From: Bacteroidota bacterium
GTDB taxonomy: Bacteria; Bacteroidota; Bacteroidia; UBA8524
DNA: 64,000 bases
NCBI GenBank assembly: GCA_008933805.1
Contig: WBUH01000001.1
Location: 248,001-312,000 of the forward strand
Direction of reading: 5' to 3'
Every line of letters begins with the position of its first letter. Within the stretch, counting starts at the first letter, position 1. Made by a program: the position numbers and the translations under genes. This document shows positions 1 through 64,000 of this stretch, piece by piece. Below the pieces are notes generated by a model. It saw only the letters and a program-made list of their open reading frames with translations. It was not told the DNA's origin and ran no database searches.

Positions 1-239
1 CCTCCCATAAACCCGCTAAACCATTGACCAATGAAGTAATAATCCTCGCCTTCAATAAAATCAGCGCCGCTATCATTTATAAACATGAAATTATTCTTGT
101 CTGCAAACTTTTCCAAATCATCCACCCAAAAAATACTATCCGGGGTTGCTATATTAATAATACTGTCTGTGGTTTGTGTTTGGCAAATAGCAGGGTAGCA
201 GCACAAAGCTAGTAAGGCAACAATAAGGTTTTTTATCAT
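1..239 (-). CDS. secreted protein paralogous to the next gene, 3' part missing
   Basis: The frame opens with ATG at 239 and stays open to the window edge, giving 79 codons. It begins MIKNLIVALLALCCYPAICQ, a plain signal peptide with a likely cut after ICQ. Residues around DDLEKFAD and EGEDYYFIGQW resemble ENLEKFVY and VGEDFYILGEF in the neighbouring 269-1117 protein, so the two are tandem paralogues. The start lies 29 bases beyond the neighbour's stop, on the same strand, which suggests co-transcription. I do not recognise the family. The function is unknown; export to the periplasm or envelope is inferred from the signal peptide. Confidence 0.75.
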   Translation of the reverse strand, partial: MIKNLIVALLALCCYPAICQTQTTDSIINIATPDSIFWVDDLEKFADKNNFMFINDSGADFIEGEDYYFIGQWFSGFMG

Positions 240-268
240 TGAGGGTTTTAATTAAAGGGGAAATTATA

Positions 269-1117
269 TTAATGTTTAAGATGTTTTACCCATTTTTTTT
301 CGTTGGGGTAGTATTGGTAGTAGAAATCGGGGCGCTTTTGCGCTGTTACAAAGGCTTCTTTTTCTTGACTACATTCTTTACTCGCGCTTGATAGTTTGTA
401 AAACTCAATACCCTTTGGAGTAAAAGAGTAATTATAGTTATACCATTGTGATTCGTATTCGGGGTTTTCGTCCGTTTCAAGTGTTTTTATATCCTTTATG
501 CGCTCTGCATACCAACTGAATGTTTTGTGAAAAACAACCGTGTTTTCTGTTAGGTTGATAAGCAGAAGTGTTTTGTGGTATTCATTAAATGACCCCGGAT
601 TAAGACTTGCCATCGACCAACGAGTTTCATAACAACCCTCTAAGTGTAGCAGTTTTTTACCATTAATCTCAACAAAACCTCTGTTAAACACATACGAAAA
701 CTCGGGAAGTGTTGCAGGTAGTTTCCATACTCTGTAGCTACTATTATCTTTTATCCCTACAACAGGGTTGGTGTAAGCTATTGCATAGTAGTAACGGTTG
801 AATTCGCCTAGGATATAAAAATCTTCTCCAACAAATAAATTATCATTTTCATCTAATTGTTCGGTAAGAGGTCTAAGCCTTGATTCGTAAACAAATTTTT
901 CGAGGTTTTCTATAAATTCAATGTTATCAGCTTTTTTCTCTGTAATAATGGAATCATTTATTGGTTTCAAAAAATAATCCTCTTCTTCAGTTTTTGAAAT
1001 CTCTTCACTGTTTACATTATTAACCTTAGATTCAGGTTGTTTGCTAGTGCTTTCTGTTGTGGGTGCTTTACAGGCAAAAACAAAAAGCAGGGCAATAAAG
1101 CATAAACCATTTTTCAT
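269..1117 (-). CDS. putative lipoprotein, unknown function
   Basis: This 282-residue protein starts MKNGLCFIALLFVFACKAP. The hydrophobic run followed by FAC at residues 14-16 looks like a lipobox, so the mature protein would be lipid-anchored at Cys16. After a low-complexity Ser/Thr/Glu-rich linker (residues 20-60) the body is rich in aromatic residues and predicted beta strands, including LFVGEDFYILGEF and RYYYAIAYTNPVVG. No catalytic motif was seen. It is the upstream member of a tandem pair with the gene at 1-239 and is separated from the T9SS gene upstream of it by a hairpin at 1133-1157. The family is not recognised. Confidence 0.8.
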   Translation of the reverse strand: MKNGLCFIALLFVFACKAPTTESTSKQPESKVNNVNSEEISKTEEEDYFLKPINDSIITEKKADNIEFIENLEKFVYESRLRPLTEQLDENDNLFVGEDFYILGEFNRYYYAIAYTNPVVGIKDNSSYRVWKLPATLPEFSYVFNRGFVEINGKKLLHLEGCYETRWSMASLNPGSFNEYHKTLLLINLTENTVVFHKTFSWYAERIKDIKTLETDENPEYESQWYNYNYSFTPKGIEFYKLSSASKECSQEKEAFVTAQKRPDFYYQYYPNEKKWVKHLKH

Positions 1118-1132
1118 GCCCTAAAATAAATA

Positions 1133-1157
1133 AAAAAGGGGCATAAAGCCCCTTTTT
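1133..1157 (-). terminator. intrinsic terminator of the 1183-3012 gene
   Basis: A GGGGC stem (1138-1142), loop ATAAA and GCCCC (1148-1152) is flanked by A5 and T5 runs. It lies 26 bases past the stop codon of the minus-strand gene. The symmetrical A/T flanks would let it work on either strand. Confidence 0.75.
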
Positions 1158-1182
1158 AGTACGGTCATCCTAGTAATTGAGT

Positions 1183-3012
1183 TTATTTAACCACAAGGTT
1201 AAGGGTTTGTGTACCCTCAATGGTTTTAACAGTTACACTGTATATGCCTTGAGCCATGTTGGTTTTTGATATTTCAATGGGCAGTTGGTTAATGCCTTTG
1301 CTCACATTGAATTTACCCGTAAAATGTTGTTTACCCAACATATCATAAACGGTAACCTCAGCTTCACCGCTTACTTCGGTAGATATGCTAAGCGTTACGT
1401 CTTTAGCCGTACCGTTAGCAGGGTTAGGAATTAGCACCGCGGTTTGTTCAAAACCTTGTTTGCCGCCTTCTTGGTCACCGTTGTTAGGGTTAGCCACTTT
1501 ATTGTTGTTTCCTCCAAAAATTACAGGTGCAAAACACAGGGTCAAATCTTGCACAGGTAGTTCAAGAGTTGTTAGGTTACCTGTTACAAAGTTATTAACC
1601 GAGAAGAAGGGGCTGTGAGGCATGGTTGGATTTGCGGGTAATTGAAATGGATTGCTGAAAAACTCATTACATCCGGAAACACCATTGTAGTAAGCTTTTA
1701 TTAAATACATATCAGGCAAGTTACCAACTACCGGAGGACCACCCCAAGTACCAAAAATGCTTAAACCGGCCGGAGCAGGCATTGGAGGAGGGGCACAAGG
1801 AGGTCCCATGTTTAATATTTCTATCGAGCGGCCCATATCATTACCGGGACTACCGTATAAAAACTCACCGCCGGCAACACCGTTACCAAATTGGTCAAAT
1901 TTCACCACCATCACGTCAAAAGCTCCCATAGGGCCATTATCAGTGTGTCCTACTGCGTAGTATTCATACTGGCAGGCAGTATTTAAACGTTCAACCACCT
2001 CATAGCACTCGTTAAATGAGCCGGGAGCAAGGCTAAAATCAAAGCTGTTTACATACATGGTTGCCACAACAGGGTCCATGCGTAAAATGTAAAAGTCCAT
2101 ACTACCGTTTACCATAGTTCCGCCACCTAAGATGAAGCCCGGAGGGAAAGGACCGCCTATTGCTGCATTGATACTGCTAAAATGGTCGTGAGTGTTAGGT
2201 GTGCCGCTTAGGATTACAGGATGTGGTGCGGGGAGACCTGTACCGGCATCGATGTGTAAAATAAGACCGTCGTCTTGCCAAATACCGCTCCATGCTGAGT
2301 TAACCATACCGGCAACCGCAATGCTAGGAGGGCCAAATGGTGAGGCAGGGTTTTCAGCCACATCTTTACCCCAAGCGTTTCCGTTGGCCGGAGGCAAAAT
2401 ATTGTAGATGTGAGACCATACTAAGCCACCGCCAACTTCATTTATACGCATTGCAAACACACTAAACAGACCAGTGTTATCAACTACTGTACCTGTAACA
2501 AACACATCACCAAAGCCTGAAATAACTGAACGTTCAACACCGCCCACTTCAATCACACTGTACATTGTTGCTACAGCAGGAGGGTAATCATAAACGGCAA
2601 TAGGTACACCAAATGGATCGAGGTGAATGTAGAACACACCTGAGATACCTGTGTTGCAGGGGTCGTGGTACATTCCTATTACACCAAATCCCCCACCTGT
2701 TGCAAGCTCAAATACTTGTGGGCCGCGAACGTGCAGTGGGTTGCCGTTATTGTCAAGCAGCATCAAGTCTTTCTCAAAAAAGGGAGCACCGGGTATGTTT
2801 CCGGCCATATCCGTATAGGCTACGGGAATGGTAGATAGGCCGCCGCATGTTTTTGCAAACGACGCCATGAAATGTCCGGCGGGCTGAATGTTAATGTTAA
2901 CACCCGATGAAAGATTATCTACATCAGAAGTGCCATAGATGTGTTGAAAATACTGGGCTTTTGATACAAAAGCTACCAGCATAAACGCAAGCAAATAAAT
3001 CGTTTTTTTCAT
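1183..3012 (-). CDS. T9SS type A sorted protein, array member 1
   Basis: This 609-residue protein belongs to a six-member tandem family. All members share a signal peptide ending KAQ followed by YFQHxYG, a long middle of beta-rich repeats, a Cys pair (here SGCNEFF and TLCFAP) about 45 residues apart, and a C-terminal Por-secretion type A sorting domain of about 80 residues. The signal peptide here is MKKTIYLLAFMLVAFVSKAQ and the tail holds IPNPANG, VYDMLGKQ and MAQGIYSVTVKT. The type A tail implies export across the outer membrane by the type IX system. The repeats resemble SBBP-like propeller strands, for example EYYAVGHTDNG and VMVVKFDQFGN, so a beta-propeller is inferred. It is the most divergent member: it lacks the linker MAPxEPKGDKEA found in the other five and has a Pro-rich insert near residues 400-420. 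Confidence 0.9.
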   Translation of the reverse strand: MKKTIYLLAFMLVAFVSKAQYFQHIYGTSDVDNLSSGVNINIQPAGHFMASFAKTCGGLSTIPVAYTDMAGNIPGAPFFEKDLMLLDNNGNPLHVRGPQVFELATGGGFGVIGMYHDPCNTGISGVFYIHLDPFGVPIAVYDYPPAVATMYSVIEVGGVERSVISGFGDVFVTGTVVDNTGLFSVFAMRINEVGGGLVWSHIYNILPPANGNAWGKDVAENPASPFGPPSIAVAGMVNSAWSGIWQDDGLILHIDAGTGLPAPHPVILSGTPNTHDHFSSINAAIGGPFPPGFILGGGTMVNGSMDFYILRMDPVVATMYVNSFDFSLAPGSFNECYEVVERLNTACQYEYYAVGHTDNGPMGAFDVMVVKFDQFGNGVAGGEFLYGSPGNDMGRSIEILNMGPPCAPPPMPAPAGLSIFGTWGGPPVVGNLPDMYLIKAYYNGVSGCNEFFSNPFQLPANPTMPHSPFFSVNNFVTGNLTTLELPVQDLTLCFAPVIFGGNNNKVANPNNGDQEGGKQGFEQTAVLIPNPANGTAKDVTLSISTEVSGEAEVTVYDMLGKQHFTGKFNVSKGINQLPIEISKTNMAQGIYSVTVKTIEGTQTLNLVVK

Positions 3013-3206
3013 GATAGGTTTTAATTGGTTTGATTGATAGAATAGTATTGTTTTTGGGAGACCGTTTTTCCTTTTTTTTAATAGTAGTCGTGCATAGCAT
3101 TTTTAGGTAATGCATTCATAGGCAGTGCTTTTGTAATGATAGATTATACAAAGTTTAGACTATTTTTTTAGAAAATGCAATAAATAATATCAGAATAAAA
3201 CAAAAA

Positions 3207-3231
3207 TCCCCGTTGACACAGTCAACGGGGA
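3207..3231 (-). terminator. intrinsic terminator of the metalloprotease gene
   Basis: Perfect 11-bp stem TCCCCGTTGAC / GTCAACGGGGA with loop ACA, followed on the minus strand by a T5 run. It lies 40 bases past the stop at 3271. Confidence 0.9.
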
Positions 3232-3270
3232 TAGAAAAACAAATAACGGTTGATATACCGGTTATTAGGC

Positions 3271-6200
3271 TTATTGTTTAGCCTCTATCATTAGTTTTTG
3301 CTTAAATGCAGAATTATCGCCGTGAATTATTTCAATAAAATAAACACCTTCGGGTAAATCAGGCAATCTTAGCTGCATTTTCTTATGAGCGTTACCGCTA
3401 TACAGTTTTGCCACTTCTTGCCCAAGCAAGTTGTGCAGACGTACATCTATGTATGTACCGCTTGGTATTTCCCTGTCAAGCTCCAATACTACAGCATCGG
3501 TAGCAGGGTTGGGATATACCCTTGTACCCTCAAACATATTACCCGATTGGTTGGGGTTAGCTTGGCTATACGAAGGGTTACCGGCCATATCATGGCAAGT
3601 AGGCGGGTTGTTGATGGTGAATGGGGTTTCAAGATTAATAGTTGTGCCAGCAAGCATCTGAATATCAGATGGGTTAGGTGAAACCGGTGCGGTGTTGGTA
3701 ATAGGTACATGGATAAACGTAGTTGCGCACGAGAACTCACCACATTGTACACCTAAACCTGCACTAGGTGTAAGCACCTTCATGTTAAGTTGCCCGTTGA
3801 TAAACTTAGGAGCACTGATGGCATAGAAGTTTTTACCCAAGGCGGCAAATTTTGGCGGATAATCAATCAACGATTGAGGTCCACCCAAATCATGGTACGA
3901 ATTAACAGAAGGTACTGCTCCGGTTCCGGTACTGGTCATATAGATTTTGCTGGTACCTGTTGTGGGTGGGTTTGAGCTAAGGTCAACCATTACCATGTTC
4001 ACTTGTATGTTGTTAGGTGCAGGTGTGTGTGGCAATGGTATACAGGTTGAATATTGGCCTTGTATTAAAGTGCCCACGGTAATGCTGTTGCCACCTGTTA
4101 CAATGGCCTGTGATGCCCAATGCTCCATGTTGTTCCAATATAATGAGCGGCTTCCTATTGGGTTAAAATTATCATCAACAGGTTGTATCCACCACAATTT
4201 AAACTCTCTGGGTATCATTTGATGCCAAGTGGGCATAGCGGCAGGGTTTAAATCAACCTTAGCAGAGTTACCCAAAATGTAGTTTCCGTTATCTACCTGT
4301 ATCAAATCAACCCCATAATCAGATGGGCCATCATAGTTATCACTGCTGTTGTTCTCAATAAAGCTGTTATCTGCAAGTACAGCACCTGTGTACGGGTCAA
4401 CAACAAGGTTCATGGCTGCGCTTCTGGGAGGAGGTAATACCGGACCACCTGCAGCTATAGGGGCAATACCGTTGGTACTGCCTGTAATCCAAAGGGTATT
4501 ACTGCTTTTTACAACAGCCATGCGGGTAGCCATGTCATAATCATAGCCAAGGGGTGAACCCGGCCCAGACCATCCCCAGTTGTAGCCGTATGAGTTTAGA
4601 CGCACCATGTGGTTGGGTCTGTTGATGTCGATATCCATTAAGAAGGCTTGTTTAGGAGTGGTGTAATCAAGGGTAGCTCCCCATGTTTGATAACCGCAAA
4701 TAAACAAACGACGGTCATTGCCTCCATCAGTCCAAACTGTAGCATTCATTGGGTAGGTGGTTAACCCGGCCATGTCTCTGTACTCGCGTTGGTCTAACAG
4801 GTTACCTACGTTGTTCACACAAAGTATTTTAATACCTCCGTTGGCTTGGCATACAATGTACCAGCGGGTTACTTTAAAATTATCGGTAAATCCTTGTATA
4901 TCCACCACCCGCTCATCGGTGCTGGTTGATGGGTATTCTTTTGATATGATTACATCGCCGTTGTTGTTTAACAGCAAGAAGTGGATAGTATTGGCACCGC
5001 CTCCCGTACTTCGGAAAATGGTACCCGCCATTACGCTATAGTTATTGGTGCCGGGAACAATTTTGGTAGTGTAGTGCTTAACATCCTCAATCATTTCAAA
5101 AGTTCTAACACCACCACCACCACCACCGGGGCAAGGTTCCACGGGAATAAATATCCCTGTAGTGTCGCTGCAACCGTTTGAGTCAATACCGATAACGTGG
5201 TATTTATAGCCAATTCCGGGAGGGGTAACAAACACTGAGTCGCAAGGACCACTACAAGGTATAATTGCTCCTATTGAATCTCTGTGAACGGTGTCAGTTG
5301 AATCCGGAACACTATACCAAGCGTATGTTTGAGCTCCTTCGCATTTTAGAGAAAACTCTGTACCAGTGCAATATATGGGAGGTGCTGAAGGTGAAAAGCT
5401 AAGCGTTAGTGTTGGTTGTGGAGAAGGTGAAACTTTTATTTGGCTGTATAGTTTCACTTTGCAGCCGTTTATACCCGTAAACTCATATTCAATAATGTAT
5501 ATGCCGTTTGATGGGGCAGTAAATGAATACACACCGCCACTGTATGAAACCCCTGTTCCGGTAAATGTACCAATGGCGTGGTTAGCGGGGAAGACATATT
5601 TAGACAAATCGGGGATGGTAGTAGCACCACCGCATAAACCTTGTGGAGCTTTAAAAACAGCTGTGTTGTTGGTAGGCAATAGTGTTAAATCGTCGATAAA
5701 CACATACGAGTCACCGGTAGCACCGTCTTGTCCCATATTACCCACCATAAAGTTTTCAAGCATAAAAGGTACATCGGTGTATGAGAAATCAAGTGTGTAA
5801 TAGTGCCATTCACCATCATCAGGAACAGTAACTTCTGTTAAATAATAACCTGTTGACATATAGGAGCCTGAAGGTAAAGGTGCTAATAATCCTGTTTCCC
5901 CTCTGAAAACCACTGTGTTTTTGCCCGATAATGCACCACCCGAACCTGTTGAATTGGCTGATTTAGCCCAGAAGGTAACGGTATAATTTACATCAGGCAT
6001 CAATGGTGTGGCAAGTTTAGTTTGTTCTACTTCTTCAACTCCGCCACTATAATGACCTAACCCCAAAAAGGCATCGTTTGTAAACCAACTGCTGTTCCAA
6101 GTATCGGTTGCAGGGGTACTCATTGCTATACCTGTGGGTACAGTAACATCTATGTTAATAGAAGGTGTGCAACCGCGTACAAAGTAATCGGGACTTTCAA

Positions 6201-7890
6201 TCAGCGGTTCCCAGCAATCAATCACGGCATTATCGGGTGAATTGACTTCACCACAGTTAGTTCCGCTTTCAAATCCGCTGTTCATCAACATATCACAAGT
6301 GTTTGCCAAGCAACTGCCATTGTATATGTACATATGCAAGTAAGTAATATCGCCCCTGTTTCCTGTGCTTGAGTTGTAGGGTATATAACGCAATAAAACG
6401 GCACCAGTGCTGGTACCTGCAGTAAATGCTATTGAGGTAGAGGCGTTACCGCTGGTTCCTGTTACACTACCCATACCATTAATTACTTCAAGACATTCGT
6501 AGGAGTCTGCGTTATAGTCGTTGTTAAGCAAGTCACTACCGTTAATGTTTATAACATTGGTAGGGGTTGTAGTCCACGCATATATGCCAATTCCGGTAAG
6601 TCCATCGTTAACACCTGCCACGTCAAGGCCGGCGCAAGCACTGCCCCCGTAGTTGTAGTTGTTGTTAACGTTAAGCATATTTCCGTATGTGGTATTCACT
6701 TTATAACCTATGTCGCACATTACACTGCGCTCTTCGGGTTTCAAATACCGCTTCATATACAATGAACCTGTACCCTGCGCATTCGACATGTTGTAATACT
6801 CATTATTACCGTAGGGTATGGGGTTATAGCATTCGTCTTCAAAGTGACACAAGCTCGACCCCGGTTCATAATGGTTGGGTGTGTATACAATTTGGTTTAC
6901 CGAACCGCCATAAATATTGGCCAACAAACAATCGGTATAATCCGATACATGGGGATTACCCAAAGGATTGGGTGCAACAGTTTGCGAGGGGTCCCAAATT
7001 GAGGGGTTGAACTGGTGCTCATATAAGCTGCATGGCGAAAGAGTTACAATAAGCGGGGCACTGCTAAAATCCATCAAGTTAAGGTCGTACCTTGTGTAAT
7101 AAGGGAAGTTTGAGCCCAGCACCGAACCACCATTAGGTCCAATCATTGATGTGAAGCCTAACGCGTGGGTAGCTTCGTGCAACGCCACGCTATACAAATC
7201 GAATTTACCTGATGCAGTAGTGGTGGCTAAATCTGTATGCCATATTACAGTGGGTGAATCAACAAAGTTAAAGCCCATCATAGCGTGGTAAAAATTACCT
7301 GCACCGGGCATAGCACCCGCAGTAACTAATGGTGACGCCACGTTGGTATACGCATCAACACCTGAGTTGATGGTTTTCCATACTTGTCCGTCGATAATAC
7401 CGCCCACGTTGGGGGTAACGGTTGGTACTACGTAAAACGATGTGGCTCCGCCCAATACACCTGAGTTTATGGGATAGGTAACAATGTTGCCAATGTTGCG
7501 TATCCATATATTTACTTTTACCGATGGATTTGCAGGAGTAATAAATGCAGATATATCGGTAAATACTTGGCACAATACATTGCGCCTTGCCACATGTGCC
7601 GGCATATTGGTTTCACAGCCGCTGCCTTCTTCAAAATACAGGTCGAAGTAACCTGCACTGCAAAGCAAGTATGACGGAATAACCAAATTTTCGGCAATAG
7701 AGTTACCGTTGCCCTTTTTGGGTTGCGGTTTTTTAATCATCAAATCTTCCAACTTGTGTTGTTTGCCAAAACGGTCAAACACAAGATCGAATTCTCCGTT
7801 GGGTGTTATTTTACCCGGCGGACTTTTTTGCGCCATGAGCAGGGAGCCCATAGTCATTAGAAGTAAAAATAGTGATAGGATTTTTTTCAT
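3271..7890 (-). CDS. T9SS metzincin-like metalloprotease, 1539 residues
   Basis: I start at the ATG at 7890, where a clear signal peptide begins (MKKILSLFLLLMTMGSLLMA); an upstream in-frame TTG would add 18 unlikely residues. Near residues 238-246 is HEATHALGF, matching the zinc motif HExxHxxGF of metzincins, with a possible third ligand at H349 (LCHFEDE) and a Met-turn-like SVMCDIGY around M391. The layout resembles leishmanolysin-type peptidases. Downstream come a jelly-roll-like domain (about 550-760), an Ig-like module with CTGTEFSLKC, a hexaglycine linker, a long beta-repeat region, and a type A sorting domain with VYPNPATD and GVYFIEI. It is exported and possibly cell-surface bound. It lies within the cargo array and could process neighbouring products; that is only an inference. 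Confidence 0.85.
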   Translation of the reverse strand: MKKILSLFLLLMTMGSLLMAQKSPPGKITPNGEFDLVFDRFGKQHKLEDLMIKKPQPKKGNGNSIAENLVIPSYLLCSAGYFDLYFEEGSGCETNMPAHVARRNVLCQVFTDISAFITPANPSVKVNIWIRNIGNIVTYPINSGVLGGATSFYVVPTVTPNVGGIIDGQVWKTINSGVDAYTNVASPLVTAGAMPGAGNFYHAMMGFNFVDSPTVIWHTDLATTTASGKFDLYSVALHEATHALGFTSMIGPNGGSVLGSNFPYYTRYDLNLMDFSSAPLIVTLSPCSLYEHQFNPSIWDPSQTVAPNPLGNPHVSDYTDCLLANIYGGSVNQIVYTPNHYEPGSSLCHFEDECYNPIPYGNNEYYNMSNAQGTGSLYMKRYLKPEERSVMCDIGYKVNTTYGNMLNVNNNYNYGGSACAGLDVAGVNDGLTGIGIYAWTTTPTNVININGSDLLNNDYNADSYECLEVINGMGSVTGTSGNASTSIAFTAGTSTGAVLLRYIPYNSSTGNRGDITYLHMYIYNGSCLANTCDMLMNSGFESGTNCGEVNSPDNAVIDCWEPLIESPDYFVRGCTPSINIDVTVPTGIAMSTPATDTWNSSWFTNDAFLGLGHYSGGVEEVEQTKLATPLMPDVNYTVTFWAKSANSTGSGGALSGKNTVVFRGETGLLAPLPSGSYMSTGYYLTEVTVPDDGEWHYYTLDFSYTDVPFMLENFMVGNMGQDGATGDSYVFIDDLTLLPTNNTAVFKAPQGLCGGATTIPDLSKYVFPANHAIGTFTGTGVSYSGGVYSFTAPSNGIYIIEYEFTGINGCKVKLYSQIKVSPSPQPTLTLSFSPSAPPIYCTGTEFSLKCEGAQTYAWYSVPDSTDTVHRDSIGAIIPCSGPCDSVFVTPPGIGYKYHVIGIDSNGCSDTTGIFIPVEPCPGGGGGGVRTFEMIEDVKHYTTKIVPGTNNYSVMAGTIFRSTGGGANTIHFLLLNNNGDVIISKEYPSTSTDERVVDIQGFTDNFKVTRWYIVCQANGGIKILCVNNVGNLLDQREYRDMAGLTTYPMNATVWTDGGNDRRLFICGYQTWGATLDYTTPKQAFLMDIDINRPNHMVRLNSYGYNWGWSGPGSPLGYDYDMATRMAVVKSSNTLWITGSTNGIAPIAAGGPVLPPPRSAAMNLVVDPYTGAVLADNSFIENNSSDNYDGPSDYGVDLIQVDNGNYILGNSAKVDLNPAAMPTWHQMIPREFKLWWIQPVDDNFNPIGSRSLYWNNMEHWASQAIVTGGNSITVGTLIQGQYSTCIPLPHTPAPNNIQVNMVMVDLSSNPPTTGTSKIYMTSTGTGAVPSVNSYHDLGGPQSLIDYPPKFAALGKNFYAISAPKFINGQLNMKVLTPSAGLGVQCGEFSCATTFIHVPITNTAPVSPNPSDIQMLAGTTINLETPFTINNPPTCHDMAGNPSYSQANPNQSGNMFEGTRVYPNPATDAVVLELDREIPSGTYIDVRLHNLLGQEVAKLYSGNAHKKMQLRLPDLPEGVYFIEIIHGDNSAFKQKLMIEAKQ
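5109..5129 (+). repeat. short ACC/GGT trinucleotide run
   Basis: Six or so tandem ACC units encode the hexaglycine linker between the Ig-like module and the beta-repeat region of the metalloprotease. Slippage would change linker length in whole residues and would not shift the frame. Confidence 0.6.
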
Positions 7891-7938
7891 ATGTTGTGAT
7901 AGATTAAGGTTAAGTGCAAATGAGTTTGGTTGTAATAA

Positions 7939-7966
7939 CCGCAAGGAGCTGATAGGCTCCCTGCGG
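7939..7966 (-). terminator. hairpin after array member 2
   Basis: An 11-bp stem (CCGCAAGGAGC / GCTCCCTGCGG) with one mismatched or wobble position and a 6-base loop lies just past the stop at 7985. No good T-run follows on the minus strand, so it may protect the 3' end or terminate only partly. The next gene starts only 49 bases downstream. Confidence 0.55.
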
Positions 7967-7984
7967 TACTTGTGCAGCCTTCGA

Positions 7985-9823
7985 TTATTTTACTACCAGT
8001 AAAATATTTTGGTTGATGGTGGTACCCGTAATTTTTACAGTGTACATACCCGCACTCATATTAGCAGTGCTTAAGTCAACAGGAAGATGGTTTTTGCCTT
8101 TAGTAAGGGTATAGTTACCGACAGCGTATTGTTTGCCCAGCATATCAAATACCTCTACTTGAACTGTAGCAGGGCCGTTGCTTTCTACCTCAACAAGGGC
8201 CAATTGGCTGCCTTGTGCCATTGGGTTGGGGCTAACTACAGCCTCTTTATCTCCTTTGGGTGCAACAGGGGCTACGCGTGCATTAGAGCCGTCGGCATTT
8301 TGTGTGGTATAGCAAATTTGATTGTCTTGCAGGTTTTGATAATAATCAACCAAAAATGGAAAATCATAGAATGAGTTGGGCCAATACTCGCCTGTCCAAG
8401 CAGTGGTGCGTGTAGCTGAACCGGAGATTTGTACAGCATCCCTCATGTCGTATTGGCAAGCACTAACACCGTTAAAGTAGGCCTTTACAAGCATGTGGTC
8501 AAATCCACCCAAAGAGTATGGTGAAATGTATGAGGTGTATCCGTAAATAGCTATTCCATCATTATCAGTACCGTAGCCATTTAGTTGGTCAATGCGCATT
8601 GCTCTGTCTAAATCAACTTCGCCGTATGTAAACTGGCCGCCTGTCACTGCATTTCCGTTATCGTCGGTTTTTATCACCAGCATATCATCAAACCCAAAAA
8701 AGCCTTGGTCGGTATAACCTGCTAAATAGTATTCATAATTGCTGCTGCTGTTCATTCGCTCAATAAGGTCCATCGCGTAATCGTTGCCAACATTACCAGC
8801 GGGGTGGTTATAATCGTATAGCTCGTCCCAAACAATAGCTCCACTGTAATCAAGCGCCATAAACCAAGCATCAATACCACTACCGTTTATATCGCTGAAA
8901 CCCGCAATGGCAAAGCCGTTACCGTTTGCGTCAATGTTTGTGTTGTCGGCCTGAATGATAGATGTAAAAACATCCCTTGAGCCGGCTGTGCCGTAAAAAT
9001 CAACTTGTTGTGTGGGTACACCCGTATTACTGTTTAGACGCAAGAAAAAGGCATCGGGTAGAGAAGCGGCAGTAGTTTTATCAATGTGTTCACCAACTAC
9101 CATTACCTCATGACAGCTACATGTTGAGTTGTAGTTTGAGCTTTCAACAATGTCGTGCGACATATCAGAATCGGTGTTGTAGTTGTTTGTCATGTCATAG
9201 GTTGCGCCCCAAAGCAATGTTCCGTTTTGGTCGATTTTAATAACAAAAACACGATTGTTTCCGGTTCCTGCTACGGTTAGATAACCTGTTATGTACAAGT
9301 CGCCGGGATTTGATACCGATTCCACAATCTCTTGAACACTAACATTGGTGTGAGTAACACCCCAAAGGTTTTGAAAATATCCGGCTGAGGTAACAACGTT
9401 TCCCGTTGGGTTAATGTGTGTGTAAAAAATCCCCATTGTTGTAGCCCCGCCGCTTAGGTATGAGCCAGCGACTGCATAACCGTTTCCATTGCTAAATTCA
9501 ACCGTTCTTATGTGGTCGGCACTAAAGAATGCAGGCATTGCAGGCGGATTAGTGATGTCAGTTAGGTAATACTGATAGTTAAAAGTTTGAGGATTACTAA
9601 ACAAACCATCCATATCGGTTCGCTGGACATTGATTGTAAAGTCGCCGGGGAAACTTGAACCACCCGGGCCGATTAGAAAATGGCCTGCATTACCACCTGA
9701 ATATGCGTTGTTACCGTCGGTAAGCATTTCCCAAGTGTTGCCACTGCCATAAAGGTGTTGAAAGTACTGTGCTTTTGCATTAAAGCCAATAAGTACTAGT
9801 GCTAATAGATAGATTTTTTTCAT
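7985..9823 (-). CDS. T9SS type A sorted protein, array member 2
   Basis: This 612-residue member starts MKKIYLLALVLIGFNAKAQ and then YFQHLYGSG. The N-terminal third differs from the QPQGHF type seen in the other members: it has GGNAGHFLIGPGG instead. The Cys pair is present (SACQYDM and QICYTT), and the linker reads RVAPVAPKGDKEAVVSPNPM. The sorting tail contains VFDMLGKQYAVG and MSAGMYTVKITG. Repeated strands such as FVIKIDQNGTLLWGATYD and MLVIKTDDNGNAV suggest a propeller of about seven blades, which is not proven. Its leader (9824-10016) shares two boxes with the leader of the 13769-15532 gene. Confidence 0.9.
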   Translation of the reverse strand: MKKIYLLALVLIGFNAKAQYFQHLYGSGNTWEMLTDGNNAYSGGNAGHFLIGPGGSSFPGDFTINVQRTDMDGLFSNPQTFNYQYYLTDITNPPAMPAFFSADHIRTVEFSNGNGYAVAGSYLSGGATTMGIFYTHINPTGNVVTSAGYFQNLWGVTHTNVSVQEIVESVSNPGDLYITGYLTVAGTGNNRVFVIKIDQNGTLLWGATYDMTNNYNTDSDMSHDIVESSNYNSTCSCHEVMVVGEHIDKTTAASLPDAFFLRLNSNTGVPTQQVDFYGTAGSRDVFTSIIQADNTNIDANGNGFAIAGFSDINGSGIDAWFMALDYSGAIVWDELYDYNHPAGNVGNDYAMDLIERMNSSSNYEYYLAGYTDQGFFGFDDMLVIKTDDNGNAVTGGQFTYGEVDLDRAMRIDQLNGYGTDNDGIAIYGYTSYISPYSLGGFDHMLVKAYFNGVSACQYDMRDAVQISGSATRTTAWTGEYWPNSFYDFPFLVDYYQNLQDNQICYTTQNADGSNARVAPVAPKGDKEAVVSPNPMAQGSQLALVEVESNGPATVQVEVFDMLGKQYAVGNYTLTKGKNHLPVDLSTANMSAGMYTVKITGTTINQNILLVVK

Positions 9824-9967
9824 GATAGTAATAGTTTAATGCATTGATTAATAAGTAGGATAAGCAAACAAGTTACGATTGCATGCAGCCACTGCGCAAT
9901 AACTAATGAGTAAGTGCTAAAGTATGGATGGTAAGTGTGCTTTTTGACTAAGTAACTGCAAAAAAGA

Positions 9968-9995
9968 GCCCCGCAAGAACGCGTTCTTGCGGGGC
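9968..9995 (-). terminator. intrinsic terminator of array member 3
   Basis: A perfect 28-base palindrome with arms GCCCCGCAAGAAC and GTTCTTGCGGGGC, followed on the minus strand by CTCTTTTTT. It lies 22 bases past the stop at 10017. Confidence 0.9.
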
Positions 9996-10016
9996 ATAAA
10001 AGTGTGATTACATTGG

Positions 10017-11816
10017 TTATTTTACCATTAGTAAAATGTTTTGGTTAATAGCAGTGCCGCTGATTTTTACGGTGTACATGCCTGCTGCCATGTTGGCTGT
10101 GCTTAGGTCAACAGGCAATTGGTTTTTACCTTTAGTAAGGGTATAGTTACCGGCAGCGTATTGTTTGCCAAGCATATCATACACGGCAATTTGTACAGTT
10201 GTTGGTTCGTTGCTTTCTACCTCAACCATTGCAACTGAACTACCTTGTTGCATAGGGTTGGGAGATACAATTGCTTCTTTATCACCTTTAGGTTCTACAG
10301 GAGCCATGCGGGCATTTGATGCGCCCGGGATTGATGAAGTATTGCAAAGTTGAGCATCGCTGGCTGATGATGAGAAAGCCAAAAGCATTGCTGAGTTAAA
10401 TGTAGATAAGGTGCTGAATTGAGATTCGCTAAACATACCGGGGCCTGTTTGTGCTATTGGTGTGGCAAACGATTCATTACAGCCTGAGTTACCATCAAAG
10501 TAAGATTTCACTACATACGCATCAGTGCCACCTACTCCTGTTGCAAAAGTACCCAACCCGTAAGTGCTTAAGCCGTCAACAGAAGTGCCGTTGTATTGGT
10601 CAAGTTGTGCAGCCATATCATAAGCTGAACCACCATAGGTAAACTCACCATTGGCAACTGCAACACCAAAATCATTGGTTTTTAATACAACTGCATCCGA
10701 GCTGCCAAAAACGCCGTTGTCGGTTTCTCCGGCCAAGTAATACTCATAATTACTTGATGTATTTAGCCTTTCCATTACATCATAGCTAAGGCCGTTTGCT
10801 CCGGGGTTTGCGGCATAGTCGTGCAGAGTCGACCAATAAGTAGTACCACAGTTTTGATCGGTTTTCACCATCCAAAAATCCCAGTCGGCACCGCCGTTAA
10901 AATAGTTGCTATGGCCACCCAAAACAAAGCCTGTACCACCACCGGCAACACTATTTGATACTGTAATTGAGGTTAAGTACTCTTCAGAATTGTTTGTGCC
11001 AAAAAACACAGCCCAAGGGAAAGTAATGTTACCGAATATGGCATCAAAATGTACCAAGTAACCATCGGCAGTGCGGGTTCCGCTATTGTCATAAGTAGTA
11101 CCTACTACAATCACTTCAGGTCCCCATGTTCCTATGTAAGGGCTTTCTATTACATCGTATCCCCAGTCTCTTGAAATTGCAGGTGAGACTGTGTTTGAAA
11201 CTGAGAATATTTGCGACCAGAATATTGCGCCGGTCATGATGTCGATTTTGATAACAAAACTGTGTATATCAAAGGTGGTAGAGGTTTCTTGCAGCGAACC
11301 TACTATGTACAATTCATTGCCTGAGGCTGATTTAGAAATGTTACCTACAGCAATGGCATTCCACATGTAACCCGGTACGGGCATCGGTGTATAATCAAAA
11401 GTACCGCCGGGTATTATGTTGCCGTTGGGGTCTAATTGCATATAGTACACGCCGCTACCTGCGGGACTTTGATATAAACCCACAACACCAAAACCTGCGC
11501 CACTGTTCATTTCAAATACCTTGGTGTGGCTAAGGTTGTGAGTAGAGCCTACTGCCGTTCCGATTGTGTAGAAATTATTGAAGTTTGGTGCACCTAAAAT
11601 GTTGCCGGTATTGTCGGCATAAGCTGCTAAAACCCCAGCAACGCCAGCAGAATTTGAACCGTTGGCACCAATAAAATGTCCTTGGGGTTGCACAAATGTG
11701 TTTACGCCTGATGGCCAGTTTTCGTTGCTAGTTGCTCCGTAAACGTGTTGAAAATACTGAGCTTGGCATAAGTATGCCATTAATGAAAGTGTTAAGGTAA
11801 AAAAGGTTTTTTTCAT
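10017..11816 (-). CDS. T9SS type A sorted protein, array member 3
   Basis: This 599-residue protein starts MKKTFFTLTLSLMAYLCQAQ and then YFQHVYGATS, with a long conserved N-terminal block including GVNTFVQPQGHF, FEMNSGAGFGVVGLY and YMQLDPNGN. The Cys pair is SGCNESF and QLCNTS. The linker is ARMAPVEPKGDKEAIVSPNP and the tail includes YDMLGKQYAAG and MAAGMYTVKISG. The last 100 residues are almost the same as in members 2, 4, 5 and 6, while the middle varies, a pattern that fits duplication followed by gene conversion at the end. The start is 90 bases from the stop of member 4, with a hairpin and three CTATCA hexamers in between. Confidence 0.9.
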   Translation of the reverse strand: MKKTFFTLTLSLMAYLCQAQYFQHVYGATSNENWPSGVNTFVQPQGHFIGANGSNSAGVAGVLAAYADNTGNILGAPNFNNFYTIGTAVGSTHNLSHTKVFEMNSGAGFGVVGLYQSPAGSGVYYMQLDPNGNIIPGGTFDYTPMPVPGYMWNAIAVGNISKSASGNELYIVGSLQETSTTFDIHSFVIKIDIMTGAIFWSQIFSVSNTVSPAISRDWGYDVIESPYIGTWGPEVIVVGTTYDNSGTRTADGYLVHFDAIFGNITFPWAVFFGTNNSEEYLTSITVSNSVAGGGTGFVLGGHSNYFNGGADWDFWMVKTDQNCGTTYWSTLHDYAANPGANGLSYDVMERLNTSSNYEYYLAGETDNGVFGSSDAVVLKTNDFGVAVANGEFTYGGSAYDMAAQLDQYNGTSVDGLSTYGLGTFATGVGGTDAYVVKSYFDGNSGCNESFATPIAQTGPGMFSESQFSTLSTFNSAMLLAFSSSASDAQLCNTSSIPGASNARMAPVEPKGDKEAIVSPNPMQQGSSVAMVEVESNEPTTVQIAVYDMLGKQYAAGNYTLTKGKNQLPVDLSTANMAAGMYTVKISGTAINQNILLMVK

Positions 11817-11820
11817 AAAA

Positions 11821-11853
11821 TGATAGCTTTTATTTAGTGATAGTGGTTGATAG
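11821..11853 (-). promoter_or_regulatory. three CTATCA hexamers in a leader
   Basis: TGATAG on the plus strand (CTATCA on the coding strand) occurs at 11821-11826, 11838-11843 and 11848-11853, directly before the start of array member 3. The same hexamer clusters in other leaders of the array. The role is unknown; an mRNA leader or regulator site is inferred. Confidence 0.4.
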
Positions 11854-11856
11854 TAA

Positions 11857-11881
11857 CCCCCGCAAGCACTGCTTGCAGGGG
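11857..11881 (-). terminator. hairpin after array member 4
   Basis: Stem CCCC-GCAAGCA / TGCTTGC-GGGG with one internal mismatch and a one-base centre lies 26 bases past the stop at 11907. No T-run follows on the minus strand, so termination may be partial. Confidence 0.5.
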
Positions 11882-11906
11882 TATATATTGAGTTGGAGTT
11901 TTGGGC

Positions 11907-13682
11907 TTATTTAACCATTAACAAAATGTTTTTGCTGATAGTGGTTCCGCTGATTTTTACGGTGTACATACCGGCAGCCATGTTGGTATTGCTTAGCGTT
12001 AGCGGTAATTGATTTTTACCTTTTACAAGCTCGTGTTCGGCATTGTAGTATTGTTTGCCAAGCACATCGTAAATTGTGATTTGAACTACAGCAGGGGCTT
12101 CAGTTTCTAGCTCAACAACAGCTACAGAGCTGCCTTGTTGCATTGGGTTGGGAGATACCACAGCTTCTTTATCACCTTTAGGTTCAGCAGGAGCCATGCG
12201 TGAGTTATCACCGCCAGTAATTGATGTGTTGTAGCACAAAGTAACATCACTAAGTGTGGTTGATGAAACCGATAAATTGTTTAAAACAAAGAAGTCAAAA
12301 TCGTTCAAACGGGTTTCACTATATAAACCGGGACCCGGTTGCGGGCTGGGAGTGCTAAAGGTTTCGTTACAGCCAGATAGCCCGTTGAAGTATGATTTTA
12401 TTAAGTACTCATCGCCTAAGCCAATACCGCCGTTATACGATATTCCAAATATGCTAAGCCCGTCAGCAGGGGTGCCGTTGTATTGGTCAAGGTTATAACC
12501 AATATCGTCATTTCCCGTATTGTAGGCAAATTCACCATTGGGCACACCGTTACCCAAATCGTCAGTTTTTATTACTAATACATCTGCGCCTCCCATAGTT
12601 CCATTGGATGTTGTACCGCAAGCATAGTACTCGTATTGGGCAAATGTGTTTAAACGTTCTTTTACGTCGTTGCAAAAGTTGTTATTCCCCGGATTTCCGG
12701 TGTAATCATACGTTGAAGACCAAACCGTGCCTCCGGTTGGGTCACTTTTCATTAACCAAAAATCAGAACTCCCCGAGCCCATATTAGCAACACCGCCAAT
12801 AATAAACCCATTAGTGCCACCGGCAGGGCTGTTGGCAATGTCTATGGATGTAAACTGCTCGTTGGTGGCGGCAGTACCGTAGAAAAGTGCCCAAGGGAAA
12901 GTAGGGGCACCCGTATTTGCATTTAGCCTGAAAAATATACCATCGGTGCTGGTAGAATTGTAATCATACCCGCCGCCAACAATCACTACTTCTGGTTGGC
13001 CTAATGGCATGTAAGGGCTTTCAATAATATCGTTTGAAAATTCTTTTTGTGGGAAGCCGACTTGTATTACATCATAAAAACTTGACCATAGGATGTTTCC
13101 GCCCACAGTGTTGATTTTTAAGGCGTAAATAAAGTTTTGGCTCAAGCTGGTTTCGGTAGAACCTGTGATATATAAATCATCAGTGCCGGGTGATTTAGCT
13201 ACAGCTGATACACTGATAAGATTGTACCACGCCACCGTTAATGGCACAGGGGTGTAGCTGAAAATATTGGTCGGGTTTCCTGTAGGGTCTAACTGCAAGT
13301 AGAATATTCCTTGAACAGCACCTGTGCCGTTGTTAAACAGGCCTACAGCACCAAAACCACTGCCGTTTTCAAGCTCAAATACATTTACAGAAGTAATGTG
13401 AAGAACAGTACCACTTAAATCGCTTATTGTGTACTCATTATTAAAGTTCGGAGCACTTAAAATGTCGCCGTTCACATCCGTGTAGGTTACAATTAAATTT
13501 GATGCAGAGCTAAAGTTTATGTTGTTTTCAGAGGCCATTAAATGTCCCTGAGGTTGGATGAATGTGTTTACCCCCGAAATGGTTTGTTGTAAATCGGGTG
13601 AGCCGTAAAGGTGTTGAAAGTACTGGGCCTTAGCACATATTCCTGCAACGGCCAACGAAAATAGTAAAACGTATTTTTTCAT
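11907..13682 (-). CDS. T9SS type A sorted protein, array member 4
   Basis: The ATG at 13682 gives a 591-residue protein with signal peptide MKKYVLLFSLAVAGICAKAQ. A longer in-frame start at 13742 would place 20 residues ahead of this signal and would run into the upstream terminator, so it is rejected. The mature protein starts YFQHLYGSPD and carries GVNTFIQPQGHLMAS. The Cys pair is SGCNETF and TLCYNT. The linker reads SRMAPAEPKGDKEAVVSPNP, followed by a sorting tail with YDVLGKQYYNAE and MAAGMYTVKISG. The C-terminal tail differs from member 5 at only a few positions. The leader is only about 50 bases from the upstream hairpin. Confidence 0.9.
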   Translation of the reverse strand: MKKYVLLFSLAVAGICAKAQYFQHLYGSPDLQQTISGVNTFIQPQGHLMASENNINFSSASNLIVTYTDVNGDILSAPNFNNEYTISDLSGTVLHITSVNVFELENGSGFGAVGLFNNGTGAVQGIFYLQLDPTGNPTNIFSYTPVPLTVAWYNLISVSAVAKSPGTDDLYITGSTETSLSQNFIYALKINTVGGNILWSSFYDVIQVGFPQKEFSNDIIESPYMPLGQPEVVIVGGGYDYNSTSTDGIFFRLNANTGAPTFPWALFYGTAATNEQFTSIDIANSPAGGTNGFIIGGVANMGSGSSDFWLMKSDPTGGTVWSSTYDYTGNPGNNNFCNDVKERLNTFAQYEYYACGTTSNGTMGGADVLVIKTDDLGNGVPNGEFAYNTGNDDIGYNLDQYNGTPADGLSIFGISYNGGIGLGDEYLIKSYFNGLSGCNETFSTPSPQPGPGLYSETRLNDFDFFVLNNLSVSSTTLSDVTLCYNTSITGGDNSRMAPAEPKGDKEAVVSPNPMQQGSSVAVVELETEAPAVVQITIYDVLGKQYYNAEHELVKGKNQLPLTLSNTNMAAGMYTVKISGTTISKNILLMVK

Positions 13683-13686
13683 TATG

Positions 13687-13729
13687 TGATAGAGTTTAGG
13701 TTTTCTTAGGAATGATAGTGGTTTGATAG
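13687..13729 (-). promoter_or_regulatory. three CTATCA hexamers in a leader
   Basis: TGATAG on the plus strand lies at 13687-13692, 13713-13718 and 13724-13729, between the terminator of member 5 and the start of member 4. Three copies in 43 bases repeat the arrangement before member 3. Confidence 0.4.
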
Positions 13730-13732
13730 AAA

Positions 13733-13760
13733 AATGCCCCAAACAATTGCTTGGGGCATT
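13733..13760 (-). terminator. intrinsic terminator of array member 5
   Basis: Ten-bp stem AATGCCCCAA / TTGGGGCATT with an 8-base loop, followed on the minus strand by a T-run. It is 8 bases past the stop at 13769. Confidence 0.85.
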
Positions 13761-13768
13761 CGGTAGGT

Positions 13769-15532
13769 TTATTTAACAATTAACAGTATGTTTTGTGCAA
13801 TTGAAGCGCCTGTTACTTTTACGGTGTACATACCGGCTGCCATATTAGCATTGCTAATATCTAGCGGTAATTGGTTGTTACCTTTCACCAGTGTATGTGA
13901 ACCGTTGTAATACTGTTTGCCAAGCATATCATAAATGGCTACTTCTACAGTGGCAGGCATATCAGTTTCCAATTCAACAAATGCAACGGGGCTGCCTGGT
14001 GCCATTGGGTTTGGCAATATCACCGCTTCTTTATCACCTTTGGGTTCAGCCGGCGCCATACGGGCGTTGCTGGCACCGGGTATAGTGTTGTTGAAGCACA
14101 AATTCATATCACTTACAGTGCTTGAAGAGGCCATTAACGAACCAAAAGAGAATCCGTTAAAATCAGTTATGTAATACTCATAGTATAATCCGGGACCTGT
14201 TGTAACGTTTGGTATTGATAAGTATTCATTACATCCTGAGTTTCCGTCGTAGTATGATTTGATTAGGTAAAAGTCGGTTGAGCCAAGTGCAGCTAAATCG
14301 CCGGTAGCAAATGTGCTAAGACCGTCGGCAGCAGTATTATCGTATTGGTCAAGTGATGCACCTCTGTCGCCATTTGCGCCTCCGTAGGTGTACTCGCCAA
14401 GGCCATTACCCATATCGTCGGTTTTAATTACCAAAACATCTTCACCACCAAAGAAACCATTGTTGGTAGAGCCTGTCATAAAATATTGGTATTGGCCTAG
14501 CATTGGGCTAAAGCGTTCAATAACGTCTCTGCAATTGTCGTCAGAACCGGGATTAAAGCTATAGTCATACAAGTTAGACCAAATAGTGCCCCAACCGGTA
14601 GGGTCAACTTTTATCAACCATGCATCGTTACTGCCGTTTACATTGCTATGTCCGCCAATAACAAAACCTTGGTTACCACCTGCTCCGCTATTTGCTACAG
14701 TAATACTGTAAAAAGCATCGTTGCTGCTGGCAGTACCGTACATTATAGCCCAAGGCAGGTTTAGTACCCCTGTATTTGCATCTACACGGATTACAAAACC
14801 ATCGTTGGTAACACCTATGCCGTGTGCATAGCCAACAATCATGGCTTCAGGTTGGCCAAGAGGGTTGTATGGATTTTCGATAATGTCCATTCCCACTTCA
14901 CGTGATATAGGTGAGCCGTGTGGAATATCGTAAATGTTAGACCAAATGATTGCACCGGACATAACGTCTAGTTTCATCGCAAAAACATGTACCAAGGGAG
15001 CGTTGGCTTGTAGAGCCCCTGTAATATAAATTTCATTACCGGTAGCACTTTCAGTAACGTTACCTACAATGTTCACATCCCATGTGTATGTGCCTGGTAT
15101 TGGAGCATAGTCAAAAACATTCATCACATTACCGTTGGGGTCTAATTGCATGTAAAACAATTTAGACGGGCTTGCAGTACCCGCAACAGGGTCGCGGTGC
15201 ACACCTACCACACCAAAACCGGCTCCGTTGTTCATTTCAAAAACCCTAGTCCAGTGTACAGTATTAACTGTACCTGTAATTGGGTCAGTGATTTGGTATT
15301 CGTTGTTAAAGTTTGGAGCACCATTTACATCGGTATAGGTGGCAATAAGAGAGGATTGGAATGTAACAGGGTCTTGAGTCACCCCAGCCATAAAATGGCC
15401 TTGGGGTTGTGCAAAAGTATTTACCCCTGAGCGGAGTTCTTCAGGGTCGGCAGTTCCGTAAACATGTTGAAAATACTGTGCCTTGGCTGATACGCCAAGT
15501 AACACCAGTGCAGTTAATAGTAGATTTTTCAT
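13769..15532 (-). CDS. T9SS type A sorted protein, array member 5
   Basis: This 587-residue member starts MKNLLLTALVLLGVSAKAQ then YFQHVYGTAD, with GVNTFAQPQGHFMAG, FEMNNGAGFGVVGVH and YMQLDPNGN, so its N-terminal half is closest to member 3. The Cys pair is SGCNEYL and NLCFNN. The linker is ARMAPAEPKGDKEAVILPNP and the tail has YDMLGKQYYNGS and MAAGMYTVKVTG. The upstream region shares AATGAGTAAGTGC and GTAACTGCAAAAAA with that of member 2. Surface location is inferred from the tail; the ligand is unknown. Confidence 0.9.
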   Translation of the reverse strand: MKNLLLTALVLLGVSAKAQYFQHVYGTADPEELRSGVNTFAQPQGHFMAGVTQDPVTFQSSLIATYTDVNGAPNFNNEYQITDPITGTVNTVHWTRVFEMNNGAGFGVVGVHRDPVAGTASPSKLFYMQLDPNGNVMNVFDYAPIPGTYTWDVNIVGNVTESATGNEIYITGALQANAPLVHVFAMKLDVMSGAIIWSNIYDIPHGSPISREVGMDIIENPYNPLGQPEAMIVGYAHGIGVTNDGFVIRVDANTGVLNLPWAIMYGTASSNDAFYSITVANSGAGGNQGFVIGGHSNVNGSNDAWLIKVDPTGWGTIWSNLYDYSFNPGSDDNCRDVIERFSPMLGQYQYFMTGSTNNGFFGGEDVLVIKTDDMGNGLGEYTYGGANGDRGASLDQYDNTAADGLSTFATGDLAALGSTDFYLIKSYYDGNSGCNEYLSIPNVTTGPGLYYEYYITDFNGFSFGSLMASSSTVSDMNLCFNNTIPGASNARMAPAEPKGDKEAVILPNPMAPGSPVAFVELETDMPATVEVAIYDMLGKQYYNGSHTLVKGNNQLPLDISNANMAAGMYTVKVTGASIAQNILLIVK

Positions 15533-15638
15533 GATATTTTTTCGTTTGGTTTTAGAAGAATAGTTACAAGTTATTTCATTGAGTGAGGAGCATCAAGCAC
15601 CAATGAGTAAGTGCAGTGTTTGGGTGGGTAACTGCAAA

Positions 15639-15670
15639 AAAAAGCGGGGCCGTTGTGGCACCCGCTTTTT
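15639..15670 (-). terminator. intrinsic terminator of array member 6
   Basis: Stem AAAAAGCGGG / CCCGCTTTTT, extended by GCC/GGC with a one-base bulge around loop GTTGT. A and T runs sit on both sides. It lies 25 bases past the stop at 15695. Confidence 0.8.
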
Positions 15671-15694
15671 ATTATGAGCAAAATGATATGATGG

Positions 15695-17455
15695 TTACTT
15701 GATTATTAATAGTATGTTTTTGCTGATATTTATTCCAGTAATTTTCACAGTATACATACCGGCAGCCATGTTAGCTGTGCTTAGGTCGACAGGTAGTTGG
15801 TTGATACCCTTTACAAGGGTATGCGAACCGCTTACGTATTGTTTGCCAAGCATATCATATACAGCAATTTCTACTGTTGCAGGAGTTTCTGCTTCCAACT
15901 CTACCATAGCAACCGGGCTGCCTTGGTTCATTGGGTTGGGTGATACAATTGCTTCTTTATCTCCTTTAGGTTCAGCAGGAGCTAAGCGGGCGTTGCTACC
16001 ACCTGCTATGCTGGTTGCGAAACACAAGTTACCATCGTTGGCAGTTGAGTTTGTTGCAAACATTCCAACATTTGTAAGAGAAATTCTTGGCCTGATGTTG
16101 TATTTGGTGATGATACCGGGGGCACTCACAGCGGATGAGGTGCTAAAGCTTTCATTACAGCCTGATAGACCGTTGAAGTAAGCTTGTACTTGGTAGGCGT
16201 CAGTTGAGCCTACAGCGCCACCGTTAAATGTTCCAAATACACTTAAACCGTCGTTTCCGGTGCCGTCAAAATAGTCAAGTGATGTACCTATATCGTCAGC
16301 ACCACTACCGTAAGTAAACTCAGCAACTGAGTTACCAACGTCATCTATTTTTTGAACCACCAAGTCAGTTCCTCCCAAATTACCTGAACCGGTTAAACCG
16401 CCAAGGTAGTATTCGTAAAAACCTGATTGATTTAAGCGTTCAATAACATCGGTAGAGTTGTCCCAGTTACCTGAACCGCCATTGTAATCATAAGTATAGC
16501 TCCAATAAGGATTTCCTTGGTCATCGGTTTGCATCAACCAAAAATCGCGGTTAGAGCTGCTTCCGTTAGCATCAGTAGTTCCGCCGATAATAAAGCCGGG
16601 ACCGCCCGATGCTGCATTGTTTGATATTTTTATACAATCAAACACCTCAAAAGTACTGGTAGTACCATAAATAAGAGGGCTTGCTAATGCAGCACCTGAG
16701 GTTGCGTCTAACCTTAAGAAGAATGCATCTGAAGAGCCTCCGTTGGCATACGTTTGACCAACCACAACTACTTCTTGGTTACCGGTTGGCATATAAGGGC
16801 TTTCTACAATCCCTTTTGCCCAGTCGCGTGATGATGTAGTGCTAGGGTTAATAATATCAGGAATAGTCGACCATATTATATTTCCGGCTTGGTCTATTTT
16901 TAATACAAATATCCAAAAGCTGCCACCTGTTACTACAGGGTCTATTGTTCCGGTAATGTAAAAATCGCCGCCACCTAATGATTCTGTTACGTCAGCAACT
17001 TCAACCACGTACCTTCCTGTTCCGGCAGGGTTATATTCTGTGGTGTTCACAACGTTTCCGGCGGCGTCAATTTCAAGGTAATAAATACCGGGAAGTGCTG
17101 TACCGCTGGGGTCGTAGAACAAGCCAAAAATACCGTAGCCTGAACCATTGCTAAACTCAATAGGAATAGTGTTTTGAGCAGTTAAGGTTACGCCCGATGA
17201 GTGGATGAGCGAATAAGTATTGTTAAACGCATTAACGTTACCATTCACATCGGTGTTCACAACAAGAATATCCTGTGTGGTGGTTGATGTGTTCCATGTT
17301 GGAGCGGCGACAATGTGCCCTTGTCCTGTAGCAAAGGTGTTTACACCTTGGCCACGGCCTTCACCATTAGTGGTTCCGTAAGTGTGTTGGTAGAACTGTG
17401 CATTTGCGCACATGCCTGCAAATAGTAATGCTGTTAGTAGATAGATTTTTTTCAT
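15695..17455 (-). CDS. T9SS type A sorted protein, array member 6
   Basis: This is the first gene of the array in transcription order, 586 residues, with signal peptide MKKIYLLTALLFAGMCANAQ and then FYQHTYGTTN instead of YFQH. The N-terminal block has GVNTFATGQGHIVAA. The Cys pair is SGCNESF and NLCFAT. The linker reads ARLAPAEPKGDKEAIVSPNP and the tail has YDMLGKQYVSGS and MAAGMYTVKITG. Strands such as WIFVLKIDQAGNIIWS and FWLMQTDDQGNPYWSYTYD follow the propeller-like repeat pattern of the family. A 395-base intergenic region lies upstream, the longest in the array, and is the best place for a main promoter. Confidence 0.9.
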   Translation of the reverse strand: MKKIYLLTALLFAGMCANAQFYQHTYGTTNGEGRGQGVNTFATGQGHIVAAPTWNTSTTTQDILVVNTDVNGNVNAFNNTYSLIHSSGVTLTAQNTIPIEFSNGSGYGIFGLFYDPSGTALPGIYYLEIDAAGNVVNTTEYNPAGTGRYVVEVADVTESLGGGDFYITGTIDPVVTGGSFWIFVLKIDQAGNIIWSTIPDIINPSTTSSRDWAKGIVESPYMPTGNQEVVVVGQTYANGGSSDAFFLRLDATSGAALASPLIYGTTSTFEVFDCIKISNNAASGGPGFIIGGTTDANGSSSNRDFWLMQTDDQGNPYWSYTYDYNGGSGNWDNSTDVIERLNQSGFYEYYLGGLTGSGNLGGTDLVVQKIDDVGNSVAEFTYGSGADDIGTSLDYFDGTGNDGLSVFGTFNGGAVGSTDAYQVQAYFNGLSGCNESFSTSSAVSAPGIITKYNIRPRISLTNVGMFATNSTANDGNLCFATSIAGGSNARLAPAEPKGDKEAIVSPNPMNQGSPVAMVELEAETPATVEIAVYDMLGKQYVSGSHTLVKGINQLPVDLSTANMAAGMYTVKITGINISKNILLIIK

Positions 17456-17850
17456 AAAAATTGGTATTTGTTAATTAAGGTTTGAAAAATGCTTTAATTG
17501 ATAGGACTGCAATGCTTAAACGGTCACCTTATTACTAAGTATGCCGAATTGTTTTTTCTTTTGATAGGGTTTAATTTTTGGTTGATGTTTGATAAGTGGG
17601 TAGGAAAGTGTTGGGCAACAAATTGCCCGAAAGGATAAAATTCGTTAGGGAACTGAAAAACGACTGCTTAGGTTAGTAGATGTACTTCTCATAAGCCAAA
17701 TAAAAATTGATAATTATGTTACAAAGATTTAAAAAAAAATTCAAAAACAACAAAGAAATTTTTTATATTGTATAAAAAGTTTTATCAATTGTGCAGTATG
17801 CCTTTGTTTTTTAATAATATAGCAATACAATTACGTGTATTTTACATGGG
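17456..17850. other. 395-base AT-rich intergenic region
   Basis: It lies upstream of array member 6 and past the stop of the alkyltransferase-like gene. It holds CTATCA hexamers on the minus strand at 17499-17504 and 17562-17567 and long A/T runs. No open frame of useful length, tRNA or clear hairpin was seen. Confidence 0.6.
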
Positions 17851-18192
17851 CTAAATCTTTAATTCTTTAGCAGGGTCCCAAAATTTTTGTTCAAAGTCTA
17901 CCACCTGATGGTTATCAATTACAATACCCTCGGCTTCAAGCAACTCTTGCATTTTTTCGGGGGGAGAAAAGTGGAGCCTGCCGCTTAAAAGTCCGGCACT
18001 ATTAACTACACGGTGTGCGGGCACAGGGGTAGGAGATGTAAACGAAGCATTCATTGCCCAACCCACCATTCGTGCTGATTGACCTGAACCCAAATAGCGT
18101 GCAATGGCACCGTAACTGGTTACCCGCCCTTCGGGAATAAGTTTTACTACTTCATATACCATTTCAAAAAAACTCAACTCTTTGTTTTGCAT
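17851..18192 (-). CDS. atl: alkyltransferase-like protein (ATL), MGMT family without catalytic cysteine
   Basis: This 113-residue protein is the size of the DNA-binding domain of O6-alkylguanine DNA alkyltransferases. It has IPEGRVTSYGAIARYLG (residues 19-35) and GQSARMVGWAM with the Arg finger R41. At the active site PCHRV is replaced by PAHRVVN (58-64), so the alkyl-accepting Cys is Ala59. In the ATL family such proteins bind O6-alkylguanine and flag it for nucleotide excision repair without reversing it. That role follows from family knowledge. It is divergent from the TrpF-like gene; its ATG is 33 bases from the neighbour's ATG. Confidence 0.9.
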   Translation of the reverse strand: MQNKELSFFEMVYEVVKLIPEGRVTSYGAIARYLGSGQSARMVGWAMNASFTSPTPVPAHRVVNSAGLLSGRLHFSPPEKMQELLEAEGIVIDNHQVVDFEQKFWDPAKELKI

Positions 18193-18200
18193 TACCTTTG
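18193..18200 (+). promoter_or_regulatory. -7 box for the TrpF-like gene
   Basis: TACCTTTG matches the Bacteroidota -7 consensus TAnnTTTG exactly. It ends 25 bases before the ATG at 18226. No TTG was seen at the expected -33 spacing. Confidence 0.45.
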
Positions 18201-18225
18201 CGCCATTAGCGTATTAAATAGATTA

Positions 18226-18816
18226 ATGAATACTAGTTGCAAGATAAAACTTGGTAGTGTAAATAACCTTACCGACGCCCGTTTTGGGGCTGCAATGGGG
18301 GTTGAGTGGGTAGGCTTTTGCTTTGATAATCAAAACCCGTTATATGTATCGCCCGTGCAGGCACAGGCAATTATTGGCTGGCTATCAGGGCCTGCAGCGG
18401 TTGCTGAGTTTGCTCCTACACAAGGTTTGAATGAGATTGAAGATATAGTGCGTTTGCTGGGTTTTGAGTGGATACAAATTGCTGAACCGGCTATGCTGCA
18501 TTACTTTGAAGCCAGTGATATCAATATTATTTTGGAGCTGGATGCAAACGCAGGCGATTTTGAGGCGGTGCTAAACAGTTTGCCTGCTGAAGTAAAGGCA
18601 ATATTGGTGAAAAAGGTTACGCCCGAACACGCAGCTAAATTAACAGCTTTGCAGGTGCCTGTGCTGTTTGATGTGGAAGGGTTGAGCACTGAACAGCAAA
18701 ACGAGTTAAAGGCATTAAATCCATACGGAATAAACATTAGCGGTGGATTTGAAACAGCACCGGGCATTCGTGATTTTGACGAAATGAATGCCGTATTTGA
18801 GGTGTTTGGAGAATAA
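18226..18816 (+). CDS. phosphoribosylanthranilate isomerase-like protein, catalytic Cys replaced
   Basis: The ATG at 18226 gives 196 residues; an earlier TTG would overlap the divergent gene and the -7 box. The fold is that of TrpF: CKIKLGSVNNLTDA aligns with the family start VKICGITNLEDA, and GVEWVGFCFD and YVSPVQAQ follow the usual GFxF...YVSP pattern, with a C-terminal glycine-rich INISGGFETAP phosphate site. The catalytic Cys of KICG is Gly10 and the Arg of SPRYVSP is Leu39. TrpF isomerises phosphoribosylanthranilate in tryptophan synthesis, but these losses and the absence of trp genes nearby argue for another role or a pseudoenzyme. Confidence 0.7.
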   Translation: MNTSCKIKLGSVNNLTDARFGAAMGVEWVGFCFDNQNPLYVSPVQAQAIIGWLSGPAAVAEFAPTQGLNEIEDIVRLLGFEWIQIAEPAMLHYFEASDINIILELDANAGDFEAVLNSLPAEVKAILVKKVTPEHAAKLTALQVPVLFDVEGLSTEQQNELKALNPYGINISGGFETAPGIRDFDEMNAVFEVFGE

Positions 18817-18832
18817 TCGCTATAGCGTTTTT

Positions 18833-18883
18833 ATAAAACCACAAAGGCACAAAGTATTATACTTTGTGCCTTTGTGGTTTTAT
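18833..18883. terminator. bidirectional terminator, 24-bp perfect stem
   Basis: Arms 18833-18856 and 18860-18883 are perfectly complementary around loop TTA, with A and T ends. It lies between the converging genes ending at 18816 and 18905 and can serve both. The stem is unusually long for a terminator. Confidence 0.85.
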
Positions 18884-18904
18884 ACTTAATTGAGTTGGCG
18901 GTGC

Positions 18905-19441
18905 TTAAAACTCTTCTTCAACATTGCCGCAGTGCAGCATTTTGTTTCCAAAGTAAGGGTTCATTACCTCCTCATTGTCTGATAGCCAATAAGCTCCTTG
19001 GCCTTTAAATGCCATAGGGCAGTATTGGCGGTAAACAGTTTGAGCATTAGCCTTAAACGATTTAATCAACGCATACATACTTAACGAAACCTGCTCAAAC
19101 GCCTTGCGCTGTACTTCCACATCACTGCTGCCTGCAATTAATTGCAGTTGGGTAGTAAGATGGCTGTAGTGGCCTGTATAGTAGGTTTTTTGTTCGTCGG
19201 TAAGTTTATCTGTTTTTGCCTTTTCAAGCGTATTAGCTAAATCGGTAGCCGCTGTTGCCGCAGTTGTTGCCGAGGTTTTAACCAAAGCGTCTTTAAGCGG
19301 ATAATAGCTTTCTAAAACGGTGTTTAGTTGCTTAATAAAAGTTTTGTCAGCCTTTGCAAAGTTTTTAATGGCTGAATCTTGGGCTTGTATGGTTGCTGTT
19401 GCCGTAAAAAAAGCAACAAGTAGAATTACTATTTTCTTCAT
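18905..19441 (-). CDS. DUF3347 protein, probably metal-related
   Basis: This 178-residue protein has signal peptide MKKIVILLVAFFTATATIQAQ. Its C-terminal part YCPMAFKGQGAYWLSD followed by NPYFGNKMLHCG (about 143-173) is the hallmark of DUF3347, a domain found free and at the end of CusB-like heavy-metal efflux proteins. The two Cys and the Met residues are likely metal ligands, and the region before them is helical. It starts 11 bases after the TonB receptor stop on the same strand, so the two are almost surely co-transcribed. A periplasmic copper or related metal binding role is inferred. Confidence 0.85.
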   Translation of the reverse strand: MKKIVILLVAFFTATATIQAQDSAIKNFAKADKTFIKQLNTVLESYYPLKDALVKTSATTAATAATDLANTLEKAKTDKLTDEQKTYYTGHYSHLTTQLQLIAGSSDVEVQRKAFEQVSLSMYALIKSFKANAQTVYRQYCPMAFKGQGAYWLSDNEEVMNPYFGNKMLHCGNVEEEF

Positions 19442-19452
19442 GTTAGTGTATA

Positions 19453-21723
19453 TTATTTTTTAATCCTGAAACGTGCACCTGCATAGAACATACGACCCTG
19501 TACAGGTCCCCAAACCATGCTTGCATCAAAATAATTGCCATTTGGGTTGGCGGGGTCAACAATTAAGCGGTCTTGCCTGAAATCAAGCAGGTTTTCACCA
19601 CCAACGTACACATCCCAGCGTTTGCCAATGGTTTTGGTAATTTGTGCATGGACGTATACATACGAGGGCGAATACTCTGGCATGCGTAAGCTTTCGGGGT
19701 TGGCTTGTGTATTGGGCAAACGTTTTGGTCCAAACCAAGATACTGTAACATCAAACACCCATTTACCGCGAGGTTTGTAGGCTACGTTTATAAACGCCCT
19801 GTGGGGGCTTTGCAAGTACCGTTGTAACAACCCGCTTTGGTATTGTGTTCTTACATCGTAGTAACGGTATGCGATACGGGTTTCTATTCGGCGTACGGGT
19901 TCATAGGTTAACTGTACTTGGGCACTGTTGGCAAACGATTTACCGTTTAGGTTATAAAACGATACCTCTCTTGCAGTATTATCCAAGTCTATAACCACTT
20001 GGTTTTCAAACTGTGTACGGAATATATCAGCCTCAAGGGTAGCACTTCTTTTGCCTATTTTTATTTCGCTGGTAAGACTAATCCCCATGTTCCAAGCTAC
20101 TTCAGGACGTAGGTTATAGGCTGTAGCAGTTTGCCAGTTGGCAGGTAACACAAAATTACGTCCTGTGGCAAATATCTGTAAGTTATCAGCAAACACATTA
20201 GCTGTACGTTGTCCGCGTCCGGCAGTAATATGTACTACAGTACCGTTGCCTCTGTCGTAGCGGGCGTGCAAACGTGGTGTTGCAAAAAAGCCGAACAGGT
20301 TGTGGTAATCACCACGCAAACCACCTATCAGCATCCATCGTGCTGTAGCTTCCCAAGTGTATTCAACAAACGCACCGGGCACATTCTCAACACGGCTTGG
20401 GGTAGCAGGTGATTGGTTTTTTACTACAATCTCTTCGTGGTATATATCGTGCAAAAAGCTAATACCAGCGCGGTATTTGTGGTTGGTATTGCCAATAATA
20501 GATTGGAATAAGAAGTTGGCATACACGCTTTGTTGGCGGGCATTGTAACTATTGTTTCCAAAAAAGGTTTGTTGGTTGTGGGTAAGAGCACTCCACATCA
20601 ACCCAAAGCTTTGGTATTTTTTGGTAGGGAATACATAGCCCGTTTTGCCAAACACCTCAAAGCGTTCGGTTTTAATCCTTGCTTCGTATACACCTGCTGA
20701 TGGGTTACGGTTCACGCCGTCGTAGCGGGTGTCGCCACCAATACGGTCTTCAATTAACGCTTTTACACCAAATTGTCCCTCAAGTGTTTTGTGGTTGCTG
20801 AAATGCCAGCGTTGGGCACCGTTTAACTGATAGCCTGTAGGCATATCACGATAACCGTCGTTGTTCATGTCCACATTTTGGGTAAGTATGCTTCCGTGCA
20901 GTAACAAACCTGCGCTCACTTTAGAGTTTAAATCATGGCCAAGCACAAGGTTACCTTCATACCTGCCCTGATTGCTTACATAAGCATTGGCAAACACCTT
21001 GTCTTTGCCTTGGGGTTTGCGCAGCTCTGTATTTATTTGTCCGGTAATACTTTCGTAGCCGTTGGCAACACTACCTATCCCTTTGGTTACTTGTATGCTT
21101 TCAATCCAAGTACCGGGTAAATATCCCAAACCATAAGGTGCAGCAAGGCCACGCACACCGGGCAGGTTTTCAGAGGTTATTTGGGTGTACGCACCCGCCA
21201 GTCCCAACATTTGTATTTGTTTAGCTCCTGTAATGGCATCACTGTAGTTAACATCTACTGAAGGGTTGGTTTCAAAACTCTCTGATAAGTTACAGCAAGC
21301 GGCTTTAAACAACTCCTTTTCGGTCATTATGGTGGCCTTAATCGGGTTTAGGCGGTCAAGCACCAAACCACGGGTTTCGCCGGTTACTTCTACTTCTTCT
21401 ACCTCAAGTACATTTTTAAGCACAATTTTTAGAGGTAATACTGTTTGCGGAGTTATTTCGATTGTATCAGCCATAAAGCCAACATAGCTTATTACCAAAA
21501 GGTTGCTTCCTTCAGGTTGTGTTATGGCAAAAACACCATTGGTGTCAGTGGTGGTACTTTTTGTTGTATTAGCCCAGTAAACATTTACAAAGGCAAGGGG
21601 TGCGTGGCTTTTGCCAGCTTCCTCGAGCACCGTGCCCCGCACGATGTTTTGTGCTGTTAATGGTGTAGAGGCCAAAAACAGTACTATTATATATATGTAT
21701 GATTTTATTTTTTTCGGATTCAT
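19453..21723 (-). CDS. TonB-dependent outer-membrane receptor, probable metal uptake
   Basis: This 756-residue protein has a signal peptide ending TPLTAQ, a CarboxypepD_reg-like domain (about 28-112, GTVLEEAGKSHAPLAFVNVY), a plug (about 130-235, with GVRGLAAPYGLGYLPGTWIE and VTKGIGSVANGYESITGQIN) and a C-terminal beta barrel ending YAGARFRIKK. A Cys pair, FKAACCNLSESF, is at the start of the plug and is typical of receptors near DUF3347 and HYC_CC_PP genes. It imports a ligand across the outer membrane using TonB energy. The neighbours suggest copper or another soft metal; the ligand is not proven. Confidence 0.9.
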   Translation of the reverse strand: MNPKKIKSYIYIIVLFLASTPLTAQNIVRGTVLEEAGKSHAPLAFVNVYWANTTKSTTTDTNGVFAITQPEGSNLLVISYVGFMADTIEITPQTVLPLKIVLKNVLEVEEVEVTGETRGLVLDRLNPIKATIMTEKELFKAACCNLSESFETNPSVDVNYSDAITGAKQIQMLGLAGAYTQITSENLPGVRGLAAPYGLGYLPGTWIESIQVTKGIGSVANGYESITGQINTELRKPQGKDKVFANAYVSNQGRYEGNLVLGHDLNSKVSAGLLLHGSILTQNVDMNNDGYRDMPTGYQLNGAQRWHFSNHKTLEGQFGVKALIEDRIGGDTRYDGVNRNPSAGVYEARIKTERFEVFGKTGYVFPTKKYQSFGLMWSALTHNQQTFFGNNSYNARQQSVYANFLFQSIIGNTNHKYRAGISFLHDIYHEEIVVKNQSPATPSRVENVPGAFVEYTWEATARWMLIGGLRGDYHNLFGFFATPRLHARYDRGNGTVVHITAGRGQRTANVFADNLQIFATGRNFVLPANWQTATAYNLRPEVAWNMGISLTSEIKIGKRSATLEADIFRTQFENQVVIDLDNTAREVSFYNLNGKSFANSAQVQLTYEPVRRIETRIAYRYYDVRTQYQSGLLQRYLQSPHRAFINVAYKPRGKWVFDVTVSWFGPKRLPNTQANPESLRMPEYSPSYVYVHAQITKTIGKRWDVYVGGENLLDFRQDRLIVDPANPNGNYFDASMVWGPVQGRMFYAGARFRIKK

Positions 21724-21801
21724 TGTTTTAAACTTTTGATAAATGAAAAAGCAGTGCTAAGCCTGATAGTAGTGGCAGCACTATGAAAAGTTTAAAATGT
21801 A

Positions 21802-22173
21802 TTAAATCCTGAAATTGCCCAGTTTCACATAAATGTCGACCGGAGGAGGGTGGGGGGGAGTTGTAATAATGCTGGCAGTTGGTGCAGCGATAGGTAATAC
21901 CTGCAATACTCCAAACTCAATTGCGGGCAACCAAAACCAATGTAATGTTGGTGGTTGCAGTTGCGATGCCAGCGGATGCTTTTCGTCAGATTTAAGGTAG
22001 GCATGTTCGTCGCGACAGCAGTCGTCCGGAATTTCGCTACCACAGCAACTCTCGGTTTCTACTACTTCAACACCCACCAAGGTGCCTTCGCAATAGTGCA
22101 CAGTAAGCGGTAAGCCCACTGCCGAAAGGGCAGTGTACAAAAACAGCCATACTATAATTAAACCGCGTTTCAT
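21802..22173 (-). CDS. Cys-rich HYC_CC_PP-type small protein
   Basis: Starting at the ATG at 22173 gives 123 residues; the open frame continues upstream to 22461 but those 96 residues cover an AT-rich region and overlap the divergent gene's start. The protein begins with a hydrophobic segment (MKRGLIIVWLFLYTALSAVG), then HYCEGTLVG, SCCGSEIPDDCCRDEH and a Pro/His-rich tail with TPPHPPPVD. The HYC, CC and CC spacing is that of the HYC_CC_PP family, which accompanies TonB receptors. The cysteines and histidines could bind metal. It is the first gene of a three-gene run with the receptor and DUF3347 protein. Confidence 0.8.
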   Translation of the reverse strand: MKRGLIIVWLFLYTALSAVGLPLTVHYCEGTLVGVEVVETESCCGSEIPDDCCRDEHAYLKSDEKHPLASQLQPPTLHWFWLPAIEFGVLQVLPIAAPTASIITTPPHPPPVDIYVKLGNFRI

Positions 22174-22460
22174 TATACTTAGTACGAATTTACAAAATTC
22201 GTTCCTATTTTGTTTAAACAGATAAAAAAAATGAAAGTTAAGGGCAGTTAATGGTTTATTAATATGCTGCAACGCCACATGGTATTTGTTAAGTAAAGAC
22301 TTATGGGTGCTTGATTTATTGATAATACGACTAGTGTATATTATTAGTTGGTAATGTTTTGGTAAAGGTATTTTAACTCTTTGTTGCCTTTTTAGTAAAG
22401 CAGTAGTGACAATTTCTTTACAGTGCAGGGTCAATTTTGCACCCAAACTCATACTTAACA

Positions 22461-24338
22461 ATGAAAAAACTGTACGTATTGGCCGCCTTTGTTGCTGGCG
22501 GTTTCGCTACTGCAAACGCCCAATTCAAATTCCCGATTGAGGCAACTGCAAACTACAACGCAACAACAGTGGTATTGCCACAATCTCCTCTTAAATCACA
22601 AGTTCTTTTTGTAGGTGGTATCGACTCGGTTCAAACCGTAGGTAACAACGGTCAACCCAATGGCTTTGCCCTTGCAAAAGAATGGCACGATTTCATCGGA
22701 TTTACTCCTGATACTGCTACCGGTACCCAAGATTTGGGTTGGTTGTCAGTGAACCACGAGATGATTTGGAACGATGACAAAATTGGTGACGGTGGTGGTA
22801 TGACGGCTTTCAAAGTTCGTCGTAATTCTAATGGTTCTATCAGCATCGTTAACCAAACTCTTCCTGATGGCCGTGCCGGTAAATTCTTTAACGTAGATTT
22901 TAAAAACACCGTAGGTGAAACAGGTATGAACTGTGCAGGTATTTCTGCCCCTAACGGTCGTATCTGGACAGCTGAAGAGTGGTTCCGTACCAACAATGCT
23001 TCTATTTCTGCTGGTTCTGCAAGCCCGATGGGTGGTAGCGGTGCCGGTGTACGCGATACAGCTGATTGGGTAATCAGCACTACTATTCCCGGTGATTTCA
23101 ATGGCAAAACCATTAAGAAATTCCAAAACTTTAACTACATGGTTGAGATTGACCCACGTACTGCTAAAGCTATCCGCAAGCAATACAACTGGGGCCGTGC
23201 CGGTTGGGAAGGTGGCGCGATGATGCCTGACCATAAAACCATTTATTTGGGTATTGACGAGTCTCCAGGTCCTTGGATTAAATTCGTAGCTGACCAAGCT
23301 GATGATTTTACAAAAGGTAAACTATATGCTTGGAAAGCTGACGGTTCATGGGTTGAGCTTGTAAACGATAAATTTGACTCAGTAGCTAACCTGTCAACTA
23401 ATGCATTTGCTAAAGGTGCTGCTATCTTTAACCGTAACGAGTGGGTAGCATACAGTCCGCTTGATGGCAAAATCTACTGGACTGAAACTGGTCGTGACGG
23501 TTTTAACTTCACTGCAAACGTAGCAGGTGGCGCAACTATGAGTCCACATTGGGCTAGGGCTTACAAAACCCGTAACCCTTCATTTACCGGAACCGACCAA
23601 GCTGCTATAGATTCAGTAATGGCAGGTAAATTTATTGACTACTACGGTCGTGTATTGGTGTATGACCCTGCTACCAGCAAAGTTGATATATATCTTGAGG
23701 GAGGTCCTTATACTCCTACTTCATTGCCTGTAAACGGCGGTTATCCTGCAAAACACCTTTCAAACCCTGATGGTTTGGGTGTTATGACTATCAACGGTCG
23801 TCAATTCATGTTAATTCTTGAAGATTTGAACGGTCGTAGCTTTGGTCGTACTCCTGCTGAAAACCAATCGTCAGGTACTGAAATTTGCGAAATGTGGATG
23901 TTGGACATGACTATCAAAAACCCAACTATCAACGACTTAGTACGTGTTGCTGCTACTCCTAAAGGTGCTGAAATCACAGGTGTGATTGCTTCTGCCGATG
24001 GTAAAACTTTGTTCTTTAACTCACAACACCCTGCTCCTGCAAATGCGTTCCCATACAACCACTCATTAACAATGGCAATTACCGGATGGGAAAACATTGT
24101 AAATACTTGGGTAGGCGTTGAAGAAATCAAAAGCAGCGACGTGTTTACTATCTATCCAAACCCTGTATCACGTGAGTTGCACCTGAACAAAGCTTGCGAT
24201 ATCGCTATCTATGAAATGAGCGGCAAGCGTGTGAAAGTGTTGCGTAATGTTGAGATTGTTGACGTTACCGACCTAGCTGCCGGAACCTATATCGTAATGA
24301 ACGATAAAGGCGAAACTCAAAAACTAATTGTAGAATAA
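22461..24338 (+). CDS. PhoX/DUF839-type secreted phosphatase with T9SS tail
   Basis: I use the ATG at 22461, which starts the signal peptide MKKLYVLAAFVAGGFATANAQ (625 residues). The body is a DUF839/PhoX beta-propeller with WLSVNHEM, NCAGISAPNGRIWTAEEWF, YMVEIDPRT, KAIRKQYNWGRAGWEGG, WVAYSPLDGKIYWTETGRDG and FAKGAAIFNRNEW, which fit PhoX calcium/iron-binding alkaline phosphatases. A short type A sorting domain (IYPNPVSREL, IYEMSGKRV, AAGTYIVMNDKG) ends the protein, so it is exported to the surface. Release of phosphate from organic esters is the known family activity. The codons are rich in C/T-ending optimal forms, suggesting high expression. Confidence 0.8.
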   Translation: MKKLYVLAAFVAGGFATANAQFKFPIEATANYNATTVVLPQSPLKSQVLFVGGIDSVQTVGNNGQPNGFALAKEWHDFIGFTPDTATGTQDLGWLSVNHEMIWNDDKIGDGGGMTAFKVRRNSNGSISIVNQTLPDGRAGKFFNVDFKNTVGETGMNCAGISAPNGRIWTAEEWFRTNNASISAGSASPMGGSGAGVRDTADWVISTTIPGDFNGKTIKKFQNFNYMVEIDPRTAKAIRKQYNWGRAGWEGGAMMPDHKTIYLGIDESPGPWIKFVADQADDFTKGKLYAWKADGSWVELVNDKFDSVANLSTNAFAKGAAIFNRNEWVAYSPLDGKIYWTETGRDGFNFTANVAGGATMSPHWARAYKTRNPSFTGTDQAAIDSVMAGKFIDYYGRVLVYDPATSKVDIYLEGGPYTPTSLPVNGGYPAKHLSNPDGLGVMTINGRQFMLILEDLNGRSFGRTPAENQSSGTEICEMWMLDMTIKNPTINDLVRVAATPKGAEITGVIASADGKTLFFNSQHPAPANAFPYNHSLTMAITGWENIVNTWVGVEEIKSSDVFTIYPNPVSRELHLNKACDIAIYEMSGKRVKVLRNVEIVDVTDLAAGTYIVMNDKGETQKLIVE

Positions 24339-24358
24339 TTTTTCTAAGTATCAATAGC

Positions 24359-24389
24359 AGAAGGAATACGGAAACTCCGTATTCCTTCT
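24359..24389 (+). terminator. intrinsic terminator after the PhoX-type gene
   Basis: A perfect 13-bp stem AGAAGGAATACGG / CCGTATTCCTTCT around AAACT, followed by TTTTTC. It lies 20 bases past the stop at 24338. Confidence 0.9.
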
Positions 24390-24420
24390 TTTTCATTAAC
24401 ACCCCTTGTTTCCGATTATA

Positions 24421-26358
24421 ATGATGGCAAAAGAGATTTTAAGTTCACGCAAAACCACTGTAATCTTCATTATCAGTGTACTGGTTTTCATCCTATCTGC
24501 ATTTAGTTACAGCAACAGTACCAATGCCCTTGAGCAACTTACGGGTGAATACCGTAACGGACTGCAAAATGTTGAAACCGCACTTTTTGAGCTTAAGAAT
24601 ACAGCAGAAGCACCCACGTTTGACTTGGTGAAAACCCGTCAAGCTTTTTTGAATGTGCGCGGAAAGTACAAGCAAATAGAGTTTATACTGGAGTATTTTG
24701 ACAATACTGCCGTGAAGGATTACGTGAACGGTGCCCCGTTGCCAAAAATCGAGCGGAACAGCGGTGAAATGAATGTATTGCAACCACACGGTTTGCAGGT
24801 GATAGATGAAATGCTTTTTGAGGAGCAGCCTGATACTGAAGGCTTGAAAAATGAAATAGCCTTGCTTTGTAAAAACTTTACCGAACTAAAGTTATTTCAG
24901 CAGAAACAATATATGTCAGAGCGCAACTTGTTTGAGGCTGCACGCTTGCAATTAGTGCGTGTTGCATCAATGGGTATTACCGGGTTTGATACACCGGGTA
25001 GCGGCAACTCGTTGGCAGATTGCCAAAATGCCTTGCAACCGTTGTTATACATGGCTAAGGTTTATACACCCCAATTAAAGGGTGAATTAGGTCAACAGCT
25101 TGAAACTAAGCTATCGGCAGCTATACAATATCTTAGCGTAAATGCTGATTTTGATGCCTTTAACCGCTTAGAATTCATAAGAGAATATTTAAATCCGGCT
25201 TTCAAATTGTTTAAAGATGCCCAATTGCAGTTGGGTATTGAAACTGTGTACGATACTCCCGCGGGTATCAATCAACCCTATAACTATTTAGCCGATAACT
25301 TTTTCGGCAATGATTTTCTTAATCCCGACTATTATTCGATGGTGAAAAAAGGGATTACCCAACCCCAAATGGAGAAATTGGGTAAATACTTGTTTTTCGA
25401 CCCTGTATTATCCTCTAACAACAAAAGGGCTTGTGCATCGTGCCACAACCCGCAAAAAGCCTTTACCGACGGTGAGCAACGCAGCCTTGCCTTGGATTTT
25501 AAAGGAACGGTTTCTCGCAATTCGCCAACGCTTATCAACAGCGTGTTTGCCGAACGTTACTTTTACGATTTACGCACTGAAAAAATCGAAAACCAGTTTG
25601 AGCACGTGATTACCTCTCCGCATGAGTTTAACACCTCGTACCCTGAGATTTCAGCCAAATTGAACCAAAGCGAAGAATACAAACAACTGTTTAGGGAGGC
25701 ATTCCCTAATTATAATGGAGAAATTTCAAAACACACCATATCAGAAGCTATTGGTGCGTATTTAAAAACACTCACCTCGTTTAACTCTGATTTTGACAAG
25801 CACTTGCGCGGTGAGGCCAACATCCTTAGCCCGCAAGCCATTAACGGGTTTAACTTATTTATGGGCAAAGCGGCTTGTGCTACCTGCCACTTTGCGCCCA
25901 CCTTTAGCGGTTTAGTCCCTCCCAATTTTGCCGAAAACGAATCAGAGGTATTGGGTGTACCTGCTACTAATGATACAATTAATCCTGTACTGGATGGCGA
26001 TATCGGTCGCTTTGGCGGCCGTATGAAAGAAAAGGTTGATTTCAACCGTCATGCGTTTAAAACCGTAACAGTTCGCAATGCGGCACTCACTGCCCCTTAT
26101 ATGCACAACGGCGTTTATAAAACACTTGAAGATGTGTTAGATTTTTATAACCGTGGCGGGGGTGCAGGTTTAGGCTTTGAACTCGATAACCAAACCTTAG
26201 CACCCGATGCGCTTAATCTTACTCCAAGCGAAACGAAGGATATAATTGCGTTTATGCAATCGCTAACGGATACCACAGGGTTAACCCAAGTGCCTGTATC
26301 TTTGCCCAAATTCCCTTCGGCAGATTTGAACAAAAGAAAAATAGGAGGGGAGTATTAG
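24421..26358 (+). CDS. di-haem cytochrome c peroxidase family protein
   Basis: The ATG at 24421 gives 645 residues. The N-terminus MMAKEILSSRKTTVIFIISVLVFILSAF is a signal/anchor. Residues up to about 300 form a helical domain with no clear match. The C-terminal half is a MauG/CcpA-type peroxidase with two haem c sites, CASCH at about 338-342 and CATCH at about 486-490, plus the family motifs KYLFFDPVLSSNNKRACASC, RNSPTLINSVF and TVRNAALTAPYMHNGVYKT. It reduces hydrogen peroxide or oxidises another redox partner in the periplasm. It starts after a terminator and is followed by a haem/copper protein 60 bases downstream. Confidence 0.9.
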   Translation: MMAKEILSSRKTTVIFIISVLVFILSAFSYSNSTNALEQLTGEYRNGLQNVETALFELKNTAEAPTFDLVKTRQAFLNVRGKYKQIEFILEYFDNTAVKDYVNGAPLPKIERNSGEMNVLQPHGLQVIDEMLFEEQPDTEGLKNEIALLCKNFTELKLFQQKQYMSERNLFEAARLQLVRVASMGITGFDTPGSGNSLADCQNALQPLLYMAKVYTPQLKGELGQQLETKLSAAIQYLSVNADFDAFNRLEFIREYLNPAFKLFKDAQLQLGIETVYDTPAGINQPYNYLADNFFGNDFLNPDYYSMVKKGITQPQMEKLGKYLFFDPVLSSNNKRACASCHNPQKAFTDGEQRSLALDFKGTVSRNSPTLINSVFAERYFYDLRTEKIENQFEHVITSPHEFNTSYPEISAKLNQSEEYKQLFREAFPNYNGEISKHTISEAIGAYLKTLTSFNSDFDKHLRGEANILSPQAINGFNLFMGKAACATCHFAPTFSGLVPPNFAENESEVLGVPATNDTINPVLDGDIGRFGGRMKEKVDFNRHAFKTVTVRNAALTAPYMHNGVYKTLEDVLDFYNRGGGAGLGFELDNQTLAPDALNLTPSETKDIIAFMQSLTDTTGLTQVPVSLPKFPSADLNKRKIGGEY

Positions 26359-26418
26359 GCGCTTAACATTTGTCATTAAACACACATTTGTTAAATGGTT
26401 GATGATAGATTTTGTGTG

Positions 26419-27762
26419 ATGAAACTAGTTTTAACAGTCATTGTTTTTTTGTGCAGCATAAGCGTTGGGTTGGCGCAAGCGCCTACTTATACCCAAGATA
26501 TTGCACCTGTCATGTATAAAAACTGCTTGCCCTGTCATCGTACGGGCGGCACAGCACCTTTTCCGTTAGAAACCTTTAAGCAGGTGAAGCAAAAGGGCAA
26601 TTTCATTAAGTACGTTACTGAAATTGACTATATGCCGCCGTGGAAGGCGAATCCTCATTACAGAAGCTTTGCTAACGAAAAATACCTGACTGCCGAGGAA
26701 AAAGAAAAGATAAAAAAATGGGTAGAGGGCGGCACTCCCGAAGGGCCTAAAGACAAACTACCCTCTATGCCTCAATTTCCGGATGGGTCTCAGTTATTGG
26801 GCAAGCCTGATATGGTGCTGCAAATGAAAAAGCCGTACGTGGTACAAGGTAACAACCAAGAGCAATACATCTGTTATAAAATCCCCTACGAATTGCCCAA
26901 CGATACCTTTGCCTGCGGTATTGAATTTATAGCGGGTAACCGTAAACTGGTGCACCATGCCAGCTATCAGGTATTAGCTGTGCCCGATGATGTAGATATT
27001 TTCAGCGGTCCAGATTATTTTGTTTACGGCGACAGTAGTTTTGTTGACGATGCCCACGATTACGGCTATTTTAATCTGATAAACCAATACGGCGAAGGCC
27101 CTGTAGAAGTGTTTCACAGCGGGTACTTGCCCGGCACATCACCGCAGGTATTTAATGACGGAATAGGGTTTCGTTTGCCTAAGCGGGGTATTTTAATGAT
27201 ACGAAATTTACATTATGCCCCCAGTCCTGTGGAGCAAACCGACCAATCGAAAATCCACATATATTTTTCAAAAAAACCGGTTGACCGAGCCATCGGTTTT
27301 GCGGCTTTCAAACCTACAAACCCAAATCCCGGCGCTGATTGGGTAATACCTGCCGACAGCATAAAACAATTTTATATCAATGTGAAGCTGCACGATGATA
27401 TATCATTGTTGGCTATCAACCCTCACATGCACAAGTTGGGCAAGTATTTTAAGGTGTATTGTGTAACCCCCGCAGGCGATACCATTAAACTGGTAGAGAT
27501 ACCCGATTGGGATTTTAACTGGCAAGAATTTTACCGATTTAAAAACATTGTAAAATTGCCCAAAGGTAGCGTTTTACGTGCCGAGGCCTTGTTTGATAAT
27601 ACGGCTGCCAACGACCAAAATCCGTACAGTCCGCCGCGCGATGTGTTTTTTGAACGGGGAATGGATGATAAGGATGAAATGATGCGTTTGGTAATGTTGT
27701 ATTTGCCCTACAAAGAGGGGGATGAAGCCATCGTTTTAGAGAAGCAATTATCAGAACGTTAG
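26419..27762 (+). CDS. haem c and copper type II monooxygenase-like protein
   Basis: The ATG at 26419 opens the signal peptide MKLVLTVIVFLCSISVGLAQ (447 residues). The N-terminal part holds one haem c site, CLPCH at 36-40, in a cytochrome-like domain followed by DYMPPWKANPHY. The C-terminal part resembles the copper type II ascorbate-dependent monooxygenase fold: HHASY near residue 179 and HMHKLG near 336 are candidate copper sites. The two domains together suggest electron transfer from a haem to a copper oxygenase centre in the periplasm. The substrate is unknown. It sits between the di-haem peroxidase and the M48 protease. Confidence 0.75.
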   Translation: MKLVLTVIVFLCSISVGLAQAPTYTQDIAPVMYKNCLPCHRTGGTAPFPLETFKQVKQKGNFIKYVTEIDYMPPWKANPHYRSFANEKYLTAEEKEKIKKWVEGGTPEGPKDKLPSMPQFPDGSQLLGKPDMVLQMKKPYVVQGNNQEQYICYKIPYELPNDTFACGIEFIAGNRKLVHHASYQVLAVPDDVDIFSGPDYFVYGDSSFVDDAHDYGYFNLINQYGEGPVEVFHSGYLPGTSPQVFNDGIGFRLPKRGILMIRNLHYAPSPVEQTDQSKIHIYFSKKPVDRAIGFAAFKPTNPNPGADWVIPADSIKQFYINVKLHDDISLLAINPHMHKLGKYFKVYCVTPAGDTIKLVEIPDWDFNWQEFYRFKNIVKLPKGSVLRAEALFDNTAANDQNPYSPPRDVFFERGMDDKDEMMRLVMLYLPYKEGDEAIVLEKQLSER

Positions 27763-27818
27763 CCGGTTGTTGGTTTGGCAGGGCATTTGTTTTATTTTCG
27801 CATAAATAAGCCCCGCGT

Positions 27819-28628
27819 ATGAAAAAGTTATTTGTTTTAGGCTTCGCTGCGTTTTCTTTAGTGTTTTTGGCCAATTGCAGCAAAAACCCCGATGATAACA
27901 GCATCAATATTTTCTCTATTGATGATGATATTAAACTGGGACAACAAGTAAAGGCAGAAATTGCCTCTAATCCCGCCGAATATCCCATTCTTGACGAGAA
28001 TACCCACCAAGCAGCATATACCTACCTTAGAAATATTGTAACCAAGTTGAAAAACGGCGGTAAAGTATTTTACAAAGACAAGTTTGCGTGGGAAGTATTC
28101 ATTATTCAGGATGATTCGGTATTAAACGCATTTTGTGTGCCCGGTGGTTATATGTATGTGTACACAGGGTTGATTAAATACATGAACAGCGAGGATGAAC
28201 TGGCAGGGGTAATGGGGCATGAAATGGCGCATGCTGACCGCCGCCATACCACTGACCAAATGACCAAGCAATACGGTATTGAGATGATGCTGAGTATTGC
28301 GTTAGGCGGAAACAAAGGAACGCTAACCACCATCGCTGAAAACCTGCTTTTATTGAAATACGGACGCGATGCCGAGCGTGAAGCCGATAAATATGCAGTA
28401 ACTTACTTGTGTCCTACAGATTACAAGGCCGATGGTTTTTCTAACTTTTTTAGCAAGCTGGCTGCCGATGGTCAAAACTCAAACAAGATAGATGCGTTTT
28501 TCAGCACCCATCCCAGTCCTGATGAAAGGGTGAAAAATATCACTGATGAGAAAGCTGCCCAAAGCTGTAGCGGAACCGCCACCTTTGATAGCGAGTATGC
28601 CAACTTCAAAAACAATTTGATTCCTTAA
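27819..28628 (+). CDS. M48 family lipoprotein metalloprotease
   Basis: This 269-residue protein has a lipobox (VFLANCSK, Cys20), so it is a lipoprotein of the cell envelope. HEMAH at 134-138 is the zinc motif and EREADKYAV near 186-194 supplies the third ligand, as in M48 peptidases such as LoiP and BepA. The segment DSVLNAFCVPGGYMYVYTGL is a standard M48 strand-helix motif. It probably cuts misfolded or damaged outer-membrane proteins. A terminator follows. A TATTTTCG box at 27788-27795, one base from TAnnTTTG, lies upstream. Confidence 0.85.
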   Translation: MKKLFVLGFAAFSLVFLANCSKNPDDNSINIFSIDDDIKLGQQVKAEIASNPAEYPILDENTHQAAYTYLRNIVTKLKNGGKVFYKDKFAWEVFIIQDDSVLNAFCVPGGYMYVYTGLIKYMNSEDELAGVMGHEMAHADRRHTTDQMTKQYGIEMMLSIALGGNKGTLTTIAENLLLLKYGRDAEREADKYAVTYLCPTDYKADGFSNFFSKLAADGQNSNKIDAFFSTHPSPDERVKNITDEKAAQSCSGTATFDSEYANFKNNLIP

Positions 28629-28646
28629 TTTAACGAAGGTTATATT

Positions 28647-28682
28647 AAAAGGGAGTTGTCTCATAAGAGGTAACTCCCTTTT
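28647..28682 (+). terminator. intrinsic terminator after the M48 gene
   Basis: Stem AAAAGGGAGTT / AACTCCCTTTT with an inner CTC/GAG pairing around ATAA, followed by TTT. It lies 18 bases past the stop. Confidence 0.75.
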
Positions 28683-28727
28683 TGGTTAAGAATAGTACAA
28701 AAAGCCTGCTTTTTGATGCGTTTGAAC

Positions 28728-29417
28728 TTATAACGTTTGGAAATACAAATGGTATAAGTTTTCGCCATACAACATAGCAATTTGAGCCAAATCACTATTT
28801 GCAGGGGTACCAACAATGTTTAGCACAGGAATTGAGTTGAAGTTATACTCATATGCATTGTCGGCACTATTGTAAGATCCTTGGTACAGTGTTGTGTTGC
28901 TGCCCAACTGCATACTGTAAATGCGGTAGGCGGCACCATCGTACAACATGCTCCACCTCGACCAGTCTGCGTCACTTGGGAATCCGGTTACGGGTATTTG
29001 AGGTATTGAGTTGTAACCAAACTGATACTCTGTAGAGTTTGGTATGTAGGCAGCTTGATAAAGTAGTTCAGCGTTGCCCAGTTGCTTAACATACAAGCGG
29101 TATGAAGCACCGTCGTACAGCATGGCGAAGCTAGACATGTCTGCATCCGAAGGGATGTTTGTTAGAGTTAATTCAGGTATTGAATTGTACCCGAAATCAT
29201 ACGATGAACCGTTGAAACCAAATTGGTACAAGGTGTTGTTAGTACTTCCTTTAAAAAAGTACATTCGGTAGGTCGCGCCGTCATTTAGCATTGCAAAGCG
29301 GCTAAAGTTGGTGTCGGCGGGTGCGCCTGTAATAGGAATGTTTGGAATTGTGTTTTCAGCTCCCCAAACGTAGTTGTTAGTGCCCGGAACATAGGCAAAT
29401 TGATTAACAGAAGACAT
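28728..29417 (-). CDS. unrecognised protein of four propeller-like repeats
   Basis: This 229-residue protein has no signal peptide or membrane segment. It is made of four units of 56-58 residues. N(S/T)IP occurs at 22, 78, 136 and 194; AML or SML at 42, 98, 157 and 214; and GxPxDADxSxxAMLYDGAxYRxY in each. The chain starts within a strand pair (FAYVPGTNNY) like the one that precedes each NSIP, and ends after AMLYGENLYHLYF. So the first and last units would close each other as in a beta-propeller velcro joint. A four-bladed propeller is the simplest inference. Function is unknown; lectin-like binding is possible but unsupported. A CTATCA hexamer lies just before the ATG, as in the T9SS array. 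Confidence 0.7.
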   Translation of the reverse strand: MSSVNQFAYVPGTNNYVWGAENTIPNIPITGAPADTNFSRFAMLNDGATYRMYFFKGSTNNTLYQFGFNGSSYDFGYNSIPELTLTNIPSDADMSSFAMLYDGASYRLYVKQLGNAELLYQAAYIPNSTEYQFGYNSIPQIPVTGFPSDADWSRWSMLYDGAAYRIYSMQLGSNTTLYQGSYNSADNAYEYNFNSIPVLNIVGTPANSDLAQIAMLYGENLYHLYFQTL

Positions 29418-29420
29418 GAT

Positions 29421-29426
29421 TGATAG
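29421..29426 (-). promoter_or_regulatory. CTATCA hexamer before the four-repeat gene
   Basis: The coding-strand sequence CTATCAATCATG places the hexamer 3 bases before the start codon, as with several T9SS array leaders. Confidence 0.3.
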
Positions 29427-29615
29427 TTATTTGTTTTTTTGCCTACTCGTTTGCTTTTCGGCTTTCGCACCCATTTATAACTGTTGGGGCAGTTTTGTTC
29501 AGTATGGAGATATTATACCATAAAGACAATACAAAAGTCTTCTGTTTTCTAATAAGTAAAAATGGTAGTAATAATTGAATTGTAAATCAGTTAAAAGTAT
29601 CTGGATTAAGAAGTT

Positions 29616-29636
29616 AAGCCTTTTTTTATAAGGCTT
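29616..29636 (-). terminator. weak hairpin after the outer-membrane barrel gene
   Basis: A 7-bp stem AAGCCTT / AAGGCTT with a 7-base loop 40 bases past the stop at 29677. The T-run on the minus strand is poor, so it may be only partly effective. Confidence 0.35.
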
Positions 29637-29676
29637 TTAGTATGCATATAATCATGCGTTTGTTATTGCAGGCAGA

Positions 29677-30405
29677 TTAATCTTTATTTGAATATAACCG
29701 AACCATCAGGTTTATTTCTAAACCGCGTTCCCACACTTTTTTGTCTTTATCCGTATTGCGATGCAGGTTGGTTAACCCAATGTTATACCGCACATTCCCT
29801 AAAATCCTGCCGTTACCAAATCCAATCCCCAGTAATAAATCATAACTGGTAGGCACAAGAAAGGGCGGTATCGGGGTAATTATCCAGCCCAAATCGTTCA
29901 GCTTTTCATCAAACTTATTCGCGTCGATATAATCCTTAGTAGGGTCTGCAGCGTTTTGGGTTAAGTATATCGGTCGTTTTTCCTCGTTTTTTTTGCCCGA
30001 AATGGTAATACTGCCTAACTTTAATGCTGCTTGAAATGATAATATACCCGGAACTATGTATGCGTCAAAACCCAATGCTAATTGCATTTTGTGATAGGTG
30101 TAGTTGTATGTATAGGGGGAGAACGAGATACTGTCTTTCCTTACAAAGCCTTTGGCGTCTGATTCCCGTTTAGAATAATCCCACTCAAGAAAGAATGTTG
30201 AGGTTGCTCTGTCATCATCATTAAATGAAATAAAGTTACCCATAAAACCAAACGTACTGCCACCCGAAGATTCAACATCAAAATATTTTGATTTCATTTT
30301 AATGTTGTTCCAGCCTGCTTTGGCATATAATCCGCTAATAGAGCTTTGCGCGCTTACAATAAACGGTACCGAGGCAAAAACGAAGAGTAGGGCAGATTTC
30401 TTCAT
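29677..30405 (-). CDS. putative outer-membrane beta-barrel protein
   Basis: This 242-residue protein has signal peptide MKKSALLFVFASVPFIVSAQ and an alternating hydrophobic pattern ending in VRLYSNKD. Strand-like segments are SGLYAKAGWNNIKM, TFGFMGNFISF, KMQLALGFDAYIV and YDLLLGIGFGNGRILGNVRYNIGL. The pattern suits an 8-strand barrel of the OMP_b-brl type common in Bacteroidota, with a final strand of aromatic and charged residues. No ligand or partner can be inferred. It is alone between the four-repeat gene and the E1 gene. Confidence 0.7.
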   Translation of the reverse strand: MKKSALLFVFASVPFIVSAQSSISGLYAKAGWNNIKMKSKYFDVESSGGSTFGFMGNFISFNDDDRATSTFFLEWDYSKRESDAKGFVRKDSISFSPYTYNYTYHKMQLALGFDAYIVPGILSFQAALKLGSITISGKKNEEKRPIYLTQNAADPTKDYIDANKFDEKLNDLGWIITPIPPFLVPTSYDLLLGIGFGNGRILGNVRYNIGLTNLHRNTDKDKKVWERGLEINLMVRLYSNKD

Positions 30406-30541
30406 AGCATAAAATATATAGTAATATATACTTTTATGCTCGTAAAAGGTAAACCTGCAATATTAAATTGAGTAGTTTTTAAAAGCTTATAGGCTGATAT
30501 AAAGCATTTTCAATGAAGAAAAGGTGCTGAATCAACGGTTA

Positions 30542-32551
30542 TTAAAACCCTCTCAGTTTCTCTAAAGCTGCGGCCAAACGTTTTTTAGCCAAAAAGTGTT
30601 CTTCAAGGTCTTTAGCTAGGGGCACGGCTGTATCTAAGCTGCCCACACGCATTACGGGGGCATCAAGGTACTGGAAGCAGTTTTCCGCAATCCAAGCCGC
30701 TATTTCGCCGCCAATACCACCTGTAAGGGTGTCTTCGTGCAATAGCAGTACACGGCCAGTTTTCTTTACCGTAGCTTCTACTGCATCTTTGTCCCAAGGC
30801 AATAGCGTACGTAAATCAACTATATCGGCATCAATGCCTTGTTTTTCACATTCTTCAACAGCCCAGTGTACAGCCGCACCGTAGGTGATAATAGAAAGCT
30901 CTTCACCTGCAGTTACAGTGCGGGCTTTACCAATTTCAATGGTATAATAATCATCGTACACAGGCTCTTCAATGCTGCGGTACAATGCTTTGTGTTCAAA
31001 GAAAATAACAGGGTTCGGGTCGTTAAATGCAGCACACAACAAACCTTTGGCATCTGCCGGAGTGCTTGGGTACACTACTTTAAGTCCGGGAGTATGGAAA
31101 AACCATGCCTCGTTGCTTTGGCTGTGGAAGGGGCCTGCGCCGGTGCTGGCACCTGTTGGCATACGCACAACCACATCAGCGTTTTGTGCCCAACGGTAGT
31201 GGCTTTTGGCAAGGTTGTTAATTATTTGGTTGAAACCGCAGGTTACAAAATCTGCAAACTGCATTTCCATCATAGCTTTGTGGCCTTTGATACTAAGACC
31301 GTATGCAGCTCCCACAATCGCTGATTCGCACAAAGGGGTATTGCGTACACGGGCTTTGCCAAATTTTTCTACAAAGCCTTGGGTAATTTTAAACGCTCCG
31401 CCGTATTCAGCAATGTCTTGTCCCATTAACACCAAGTTAGGGTGACGTTCCATGCTTTGCGACATCGCCTCGCTAAGCGCATCAATAAATCTTTTCTCGG
31501 TGATTTTATCCGTAGCAGGTTTTTCTACCACGTTTTTAAGTGTACCGTAATCACCCGATGAAACAACTTCAACAGGTTGGTACATATCTGCCAGTTCTTC
31601 TTCTTCGTTACAAACTACTTCGGGTAGGGCAAAAACTTCTTCAAGTCCGGCCTCCATCATTTGCTTAAACTCCGCTCTTATCGCGGCAATTTTAGCATCG
31701 TCCAACAACCCTATTTCTTTCAGGTAGTTTTCATAATTCATCACAGGGTCTTTTTTACCCCATTCATCAAACAACTCCTGCGGAACGTATTTGGTGCCCG
31801 AAGCCTCTTCGTGGCCGCGCATCCTAAACGTCATTGCCTCAAATAAAATAGGGCGGGGGTTGTTGCGTATTTTTTCAGCCCAAGTAACAAGGGTGTCGTA
31901 CACCTCCAAAATATTGTTGCCGTCAACTTGCACGGCTTCAATGCCGTAGCCTATTCCTTTATCAATAAATTGCTTTTGGCGGAATTGCTCATTGCTGGGG
32001 GTTGATAACCCGTAGCCGTTGTTTTCAACCACAAAAATTACAGGCAAATCCCATACGGCAGCCACGTTAATGGCCTCGTGAAAATCGCCTTCGCTGGCGC
32101 CGCCGTCGCCGCTAAATACCACGGCAAGTTTCTTTTCGCCTTTTAGTTTGTGCGCCAATGCAATACCATCGGCTACACCCAGCATTGCACCTAAATGCGA
32201 AATCATTCCTACAATATGATACTCATTGGTACCAAAGTGGAATGAACGGTCGCGGCCTTTGGTAAACCCTTCTTTTTTTCCCTGCCATTGAGCAAATAGT
32301 TTGCTAAAGGGGATGTTACGACCTGTAAAAACACCTAAGTTACGGTGCAGGGGCAGTATGTATTCGTCGGGGTGTAAGGCAGCAGCCACACCACAGGCAA
32401 TGGCTTCTTGCCCGATTCCGCTGAACCATTTACCTACCTTGCCCTGACGCAGCAAAATGAGCATTTTTTCCTCGATCATGCGAGGGTATAAGATGGATTT
32501 ATAAAGACCTAATAGGGTCTCGTCTGAATAGTGCTTACGGTTGAAATGCAT
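30542..32551 (-). CDS. fused 2-oxoacid dehydrogenase E1 (alpha and beta)
   Basis: This 669-residue protein joins the alpha and beta subunits of a thiamine-diphosphate-dependent E1. The N-terminal alpha half has GIGQEAIACGVAAAL and the TPP motif GDGGASEG...NN (148-178). The beta half starts near residue 345 with ITEKRFIDALSEAMSQ and holds the DIAEYGGAFKIT, TGASTGAGPFHSQSNEAWF and DLRTLLPWD motifs. In Bacteroidota such fusions are usually 2-oxoisovalerate dehydrogenase E1, which decarboxylates branched-chain 2-oxoacids and passes the acyl group to E2; a pyruvate substrate cannot be excluded. No E2 or E3 gene is in the window. The start is the only ATG close to the -7 box. Confidence 0.85.
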   Translation of the reverse strand: MHFNRKHYSDETLLGLYKSILYPRMIEEKMLILLRQGKVGKWFSGIGQEAIACGVAAALHPDEYILPLHRNLGVFTGRNIPFSKLFAQWQGKKEGFTKGRDRSFHFGTNEYHIVGMISHLGAMLGVADGIALAHKLKGEKKLAVVFSGDGGASEGDFHEAINVAAVWDLPVIFVVENNGYGLSTPSNEQFRQKQFIDKGIGYGIEAVQVDGNNILEVYDTLVTWAEKIRNNPRPILFEAMTFRMRGHEEASGTKYVPQELFDEWGKKDPVMNYENYLKEIGLLDDAKIAAIRAEFKQMMEAGLEEVFALPEVVCNEEEELADMYQPVEVVSSGDYGTLKNVVEKPATDKITEKRFIDALSEAMSQSMERHPNLVLMGQDIAEYGGAFKITQGFVEKFGKARVRNTPLCESAIVGAAYGLSIKGHKAMMEMQFADFVTCGFNQIINNLAKSHYRWAQNADVVVRMPTGASTGAGPFHSQSNEAWFFHTPGLKVVYPSTPADAKGLLCAAFNDPNPVIFFEHKALYRSIEEPVYDDYYTIEIGKARTVTAGEELSIITYGAAVHWAVEECEKQGIDADIVDLRTLLPWDKDAVEATVKKTGRVLLLHEDTLTGGIGGEIAAWIAENCFQYLDAPVMRVGSLDTAVPLAKDLEEHFLAKKRLAAALEKLRGF

Positions 32552-32561
32552 AAAACTGCCG

Positions 32562-32569
32562 CAAAAGTA
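32562..32569 (-). promoter_or_regulatory. -7 box before the E1 gene
   Basis: TACTTTTG on the minus strand fits TAnnTTTG and ends 10 bases before the ATG at 32551, implying a very short leader. Confidence 0.35.
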
Positions 32570-32686
32570 AGAGTAAATTGGTAAAGCGTTTTGGTTTGTT
32601 GGCTAAAAAAAATGGTACATAAAACTTCCAACCGTTTTGATTTTGTGCAGGCTAAAATAAAAAAGAGAGCACTAGCAAGATGGAGG

Positions 32687-32716
32687 TTTGATAGAAACGA
32701 GAAATTAATAACTTTG
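32687..32716 (+). promoter_or_regulatory. promoter of the PKD-repeat gene
   Basis: TTTG (32687-32690), 18 bases, then TAACTTTG (32709-32716) match both the -33 and -7 boxes of Bacteroidota. Transcription would begin near 32722, right at the TTG start of the next gene. Confidence 0.6.
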
Positions 32717-32723
32717 ACCTAAG

Positions 32724-35700
32724 TTGGTTTTTGAAATTTTAAGTAAGGGGCTGCACGGAACAAAAAGCGACTTTTTTGTTCTATTGGCTCTGCTATGCCC
32801 GTTACTCACGCTCTCACAAAACACATCCAACAAGGGCACAGATTTTTGGATTGGCTACATGGGCCACATTGACGGCACAGGGTCTGCCATGAAATTATAC
32901 ATCACTTCTGATGTTACTACAACGGGCACCGTCAGTATTCCGGGTCAATCATGGTCTCAGGGGTTTTCAGTAACTGCCAATGCAGTTACGGTATTAAGTA
33001 TTCCGCCCGCCACAGCGTATGTGGGTTGCAGCGATTGCAAACAGGCAAGAGCTATTCGTTTGGTTTCGGCAGCACCAGTCGTGGTGTATTCGCATATTCA
33101 CGCCAATGCGCGTTCTGATGCTACCTTAGTGTTGCCCACGGCAACCTTGGGTCGTGAGTATTACGCTATGAGTTTTACGCAATTATCATCGGGTACCAAC
33201 CGTTACAATCAGTTTATGGTAGTTGGGGTTGAAGATAGCACCAATGTGCAAATAACTCCTATCGCCAACTCGTTGAGCAATACTAAAATAGCCGGACAAA
33301 GTTTTACCGTTACCCTTAATCAGGGTGAGGTATATCAATACCAATCCACTTCAGATATTTCAGGCAGCCATATACAATCAGTGGCAGGTAGCAGCGGCGG
33401 GTGTAAACGTATCGCAGTGTTTTCGGGCAGTTCGTTTACAGCTTTGGGTTGTACGAGTGCCAGCAGCGGAGATAATTTATATCAACAATTATATCCTGCC
33501 AGTACATGGGGAAAGGAGTTTATTACCGTGCCGATGAAAACCCGCACGGGGGGTGATTATTTCAGGGTATTGGCGGGCACTGATAATACACAGGTGTTTG
33601 TAAACAACGCATACGTTACCACCCTAAACAAAGGTAATTTTCATGAGTTTTTGAGCAGCACGGCAAACTATGTGAAGGCCACACAACCCGTACAAATGGC
33701 GCAGTACCAACGTACCCAAAACTGTGATAACGTTACCGGCGACCCATCAATGACAATACTTAGCCCCGTAGAACAACGGCTAAATGATATTACGCTTTAC
33801 TCTTCTCCGTATCAAAATATTACCAATCATCATATAAATATTGTAATACAGGCTAAGGACACAGGTAGTTTCAGACTGGATGGAAATCGCGTGTCGTGGA
33901 GTTTTGTATCATCAAAACCAACGTATATGTATTCGCAAACTACGGTATCGGCAGGCAATCATACTCTTAATGCTGATAGTGGTTTTAATGCTGTGGCTTA
34001 TGGCTTCGGTAACGTTGAGTCGTACGGTTATGCCGCAGGGGCGAGTATTAAAAACCTCACACACTTTATTTCAACTGCACAAGGTGCAGTTTGCTTGGGC
34101 GAAGCCACTAAGTTTATCGCCAATACTACTTATACGCCTTCAAAATATAAATGGTATTTGCAGGATACACTTTATTCTGACAGTGCAAGCCCGGTGATAA
34201 CCTTTGATTCGTTGGGAACTTACAAAATGGCACTGGTAACCATAAAGTCCAACCAAAACGATTGTGAGTCGCAGGATTCAAGCACACTTACCATTTCGGT
34301 ATACAATCAGCCCATCGCAAAGTTCAGCATACCCAAAGTTTGCCTTAGTGATACTGTTAAATTGAGGGATAGCAGTACCATTGCTTCGGGACCCTCATAC
34401 ATCAACAAATGGAAATGGGAGTATGGCGACGGAACGGTAAGCACTTTACAAAACGTAAATAAAAGGTACGATTCAGCATATAATTTTAAAGTAAAACTAA
34501 TTGTAGGTACTAATCATGGTTGCTTTGATACACTGGTGAAACAATTACCTGTTTACCCAATGCCCAAACCAAATTTTGGGTTTGCGAACGTTTGTTACCA
34601 AGATACGGCACGGTTTTCAGATTCAACCACTATTGACAGTTCTGTTGTTACGGATTATTTGTGGAGTTTCGGCGACGGAGCAACATCAAGCCTGCAACAT
34701 CCCGTGCATTATTACCCGTTTGCTGATACTTTTACTGTGAAATTAAAGGCTGTAACTGAATACGGTTGTTCAGACTCAGCCTACGACAGTATTGTAATCT
34801 TTCCCCGACCTATTGCACAAATTGCAACCGCAAGTGTGTGCCACAAGGACACAATAGGGTTGAACGATGTTACGCTAACCACCACTGACTATATTACCCA
34901 ACGGCAATGGTGGACGGGGCCTTATTACATTGATACAGCCGCACAACTTAAGTATCCTGCTTCTGATACAGGATTGCATGGTTTTTATCTCTGGGTAGAC
35001 AATAACTTTGGGTGCACGGATACTGCCACTACCGTAGTAGATGTATTTTCCGTTCCGCGTGCAGCATTTACTGTGGTTGATATTTGCTATACCGATTCAG
35101 CGAGGTTTATCAATCAATCGGTGATTGACGAAGGTACTCTTACCTATCGCTGGGAGTTTGGCGATGGTAATCAATCCATACAACAACAGCCTAAGCATAA
35201 GTATGCAATAGCAGGTGGTTATAATCCTTTGGTAATTGTAACCTCTGAAAAGGGGTGTGCTGATACTGCCACAAAAACGGTGAATGCGTTTGATATGCCC
35301 AATGTTGATTTTGGATTAAAAGACGTTTGTGTGTACGATTCGGCAGTGTTATTAAACAAAACAACGTACAGTTACGGATATACCAGTGCACGGTTATGGC
35401 GTTTGGGAGACGGAGCTGTTGATACTTCAGCAAAACCTGTTCATAAATACGCATCCTATGGCAGTTATACGCTTAGTTTAAAGGAAACCGTTGCAGGGGT
35501 GTGTACCGATAGTGTGCAAAAGACACTCACTATTTATCCCAAACCTCAAACAGACTTTGCGTTTAATGATGAGTGTGTGCGAGTAGCCGTAAACTTTACA
35601 GATAACAGTATCATCAATATTGGTAAAATTGTACGTTACACATGGGATATTGATGGAAAACCCGATACGGGAAAAGTGGTTACGCAAACATGGTTTTTTG

Positions 35701-36815
35701 AAGGAACGAAGAACGTGCAGCTGGTTACTGAGTCGGATTTTGGGTGTAGGGATACGCTTGTAAAAACAATAACCATTCATCCTGCGGCGGTTGTCAAATT
35801 CACTGCAAGTGAAAACTGCTTGCGAGATACAACAAGGTTTACCAACACAAGTACCCTCACTAAGGGAAATATTAATACGCTGGTGTGGGACTTTAATGAC
35901 GGTATGGGGGCTATGGGAACCCAAACCAGCCATGTATATAGTAACTGGGGTAATTACAACGTAGGATTAGTAGCCACGTCTGATAAAGGCTGCATCGATT
36001 CAGTGCGACAAAGTGTACGGGTGAATCCATTACCTGTTGCTAAAATGCTGGCCGTTGATACGGCTGGTTGCCAGCCTTTGGATGTAAACTTTTACGATAG
36101 CTCGCAAATAGCCGAGGGTAGTATTGTAAAGTGGCTATGGCAATTGGACGGGAAGCGAAGGGATACACTTAAGAATACTTTGTTTACATACAATCAATAC
36201 GGCAGTTATGCGCCCACCCTTAAAGTAACCACTGATAAAGGATGCACGCACGATACAGTGTACACCAACTATATTACCGTCTATCAATTACCGGTGGCTG
36301 GTTTTGTACCCACTCCTGATTCGGTATCGTTTTTTACTCCGTCCATTACTTACAACAACCAATCTACTGCGGATGTGGTGTTTTGGGATTGGGATTTGGG
36401 CGATGGTTCAATATCCAACGATGAAAGTCCGGTACATGAGTATGCGGATACCGGTCGTTTTTTTATCAGGCAGATTGTTACCAATCAAAACGGGTGCTTA
36501 GATACTGCTTACGGGCGGATATTTATTTCACCCGATTATACCTTTTATATTCCAACTGCATTTACACCCGACGAAGGCGGTTTAAATCCCGTTTTTGGAC
36601 CTGAGGGGATATTTAAAGGCATTATAGCTTACGAAATGCGGATTTTTAACCGTTGGGGTGAGAAGGTATTTGAAACCGATACTTTACTAAAACCTTGGGA
36701 CGGTACTTACCGCGATAAATTAGCTACTGAGGATGTTTATGTGTATGAAATAACAATTATGGATTACTTCAAAACTAAAAAACATTACAGGGGTACGGTA
36801 CTCTTAATCCGTTAA
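32724..36815 (+). CDS. PKD-repeat T9SS type B (gliding-type CTD) surface protein
   Basis: This 1363-residue protein has no in-frame ATG near its start: the frame is stopped upstream by TGA at 32715, and TTG at 32724 is the first usable start. A signal-like stretch FFVLLALLCPLLTLS follows. Residues about 35-440 resemble the IgGFc-binding-protein N domain (GTDFWIGYMGH, SAAPVVVYSHIHANARSDAT). Then come eight to ten PKD modules of about 85 residues with motifs WEYGDG, WSFGDG, WEFGDG and WDLGDG. The last 90 residues, FYIPTAFTPDEGG and FNRWGEKVFETD, are a gliding-type type B T9SS sorting domain. It is exported to the surface, where an adhesive role is likely. Confidence 0.85.
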   Translation: MVFEILSKGLHGTKSDFFVLLALLCPLLTLSQNTSNKGTDFWIGYMGHIDGTGSAMKLYITSDVTTTGTVSIPGQSWSQGFSVTANAVTVLSIPPATAYVGCSDCKQARAIRLVSAAPVVVYSHIHANARSDATLVLPTATLGREYYAMSFTQLSSGTNRYNQFMVVGVEDSTNVQITPIANSLSNTKIAGQSFTVTLNQGEVYQYQSTSDISGSHIQSVAGSSGGCKRIAVFSGSSFTALGCTSASSGDNLYQQLYPASTWGKEFITVPMKTRTGGDYFRVLAGTDNTQVFVNNAYVTTLNKGNFHEFLSSTANYVKATQPVQMAQYQRTQNCDNVTGDPSMTILSPVEQRLNDITLYSSPYQNITNHHINIVIQAKDTGSFRLDGNRVSWSFVSSKPTYMYSQTTVSAGNHTLNADSGFNAVAYGFGNVESYGYAAGASIKNLTHFISTAQGAVCLGEATKFIANTTYTPSKYKWYLQDTLYSDSASPVITFDSLGTYKMALVTIKSNQNDCESQDSSTLTISVYNQPIAKFSIPKVCLSDTVKLRDSSTIASGPSYINKWKWEYGDGTVSTLQNVNKRYDSAYNFKVKLIVGTNHGCFDTLVKQLPVYPMPKPNFGFANVCYQDTARFSDSTTIDSSVVTDYLWSFGDGATSSLQHPVHYYPFADTFTVKLKAVTEYGCSDSAYDSIVIFPRPIAQIATASVCHKDTIGLNDVTLTTTDYITQRQWWTGPYYIDTAAQLKYPASDTGLHGFYLWVDNNFGCTDTATTVVDVFSVPRAAFTVVDICYTDSARFINQSVIDEGTLTYRWEFGDGNQSIQQQPKHKYAIAGGYNPLVIVTSEKGCADTATKTVNAFDMPNVDFGLKDVCVYDSAVLLNKTTYSYGYTSARLWRLGDGAVDTSAKPVHKYASYGSYTLSLKETVAGVCTDSVQKTLTIYPKPQTDFAFNDECVRVAVNFTDNSIINIGKIVRYTWDIDGKPDTGKVVTQTWFFEGTKNVQLVTESDFGCRDTLVKTITIHPAAVVKFTASENCLRDTTRFTNTSTLTKGNINTLVWDFNDGMGAMGTQTSHVYSNWGNYNVGLVATSDKGCIDSVRQSVRVNPLPVAKMLAVDTAGCQPLDVNFYDSSQIAEGSIVKWLWQLDGKRRDTLKNTLFTYNQYGSYAPTLKVTTDKGCTHDTVYTNYITVYQLPVAGFVPTPDSVSFFTPSITYNNQSTADVVFWDWDLGDGSISNDESPVHEYADTGRFFIRQIVTNQNGCLDTAYGRIFISPDYTFYIPTAFTPDEGGLNPVFGPEGIFKGIIAYEMRIFNRWGEKVFETDTLLKPWDGTYRDKLATEDVYVYEITIMDYFKTKKHYRGTVLLIR

Positions 36816-36818
36816 CAA

Positions 36819-37373
36819 TCAGGTTCGCAAAGGGGATTTGTATAATTGTTTATTGAGCCTTGGGTTAAAATTGAACCGCAGGCTTATGCCCACATTATCT
36901 GTAAGAAAACTTCGGTTAATAACGCCCACAGTGTAGTTCACATAAATATCTAAAAAATAGGCGAGTGATACACCCAGCGAGGGGCGAATTTGGGTGCTGT
37001 GTCGGCTTTCTTCAATGGTGTTAACAATGTCCATCCGCACACCAGCAACGCCCAGCATTTCCATTTGACCGTATATCCTGAATGCAAACGAAGGGTTAAT
37101 ACTGTTGGTGATATAATCGATACCAATGCCCCTGTGTACAAAGGGAGGCATACTGAAAGCGCATCCTTTCATGCCGCCGGTACGTTTGTAGGTTTTGTAT
37201 CGGCCAATATCTACCGAAAAGCTGTTGTTTTTTGCAACCGTGTAACCCGTCCCTATGTGCCAGCCTGTTATTTTTTCCCAACGTTGTTCGCTCAAACGTT
37301 CTATTGTTTGGGCATTTGTTGCTAATGAGAAGGCAGCAGCAATCATGCAAAGCAAGTAAAGGTTAGGTTTCAT
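36819..37373 (-). CDS. putative outer-membrane beta-barrel protein
   Basis: This 184-residue protein has signal peptide MKPNLYLLCMIAAAFSLATNAQ and then mostly alternating strands such as GWHIGTGYTVAKNNSFSVDI, SFAFRIYGQMEMLGVAGV and YFLDIYVNYTVGVI, ending in LRFNFNPRLNKQL. The strand pattern suits a small barrel. It converges with the PKD gene, whose stop is only 3 bases away, so the two stops nearly meet and no separate terminator was seen. The function is unknown. It lies 20 bases upstream of the MFS gene's stop on the same strand. Confidence 0.6.
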   Translation of the reverse strand: MKPNLYLLCMIAAAFSLATNAQTIERLSEQRWEKITGWHIGTGYTVAKNNSFSVDIGRYKTYKRTGGMKGCAFSMPPFVHRGIGIDYITNSINPSFAFRIYGQMEMLGVAGVRMDIVNTIEESRHSTQIRPSLGVSLAYFLDIYVNYTVGVINRSFLTDNVGISLRFNFNPRLNKQLYKSPLRT

Positions 37374-37392
37374 TAATTAATAACGACTTGTA

Positions 37393-38589
37393 TCAGTGGT
37401 TATTATTTGCAGGTTGTGTATTTTCTACCAAGCGGAAAAAATAGAAAATACAGCATACCGCTCCAATGGCTGATAAAAGAATTGCGGCGTTTGGGTTAAT
37501 GGTATCCCACAAGAAACCTATCAGTGTATTGGCAATAACCAGGGCAATACTAATACTGCTGCCCAAAAAGCCGTAAGCGGTAGCTTTTTCGTGCGGTTGG
37601 CAAAGGTGGCTCATCCATGCTTTGCTAATACCGTCTGTTAATGCTGAAAATGCTCCGTAAATTAAAAACAGAACAATTATATGCCAGTAATTTGCAGCAA
37701 AAGGTAATAGGGCATAGGTGATGGCAAAACAAGCCAAGCCTGCGATGTACACTTTTTTAAAACCTATTTTATCTGATAAATGCCCGAAGGGGTAGGAGAG
37801 TAGGGCATAAAAAGCATTGTATAAAATATAACTGCCGATAATAAAGGTTTCGCTAAATCCTTTGTGTTTTAAAAATAGCAGTAAAAACACATCGGAAGTA
37901 TTGAATAAATAAAACAGGATAATTCCTGCGGTAAGTTTTCGGTATTGTGGGGTAGCGGTTTTCCAGTATTTAAAATAGCTGAAAAACCCTGTTTTGGGTT
38001 TGTTTTCGGTATTTAATGGTGTTTTTTTCGACTCAGTGAGAAGAAAACACATGAAAATGGCTGCAATACCCGGCAGTATTGCCCACAAAAACACATTCTT
38101 AAAATTAGAAGGCTCTACGCTTAACAAAATAAATGCGGATAAAGCTCCCAAAGTAGCACCCAAGGTATCCATACTGCGATGCAGGCCGAATACACGCCCT
38201 CTGTTTTGCGGAGTGCATTCATCGGCCAATAAAGCATCGCGGGCACCTGTGCGAAGCCCTTTGCCAAATCGGTCGGTAGTACGGGTAAATAATACCCAAA
38301 TAGGGTGTGCAAACAATACCGTTAGTGGTTTTGCGGCAGCACTTAGCGCATAGCCCCAACGGATAAACGGCACCCGTTTTTGTAAATTGTCAGACAGTTG
38401 GCCGAAATACCCTTTGCTTATTCCTGCCGTTAGTTCCGCAGCACCCTCTAAAAAACCGATAAATGCCATGGTGAAACCAATGTGTTTGAGGTATAACGGC
38501 ATTACAGGGTATAACATTTCGCTGGCCATATCAGTAAACAAACTGATGAGCGAAAGTATCCAAACACGGCGGGTTACAGTGGAGGCCAA
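37393..38589 (-). CDS. MFS transporter
   Basis: This 398-residue protein has about twelve hydrophobic segments and the MFS signature between helices 2 and 3 (YFGQLSDNLQKRVPFIRWGYALS). A second motif, RTTDRFGKGLRTGARDALLADE, is found in a subgroup of MFS carriers of unknown substrate in Bacteroidota and Proteobacteria. It begins with TTG at 38589 (MASTVTRRVW), a choice supported by the promoter at 38606-38636, which would give a leader of about 11 bases. The substrate cannot be inferred. It is divergent from the next gene. Confidence 0.85.
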   Translation of the reverse strand: MASTVTRRVWILSLISLFTDMASEMLYPVMPLYLKHIGFTMAFIGFLEGAAELTAGISKGYFGQLSDNLQKRVPFIRWGYALSAAAKPLTVLFAHPIWVLFTRTTDRFGKGLRTGARDALLADECTPQNRGRVFGLHRSMDTLGATLGALSAFILLSVEPSNFKNVFLWAILPGIAAIFMCFLLTESKKTPLNTENKPKTGFFSYFKYWKTATPQYRKLTAGIILFYLFNTSDVFLLLFLKHKGFSETFIIGSYILYNAFYALLSYPFGHLSDKIGFKKVYIAGLACFAITYALLPFAANYWHIIVLFLIYGAFSALTDGISKAWMSHLCQPHEKATAYGFLGSSISIALVIANTLIGFLWDTINPNAAILLSAIGAVCCIFYFFRLVENTQPANNNH

Positions 38590-38605
38590 GAGAGTGTTGT
38601 TTACA

Positions 38606-38636
38606 CAAACTTAGCGATATACTTTTCTTTTCTCAA
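38606..38636 (-). promoter_or_regulatory. promoter of the MFS gene
   Basis: On the minus strand TTG (38634-38636), 20 bases and TAAGTTTG (38606-38613) match the -33 and -7 boxes. Confidence 0.6.
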
Positions 38637-38652
38637 GGTTCGTTTCTAGGGT

Positions 38653-39270
38653 ATGAAAAAGTGTATGTATGTCCTTATCGCTATCCTGTTAACTGCTAAA
38701 GTGTATGCACAATCGGATACAGTAGCTAATGATAGCGTGAAGATAAAAGTCCACTTTTTGTACGGTTCAAAGCCTAAGAAAAAACATAAAGAGACAGAGA
38801 AACCGTGGTTTGGTGGTATACACGGCGGCCATGTGAGTATTGAGGCCGGAGGTAATGTGGTGGGGTTTGAGCCTTTTGGCAGCTTACACATCGTATCAAA
38901 AAGTAAGCTGCATTCAGAATTTGTAAGTGAGCCGCTGCAAGAATGGGTGCAAGATACCGCGACTCTTAAATACACTACCATTGTGATACCGATAAGCAAG
39001 ACTCAATACGACTCGTTACTTAAAATACACGCTGCATACACTACAAGTCCGCCGTATGATTATGCTTTCTTGGGGATGCGATGTGCATCAGCCACCTATG
39101 AAATTTTGGGGAGAATAGGGGTGGTTGACTACAAGCCCAATACAAAGAACGTAGCTGTCAATTTTTACCCAAAAAAATTACGGCAAAAACTATTGAAACT
39201 GGCTGAACACAAAGGGTATGAGGTAATACGGCAGGAGGGAAGGACTACCCGTATTTGGGAAGAGGACTAA
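38653..39270 (+). CDS. secreted protein, possible permuted NlpC/P60 fold
   Basis: This 205-residue protein has signal peptide MKKCMYVLIAILLTAKVYAQ. The motif GGIHGGHVSIEAGGNVVGFEP comes before YDYAFLGMRCASATYEILGRIG. A His in a glycine-rich strand followed later by a Cys in an Arg-Cys-Ala-Ser helix is the order of circularly permuted NlpC/P60 papain-fold hydrolases, so H56 or H59 and C138 would be the catalytic pair. I cannot place it in a named subfamily. The substrate could be a peptide or amide; nothing in the neighbours settles it. It is transcribed away from the MFS gene. Confidence 0.5.
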   Translation: MKKCMYVLIAILLTAKVYAQSDTVANDSVKIKVHFLYGSKPKKKHKETEKPWFGGIHGGHVSIEAGGNVVGFEPFGSLHIVSKSKLHSEFVSEPLQEWVQDTATLKYTTIVIPISKTQYDSLLKIHAAYTTSPPYDYAFLGMRCASATYEILGRIGVVDYKPNTKNVAVNFYPKKLRQKLLKLAEHKGYEVIRQEGRTTRIWEED

Positions 39271-39280
39271 GTGTGCACTA

Positions 39281-39560
39281 AGATGCTTCCTTCGTTAGCA
39301 TTGCAGGTTTTGTATGCACTTCTTGCACCCCGTCATGTTGAACTTGTTTCAACATCGTGGTGCCAATTTTCGTTAAATACCAATTGAGATCCCGAACCAA
39401 GTTCGGGAGGACTGCCACCACACCCTTCGGCAGGCTCAGGAAATCCGTCGGGTAGCCGCTACTGTCAAATTGAGCGCAGCGAAATTCCTTATCCCAACTA
39501 TGTCAACTCGAGGTGAAACACATTTGTAATAAGTTGCTTCCTTCGTCAGCAGGACAGTTT
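39281..39560 (+). repeat. interspersed composite repeat, copy A
   Basis: Begins and ends with GCTTCCTTCGTxAGCA and contains, in order, GTCATGTTGAACTTGTTTCA, a TCCCGAACCAAGTTCGGGA hairpin, and TGTCAAATTGAGCGCAGCGA. The same modules occur at 61440-62151, and inverted at 48299-48408. The region 39271-39632 holds no gene. Confidence 0.85.
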
Positions 39561-39632
39561 GATAACGGGCAGCGCGCGCTGCTTCCCTCCTACAAAGGAG
39601 TAACTGAGGGAGGAGTCTATGCCCGCCAAAAC

Positions 39633-39663
39633 AAAAATCCCGGCCTTTTGAGCCGGGATTTTT
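39633..39663 (-). terminator. intrinsic terminator of pckA
   Basis: Stem AAAAATCCCGGC / GCCGGGATTTTT, 12 bp with a 7-base loop, 24 bases past the stop at 39688. Confidence 0.9.
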
Positions 39664-39687
39664 AAATTATAACTCTGTTAAAGTTGT

Positions 39688-41274
39688 TTATGCTGTTGCT
39701 TGTGCTTTAGGAGCTGCTGAAAGAATTTCGGCAGTTACACCATCTGCATACTGTGTAAAGTTTTTCACAAACAACTCGGCCAAATGGTTGGCTTTGTTAT
39801 CGTAAGCAGCTTTATCAGCCCAAGTATTGCGTGGGTTCAATATTTCAGCAGGTACGTTAGGGCAAGTAGCTGGCATTGAAAGACCAAACACAGGATGGTT
39901 TTCAAACGATACATTTGCCAATTCGCCGTTAAGAGCAGCAGTAATCATAGCACGGGTGTATGACAATTTCATACGTGAACCTGTACCGTAAGCACCGCCT
40001 GTCCAGCCGGTATTTACCAACCAAACGTTTGCTCCGCTTTCTTTCAATTTTTCACCCAACAACACCGCGTATTTACCGGGGTGCAAAGGCAAAAATGCTT
40101 TACCAAAGCAAGCTGAGAAAGTAGCTTGAGGCTCAGTAACACCGGCTTCAGTACCTGCAACTTTTGCAGTGTAACCTGAAATAAAGTGATACATGGCTTG
40201 CTCAGGGGAAAGTTTTGAAATTGGAGGCAATACCCCGAATGCATCGGCGGTTAAGAAGAATATGTTTTTAGGCGTAGTACCGATTGAAGGCACTGCAATA
40301 TTATCTACTGAATAGATAGGGTATGCAGCGCGGGTGTTTTCGGTAACGCTGGTATTAGTGTAATCAGGAGTGCGGGTACCCTCGATAAAACGAATGTTTT
40401 CAAGCAAGGTACCAAACTTAATAGCATCAAAAATTTGAGGCTCTTTTTCTTGGGTCAAATCCACACACTTAGCGTAGCAACCGCCTTCAAAGTTAAATAC
40501 GGTGTTACCGCTCCAGCCGTGCTCATCATCACCAATCAGCTTACGGTTAGGATCGGCGCTAAGGGTAGTTTTACCCGTACCGCTCAAACCGAAGAAGATA
40601 GCTGTATCGCCTGCTTCGCCAATGTTTGCCGAGCAGTGCATAGAAAGTACGTTTTTCTCTTGAGGAAGAATGTAGTTAAGAACGGTAAAGATACCTTTCT
40701 TCATTTCACCTGTATAACCGCTGCCACCAATCAAAATAACCTTACGGCTAAAATCAATCATGGTAAAGTTGTGTTGGCGGGTACCATCCACAGCTGGGTC
40801 AGCATGAAAACTAGGTGCATTAATAATTACCCACTCATTGTCAAAGTTTTTCAACTCTTCAGCTGTTGGGCGCAAAAACAAGTTGTGGCAAAACAGGTTG
40901 TTGTATGCTTTTTCAGTAAATACTTTAATGGTAAGGCGGTAGTTAGGATCGGCGCAGGCAATCGCATCACGCATAAATACCTCTTTACCTGTCCAATGGT
41001 TTATCACCTTGTTCAATAAAGTATCAAACTTATCACTGTCAAAAGGTTGGTTTACATCACCCCACCATACAGTGTTTTCGGTTTTTGCATCTTTCACGCA
41101 AAATTTGTCCTTGGGCGACCTTCCGGTAAACTCTCCAGTATCAGCAGCCAGTGCGCCGCTATCGGCAAGTTGTCCTTCGCCTCTTTGCAAGGCAGCCTCT
41201 ACAAGTTCAGCAGGTGTAAGGTTGCTGTGCGCTTTGCTTACTTTGCTAAGTACTTTCTCAATTACTTGATTCAT
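39688..41274 (-). CDS. pckA: phosphoenolpyruvate carboxykinase (ATP)
   Basis: This 528-residue cytoplasmic enzyme is the usual length. GLSGTGKT at 229-236 is the Walker A motif, followed by DPNRKLIGDDEHGW and the kinase motif GGCYAKCVDL. TGRSPKDKF (50-58) and the RIKLSYTRA-like segment RMKLSYTRAMITAAL are family motifs. It converts oxaloacetate and ATP to phosphoenolpyruvate in gluconeogenesis. It stands alone on the minus strand with its own -7 box and terminator. Upstream lies the tyrosine catabolism pair, which makes fumarate and acetoacetate, and so may link to gluconeogenesis by neighbourhood only. Confidence 0.97.
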   Translation of the reverse strand: MNQVIEKVLSKVSKAHSNLTPAELVEAALQRGEGQLADSGALAADTGEFTGRSPKDKFCVKDAKTENTVWWGDVNQPFDSDKFDTLLNKVINHWTGKEVFMRDAIACADPNYRLTIKVFTEKAYNNLFCHNLFLRPTAEELKNFDNEWVIINAPSFHADPAVDGTRQHNFTMIDFSRKVILIGGSGYTGEMKKGIFTVLNYILPQEKNVLSMHCSANIGEAGDTAIFFGLSGTGKTTLSADPNRKLIGDDEHGWSGNTVFNFEGGCYAKCVDLTQEKEPQIFDAIKFGTLLENIRFIEGTRTPDYTNTSVTENTRAAYPIYSVDNIAVPSIGTTPKNIFFLTADAFGVLPPISKLSPEQAMYHFISGYTAKVAGTEAGVTEPQATFSACFGKAFLPLHPGKYAVLLGEKLKESGANVWLVNTGWTGGAYGTGSRMKLSYTRAMITAALNGELANVSFENHPVFGLSMPATCPNVPAEILNPRNTWADKAAYDNKANHLAELFVKNFTQYADGVTAEILSAAPKAQATA

Positions 41275-41313
41275 TGGTTATTGTTGTTGAAAGAGTGTTT
41301 AAGTAATAAACTG

Positions 41314-41321
41314 CAAAGGTA
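41314..41321 (-). promoter_or_regulatory. -7 box of pckA
   Basis: TACCTTTG on the minus strand lies 39 bases upstream of the start codon at 41274. No clear TTG is at the -33 position. Confidence 0.45.
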
Positions 41322-41457
41322 CTAAATATTCTCTTTATTCATAAGCACCTTCACTGCTTCTTTTAGTAATTTGATTTTTAAATCGTTGCACAACTTAAGC
41401 CTTGCTATCAGCCAGTCTGTCTGAAATGCAATTTTATACACCTGTACATTAAATTAT

Positions 41458-41473
41458 CATGATGTAAATCATG
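41458..41473. promoter_or_regulatory. inverted repeat CATGAT-N4-ATCATG before hmgA
   Basis: The core TGATGTAAATCA resembles the CRP/FNR-family pattern TTGATNNNNATCAA with mismatched outer bases. It sits about 70 bases upstream of the hmgA start. The regulator is not identified. Confidence 0.35.
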
Positions 41474-41543
41474 TATCAGGGTGAGAATGTTCATTCCTAT
41501 TAACAAGTGTTAGTTTCAATTTTGTCCTGCAAATCAAACAGCT

Positions 41544-42737
41544 ATGCCATATTATATGCAAATGGGAAAAGTGCCTTCAAAACGGCACGTGGTTTTCCGC
41601 AATAAAAAGAACAATGAGTTGTATGCCGAAGAATTGTTTGGCACTCAAGGCTTTTCAGGAGTTTCGTCGCTAGTGTATCACACCCACCCGCCTACAATGG
41701 TAAAAGAAGTGGGCACCCCATACAGCGTAGCCCCCGAAATAGCCATTGAGGATAATATGCAAGCTCTTAGTTTTAAAGGATTTGATGTGGGCGGTGAAAA
41801 TGATTACCTGCAAAGCCGCAAAACCCTGTTTGTAAACAACGATTTAAGCATTGGTATTGCTGCACCGCGATATAGTATGGATGAATACTATTTTAAAAAC
41901 GCCGATGCCGATGAAATGCTGTTTGTGCACAAAGGCAGCGGCACACTGCATACCATGTACGGTAGGATACCGTTTGAATACGGTGATTATATAATTATTC
42001 CCCGCGGTACGGTGTATAAATTAGAATTGGATGATACCGACAACCGCTTATTATTCATAGAATCGCGTTCGCCTATTCAAACTCCTGAGCGGTATAGCAA
42101 TCGTTTTGGGCAATATTTAGAACATTCGCCTTTTTGCGAGCGTGATTTTAAAGTGCCTTCGCATTTGGAAACTTATGACCAAAAGGGAGATTTTCTAATC
42201 AACATTAAAAAGAACAACATCATATACCCGTATGTGTACGAAACCCACCCGTTTGATGTGGTTGGTTGGGACGGTTATAACTATCCCTACGCATTCTCAA
42301 TTTTTAATTTTGAACCGCTAACAGGTCGCATACATATGCCACCTCCTATTCACCAAACGTTTGAGGGACACAATTTTGTGGTGTGCTCGTTTGTTCCCCG
42401 TTTATACGATTATCATCCGCAGGCAATACCTGCCCCCTACCACCACAGCAATATAGACAGCGACGAAATACTCTACTACGTTGATGGAGATTTTATGAGC
42501 CGCAACAACATACAAAAAGGACAATTTACGCTGCACCCCGGCGGTATACCTCACGGGCCTCACCCCGGTGCAATAGAGCGAAGCATAGGCCAGAAAGAAA
42601 CCCAAGAATTGGCCGTGATGATTGACCCCTTTAACCCCGTAAAAATAACCCGCACCGCCCTTGAATTAGAAGTGGACGGCTATTACAAGTCATGGTTATT
42701 CAATAACCCCAAAAAAGAAATTTTAGAAACCGTATAA
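41544..42737 (+). CDS. hmgA: homogentisate 1,2-dioxygenase
   Basis: This 397-residue enzyme starts MPYYMQMGKVPSKRHVVF. It is near the shorter Bacteroidota form. It has the cupin-like pieces EMLFVHKGSGTLHTMYGRIP and YIIIPRGTVYKL and the C-terminal iron site IHMPPPIHQTFEGHNFVVCSF, PYHHSNIDSDEILYYVDG and GGIPHGPHPG. These His and Glu residues match the known iron centre. It opens the ring of homogentisate to maleylacetoacetate in tyrosine breakdown. hppD starts 145 bases downstream. An inverted repeat and a CAATTTTG box (one base from TAnnTTTG) lie upstream. Confidence 0.92.
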   Translation: MPYYMQMGKVPSKRHVVFRNKKNNELYAEELFGTQGFSGVSSLVYHTHPPTMVKEVGTPYSVAPEIAIEDNMQALSFKGFDVGGENDYLQSRKTLFVNNDLSIGIAAPRYSMDEYYFKNADADEMLFVHKGSGTLHTMYGRIPFEYGDYIIIPRGTVYKLELDDTDNRLLFIESRSPIQTPERYSNRFGQYLEHSPFCERDFKVPSHLETYDQKGDFLINIKKNNIIYPYVYETHPFDVVGWDGYNYPYAFSIFNFEPLTGRIHMPPPIHQTFEGHNFVVCSFVPRLYDYHPQAIPAPYHHSNIDSDEILYYVDGDFMSRNNIQKGQFTLHPGGIPHGPHPGAIERSIGQKETQELAVMIDPFNPVKITRTALELEVDGYYKSWLFNNPKKEILETV

Positions 42738-42792
42738 AGAACTTTTGACTTACCCAGACTTTTAAGAGGGCTGACAGTGGCAATAAGTGCCG

Positions 42793-42814
42793 CTCTCTAA
42801 TTGCAATTAGAGAG
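42793..42814 (+). promoter_or_regulatory. perfect palindrome between hmgA and hppD
   Basis: CTCTCTAATTG / CAATTAGAGAG is a perfect 22-base palindrome 68 bases before the hppD ATG. No T-run follows, so an operator is more likely than a terminator. No regulator gene is next to it. Confidence 0.4.
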
Positions 42815-42881
42815 GGAAGTTTTAAGAACTGAACCACTTATAAATGTTTTGGGTGAGTTAAAAACAAAAAATAAAACCCGT

Positions 42882-44039
42882 ATGAGCACACCCGTATTGA
42901 CCGACGTTGAAAATTACAGCTATTCGCTGGAGAAAATTTTCCCCGATGCCGAAGACTTTTTGCCCATTAACGGCACCGACTATGTAGAACTGTATGTGGG
43001 TAATGCCAAACAGGCAGCCCATTATTATAAAACCGCGTTTGGCTTTCAAAGTCTTGCTTATGCCGGACTTGAAACCGGATTGCGCGACCGTACCTCGTAT
43101 GTACTAGTACAGGATAAGATACGTTTGGTACTAACCTGTCCTATGAAGGATGATGGTGTAATAAGCCAACACTTAGCCAAGCACGGTGATGGAGTGAAAA
43201 TAATCGCCCTTTGGGTGGACGATGCCCGCAAAGCCTTTGAAGAAACCACTAAAAGAGGTGCTGAGGTGTATATGGAGCCTATTGTGGTAAAAGACGATGA
43301 TGGAGAGATTGTGAAAGCAGGCATACATACCTACGGCGATACTATCCACATGTTTATTGAACGCAAAAACTATAAGGGTGCTTTTATGCCCGGCTTTGTG
43401 AAGTGGGAAAGCGAGTACAATCCCATACCTACGGGCTTGCGCTACATAGATCACATGGTGGGTAATGTAGCGTTGGGAGAAATGAACAAATGGAGTGCCT
43501 TTTACCGCGATGTAATGGGCTTTGCTAACCTTATCAGTTTTGATGATAAAGACATTTCTACCCAATATACTGCGTTGATGAGCAAGGTGATGACCAACGG
43601 CAACGGTCGCATAAAATTTCCGATTAACGAACCGGCAGTGGGGCTAAAAAAATCTCAAGTAGAAGAATACCTTGATTTTTATGGCGGTCCCGGTTGCCAG
43701 CACATAGCAGTGGCCACCAATGATATTGTGTTTACCATCAGCGAGATGCGCAAGCGTGGAGTAGAGTTTCTTCACGTGCCCGGTGAGTATTACGATACAG
43801 TGCCCCAACGGGTGGGTATTATTGAAGAAGACCTTGCCACCCTTAAAAAACTGGGAATAATGGTGGATAGAGACGAGGAAGGATACCTGCTTCAAATATT
43901 TACCAAGCCTGTTGAAGACCGCCCAACCCTGTTTTTTGAAATTATCCAACGTAAAGGAGCCAAATCGTTTGGCAAAGGAAACTTCCAAGCCTTGTTTGAA
44001 AGCATTGAAGCCGAACAAGAGCGGAGGGGGACTCTTTAA
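42882..44039 (+). CDS. hppD: 4-hydroxyphenylpyruvate dioxygenase
   Basis: I choose the ATG at 42882 (MSTPVLTDVENYSY), giving 385 residues; the open frame continues upstream to 42801 but that part lies inside the palindrome. Two VOC modules are present, the second with YIDHMVGNV, GPGCQHIAVATNDI and LFFEIIQRKG. These supply the three iron ligands His, His and Glu. It converts 4-hydroxyphenylpyruvate to homogentisate, the step before HmgA, so the two adjacent genes cover successive steps of tyrosine catabolism. Confidence 0.93.
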   Translation: MSTPVLTDVENYSYSLEKIFPDAEDFLPINGTDYVELYVGNAKQAAHYYKTAFGFQSLAYAGLETGLRDRTSYVLVQDKIRLVLTCPMKDDGVISQHLAKHGDGVKIIALWVDDARKAFEETTKRGAEVYMEPIVVKDDDGEIVKAGIHTYGDTIHMFIERKNYKGAFMPGFVKWESEYNPIPTGLRYIDHMVGNVALGEMNKWSAFYRDVMGFANLISFDDKDISTQYTALMSKVMTNGNGRIKFPINEPAVGLKKSQVEEYLDFYGGPGCQHIAVATNDIVFTISEMRKRGVEFLHVPGEYYDTVPQRVGIIEEDLATLKKLGIMVDRDEEGYLLQIFTKPVEDRPTLFFEIIQRKGAKSFGKGNFQALFESIEAEQERRGTL

Positions 44040-44091
44040 TTTAAGAATTATTGATTTGTTGATTTGAAGATTCAACCCAAGCGTCCTTGCG

Positions 44092-44182
44092 AGGAGTGCG
44101 ATAGCACGACGAAGCAATCCGTCTGATACCAATCGTAAAGAATTGCTTCGTCCCGAATACACTCGGGACCCCAATGACGAAT
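44092..44182 (+). repeat. intergenic repeat with paired hairpins
   Basis: Arms GACGAAGCAAT (44108-44118) and ATTGCTTCGTC (44142-44152) form an 11-bp stem, followed by CCCGA...TCGGG. It differs from the composite repeats elsewhere in the window. Confidence 0.6.
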
Positions 44183-44209
44183 AACTTAATAACTGATAAC
44201 TAACTCGCC

Positions 44210-44983
44210 ATGATAAATTTTGAGTACATAGAAGCCAACAAGCAACTGTTCCGCACACAGTTTTTAAATGCACAACCGTTTCCGCACATTGGGATTGATG
44301 GTATTTGTGATGAGGCCAAACTGACAGAATTGTATAACAACATTCCTGAAATTGAAACCAAAAGTGCTGATTATGTTTTTGCGGGTGAGAAGTACGAAAA
44401 ATCAAAATTTAAACAACTGGGCGGTGTGTTTGAGGAATTGCACAACGACCTTACCAGCGAACGGTTTAACAGTTGGTTGTGCTATGTAACGGGTGAAGAT
44501 GTTTTTATTGACCCGCAGTTTTACGGCGGCGGAATACACCAAGGCCGTAAGGGTAGTTTTTTAGATATGCACGCCGATTTTAACTACCACCCGCTGCACG
44601 AAAAATGGTTTCGCAACCTTAACCTGCTGTTATACATTAACAAAGACTGGAAACCTGAATATGGCGGACAACTGAGGTTGGAAGACAGCCGCACAGGTGA
44701 AAAAACAGAAGTAGCAGTACCTTTTAACCGCTTGGCAATTATGCACTGCCGGGGCTATACGCTACACGGTTACGACCCGATTAGCTTTCCTGAAGGCACG
44801 TACCGCACCTCTATTGCGGCGTATGCCTATACCCTGCACGAGCACGCGTTAGAAGCTCCCCGCACAACGGTATGGCACGTGAAACCCGAAAAAAGTTTTG
44901 GCAAGTACCTCATCAGCAAAATTTGGGTACCCGCTGTAAAGCTGAAAAGCTTTTTTACTAAAAGCGAAACGGCGAAGCATTAA
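44210..44983 (+). CDS. 2OG-Fe(II) oxygenase family protein
   Basis: This 257-residue protein has the core of prolyl-4-hydroxylase-like dioxygenases: DMHADFNYH (H121, D123), YGGQLRLED, and HCRGYTLHGYD with H186 as the distal iron ligand and R199 as the likely 2-oxoglutarate anchor. The N-terminal 100 residues resemble an adaptor (PFPHIGIDGICDEAKLTELY). It probably hydroxylates a small molecule or a sugar-linked substrate with 2-oxoglutarate and O2. It follows the tyrosine pathway but a repeat element separates them, so shared function is not assumed. Confidence 0.85.
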   Translation: MINFEYIEANKQLFRTQFLNAQPFPHIGIDGICDEAKLTELYNNIPEIETKSADYVFAGEKYEKSKFKQLGGVFEELHNDLTSERFNSWLCYVTGEDVFIDPQFYGGGIHQGRKGSFLDMHADFNYHPLHEKWFRNLNLLLYINKDWKPEYGGQLRLEDSRTGEKTEVAVPFNRLAIMHCRGYTLHGYDPISFPEGTYRTSIAAYAYTLHEHALEAPRTTVWHVKPEKSFGKYLISKIWVPAVKLKSFFTKSETAKH

Positions 44984-45096
44984 TTAACTGACAGCATATA
45001 AAATGCTGCCCTTTTAAATGTATTTACCCTCCAATGGTTTTAAACCATCTGAGGTTACATTCTTTAATAGCGAAGGGTTTAATGCCCGTCGCAAAC

Positions 45097-45127
45097 AACA
45101 AAGGCCACCCCAATGGTGGCCTTTGTT
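45097..45127. terminator. terminator for the 45149-45892 gene
   Basis: A 13-bp stem AACAAAGGCCACC / GGTGGCCTTTGTT around CCAAT, with A and T runs on both sides. It is 22 bases past the stop at 45149. Confidence 0.85.
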
Positions 45128-45148
45128 TTATATTTCAATATTAAAAAA

Positions 45149-45892
45149 TTACTCAACCAGCAGTTTTGCAGTAGCTATACCTTTTGCACCGCGTACCTGC
45201 ACTAAATACATTCCCTTCGCTAAACCATCCAAATTAATAACGGTTGATTGCAAACTCGATGAAGTCAACAACTTTTCAGTACGTTGTACTTTTCCGGTCA
45301 TATCGCTAACAGTGCATTCCAACGCATCCGCATCATTCACCCAAACAGTTACTTCGCTGCGCGCAGGGTTGGGATATACATTCACGCCATAGGCATTATT
45401 AGGCACAATAACACCGGTAGTACCGCCGTTTCCGCCTGCGGTGTCAACAATCAGAGTAAACCTACGGATAGTATCCGGTTGTTGAATAGGAATAAATCCG
45501 ATTTTAGCATATGCAACCACAGCCATTTCAACAGGATAAACACCTTTTTGTTGTGCAGTAGGATTGCCGGATACCTTAGCACAAAATGTTTGCTGGGGCA
45601 CGAAATTACAGTTGGCCACATTACATTGGTAAGTGAAACCCGAAGGCAAGCCTAAAACTGATACCAAGCGTATCGAGTCAAACGTTGCGGTTACAGGAAA
45701 GCCGTTATAAGTAATGTTTGTATCGTTAGGTATTCTGAAATGTAACACCATGTTATACGATTGGCCTACAACAGCAGTATCCAAATCTTCGGGATAGTAG
45801 CCGGGTTGGGTAATTGTATTATCAGGGGTACATTGTGCTGATGCAGATAGCGCCGCAAATAGTATCACGGCAAGCAGGTAAATCTTTTTCAT
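45149..45892 (-). CDS. T9SS type A sorted protein, small
   Basis: The ATG at 45892 gives 247 residues with signal peptide MKKIYLLAVILFAALSASAQ. A start at 45964 would add 24 residues ahead of the signal and overlap the divergent TonB gene, so it is rejected. The middle has several Cys (AQCTPDNTITQPG, FTYQCNVANCNFV, TFCAKVSG) and Ig-like strands. The tail, NVYPNPARSEVTVW, SDMTGKVQR and LAKGMYLVQVRG, is a type A sorting domain. Divergent from the TonB receptor at 45944; the two may share a control region. Confidence 0.85.
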   Translation of the reverse strand: MKKIYLLAVILFAALSASAQCTPDNTITQPGYYPEDLDTAVVGQSYNMVLHFRIPNDTNITYNGFPVTATFDSIRLVSVLGLPSGFTYQCNVANCNFVPQQTFCAKVSGNPTAQQKGVYPVEMAVVAYAKIGFIPIQQPDTIRRFTLIVDTAGGNGGTTGVIVPNNAYGVNVYPNPARSEVTVWVNDADALECTVSDMTGKVQRTEKLLTSSSLQSTVINLDGLAKGMYLVQVRGAKGIATAKLLVE

Positions 45893-45943
45893 AATTTTAA
45901 AGTGCAGTATGATTAAACTTGTATAAATCCTGTGCAAATTAGT

Positions 45944-48295
45944 ATGAAGCCATGTCATAAGCAATTTTGTTTACTCTTAACTTTCATCATTGTTGCTATC
46001 AGCGCAAACAGCCAAACCACTTTTGCACTCAAAGGCAGTATTAAAGATGCGCAAACAGGTGAAGCACTGTATGGCGTCGCGGTTTTTACCAGCGGAGTAT
46101 CAAAAGGAGTTACCACCAACGAAAACGGCGAGTACCAACTTTCACTGCTGTTAACAGAGCCCAAAACAATAGTTTTTAGCTACATCGGGTATAAAAAAGA
46201 CACTTTTGAGTACAGCCCGATAGCCCATGCAGCATTGATTAAAGACGGGGTTTTGCTAAAAGATATTTTGCTGGAAGAAGAGACTCACATTTTTGACCAA
46301 GTGGTTGTAACCGCCGGCCGTAGCGAGCAAAGCCTGAAAACGGTAACAGTGAGCATGGAGATGCTGAAACACTATGTATTAGAAAACCGAAATAACGTAA
46401 CTCTTGACGATGCCATTGACCAAATACCCAGTGTGAGTTTTGTTGACGGGCAAGCAAATATACGCGGCGGTAGCGGCTGGAGCTACGGGGCAGGCTCGCG
46501 AGTGCTGGTAATGCTTGACGAAATGCCGATGGTATCAGGCGATGCAGGGCAGGCACAATGGGGCTTTATACCTGTTGAAAGTATTGAGCAGGTAGAGGTG
46601 ATAAAAGGAGCTTCATCAGTGCTTTATGGCTCATCGGCGTTAAACGGAGTGATAAACATACGTACCCTTCGCCCCAAAGAAAAACCTTACACCAACGCGG
46701 TAATCTACAGCGGAGTTTATACCCCGCACGATGGCAAAGAAGGATTGCGCTGGCAGGGCGACCGTATTTTGCAACGTAGTGGTGCCAATGTGGTGCACGC
46801 CCAACGTTGGGGCAGGTTTGATGCTACATTGGGCATAAATTATTTAAACGACGATGGCTACCGCATGGCCGACCATGAAAAGCGCGGTCGCTTTACGTTC
46901 AATACCCGCTACACGCCTAAGAAGATTAAAAACTTTTACTACGGACTGAACGGTAATTTTCAGTTAGGTACTGTGGGTACATTTTTATTGTGGGAGAGTT
47001 TTGACAAAGGCTACACCCAATTAGATTCAGGCTACAGCAATACCAATGGAACACGACTGAATTTAGACCCGTATGCCGTACTTTATACCGGAGAAACGCG
47101 TCACAGCATCCGCGGGCGGTATTTTTACTTAGATAATCGCGTGGATAACGGCGACCCGAAAAACGACCAATCCAACAATTCGGATTATTACTATACTGAA
47201 TATCAAGCCCAACACACCTTTAAGTCTGTTGAACTTAGCGTGGTAGGTGGGGCAGTTTTCAATTACACGGTTACCCAATCGCCCGTTTTTCAGGGGTTTC
47301 ACTATGTAACCAACTATGCCCCCTTTGTACAGGTAGAGAAAAAATGGAAACGTATTACGGCCAATGCGGGTGCCCGCTACGAAAGTTTCAGGCTGGATAA
47401 TTATACCGAAGCCAAACCTGTGTACCGTGCGGGTATCAACGTTGAGGCTACCAAAGCTACGTTCTTGCGCGCTTCCTACGGTCAAGGCTACCGCTTTCCC
47501 AGCATTGTTGAGAGTTATGTAAAAACTTCGGCAGGGCCGCTGCAAATTTACCCCAATCCACAGCTAAAGTCGGAAACAGGGTGGAACGCCGAAATAGCCG
47601 TCAAACAGGGCTTTAAAATAGGCAAGTTTACAGGGTTTGTAGATGTAGCCGGCTATTGGATGGAGTACGACAATATGATGGAGTTTACGTTTGCCACTTG
47701 GGGCAGCCCCTTTACTTCTCCGTTTTTTGGTTTGGGCTTTAAATCGGTGAATATTGGTAAAACCCGAGTAAACGGTGCCGATGTCAGTTTTGGTGGCGAA
47801 GGCAAGGTGGGCAACAGCAAGCTTACTTTGTTTGGTGGCTACACGTACGTGAACCCCACTAACCTGAGCCCCGCTGCCATTTATGCTACTGATTTTAACG
47901 GTGCACCGCTTAAATACGACTCTACCAGCAGCGATGTAACGGGCAAAACGCTAAAATACCGTTTTCGCCACCTTGCCAAACTGGATGCCCAACTGGAGTG
48001 GAAACGCTTTATGTGGGGTGCCAGCGTTCGCTACAACAGCTACATGGAAAACGTTGACCGCATTTTTACCGAACCGTTTTTTGCCATTTTTGTCCCAGGT
48101 ATTAACGATGGGCGCAAGTTGGGTGAAAAGGGAGATTACATTATTGATGTGCGTACCGCCTACTCTATCACCTCGGCGTTAAAAGCCAGCATAATTGTAA
48201 ATAATTTGCTGAACAGGGTGTACATGACCCGCCCCGCCGACCTTCGCCCACCGCGATTAGTGGTGTTGCAGTTTAATTACAAAATCGGTGGGTAA
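45944..48295 (+). CDS. TonB-dependent receptor
   Basis: The ATG at 45944 starts the signal MKPCHKQFCLLLTFIIVAISANSQ; a GTG four codons earlier adds nothing. The 783-residue protein has a CarboxypepD_reg-like domain (about 28-115, GSIKDAQTGEALYGVAVFT), a plug with QVVVTAGRSEQSLKTV, SVSFVDGQANIRGGSGWSYG and VEVIKGASSVLYGSSALNGV, and a barrel ending LRPPRLVVLQFNYKIGG. It imports a substrate over the outer membrane using TonB. Nothing nearby shows which substrate; no SusD partner gene follows. Confidence 0.92.
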   Translation: MKPCHKQFCLLLTFIIVAISANSQTTFALKGSIKDAQTGEALYGVAVFTSGVSKGVTTNENGEYQLSLLLTEPKTIVFSYIGYKKDTFEYSPIAHAALIKDGVLLKDILLEEETHIFDQVVVTAGRSEQSLKTVTVSMEMLKHYVLENRNNVTLDDAIDQIPSVSFVDGQANIRGGSGWSYGAGSRVLVMLDEMPMVSGDAGQAQWGFIPVESIEQVEVIKGASSVLYGSSALNGVINIRTLRPKEKPYTNAVIYSGVYTPHDGKEGLRWQGDRILQRSGANVVHAQRWGRFDATLGINYLNDDGYRMADHEKRGRFTFNTRYTPKKIKNFYYGLNGNFQLGTVGTFLLWESFDKGYTQLDSGYSNTNGTRLNLDPYAVLYTGETRHSIRGRYFYLDNRVDNGDPKNDQSNNSDYYYTEYQAQHTFKSVELSVVGGAVFNYTVTQSPVFQGFHYVTNYAPFVQVEKKWKRITANAGARYESFRLDNYTEAKPVYRAGINVEATKATFLRASYGQGYRFPSIVESYVKTSAGPLQIYPNPQLKSETGWNAEIAVKQGFKIGKFTGFVDVAGYWMEYDNMMEFTFATWGSPFTSPFFGLGFKSVNIGKTRVNGADVSFGGEGKVGNSKLTLFGGYTYVNPTNLSPAAIYATDFNGAPLKYDSTSSDVTGKTLKYRFRHLAKLDAQLEWKRFMWGASVRYNSYMENVDRIFTEPFFAIFVPGINDGRKLGEKGDYIIDVRTAYSITSALKASIIVNNLLNRVYMTRPADLRPPRLVVLQFNYKIGG

Positions 48296-48298
48296 TCC

Positions 48299-48408
48299 TG
48301 AGCTTGCCGAAGGGTGCGGAGGTTGTCATCCCGAACTTGGTTCGGGATCTCAATCTGTATTCATCGTGAATTGGCACTACGATGTTGAAACAAGTTCTAC
48401 ATGACGGA
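48299..48408 (-). repeat. interspersed composite repeat, inverted copy
   Basis: Reverse complement of the modules at 39320-39440: CCTGAGCTTGCCGAAGG, then the CCCGAACTTGGTTCGGG hairpin, then ATCGTGAATTGGCACTACGA and GTTGAAACAAGTTC. Confidence 0.85.
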
Positions 48409-48460
48409 CTCACTCTAAATAGCGACAGGTTTTATACCTGTCGAGACCTGATAGAAAAAA

Positions 48461-49162
48461 TCATTTCAAATTATCGGGCAGTTGGTAGCCTGCCATCCAG
48501 CGCACGGTGCGGTCGCGTTTGCGTTGCAGTTTGGGTTTCAGCACGGCAGGGTTGCGTTCGCGCGGGTTGGGAAAACATACCACAATAGCCGCAGCTTCCT
48601 TCGCCGATAGTGTTGCTGCACTTTTGCGGAAATAATAATTTCCTGCCGCCTCAATGCCGTATACCCCCGTACCCATTTCAATACTGTTCAGATAAATTTC
48701 CATAATGCGGCGTTTCGTCCACATTGCCTCAATCAAAAACGTAAAAGGTATTTCAAGCCCCTTGCGCACATAGCGGGTAATGCCCTTACCGGGGAAAAGA
48801 AATACGTTTTTTGCCGTTTGCTGGCTAATGGTGCTGCCGCCGCGCATGGGCTTGCCGTCGTCGTCAGTGTTGTTTTCGTAGGCGTCTTTAATCGCTTTCA
48901 GTTCAAACCCCCAGTGGGTATTAAAATTAGGGTCTTCGGCAGTCATGGCAGCCACCACAACGTTTTTATTTATTTTTTCGTAAGGCACCCATTGGTGTTT
49001 AATGCCTTCAAACCTAATCACCATCAGCGGGGTTAGTGGCACGGGCACAACGCGGTACAGCGTGGCTGAAAGTAATGCTATTTGAAAAAGCAGGATGGTA
49101 ATGTTTTTTGTCCACCAAAAGGTTTTGCGTAGTACCTGCTTTGCGTTGATGCTGTTGCCCAT
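48461..49162 (-). CDS. mtgA: monofunctional peptidoglycan transglycosylase
   Basis: This 233-residue inner-membrane protein has one N-terminal transmembrane segment (about 20-38) and a GT51 domain. EDPNFNTHWGF near 76-86 carries the catalytic Glu and matches the EDxxFxxHxGF motif. GGSTISQQTAKNVFLFPGKG and RRIMEIYLNSIEMGTGVYGIEAA are other GT51 motifs. Without a transpeptidase domain it is of the MtgA type, which extends glycan strands from lipid II. The start is ATG at 49162. The repeat at 48299-48408 lies past its end. Confidence 0.92.
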   Translation of the reverse strand: MGNSINAKQVLRKTFWWTKNITILLFQIALLSATLYRVVPVPLTPLMVIRFEGIKHQWVPYEKINKNVVVAAMTAEDPNFNTHWGFELKAIKDAYENNTDDDGKPMRGGSTISQQTAKNVFLFPGKGITRYVRKGLEIPFTFLIEAMWTKRRIMEIYLNSIEMGTGVYGIEAAGNYYFRKSAATLSAKEAAAIVVCFPNPRERNPAVLKPKLQRKRDRTVRWMAGYQLPDNLK

Positions 49163-49166
49163 GCTG

Positions 49167-49174
49167 CAAAAATA
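49167..49174 (-). promoter_or_regulatory. -7-like box close to the mtgA start
   Basis: TATTTTTG on the minus strand matches TAnnTTTG and ends 4 bases before the ATG at 49162. If real, the mRNA is leaderless or nearly so; it may be chance. Confidence 0.3.
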
Positions 49175-49233
49175 AAACTTATCAGCGAGTTGAGTTTATA
49201 TGCACTAATGATATTTATGCGTTTACCAAATAC

Positions 49234-49241
49234 TATCTTTG
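49234..49241 (+). promoter_or_regulatory. -7 box of the 49255 lipoprotein gene
   Basis: TATCTTTG lies 13 bases before the ATG and fits TAnnTTTG. No -33 TTG is at the usual distance. Confidence 0.45.
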
Positions 49242-49254
49242 GGTATTAATCATT

Positions 49255-49746
49255 ATGAAAAAGCTTATAATACTTTTGGCAATGTTGCCTGCCGTGTTGT
49301 TGTTTTACGGTTGCCCTATCGGTTTAGACCACTCTGCGGGAACTCCCGGTACTGAGAAAATAGATAAGGCACTTATCGGAACTTGGGTAACGGATAAAGC
49401 CGAGCATGAATTTAAAAAGGTAACCATTACCAAAATTGATGATTTCAGCTATAAACTGGTGGTAGAAGAAAAGGGCGAAATGTATGCCGTTGAAGGGGAT
49501 GAGTTTACTGGATGGATAACTACCATAAAAGGGCAAAAGTTTTTATATGCCAAGCCCACCGCAGAGGATAAATACTATTTGTACCACTATGAGGTTGACG
49601 GAAAAAAACTGGTTACCCACGACGTAAGTTTGTTGGATGGCGGGGTAGATGCCGTTAAATCAACAGAAACCCTCCGTAAACAAATTGAAACCTCATTGGG
49701 CATGGATGACTGCCTTAGCGAGGAAACCACTTTTACGAAGCAATAA
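49255..49746 (+). CDS. putative lipoprotein, unknown function
   Basis: This 163-residue protein has a lipobox-type N-terminus (LLFYGCPIG, Cys20). The body runs as beta strands, with LIGTWVTDKAEHEFKKVTITKI and YKLVVEEKGEMYAVEGDEFTGW, which look lipocalin-like. TFTKQ ends the chain. No family was recognised. It has its own box upstream and a hairpin downstream, so it is probably a single-gene unit. Confidence 0.7.
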   Translation: MKKLIILLAMLPAVLLFYGCPIGLDHSAGTPGTEKIDKALIGTWVTDKAEHEFKKVTITKIDDFSYKLVVEEKGEMYAVEGDEFTGWITTIKGQKFLYAKPTAEDKYYLYHYEVDGKKLVTHDVSLLDGGVDAVKSTETLRKQIETSLGMDDCLSEETTFTKQ

Positions 49747-49767
49747 CCGACTTAACCTAATACTAAC

Positions 49768-49793
49768 AAAAGCAGCCCGCAAAGGTTGCTTTT
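49768..49793 (+). terminator. terminator after the 49255 gene
   Basis: Stem AAAAGCAGCC / GGTTGCTTTT with one G-T pair and a 6-base loop, followed by a T-rich stretch. Confidence 0.8.
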
Positions 49794-49849
49794 TGTTTTA
49801 CATAGAAATGCTAACTTGCAGGAAAAGGCATTAATCGATTGAAATAACT

Positions 49850-50860
49850 ATGAAATACAGGCAGCTGGGCAATACAGGCATTTATATCTCTGAAATAGGC
49901 ATGGGAATGTGGCTTAACTTTAAAGTGGGCGGCGATAAAGACACCATGTACGGCATACTGAACCGCGCGTTGGACAACGGTATCAACTTTTTTGATACGG
50001 CCGATATGTACTACAAAGGCGAGAGCGAAAAGGTGCTGGGCGATTGGATGGCGGGCAAAAACCGTCAGGAAATTGTGGTAGCTACCAAAGTGTTCGGGCC
50101 GATGAGCAATCATTGGATGGCTCAGGGACTTTCGATGCGGCACATTCGCAATGCTTGCGAAGACAGCCTGCAACGCCTGCGTACCGATTATATCGACTTG
50201 TACCAATGCCACCGATACGATATTGATACTCCGCTGGAGGAAACCTGCTATGTCATGCACAACCTTGTGGAGCGCGGGTATATTTTGCATTGGGGGGTAA
50301 GCCAGTGGACGGCAGTGCAAATTCTTAATGCGCTTAGAATATGCGAACGCAACGGTTGGCGCAAGCCCATCAGTAACCAACCTATTTACAATATGCTGAA
50401 CCGTAGTCTTGAAGTAGATGTGATGGATGTTTGCCACAAAGAAGGCTTGGGTTTGGTATGTTACTCACCGTTGGCACAAGGCTTATTGACGGGTAAATAC
50501 ACTCCTGATACCGTGCCCGATGATTCACGGATGGCAGACGAGAATATCGGAGCGTTTTTCCCCCGCAAACGCATGACGGATGAGTTTTTTGATATGCAAG
50601 AGCAGCTTAAAAAAGTAGCGCAAAGCCTTGATTGCACCATGCCTGCATTGGCCTTGGCGTGGGCGCTCAGCAAAAAGCCTGTTACTTCGCTTATTATAGG
50701 TGCATCGCGCCCTGAACAAGTGGATGATAACTGCGCTGCCATAGAAGTTGAAATTTCGGCGGAAACGGATGCCCAAATTGAAGAAATATTGCAAAACGCT
50801 CCGGTAGACCAATACAGCGGTGTCCGCGTAGGTTGGGGTATTGTTAAAAGAGGGTATTAA
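49850..50860 (+). CDS. aldo/keto reductase
   Basis: This 336-residue enzyme has the AKR barrel with the catalytic tetrad D49, Y54 or Y55, K80 and H121 (FFDTADMYYKGESE, VATKVF, YQCHRYD). The C-terminal PVTSLIIGASRPEQVDDN binds NADP. The length and the YYKGESE motif suit the Kv-channel beta-like (YghZ) subgroup rather than the short AKRs. It reduces carbonyl compounds; the physiological substrate is unknown. The AraC gene starts 8 bases after its stop, suggesting one transcript with that regulator. Confidence 0.9.
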   Translation: MKYRQLGNTGIYISEIGMGMWLNFKVGGDKDTMYGILNRALDNGINFFDTADMYYKGESEKVLGDWMAGKNRQEIVVATKVFGPMSNHWMAQGLSMRHIRNACEDSLQRLRTDYIDLYQCHRYDIDTPLEETCYVMHNLVERGYILHWGVSQWTAVQILNALRICERNGWRKPISNQPIYNMLNRSLEVDVMDVCHKEGLGLVCYSPLAQGLLTGKYTPDTVPDDSRMADENIGAFFPRKRMTDEFFDMQEQLKKVAQSLDCTMPALALAWALSKKPVTSLIIGASRPEQVDDNCAAIEVEISAETDAQIEEILQNAPVDQYSGVRVGWGIVKRGY

Positions 50861-50868
50861 TATTTACC

Positions 50869-51657
50869 ATGAGTTACAGGGAAATTACACCGATACCTGC
50901 TTTGCAACCGTTTATAAAGTTTTTTTGGACGCTTGAAATTGGTACGGGAGAGCTTGGGGTAGAGCGTGTTTTTCCTGATGGCTGTATTGAGTTGATTTTT
51001 CACCTTAAAACCCCGTTTTCAAAAGTTACCGAAGAGGGCATTTTTACCCAGTCGAAGGCATTTATTGTAGGTCAAATTACCAAAGCCTTGTATTTTTTGC
51101 CTTCACCGCAATCGCAAATTCTGGCATTACGGTTCACCCCGTTTGGATTAGCAGCTTTTACCAATATACCTATCGACTTGTTTAGCGGCACTGAGGTTGC
51201 TGTGGATGATATTTGGGGCGAAGATGCCCGCATAATTACCGAACGGATAAGCACCCTTACGGTGGATGCCGCTGTTGAGGTATTACAGCAATTTTTACTG
51301 AGCAAGTACCGCCACAAGCACATCAATACACAAATAGGTAAAATTGCAGGAAATATACTGACAAGTGCGAGTGAAAAATCGGTGCAATATTGGGCCGATA
51401 ATGCAAACCTGAGTGAGCGACAGTTTAACCGAAATTTTAAGGCCAACGTGGGTGTTTCACCCAAAGAGTTTATAAAGATTGCACGGTTTAATAAAGTATT
51501 GGGGATACTTGGCAATGAAATCCCTGCAAACTTGGGGGCTTTTGCCCAGCAGTGCGGTTATTACGACCAAGCGCATTTTATTAAAGATTTCAGAGAATAT
51601 ACAGGAACTACTCCGGGCAGCTTTGCGCAAGACAATAAAACATTTATACCCTTTTAA
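50869..51657 (+). CDS. AraC-family transcriptional regulator
   Basis: This 262-residue protein begins MSYREITPIPALQPFIKFFW, a DUF6597-type N-terminal sensor domain with VERVFPDGCIELIFHL, and ends in a helix-turn-helix pair of the AraC type (about 155-255), with LSERQFNRNFKANVGVSPKEF and YYDQAHFIKDFREYTGTTPGSF. It likely controls the aldo-keto reductase or the VOC gene next to it, since the coding genes are closely spaced; that is an inference from position. Confidence 0.85.
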   Translation: MSYREITPIPALQPFIKFFWTLEIGTGELGVERVFPDGCIELIFHLKTPFSKVTEEGIFTQSKAFIVGQITKALYFLPSPQSQILALRFTPFGLAAFTNIPIDLFSGTEVAVDDIWGEDARIITERISTLTVDAAVEVLQQFLLSKYRHKHINTQIGKIAGNILTSASEKSVQYWADNANLSERQFNRNFKANVGVSPKEFIKIARFNKVLGILGNEIPANLGAFAQQCGYYDQAHFIKDFREYTGTTPGSFAQDNKTFIPF

Positions 51658-51730
51658 GAACGTCCGATTTTTACAATACGGCAGTTATCAGGCGTACTAA
51701 TTTCGCATCACTATAAACATCAAAACAACT

Positions 51731-52099
51731 ATGGAAAATTTTGTAAACTGGTTCGAAATTCCTGCGCTAGATTTTGACAGGGCCGTTAAATTTTATTCAA
51801 CTGTATTGGGAGTTAACATTACTGCTAACGAATTTATGGGCGCACAAATGGGCTTTTTCCCGTCTGATGGTACCAATGTATCGGGTGCTATTATCACCGG
51901 ATCAAACTATTCACCTGCAAACGGCGGGGTATTACTTTATCTTAACGGTGGTGCTAACTTGAGCGTTCCATTGGGTAAGGTAGAAGCTGCGGGTGGTAAA
52001 ATTATTGTGCCCAAAACTCAAATATCCGACGATATGGGATACTTTGCCATTTTTAATGACACTGAAGGCAATACGATGGCCTTTCACTCAATGAGTTAA
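51731..52099 (+). CDS. VOC family protein (glyoxalase-like)
   Basis: This 122-residue protein starts MENFVNWFEIPALDFDRAVKF, a single VOC domain with paired beta-alpha-beta-beta-beta units (FYSTVLGVNIT, GGVLLYLNGG, GYFAIFNDTEGNTMAFHS). It lacks a recognisable full metal-ligand set. It lies after the AraC gene and 2 bases before the DUF6265 gene. Metal binding or bleomycin-type binding is possible but untested. Confidence 0.85.
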   Translation: MENFVNWFEIPALDFDRAVKFYSTVLGVNITANEFMGAQMGFFPSDGTNVSGAIITGSNYSPANGGVLLYLNGGANLSVPLGKVEAAGGKIIVPKTQISDDMGYFAIFNDTEGNTMAFHSMS

Positions 52100-52101
52100 G
52101 T

Positions 52102-52569
52102 ATGAAAACTGTTTTAACAATATTGGCTGGTTTTTTTGTAGCGATTTCAATCAACGCCCAAACCAACTTGAACGTAAGTGACTTAAACTGGTTGGAGGGA
52201 AATTGGCAAATTGATATTAGCGAAGCTAACATTAAAGTGTTTGAAACCTGGAAGCGCGGCGAGGGTAATAGCTATCTCGGTGAAGGGTATGTGCTGAAGG
52301 GCAAGGACACCATTGTGCGGGAGGTGATAAAGATTGAAAAAATCGGCCCGCATTGGGTGTACATTGCTCAAATAAACGACAATGCCCCCGTGTTGTTTAC
52401 ACTAAAAACAGAATCAACCGCCAAACAACTGGTGTTTGAAAACCTTGAACACGATAATCCCCAACGCGTCCGCTATACATTTATCAGTAAAGGCGAAATG
52501 ATGGCCCGCACCGAAGCTGTTGTAGAGGGCAAAGAAGTGGGTGAAGATTATCCTTTTGTACGCCGTTAG
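52102..52569 (+). CDS. DUF6265-like secreted protein
   Basis: This 155-residue protein has signal peptide MKTVLTILAGFFVAISINAQ and a lipocalin-like strand series LNWLEGNWQIDI, VFETWKRGEGNSYLGEGY and VLFTLKTESTAKQLVFEN that fits DUF6265. No catalytic residue was seen. It starts 2 bases after the VOC stop and so is co-transcribed. It converges with the lipoprotein at 52566-53033; the stops overlap by 4 bases. Confidence 0.75.
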   Translation: MKTVLTILAGFFVAISINAQTNLNVSDLNWLEGNWQIDISEANIKVFETWKRGEGNSYLGEGYVLKGKDTIVREVIKIEKIGPHWVYIAQINDNAPVLFTLKTESTAKQLVFENLEHDNPQRVRYTFISKGEMMARTEAVVEGKEVGEDYPFVRR

Positions 52570-53033
52570 TGCTTAAAGGTAATTGTATGATTTACGGTGG
52601 TACTGCCTTGCAAATCAGTAAAAGTAAGTACCATTTCAGTTGAAGTAAGGGTGGTGATGTTATATGCAAAGCCACCCATATTTAATTTCCCTTCGTTATT
52701 ACTAAACGACCAAACGCTAATTTGTTCCTGAGGGTCGTTTGCGTCACATTTTGATGGTCCTTCGTCAATGGTAACACTGCCTGTTGTTGCAAACGATATA
52801 ATATCGTCTTTCTCGCATTGGGGTAAATAGGCGTAATAATCGGTAAAAGTATTTCCCAAGCTGTCTTTTAGTCCGGGAGCTACCGTCCAACTTTTATATT
52901 TCCAAGGCTTTGCAGTTAGCAACTCTTTTTTCGAAGCCTGAGGTGTATTAGAAGTTGCAGATGAATCATCCTCTTTACTGCAAGCGCTTAGTAACAACAA
53001 TACAAAAGCGAGTAAGGGTAAATATATTTTCAT
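52566..53033 (-). CDS. putative lipoprotein, lipocalin-like
   Basis: The ATG at 53033 gives 155 residues with MKIYLPLLAFVLLLLSACSK, a clear lipobox with Cys18. The longer frame to 53147 would put 38 residues before the signal, so it is rejected. The rest has Trp-rich strands (KPWKYKSWTVAPG, SVWSFSNNEGKLNMGGFAYN, VLTFTDLQGSTTVNH) like lipocalin-type DUFs of Bacteroidota. No family is named with certainty. Confidence 0.7.
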   Translation of the reverse strand: MKIYLPLLAFVLLLLSACSKEDDSSATSNTPQASKKELLTAKPWKYKSWTVAPGLKDSLGNTFTDYYAYLPQCEKDDIISFATTGSVTIDEGPSKCDANDPQEQISVWSFSNNEGKLNMGGFAYNITTLTSTEMVLTFTDLQGSTTVNHTITFKH

Positions 53034-53137
53034 ACGGTTAACTATCGTGTTTAAAAGAGTATCAACAGCGGTTAAATTGTTGCTTGCCAATCTCAAATAT
53101 ACCCAATACCGCAAAAAAAACTTTATTTGCGGACGTA

Positions 53138-54622
53138 ATGTCGCCACAATTTCAAAAAATAGCTAAGCTATATCTGTTGCCGGTACTGCTGGCAGTTTTG
53201 GTGTACTTCCCGTTGTTTTACAATCTCGATCGTCTGCCGCTGATGCAATTTGATGAGGCAAGAGTAGCGATGAGTTCTTACGAAATGAGTGAAAACCACA
53301 ACCCCTTAGTGGTTCATTATGGCGGTGCGCCTGATATGTGGAGTACGAAGCCTCCGCTGACTAATTGGGCTCAGGTTTTCTTTATTAAAACATTGGGGCT
53401 AAACGTACTTTCAGTGCGGCTGCCTTCAGCATTGGCAGGGTTATTTACTTGTATTTTATTGTGGTTGTTTTGCGTGCGGCACCTCAAAAATTATTGGATG
53501 GGGTTTGTATCCGTGTTGGTGTTGGTTACCTCACGGGGATTTATTAATAACCACGTTACCCGTACCGCTGATTATGATGCCATGCTGGTATTATTTACTA
53601 CAGCCTCCTCCATCGCATATTATTTCTTTATCAATACCCAAAACTACAAGTACCTGCGGTGGTTTTTTATTATACTGGCGTTGGGGGTGATTACCAAATC
53701 AGTAGCAGGGCTGTTTATGTTACCCGGTTTATTAGTGTTTACATTATTCAGGTATAAATCATTGGTGTTTTTCAAAAACAAAAAAACATACCTGTATGCA
53801 CTTTATTTTATTATCCCTGTTGTAATTATTTATTTGGGGCGAGAATTATTAAACCCCGGCTACCTGAAAGCTTCATGGCATTGGGATATTGCAGGCCGTT
53901 TCAACGAACAGCTAACGGGCGACAAACCTTATTTTGGGTATTACCTGCATTTAATGAAAACCGAACATTATCTCCATTGGTTTTGGATAAGTGCAGCCGG
54001 GATTATTTTGGGTTTGCTCAGTAAAAACAATCAGATTAAAAATGTAACCCTTTTTATTACCTGCACCGCATTAGGCTTTTTGGCGGTTGTGTCATCGGCC
54101 AATACGCAAATGCTGTGGTACAATGCCCCTGTATATCCTTTTGCGGCACTACTCGCAGCCATCGCCATTTATTGGCTGGTAGAGGTACTACAAAACGTAG
54201 TGCAAAATCTGTCGTTTAATGTTGTTCCGTATATATTGGTAATAGGGTTGATGATTACCCCGTATAAAACGATCTTCAACCATGTTAGTCCGCCAAAATT
54301 TCAGTATGACTGGGAGTATGAAGCACAAGCCCTTAATTTTTATTTAATTGATGCCTATAAAGCCGATAAAAACCTTAATGGATATTTTTGGGTAGATAAT
54401 GACGATTATAACCCCTATATTGATTTTTATATCCGGATGTTTGAGAAAAATAAAGGTCAAATCATAGCACCTAAAAAGCTGAAAGACTTGAAAACAGGGG
54501 ATACTGTAATTGGCTTTTTAAACGATATAAAACCAAAAATTGAGGCTGCTTACACTTATACCCTGCTTGAGGAGAAAGAGTTTGTTAAAGTGTATAAAAT
54601 AACGGGGAAAACACTCCAATAA
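53138..54622 (+). CDS. GT39-type (ArnT-like) membrane glycosyltransferase
   Basis: The ATG at 53138 gives 494 residues; a TTG at 53084 in the same frame lies in the intergenic gap and is less likely. It has about 11-12 transmembrane segments and the GT39 motif in the first large loop, FDEARVAMSSYEM, followed by PDMWSTKPPLTNWAQVFFI. The family transfers sugars from lipid-phosphate donors to lipid A or protein. The exact acceptor is unknown. A DUF983 gene converges with it at 54624. Confidence 0.8.
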   Translation: MSPQFQKIAKLYLLPVLLAVLVYFPLFYNLDRLPLMQFDEARVAMSSYEMSENHNPLVVHYGGAPDMWSTKPPLTNWAQVFFIKTLGLNVLSVRLPSALAGLFTCILLWLFCVRHLKNYWMGFVSVLVLVTSRGFINNHVTRTADYDAMLVLFTTASSIAYYFFINTQNYKYLRWFFIILALGVITKSVAGLFMLPGLLVFTLFRYKSLVFFKNKKTYLYALYFIIPVVIIYLGRELLNPGYLKASWHWDIAGRFNEQLTGDKPYFGYYLHLMKTEHYLHWFWISAAGIILGLLSKNNQIKNVTLFITCTALGFLAVVSSANTQMLWYNAPVYPFAALLAAIAIYWLVEVLQNVVQNLSFNVVPYILVIGLMITPYKTIFNHVSPPKFQYDWEYEAQALNFYLIDAYKADKNLNGYFWVDNDDYNPYIDFYIRMFEKNKGQIIAPKKLKDLKTGDTVIGFLNDIKPKIEAAYTYTLLEEKEFVKVYKITGKTLQ

Positions 54623-54623
54623 G

Positions 54624-54992
54624 TTAGGATTTGCTCTTTACGCTTTTGGGGGCAAAGAAATAAATCCATAATATTCTCGAAAACTTAAAATTAAAAGTTG
54701 ACAGCAGGATAATGACTGCTACAGTAGGCCAAATCACACGGGTATCTAAACTGCCTTCAACCAGCAAACTCCATGTAACGATGGTGGCAATAATTTCAGC
54801 TACGGTAAAGGCATAGCTCACAAACATTGCACCCCAAAAGAACCCCGATTCTTTCTCAAACACATAGCCGCAATGGGTACAACTTTCATTCATCGCCGGC
54901 GGTTTAATGCTGAAAAAGCTTGACGATTGAAAAATATGTCCTTGTCCGCATACAGGGCATACGCCCTTGGCTATCTGTTGTACCGCATTCAT
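54624..54992 (-). CDS. DUF983 membrane protein
   Basis: This 122-residue protein has a zinc-ribbon-like N-terminus with CPVCGQGHIF (12-21) and CTHCGYVFE (about 38-46), then two or three transmembrane segments. The two CxxC motifs and the length fit DUF983. No function is known. Its stop is 1 base from the glycosyltransferase stop. Confidence 0.85.
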   Translation of the reverse strand: MNAVQQIAKGVCPVCGQGHIFQSSSFFSIKPPAMNESCTHCGYVFEKESGFFWGAMFVSYAFTVAEIIATIVTWSLLVEGSLDTRVIWPTVAVIILLSTFNFKFSRILWIYFFAPKSVKSKS

Positions 54993-55012
54993 AACGTTGT
55001 AAATTAGTGATA

Positions 55013-55020
55013 CAAAGGTA
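55013..55020 (-). promoter_or_regulatory. -7 box of the DUF983 gene
   Basis: TACCTTTG on the minus strand lies 20 bases before the ATG at 54992. Confidence 0.4.
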
Positions 55021-55085
55021 GTGTGAAGTTGAGTCGTAGCTGTTGAACGACTTACTCATATAATAGGATTATACAGACATTTTGG

Positions 55086-55093
55086 TATTTTTG
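55086..55093 (+). promoter_or_regulatory. -7 box of the second AraC gene
   Basis: TATTTTTG lies 9 bases before the ATG at 55103, implying a very short leader. Confidence 0.4.
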
Positions 55094-55102
55094 GAGTTGT
55101 AA

Positions 55103-55966
55103 ATGCAAACACTGCCCGTTTATAAAATTGAGAACTTTGAGTTTTACCATTCGTCGTTCTATGCGCGACGGTTAAAAGACCATATAGAAAAGCACGGGTT
55201 TATTCAGCATCCTCATAAGCACGATTTTTATCTTGCTGTACTATTTACGCAGGGTACAGGTACACATGAAATTGACTTCACTAGTTATCCCGTTGCAAAA
55301 GGGGCAGTTTTTTTAATGAATCCGGGGCAAGTCCATCGATGGACATTGACTGATGATACTGAGGGGTATATTTTCTTTCATACTAAAGAGTTTTATGATA
55401 TTACCTGTGCAAACAAACGCATTAACGATTTTACCTTTTTCTCATCGGCAGGGGTAAGTCCATTTGTGCTGTTGAATGATGAGCAGTTAGTACAAGCAGA
55501 GGCTTTGTTTAAACGGATTTTTAATCAAAATCAAGCTACTGATTCAATCCATAAATTTGAAACACTGGGGGCATTGTGCAATTTGCTGTATCTTGATATT
55601 GAAGGTGTGTATAGTCGCAAAGAAACGGTGAGTAAGCAATCAACGCTTTATTTGCATAAGCTAAATACTTTGCGGCAGTTAATAGATCTTAATTATACTC
55701 TATTAAAATACCCAAAAGACTATGCTGCGTTGATGAGCATCAGTGCAAAACACCTGAACCGCATTTGCATAGAAACGGTTGGCAAAACCACCGGAGATTT
55801 AATTTCCGAACGTTTGGTGCTTGAAGCTAAGCGGGTATTGGCCTATTCTGATAAACCCATAAAACAAATTGCCGAACAATTAGGCTTTGACGACTCTGCC
55901 TATTTTATCCGTTTCTTTAAGAAACATACTGCACAAACGCCTGCTAAATTTCAGAGTGGGTTTTGA
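55103..55966 (+). CDS. AraC-family transcriptional regulator with cupin sensor
   Basis: This 287-residue protein has an N-terminal cupin (IQHPHKHDFYLAVLFTQGTG, GAVFLMNPGQVHRW) and a C-terminal AraC HTH domain (LMSISAKHLNRICIETVGKT, DDSAYFIRFFKKHTAQTPAKF). The cupin would sense a small ligand. It converges with the metallo-beta-lactamase homologue, 14 bases away, so nothing suggests it controls that gene. The target is unknown. Confidence 0.87.
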   Translation: MQTLPVYKIENFEFYHSSFYARRLKDHIEKHGFIQHPHKHDFYLAVLFTQGTGTHEIDFTSYPVAKGAVFLMNPGQVHRWTLTDDTEGYIFFHTKEFYDITCANKRINDFTFFSSAGVSPFVLLNDEQLVQAEALFKRIFNQNQATDSIHKFETLGALCNLLYLDIEGVYSRKETVSKQSTLYLHKLNTLRQLIDLNYTLLKYPKDYAALMSISAKHLNRICIETVGKTTGDLISERLVLEAKRVLAYSDKPIKQIAEQLGFDDSAYFIRFFKKHTAQTPAKFQSGF

Positions 55967-55980
55967 CCCGCGAGCATTAT

Positions 55981-57036
55981 TTATCGCAAAAAAATAAATT
56001 TATCTACCATAATACTCAAACCTCGCCTATCGGTGAAGGGTTCTAACAAAAGCCCTTTAAAATTAAAAGTGCCTTTAAATCTTGCAGCATCAATACTTTC
56101 AATATAGCAATGGCCTTCATCGGCATTAATAGTTTGGTGGGTACTGTCGTATTCAAGAATTGGAGAAATAATAAAAATATTGTCTGAATCGCCCCTATTT
56201 ACAATCACTTCAGCATTAATAAGAAAGTATTTGCCATCCGCTGTAGAGTCCCTGTCGTAACGCAGAATTTTTGACCAACCGTTTGGAAAATCAAAAAAAC
56301 CGGCCCTTCGACTACCTCCAACGGTGTTTTTAAACGGAGCAAATAAATTAATAGTATAAGTTATCAGGCTTGTATCACCATGTTTGCCGTGGCCGGGCAC
56401 TACTGTTTTTGCGTTTGGATAGGCTGCTTTCACTTTTTCCATTGTGCTGCTCCATTCCAGCAAATGAGCATCGCCAAGATTACCGGGTGTTGCACCTAAA
56501 CATTTCATGGCGCAGCCGCCAAACAAAATTTCTTCATAAGGTAGCCATATCATTATACCGTCGGCAGTGTGGGCAGGGCCAAAGTATTTTGCAATAATAG
56601 TTTTGCGCCCTATTGAAATACTTATTTCTTCATCAAAACCCACATCCGGAACAGGCAATTGTTTTTGTGCGGCCGTTAATTGAGTTTTTTTACATGCGTA
56701 TGCTTTTATACCTTTTGCTTGCAAAACATCAATTCCTGCCATCCCATCAGCGTGCCAATGGTCAACAAAGCAAGCCACAACATTAGCCTTTAGTTCTTTT
56801 TCAATCCACAATACAAGCTCTTTAGTTGCTGTATCAGTAGGCGGTGTAGAAATTATGGCCGCCTCTTTTCCGTCAACATACACCAAACTGTTGCAATACC
56901 CATGACCTTCAATAAGGTAGGTGCGTTTGTTTAATTTGGTGTACGTTAGATGGTCTGAAATTTTTTTTGGTTTCTTTTGGCTGAAACTAACCAATGAACA
57001 CACACAAAAAATAATAAGTAAGACCGTTTTTCTCAT
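55981..57036 (-). CDS. B1-type metallo-beta-lactamase homologue with C-terminal extension
   Basis: The ATG at 57036 opens the signal MRKTVLLIIFCVCSLVSFSQ (351 residues); the frame runs on upstream through the hairpin region, which is rejected. The MBL core has all six zinc ligands of class B1: HWHAD (H93, H95, D97), GPAHTADG (H156), GGCAMK (C175, then K178) and GHGKHGD (H216), with NLGDAHLLEW as in B1 enzymes. The fold hydrolyses beta-lactams in typical members; activity here is inferred. Residues about 240-351 form an unknown beta-rich extension, so it is longer than the usual 230-250 residues. Confidence 0.8.
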   Translation of the reverse strand: MRKTVLLIIFCVCSLVSFSQKKPKKISDHLTYTKLNKRTYLIEGHGYCNSLVYVDGKEAAIISTPPTDTATKELVLWIEKELKANVVACFVDHWHADGMAGIDVLQAKGIKAYACKKTQLTAAQKQLPVPDVGFDEEISISIGRKTIIAKYFGPAHTADGIMIWLPYEEILFGGCAMKCLGATPGNLGDAHLLEWSSTMEKVKAAYPNAKTVVPGHGKHGDTSLITYTINLFAPFKNTVGGSRRAGFFDFPNGWSKILRYDRDSTADGKYFLINAEVIVNRGDSDNIFIISPILEYDSTHQTINADEGHCYIESIDAARFKGTFNFKGLLLEPFTDRRGLSIMVDKFIFLR

Positions 57037-57041
57037 TAGCA

Positions 57042-57049
57042 CAAAGGTA
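57042..57049 (-). promoter_or_regulatory. -7 box of the metallo-beta-lactamase homologue
   Basis: TACCTTTG on the minus strand lies 5 bases before the ATG at 57036. Confidence 0.35.
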
Positions 57050-57081
57050 CTTTGTATAAACACAGTTTGGTTATTTATTGT

Positions 57082-57180
57082 GATGGATTGAAATCCATCT
57101 TTGGTGCGATTACCTGAAGCGAGCGGACTTAAGTCCGCTCGCTTCAGGTAATCGCAAAAGCAACGGGTTTTAACCCGTTG
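57082..57180. repeat. left REP-like three-hairpin element
   Basis: Hairpin i is 57082-57099 (GATGGAT / ATCCATC). Hairpin ii is a perfect 46-base palindrome, 57108-57153. Hairpin iii is 57161-57180 (CAACGGGTT / AACCCGTTG). They are followed by GTGAGGTTTTA at 57188-57198. The right-hand copy at 57683-57781 has the same order, orientation and spacing. Confidence 0.9.
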
Positions 57181-57256
57181 CCACACGGTGAGGTTTTAGC
57201 ATGTTGAAACAATTGTTTTCCATTTACCTTTCAAAATCTTGTAGAATGAAACTCCG

Positions 57257-57682
57257 ATGAGAAACAAACTTTCTATTTGGGTGCATTTGGTGTGGGGCAC
57301 AAAGAAACGGGAGCCTCTTGTTTGCGAAGAATTGAGGCCGTTGTTGCTTCATAAAGTTGAAGAGGTTGCTGAATTAAAGGGGTACGATGTTATTGAAGCG
57401 AATACAATGCCCGACCATGTTCACATTCTATTAAGGCTTCATCCATCACAAAATATTAGTGATGTTGTAAAACATATTAAAGGAATTACAGCTCATTGGA
57501 TAAATCAACAACAGCTAACTCCAACCAATTTTGAGTGGCAAGAAGGTTACGGAGCTTTTTCGGTTAGTTCTTTTATGGTTCGAAAAGTTGTAGCCTACAT
57601 TCAAAACCAGCAGAAGCACCATACCGAAAGGGATTTTGAAAACGAAATGATGTATTTAGATATTTTTGGGAAGGATATTTAA
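57257..57682 (+). CDS. REP-associated tyrosine transposase (IS200/IS605-type, RAYT)
   Basis: This 141-residue Y1 transposase has the HUH motif in DHVHILLR (H54, H56) and the catalytic Tyr in KVVAYIQNQQ (Y114). It begins MRNKLSIWVHLVWGTKKREP. The length and sequence fit RAYTs or IS200-type TnpA, which cut and join single-stranded DNA at hairpin ends. It has no TnpB partner. REP-like hairpin elements flank it on both sides in the same orientation. An ATGA overlap links it to a 4-codon frame at 57246-57260. Confidence 0.9.
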   Translation: MRNKLSIWVHLVWGTKKREPLVCEELRPLLLHKVEEVAELKGYDVIEANTMPDHVHILLRLHPSQNISDVVKHIKGITAHWINQQQLTPTNFEWQEGYGAFSVSSFMVRKVVAYIQNQQKHHTERDFENEMMYLDIFGKDI

Positions 57683-57781
57683 GCGGGATTGAAATCCCGC
57701 CCTGTAAAAATTACCCGAAGCGTTTGGACTTAAGTCCAAACGCTTCGGGTAATCGCAAAAGCAACGGGTTTTAACCCGTTG
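57683..57781. repeat. right REP-like three-hairpin element
   Basis: Hairpin i is 57683-57700 (GCGGGAT / ATCCCGC); hairpin ii is 57710-57753 (arms of 22 bases); hairpin iii is 57762-57781 and is identical to the left copy. It starts right after the transposase stop. Confidence 0.9.
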
Positions 57782-57969
57782 GTATAATGTGAGGTTTTAC
57801 TCCGTTGCTATTTCATTCAACAATAACCCTGCAATAATTTCAGTTTAAAGTTTTTTAAATCAACTGATTAAAGTCATTTTGTCTTAATAAGATAAAGTTG
57901 AATTTTGAAAGTAAGTCAAAAAGTCAGTTTAACAGCGTGGTAAACCTTTTGTAGAGTATCCGAGTAATT

Positions 57970-60582
57970 ATGAACTTAAACAATTTCACAATAAAATCGC
58001 AAGAAGCCATACAAATGGCGCAGCAACTGGCTGTTGAAAAACAGCATCAGGGGATTGATACTGCCCACGTGCTGAAAGGATTGCTGATGACGGATGAAAG
58101 CGTTTTCGACTATCTTTTCAAGAAACTCAATGTAAATAAAAACCGCATTTCAGAAGTAATAGATGCCTCACTAAACGGTATGCCCAAAGTGAGCGGGGCA
58201 GGCAACCAGTTTTTAACCGGCGATGCCAATACTACATTGGTAAAAGCCCAAACCATTGCCCGCGACGGTGGCGATGAGTTTGTATCGGTAGAGCATATTT
58301 TGCAAGCGCTGTTGGCAGGCAGAGACAAAACCGCTCAGATACTGAAAGATGCCGGGGTGAATGAAAAGGAGCTGAAAAAAGCCATCGCCGAATTACGCGG
58401 AGGTCAGAAAGTAACCAGTCAAAGTGCTGAGGAGCAATACAACTCTTTAAACAAGTACGCCAAAAACCTGAATGAGTTAGCCCAAAAAGGCAAGCTCGAC
58501 CCTGTAATTGGCCGTGATGAAGAAATACGCCGTGTATTGCAAATCCTTTCGCGACGAACCAAAAACAACCCCGTGTTGATTGGTGAACCCGGTGTGGGTA
58601 AAACTGCCATAGCCGAAGGGTTAGCGCACCGTATCATCAATGGTGATGTGCCCGAAAACCTAAAGAGCAAAAAAATATACTCGCTGGATATGGGCTCGCT
58701 GATCGCAGGTGCAAAATACAAAGGCGAGTTTGAAGAACGCCTTAAATCGGTGGTAAAAGAAGTAATAAACAGCGACGGTCAAATAGTGTTGTTTATTGAC
58801 GAAATACACACCCTTGTAGGTGCCGGCGGAGGGGGAGAAGGTGCTATGGATGCCGCAAACATTCTTAAACCTGCCCTTGCCCGTGGTGAACTAAGAGCCA
58901 TTGGTGCTACCACGCTGAACGAGTACCAAAAGTACATCGAGAAAGACAAAGCCTTGGAGCGTCGTTTCCAAAAAGTGGTGGTGGATGAACCCGATACACA
59001 AGACGCTATTTCTATCCTTCGAGGATTGAAAGAACGCTATGAGGTGCATCACAAAGTGCGCATAAAAGACGAGGCCATTATAGCCGCCGTAGAAATGTCG
59101 CAACGCTACATAGCCGACCGCTTTTTGCCCGATAAAGCCATCGACTTAGTGGACGAAGCCGCTGCAAAACTTCGTATGGAGATAGACAGCGTGCCCGAAG
59201 AGCTGGATAAAATTGAACGCGAGATAATGAGCCTTGAGATTGAACGCGAGGCGTTGAAACGCGAGAACGACGAAGCCCGACTAAAAGGGTTGAGTGAAGA
59301 AATTGCCAACCTTACCGACCAACGCAACCAGTTGCGTGCCCGTTGGCAAGCCGAAAAAGAAGTGGTAGAAGGCATACAACAAAAGAAACAGGAAATTGAA
59401 AACCTGAAACAGGAGGCCGACCAAGCCGAACGTGCCGGCGACTACGGATTAGTGGCAGAAATACGCTACGGACGCATAAAAGAAGCCGAAACCAAATTGG
59501 CCGAGCTTAATACCAAACTGCACGAAACCCAAGAGGGTAGCCGTTTGGTGAAAGAGGAGGTAGATGCCGAGGACATCGCCTCGGTGGTGAGCCGCTGGAC
59601 GGGCATACCCGTAACCCGTATGTTGCAAAGCGAACGCGAAAAACTGCTGCACCTTGAAGACGAACTGCACAAACGTGTGGTAGGACAGGAGGAAGCCATT
59701 GCCGCTATTGCCGATGCGGTGCGCCGCAGTCGTGCCGGGTTGCAAGACCCCAAACGACCCATTGGTTCGTTTATCTTTTTGGGCACAACAGGCGTGGGTA
59801 AAACCGAGCTGGCAAGGGCATTGGCTGAGTTTCTGTTCAATCAGGACAATGCAATGGTGCGTATAGATATGAGCGAGTACCAAGAGAAACACACCGTTTC
59901 GCGCTTAATTGGCGCCCCTCCGGGATATGTGGGGTATGATGAAGGCGGACAATTAACCGAAGCCGTTCGTCGCCGCCCTTATAGTGTGGTGTTGTTGGAT
60001 GAAATTGAAAAAGCCCACCCCGACGTGTTTAACATCCTGTTACAGGTGTTGGACGAAGGTCGCTTAACTGACAATAAAGGCCGAACGGCCAACTTTAAAA
60101 ACACCATTGTGATAATGACCAGCAACATAGGCTCGCACATTATCCAAGAGAATTTTGAAGAACTGGACGAGTTTAACAAAGAGGAAATACTGGCAAAAAC
60201 CAAAAACCAAGTGTACGATGTACTTAAAAAATCGATACGCCCCGAGTTTTTGAACCGTATCGACGAAACCATCATGTTTGCACCGCTTACCCGTGAAGAC
60301 ATACGCGGTATTGTCGACCTGCAATTCAGCCACCTGCAAAATATGCTGGCCGAACAGGACATACAAATCACAGCAACGGACGAAGCCCTCGATTGGCTGG
60401 CACAGTTGGGCTACGACCCGCAATTTGGAGCGCGTCCGCTAAAACGGGTAATGCAGAAAAAAGTGCTGAACGAACTTTCGAAACAAATACTGGCCGGTAC
60501 CGTAACCAAAGACAGCCACATAGTGCTGGATATGTTTGATAACCAGTTTGTATTTAGAAATGACGTGGTAGAAGTGGAATAA
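57970..60582 (+). CDS. clpB: ATP-dependent chaperone ClpB
   Basis: This 870-residue protein has an N-terminal Clp domain (two repeats, 1-140), AAA1 with Walker A GEPGVGKT at 205-212, the middle coiled-coil domain (about 400-530), and AAA2 with GTTGVGKT near 605-612 and the C-terminal [14 protein letters not shown]. The sensor and arginine motifs [18 protein letters not shown] are present. It frees proteins from aggregates with DnaK. It stands alone between the REP element and a terminator. The upstream region has no clear -7 box. Confidence 0.97.
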
Positions 60583-60624
60583 AGTGGTTAGGGATTGGTT
60601 GATTTGATGTTTGATTTCAGCATC

Positions 60625-60653
60625 CCCTCATCCCGAACTTGATTCGGAATCTC
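60625..60653 (+). repeat. short relic of the intergenic repeat
   Basis: CATCCCGAACTTGATTCGGAATCTC repeats the hairpin core of the composite repeats with one mismatch. It lies past clpB. Confidence 0.55.
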
Positions 60654-60670
60654 TTTAAACTAAAAATTAT

Positions 60671-60704
60671 ATTCCCCGTTTTGTAGCAATACAAAGCAGG
60701 GAAT
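60671..60704 (+). terminator. probable terminator after clpB
   Basis: ATTCCC and GGGAAT pair with an inner TTTGT/ACAAA, followed by TTTTTAT. It is about 90 bases past the stop and has some mismatches. Confidence 0.55.
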
Positions 60705-60740
60705 TTTTATATAAGAACGAAGTTGTGTAAGTCGAATGAT

Positions 60741-60770
60741 TTGTTGGTAATACAGTAATTTGTAAATTTG
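60741..60770 (+). promoter_or_regulatory. promoter of the 60801 gene
   Basis: TTG (60741-60743), 19 bases and TAAATTTG (60763-60770) match the -33 and -7 boxes. Transcription would begin near 60776, so the coding start must be downstream. Confidence 0.6.
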
Positions 60771-60800
60771 GAAACCTTTCTACAAACAGGGTATTTAATA

Positions 60801-61415
60801 GTGAGAAGAATTAAATATTACTTTTTATCGGTTGTTTTATTTCTCATTTCTTTTATTGGCTTTTATGGGTTGAAGTTGATTATTGTTCTGCTCATATTGG
60901 GAATAGCTACTTTGGCAGGGATTTATGTTGATGACTTTGGAATTTTCATTGGTTTGGTAATTGGATTATTAGCAGGTGTATTATTATTTAAGGGATTTGA
61001 GCATTTGTACCCCTATTTTGAGCGTCTTGATAATTATTCTAAAAAATTTAAGGAATATACTTATACTGAATTGTACGGGAAAGATTATCCCCAGCCTAAA
61101 CCTGAGGACTATGGAATATCACTAGAAGAATTTAAAAGTTATAATAATAGATTCCAATTTGAGTACATCAAACTTCTTTTTACCTATGGTACGTGGATAG
61201 TTTCATCTATTTATGTAATTCGAGAAAATACAGAGAGAACTAATGGATTTCTTATCGTAGGAGGTTCGGTTTTAGTCTCAATCTTTTTCAATTATATTTT
61301 TAAGTATATGAATAAAAGAATATCCCAAAAGCATCCCTACTATGATAAGATCCATGATTATCAAAAAGCATGTGATGTTTATCGTAAAATAAAAGATGAA
61401 AATTATAAAATATAA
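60801..61415 (+). CDS. integral membrane protein, unknown
   Basis: I start at GTG 60801 (VRRIKYYFLSVVLF), giving 204 residues. A TTG at 60768 lies inside the -7 box and cannot be in the mRNA. Four or five transmembrane segments are visible: FLSVVLFLISFIGFYG, LIIVLLILGIATLAGIYV, IFIGLVIGLLAGVLLF, LLFTYGTWIVSSIYV and FLIVGGSVLVSIFFNYIF. The loop after the third segment is rich in Tyr and charged residues. No family was recognised. Confidence 0.65.
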   Translation: MRRIKYYFLSVVLFLISFIGFYGLKLIIVLLILGIATLAGIYVDDFGIFIGLVIGLLAGVLLFKGFEHLYPYFERLDNYSKKFKEYTYTELYGKDYPQPKPEDYGISLEEFKSYNNRFQFEYIKLLFTYGTWIVSSIYVIRENTERTNGFLIVGGSVLVSIFFNYIFKYMNKRISQKHPYYDKIHDYQKACDVYRKIKDENYKI

Positions 61416-61439
61416 CTCATGTGTTCTCCTTTCCTGCCT

Positions 61440-62151
61440 GAAACCCCACACTGTCAAATTGAGCGCAGCGAAATTCCTTATCCCAAATCTGTTAACTCAA
61501 AGCTAAAACACATTTGCAATAAGATGCTTCCTTCATCAGCAGGACAGGTTTCTGGTGTGCTGTTTGCACCCCGTCATGTTGAACTTGTTTCAACAACGTA
61601 GTGCAAATTCACGATGAATTCCAATGAGATCCCGAACCAAGTTCGGGATGACTGGCACACCGTTCAACGGCCTTGTGCGTTGCTCCCCTCCTTGTTGGGG
61701 TTGAGCAAATGCAAAGGAGGGGTCGGGGGTGGTCAACCAAAGCTAAAACACATTTGTAATAAGATGCTTCCTTCGTCAGCAGGACAGTTTTATGGGTGTA
61801 CTGCTTGCACCCCGTCATGTTGAACTTGTCTCAACATCGTAGTACTAATTCACGATGAATACCGATTGATATCCCTAACTAAGTTCGGGATGACTGCCAG
61901 CAGCACATCCTTCAGCAAGCTCAGGAAATCCGTCGCACCGCCCCAATGTCAAATTGAGCGCAGCGAAATTCCTTATCCCAAATGTGTCAACACGAAGCTA
62001 AATCACATTTGCAATAAGTAACTTCCTTCGTCAGTAAGACAGGTTTATGGGTGTGCTGGTTGCACCCAGTCATGTTGAACTTTTTTCAACATCACATTAT
62101 CAATTCACGATAAATACAGATTGAGATCCCGAATCAAGTTCGGGATGACAG
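61440..62151 (+). repeat. block of composite interspersed repeats, three tandem copies
   Basis: Copies at about 61501-61654, 61741-61893 and 61996-62151 carry modules AGCTAAAACACATTTGCAAT, GCTTCCTTCGTCAGCAGGAC, GTCATGTTGAACTTG with TTCAAC, and the TCCCGAACCAAGTTCGGGA hairpin. The module TGTCAAATTGAGCGCAGCGA occurs at 61452 and 61947. A separate piece, GGAGGGGTCGGGGGTGGTC, is at 61717-61735. No gene is seen across 61416-62234. Confidence 0.85.
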
Positions 62152-62234
62152 GACAAACATTCCTAATAATGTTCAACCCTCATTTGTTTTCACATCCAAA
62201 AACTGTATTTTACAGCAACCAAAAAGCTACCCCT

Positions 62235-63263
62235 ATGCAACTGATTAACGACCACATTGTAATAAGCGATAACGGTATCGAGTACCTCGCCAATTTTGTT
62301 AACTCGCGCGATTTTGAAGGCATATTTGTGCTGGCCGATGAAAATACGGTGCAACACTGTGTGCCGTTATTGCAAGGGTTTGATTTTGAAACCATCGTTA
62401 TCCCCGCAGGTGAGCAGCATAAAACCCTTACCACTTGCGAGCTGATTTTTGATGCCCTGATAGCCAAACACGCCAACCGTAAAAGTTTGCTGATAAACGT
62501 TAGCGGCGGGGTAGGGGGCGATATGGGCGGTTTGTGTGCATCGTTGTTTCAGCGCGGCATTTATTTCATCAACGTACCCACCACATTACTTGCCATGGTG
62601 GATGCCAGCGTGGGAGGCAAGTTGGGGGTAGATTACAAAGGACTAAAAAACTACATCGGGGTGTTTAAAGAGCCGTTGGGGGTGTTTATCCACCCGCCGT
62701 TTTTGCAAACACTGCCAGAACGTGAACTAAAAGCGGGTTTTGCCGAAATGCTGAAACACGCTCTGATTGCTGATGCCATCCACTGGGGAGAGTTGCAGGA
62801 GTTTAATCCCCGCAGGTTTAAAACATGGATAACCGCCAGCGTTGAAATTAAAGACCATATTGTAGAGGAGGATATGCACGAAAACGGCAACCGTAAATTG
62901 CTCAATTTCGGCCACACCATCGGCCACGCTGTTGAATCGTGGTTTTTAAAACACAACAAAGACTTACTACATGGCGAAGCAGTGGCATTGGGGATGCTGT
63001 GCGAAGCCTATCTTTCACAAAAAATAGGATTATTGGCCGAAGAACTGCAAAGCGTTGTAGCGGGAATTAAAAAGCATTACACCTTACCCAGAATTGAAGA
63101 AAGCAGCTTTGACGAACTGTTGCAACTAATGGGCGCAGACAAAAAGAATACCCAAGCGGGCATTAATTTCACCCTGCTGCGTACCATAGGCATGGGGTCG
63201 ATAGATAACTACTGCACCCCCGACGAAATAAAACAGGCATTGCAGTGGTATAACAGCCTTTAA
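62235..63263 (+). CDS. aroB: 3-dehydroquinate synthase
   Basis: I choose the ATG at 62235 (MQLINDHIVISDNGIEYL), giving 342 residues, the usual length. An ATG at 62169 is also possible, and a TTG at 62121 lies inside the repeat block. GGVGGDMGGLCASLFQRGI, LLAMVDASVGGKLGVDYKG, KAGFAEMLKHALI and NFGHTIGHAVES are the NAD and metal-binding motifs of AroB. It converts DAHP to 3-dehydroquinate in the shikimate pathway. It lies next to rmlA, a sugar-nucleotide gene, without an obvious link. Confidence 0.92.
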   Translation: MQLINDHIVISDNGIEYLANFVNSRDFEGIFVLADENTVQHCVPLLQGFDFETIVIPAGEQHKTLTTCELIFDALIAKHANRKSLLINVSGGVGGDMGGLCASLFQRGIYFINVPTTLLAMVDASVGGKLGVDYKGLKNYIGVFKEPLGVFIHPPFLQTLPERELKAGFAEMLKHALIADAIHWGELQEFNPRRFKTWITASVEIKDHIVEEDMHENGNRKLLNFGHTIGHAVESWFLKHNKDLLHGEAVALGMLCEAYLSQKIGLLAEELQSVVAGIKKHYTLPRIEESSFDELLQLMGADKKNTQAGINFTLLRTIGMGSIDNYCTPDEIKQALQWYNSL

Positions 63264-63301
63264 TCATCACCAATTAACAGCAAACTCATTATAATTGCAC
63301 T

Positions 63302-64000
63302 ATGAAAGGTATAATACTTGCCGGAGGGTCGGGCACAAGGCTGCACCCGCTTACCATAGCCATCAGTAAACAATTGATGCCCGTGTATGATAAACCCATG
63401 ATTTACTACCCGTTAACAACCCTAATGTTGTCGGGTATTCGTGAAATACTTATCATCTCTACCCCGCATGATTTGCCGTTGTTTAAAAAACTATTGGGCG
63501 ACGGCAGTCAATTCGGTTGCGAATTTCAATACGCCGAACAACCCGAACCCAAAGGACTTGCACAAGCATTTACCATTGGAGCCGATTTTATTGGTAAAGA
63601 CAAAGTAGCCCTTATTTTGGGTGATAATATATTTTACGGTTCAGGTTTCTCAAAAACCTTGCAAGCCTGCAACAACCCCGACGGCGGTATTGTGTTTGCT
63701 TACCACGTGAGCGACCCTGAACGCTACGGCGTAGTTGAGTTTGACGAGGATATGAACGCCATCAGTATTGAGGAAAAACCTGCACATCCAAAATCAAACT
63801 ATGCAGTTCCGGGCTTGTACTATTACGATAACCACGTAGTAGATGTAGCCAGGCATTTAAAGCCTTCATCGCGCGGCGAGTTGGAAATTACTGACATTAA
63901 CCGTGTGTACCTTGAACGCGGCAAACTTAGTGTAGCCGTTATGAACAGGGGAACGGCATGGTTGGATACCGGAACCATTGACTCTCTAATGCAGGCAGGT
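63302..64000 (+). CDS. rmlA: glucose-1-phosphate thymidylyltransferase, 3' end missing
   Basis: The ATG at 63302 gives 233 codons before the window edge. [20 protein letters not shown] is the nucleotide-binding motif GGxGTRL of sugar nucleotidyltransferases; [11 protein letters not shown] and [19 protein letters not shown] follow the RmlA pattern. It makes dTDP-glucose, the first step to dTDP-rhamnose and related surface sugars. The C-terminus is not in the window. A TATAATTG box, one base from TAnnTTTG, lies before the start. Confidence 0.95.

Follow-up and report, generated by a model that had tools for sequence, protein, structure and literature searches.

A TnpA-Y1 subclass 1.2 gene bracketed by copies of a dispersed three-hairpin element: a probable REPtron-like system in a Bacteroidota bacterium

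The window analysed here, a stretch of 64,000 nucleotides from a Bacteroidota bacterium, contains a short transposase gene lying between two hairpin-rich repeats, and this locus raises the question of which kind of transposase is encoded and whether the surrounding hairpins are its partner DNA. The original prediction had placed three-hairpin elements with the same order, orientation and spacing at 57082-57180 and 57683-57781 and had named the gene between them a RAYT. As indicated in the list below, the anatomy was confirmed for every hairpin: the gene of a 141-aa HUH-Y1 protein (57257-57682) is flanked by two copies of the succession i-ii-iii (hairpins A, B and C), in identical order and orientation, as direct repeats.

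57082..57099, + strand: upstream hairpin i (A), GATGGATTGAAATCCATC (sequence, folding, covariation alignment)
57109..57152, + strand: upstream hairpin ii (B), made of foot ATTAC, arm CTGAAGCGAGC, tip GGACTTAAGTCC, arm and foot GTAAT
57153..57160, + strand: linker CGCAAAAG between hairpins ii and iii, on the 5' side of the foot of iii, common to many copies; candidate guide
57161..57180, + strand: upstream hairpin iii (C), CAACGGGTTTTAACCCGTTG (sequence, folding, covariation alignment)
57188..57198, + strand: GTGAGGTTTTA, 3' of the upstream copy, repeated at 57789-57799
57257..57682, + strand: tnpA, 141-aa HUH-Y1 transposase, assigned to subclass 1.2 (Pfam, NCBIfam, alignment, motif table of PMC6006769)
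57683..57700, + strand: downstream hairpin i (A), GCGGGATTGAAATCCCGC (sequence, folding, covariation alignment)
57701..57709, + strand: candidate guide, the linker C-CTGTAAAA (consensus CTGTTAAA) between hairpins i and ii, on the 5' side of the foot of ii
57710..57753, + strand: downstream hairpin ii (B), variable arm CCGAAGCGTTT (sequence, folding, pattern search)
57762..57781, + strand: downstream hairpin iii (C), same sequence as 57161-57180
57789..57799, + strand: GTGAGGTTTTA, 3' of the downstream copy, repeat of 57188-57198
44978..45103, + strand: degenerate three-hairpin element resembling the family found around a second tnpA gene of the genome, family 2 (R1 match 30.7 bits, E 8e-4)

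The upstream and downstream copies are 81% identical over 114 nt without gaps. Hairpin iii does not differ between them, and the changes that separate their hairpins i and ii are paired, as had been proposed; in the central arms (CTGAAGCGAGC upstream, CCGAAGCGTTT downstream) all four differences are matched on the opposite side. The stem of upstream hairpin ii is lengthened by GCG/CGC, and downstream hairpin i begins immediately 3' of the tnpA stop codon. All three hairpins fold as single-stranded DNA on either strand, with z values of -9.6 to -14 against dinucleotide shuffles, none of 200 shuffles folding equally well. Elsewhere in the window (18832-18884) there is a perfect 26-nt inverted repeat, TATAAAACCACAAAGGCACAAAGTAT, with a 1-nt loop, whose sequence is unrelated to the three-hairpin elements.

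We then looked at the identity of the protein. That an HUH transposase lies between the elements was borne out: the 141-aa protein matches Pfam PF01797 (Y1_Tnp) with 97.7 bits, and all catalytic residues are present, namely the HUH motif D53-H54-V55-H56, WQ at 94-95 and the catalytic tyrosine Y114 within YIQNQQKHH, these residues being invariant in the protein alignment. It is not a RAYT, however. The NCBIfam IS200/IS605 model gives 80.1 bits (cut-off 55) and the REP-associated transposase model (REP_Tyr) 37.8 bits, below its cut-off of 80; this score and a Q in place of the NP of the Y--NP motif rule out a class 2 (RAYT/TnpAREP) protein. The nearest solved structures are TnpA of the IS608 and ISDra2 types. 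The signature of subclass 1.2 is Y---Q--HH, DH[IV]H and WQ, and its members are found mainly in Bacteroidetes and Cyanobacteria, have a low copy number, are about 140 aa long and are related to IS200 (Quentin et al. 2018, PMC6006769). By its motifs YIQNQQKHH, DHVH and WQ we assign the protein to TnpA-Y1 subclass 1.2. The low copy number is also found here, with three diverged genes in the genome, and the 80 named subclass-1.2-like loci that we collected are mostly from Bacteroidota. One published trait is contradicted: the subclass was described as having neither REP nor terminal hairpin structures (PMC6006769), whereas all three genes of this genome are bracketed by them and 36 of 87 tested relatives have shared flank repeats (see below). 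The absence of hairpins is a descriptive trait, revised here, and not a defining one. The REP search of PMC6006769 demanded a GTAG or GTGG tag, and elements lacking this tag may thus have escaped it.

Further copies with the same three-stem architecture were found in the genome by pattern and model searches, on which the counts rest. The pattern ATTAC-N11-GGACTTAAGTCC-N11-GTAAT has 35 exact matches and the reversed pattern none, and a covariance model, with which 88 candidates were scored, detects the element at at least 54 distinct places. Among the 36 copies read, 35 lie outside long ORFs. The central hairpin, 20-24 bp long, was present as predicted but is longer than originally drawn. Its left arms are distinct in 31 of the 34 copies with full ends, with a mean difference of 7.3 out of 11 positions, and yet only 9 of the 374 variable pairs in these 34 copies are mismatched, all nine by transitions. 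In a 30-row alignment, the 11 variable pairs of hairpin B all change on both sides, most of them showing all four Watson-Crick types; pairing reaches 99.5% in B, 94.6% in C and 89.5% in A, and the covariation score is 0.666, compared with 0.169 ± 0.012 for shuffled alignments and at most 0.169 for slid structures. Twenty held-out copies, absent from model building, showed like pairing and further arm sequences, several of them carrying a 10-bp arm on both sides. Both searches select conserved ends and structure, and the invariance of foot and tip is therefore somewhat overstated, whereas arm diversity is not inflated.

Most copies have CTGTTAAA and CGCAAAAG, or sequences close to them, as linkers at the place where a REP would carry its tag; GT[AG]G was absent 5' of the hairpin feet, and no cleavage motif common to all copies was found. 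The guide that had been proposed, GTGAGG-like or GTAG-like, is thus not general to the element: GTGAGG (57188 on and 57789 on) occurs only beside the gene, and GTGAGGTTTTA is special to the two gene-flanking copies and absent after the other copies in the genome. The exact element was found in none of 59 family-level relatives, and a covariance model search of 39 relatives gave two weak R1 hits. No Rfam family reaches its gathering score for the element, the sub-threshold matches being of the chance kind.

Copying of the arms from the insertion site was rejected, since the best match of an arm to its own flank averaged 8.4 out of 11 and that of swapped arms 8.3. Arm distances are nearly uncorrelated between hairpins (r 0.13 for A-B, 0.09 for B-C and -0.05 for A-C), which rules out inheritance of the whole element as a single block and means that the hairpins of a copy form a mosaic. 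Five nearby copies lie at C2:385770-397530; four have the same central arms, one of these with a single mismatch, and three of the four adjoin a separate repeat, TGTCATTCTGACCGCAGGGAAGAATCTTAT.

Is this arrangement peculiar to one gene? A PF01797 search found three Y1 genes in the genome, all of subclass 1.2 and diverged from one another (60% and 45% protein identity), and each lies between directly repeated copies of a three-hairpin unit of its own. Around the tnpA at C2:244416-245200, family 2 consists of CCCTGAATATAAAATTCAGGG, a variable stem with a GGTTTAAAACC tip, and GGCGGGCTTTATGCCCGTCG; it is dispersed in dozens of copies, some of which form tandem arrays with a period of about 240 nt (C5:31155 on). 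A hairpin unit (CAACAGGTATAAAACCTGTTG, GTCGGGTTTTATACCCGAC) that is repeated in tandem flanks the third tnpA (C3:4813-5701), being present two to three times on its left and once on its right. At C11:5267-5326, a family 2 element runs directly into the central hairpin of the family described above (ATTACAATGGTCGCTAGGACTTAAGTCC...), giving a composite of two families.

Subclass-1.2-like genes are present in 192 of 395 genomes of the class, and we examined the flanks of the 87 genes that had 400 bp available on either side, using shifted positions in the same loci as the control. A direct repeat of at least 14 nt between the flanks was seen for 36 of the 87 genes, compared with 2 of 119 shifted positions (Fisher 6e-14), and a perfect hairpin on each side for 30 of the 87, compared with 2 of 119 (Fisher 4e-11). 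Because the shifted positions are largely coding sequence, the difference in hairpins reflects in part an intergenic effect, to which the direct-repeat contrast is less open. Among genes with flank repeats, the direct match exceeded the inverted one in length in 27 cases, the reverse being true in 7. For more than half of the 87 genes, no shared flank repeat was detected at the sensitivity used. In sister genera of the same family, subclass-1.2-like genes lie near other hairpins, some of another tip class (e.g. ACCCCTACGGGGT, GGCTCCGGAGGAGCC). In the two sister-genus genomes read, nothing resembling tnpA or the element was found within 700 bp upstream of clpB, and together these observations indicate that the tnpA locus is lineage-specific.

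The hairpins near subclass-1.2 genes fall into two tip classes, TTNNAA in a GG..CC frame (T1) and CCC-loop-GGG (T2). On a tree of 97 TnpA proteins the tip class changes once, compared with a mean of 15.4 changes for shuffled labels, none of 500 shufflings giving as few. The branch separating the classes has a low support of 49; the clade holding all 17 T2 rows plus one T1 row has a support of 99. Flavobacteriaceae, Chitinophagaceae and Spirosomataceae each have members on either side of the split, and host ancestry therefore does not explain it. The hairpin CCCACGGTTNNAACCGTGGG was found in 22 of the 395 genomes and its reversed pattern in none; 19 of these 22 carry a subclass-1.2 TnpA, compared with 192 of 395 overall (p 2.6e-4). 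In several of the genomes with CCCACGGTTNNAACCGTGGG this hairpin stands only beside the gene, and in many other genomes the T1 hairpin is hardly seen away from tnpA, so that a large dispersed population is not universal.

The reading that best accommodates these data, and that we consider likely, is a REPtron-like system built on TnpA-Y1 subclass 1.2, with a cognate dispersed three-hairpin element. Two directly repeated copies of about 100 nt would define the locus around the gene, the others being dispersed extragenically in the genome. TnpA would bind single-stranded DNA in its folded form and recognise there the conserved tips (GGACTTAAGTCC; TTNNAA-type loops) as well as the foot or linker (ATTAC, CTGTTAAA, CGCAAAAG). 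The stem between tip and foot may serve as a mere paired spacer, which would leave the arm sequence free provided that both arms change together. The enzyme would cut beside a hairpin through Y114 and then rejoin the ends, perhaps guided by CTGTTAAA and CGCAAAAG, the linkers that precede the feet of ii and iii, and copies would be spread or trimmed at single-stranded DNA during replication. Reading of tip and foot is expected by analogy with IS608, ISDra2 and the Marinomonas TnpAREP: TnpA of IS608 and of ISDra2 contacts a loop T, and the Marinomonas group 3 TnpAREP needs T-T-n-A (three of the four loop bases) and a matched stem, of which two tested positions could be changed without effect (PMC8266576). 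On the strand used, an excess of G.T over A.C pairs on the oriented strand (28 against 12, and 17 against 2 in hairpin iii) is suggestive of one functional strand. Against this reading, neither an empty site nor an insertion caught in the act was seen, and the 59 family-level relatives lack the exact element.

The extragenic position of the copies, with 12 in convergent and 16 in tandem intervals compared with 6 in divergent ones (a rough ORF count), would also suit elements that act once transcribed, ending or stabilising mRNA through hairpins whose RNA structure is under selection, the Y1 gene merely sitting in one such site. The G.T excess is what one functional strand would give, but it also fits single-stranded DNA, and 11 of the 28 G.T pairs are in one column. 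A role in RNA alone predicts neither that a separate hairpin family flanks each of the three Y1 genes on either side nor that tip class tracks the TnpA tree across host families, and the Rfam result adds to this; we consider it quite improbable. A decayed IS200-type insertion sequence, whose left and right ends would be the two copies and whose dispersed copies would be internally deleted, MITE-like relics, accounts for the class 1 relationship of TnpA and for direct-repeat ends around a single gene. It sits poorly with a gene that is single-copy per type and diverged between types, with at least 54 element copies for one matching gene and no gene relic between the others, and with brackets that are both full copies of one element. 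The left and right ends of IS608-type elements differ. We regard this origin as unlikely.

The paired changes themselves are a different matter. The original prediction took compensatory change to show that structure is kept; that structure is kept while sequence changes holds, but hairpin-templated correction would give the same pattern. Here arm symmetry would be unselected, a mutation in one arm being copied to the other when replication switches template. In favour of such correction, pairing is most complete in the longest helix and mismatches are rare, whereas foot and tip are nearly invariant and the arm is not, which means that recognition constrains the element as well, even though the search pattern exaggerates this contrast; that all nine mismatches are transitions also fits a purging of disruptive ones. 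We hold this origin of the symmetry to be possible, if somewhat doubtful. It bears on arm symmetry alone and is compatible with the REPtron-like model.

Compared with the REPtrons of E. coli, Stenotrophomonas and Marinomonas, the present system shares a single-copy HUH-Y1 gene flanked by hairpin repeats of which further copies are scattered over intergenic sites, a single gene for each repeat family and a plausible recognition of loop and foot. It differs in having a class 1, IS200-like TnpA instead of a class 2 one, no GTAG/GTGG tag, a directly repeated unit whose three hairpins keep a fixed order, and arms that are hypervariable within one genome. With IS200/IS605 elements such as IS608 and ISDra2 it shares the class 1 protein, the closest solved TnpA structures and the conserved Q after the tyrosine; unlike them, it has a gene of low copy number, flanks formed by complete copies of a dispersed element and no tnpB seen beside it, and the genome holds three genes with 45-60% identical proteins rather than a multi-copy, near-identical gene-plus-ends unit. 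Motifs, size, copy number and host phylum agree with subclass 1.2 (PMC6006769), the presence of hairpin repeats at many members being the difference. The REPtron-like layout as such was already known, and the original prediction recognised it correctly here; its occurrence with subclass 1.2, the three-hairpin unit (apparently undescribed, as had been supposed), the tip-to-clade correspondence and the hypervariable arms are new as far as we searched the literature.

Taken together, these results provide a probable partner DNA for a transposase subclass described as lacking one and present in about half of the sampled genomes of the class. A wider view, that subclass 1.2 consists of phylum-wide single-strand transposases with cognate multi-hairpin elements whose arms are renewed, arm from arm, in a single-stranded stage, is speculative and in our opinion rather unlikely; if such renewal took place, shape and tip code would be kept while each copy gained a new sequence, with lower recombination between copies. 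The match between tip and tree predicts, protein by protein, the hairpin tip that each enzyme should bind. With the arm variation among more than 50 natural copies in one genome, it can readily be tested whether tip and foot alone are read by a single-strand enzyme, and also how palindromes stay perfect as their sequence changes.
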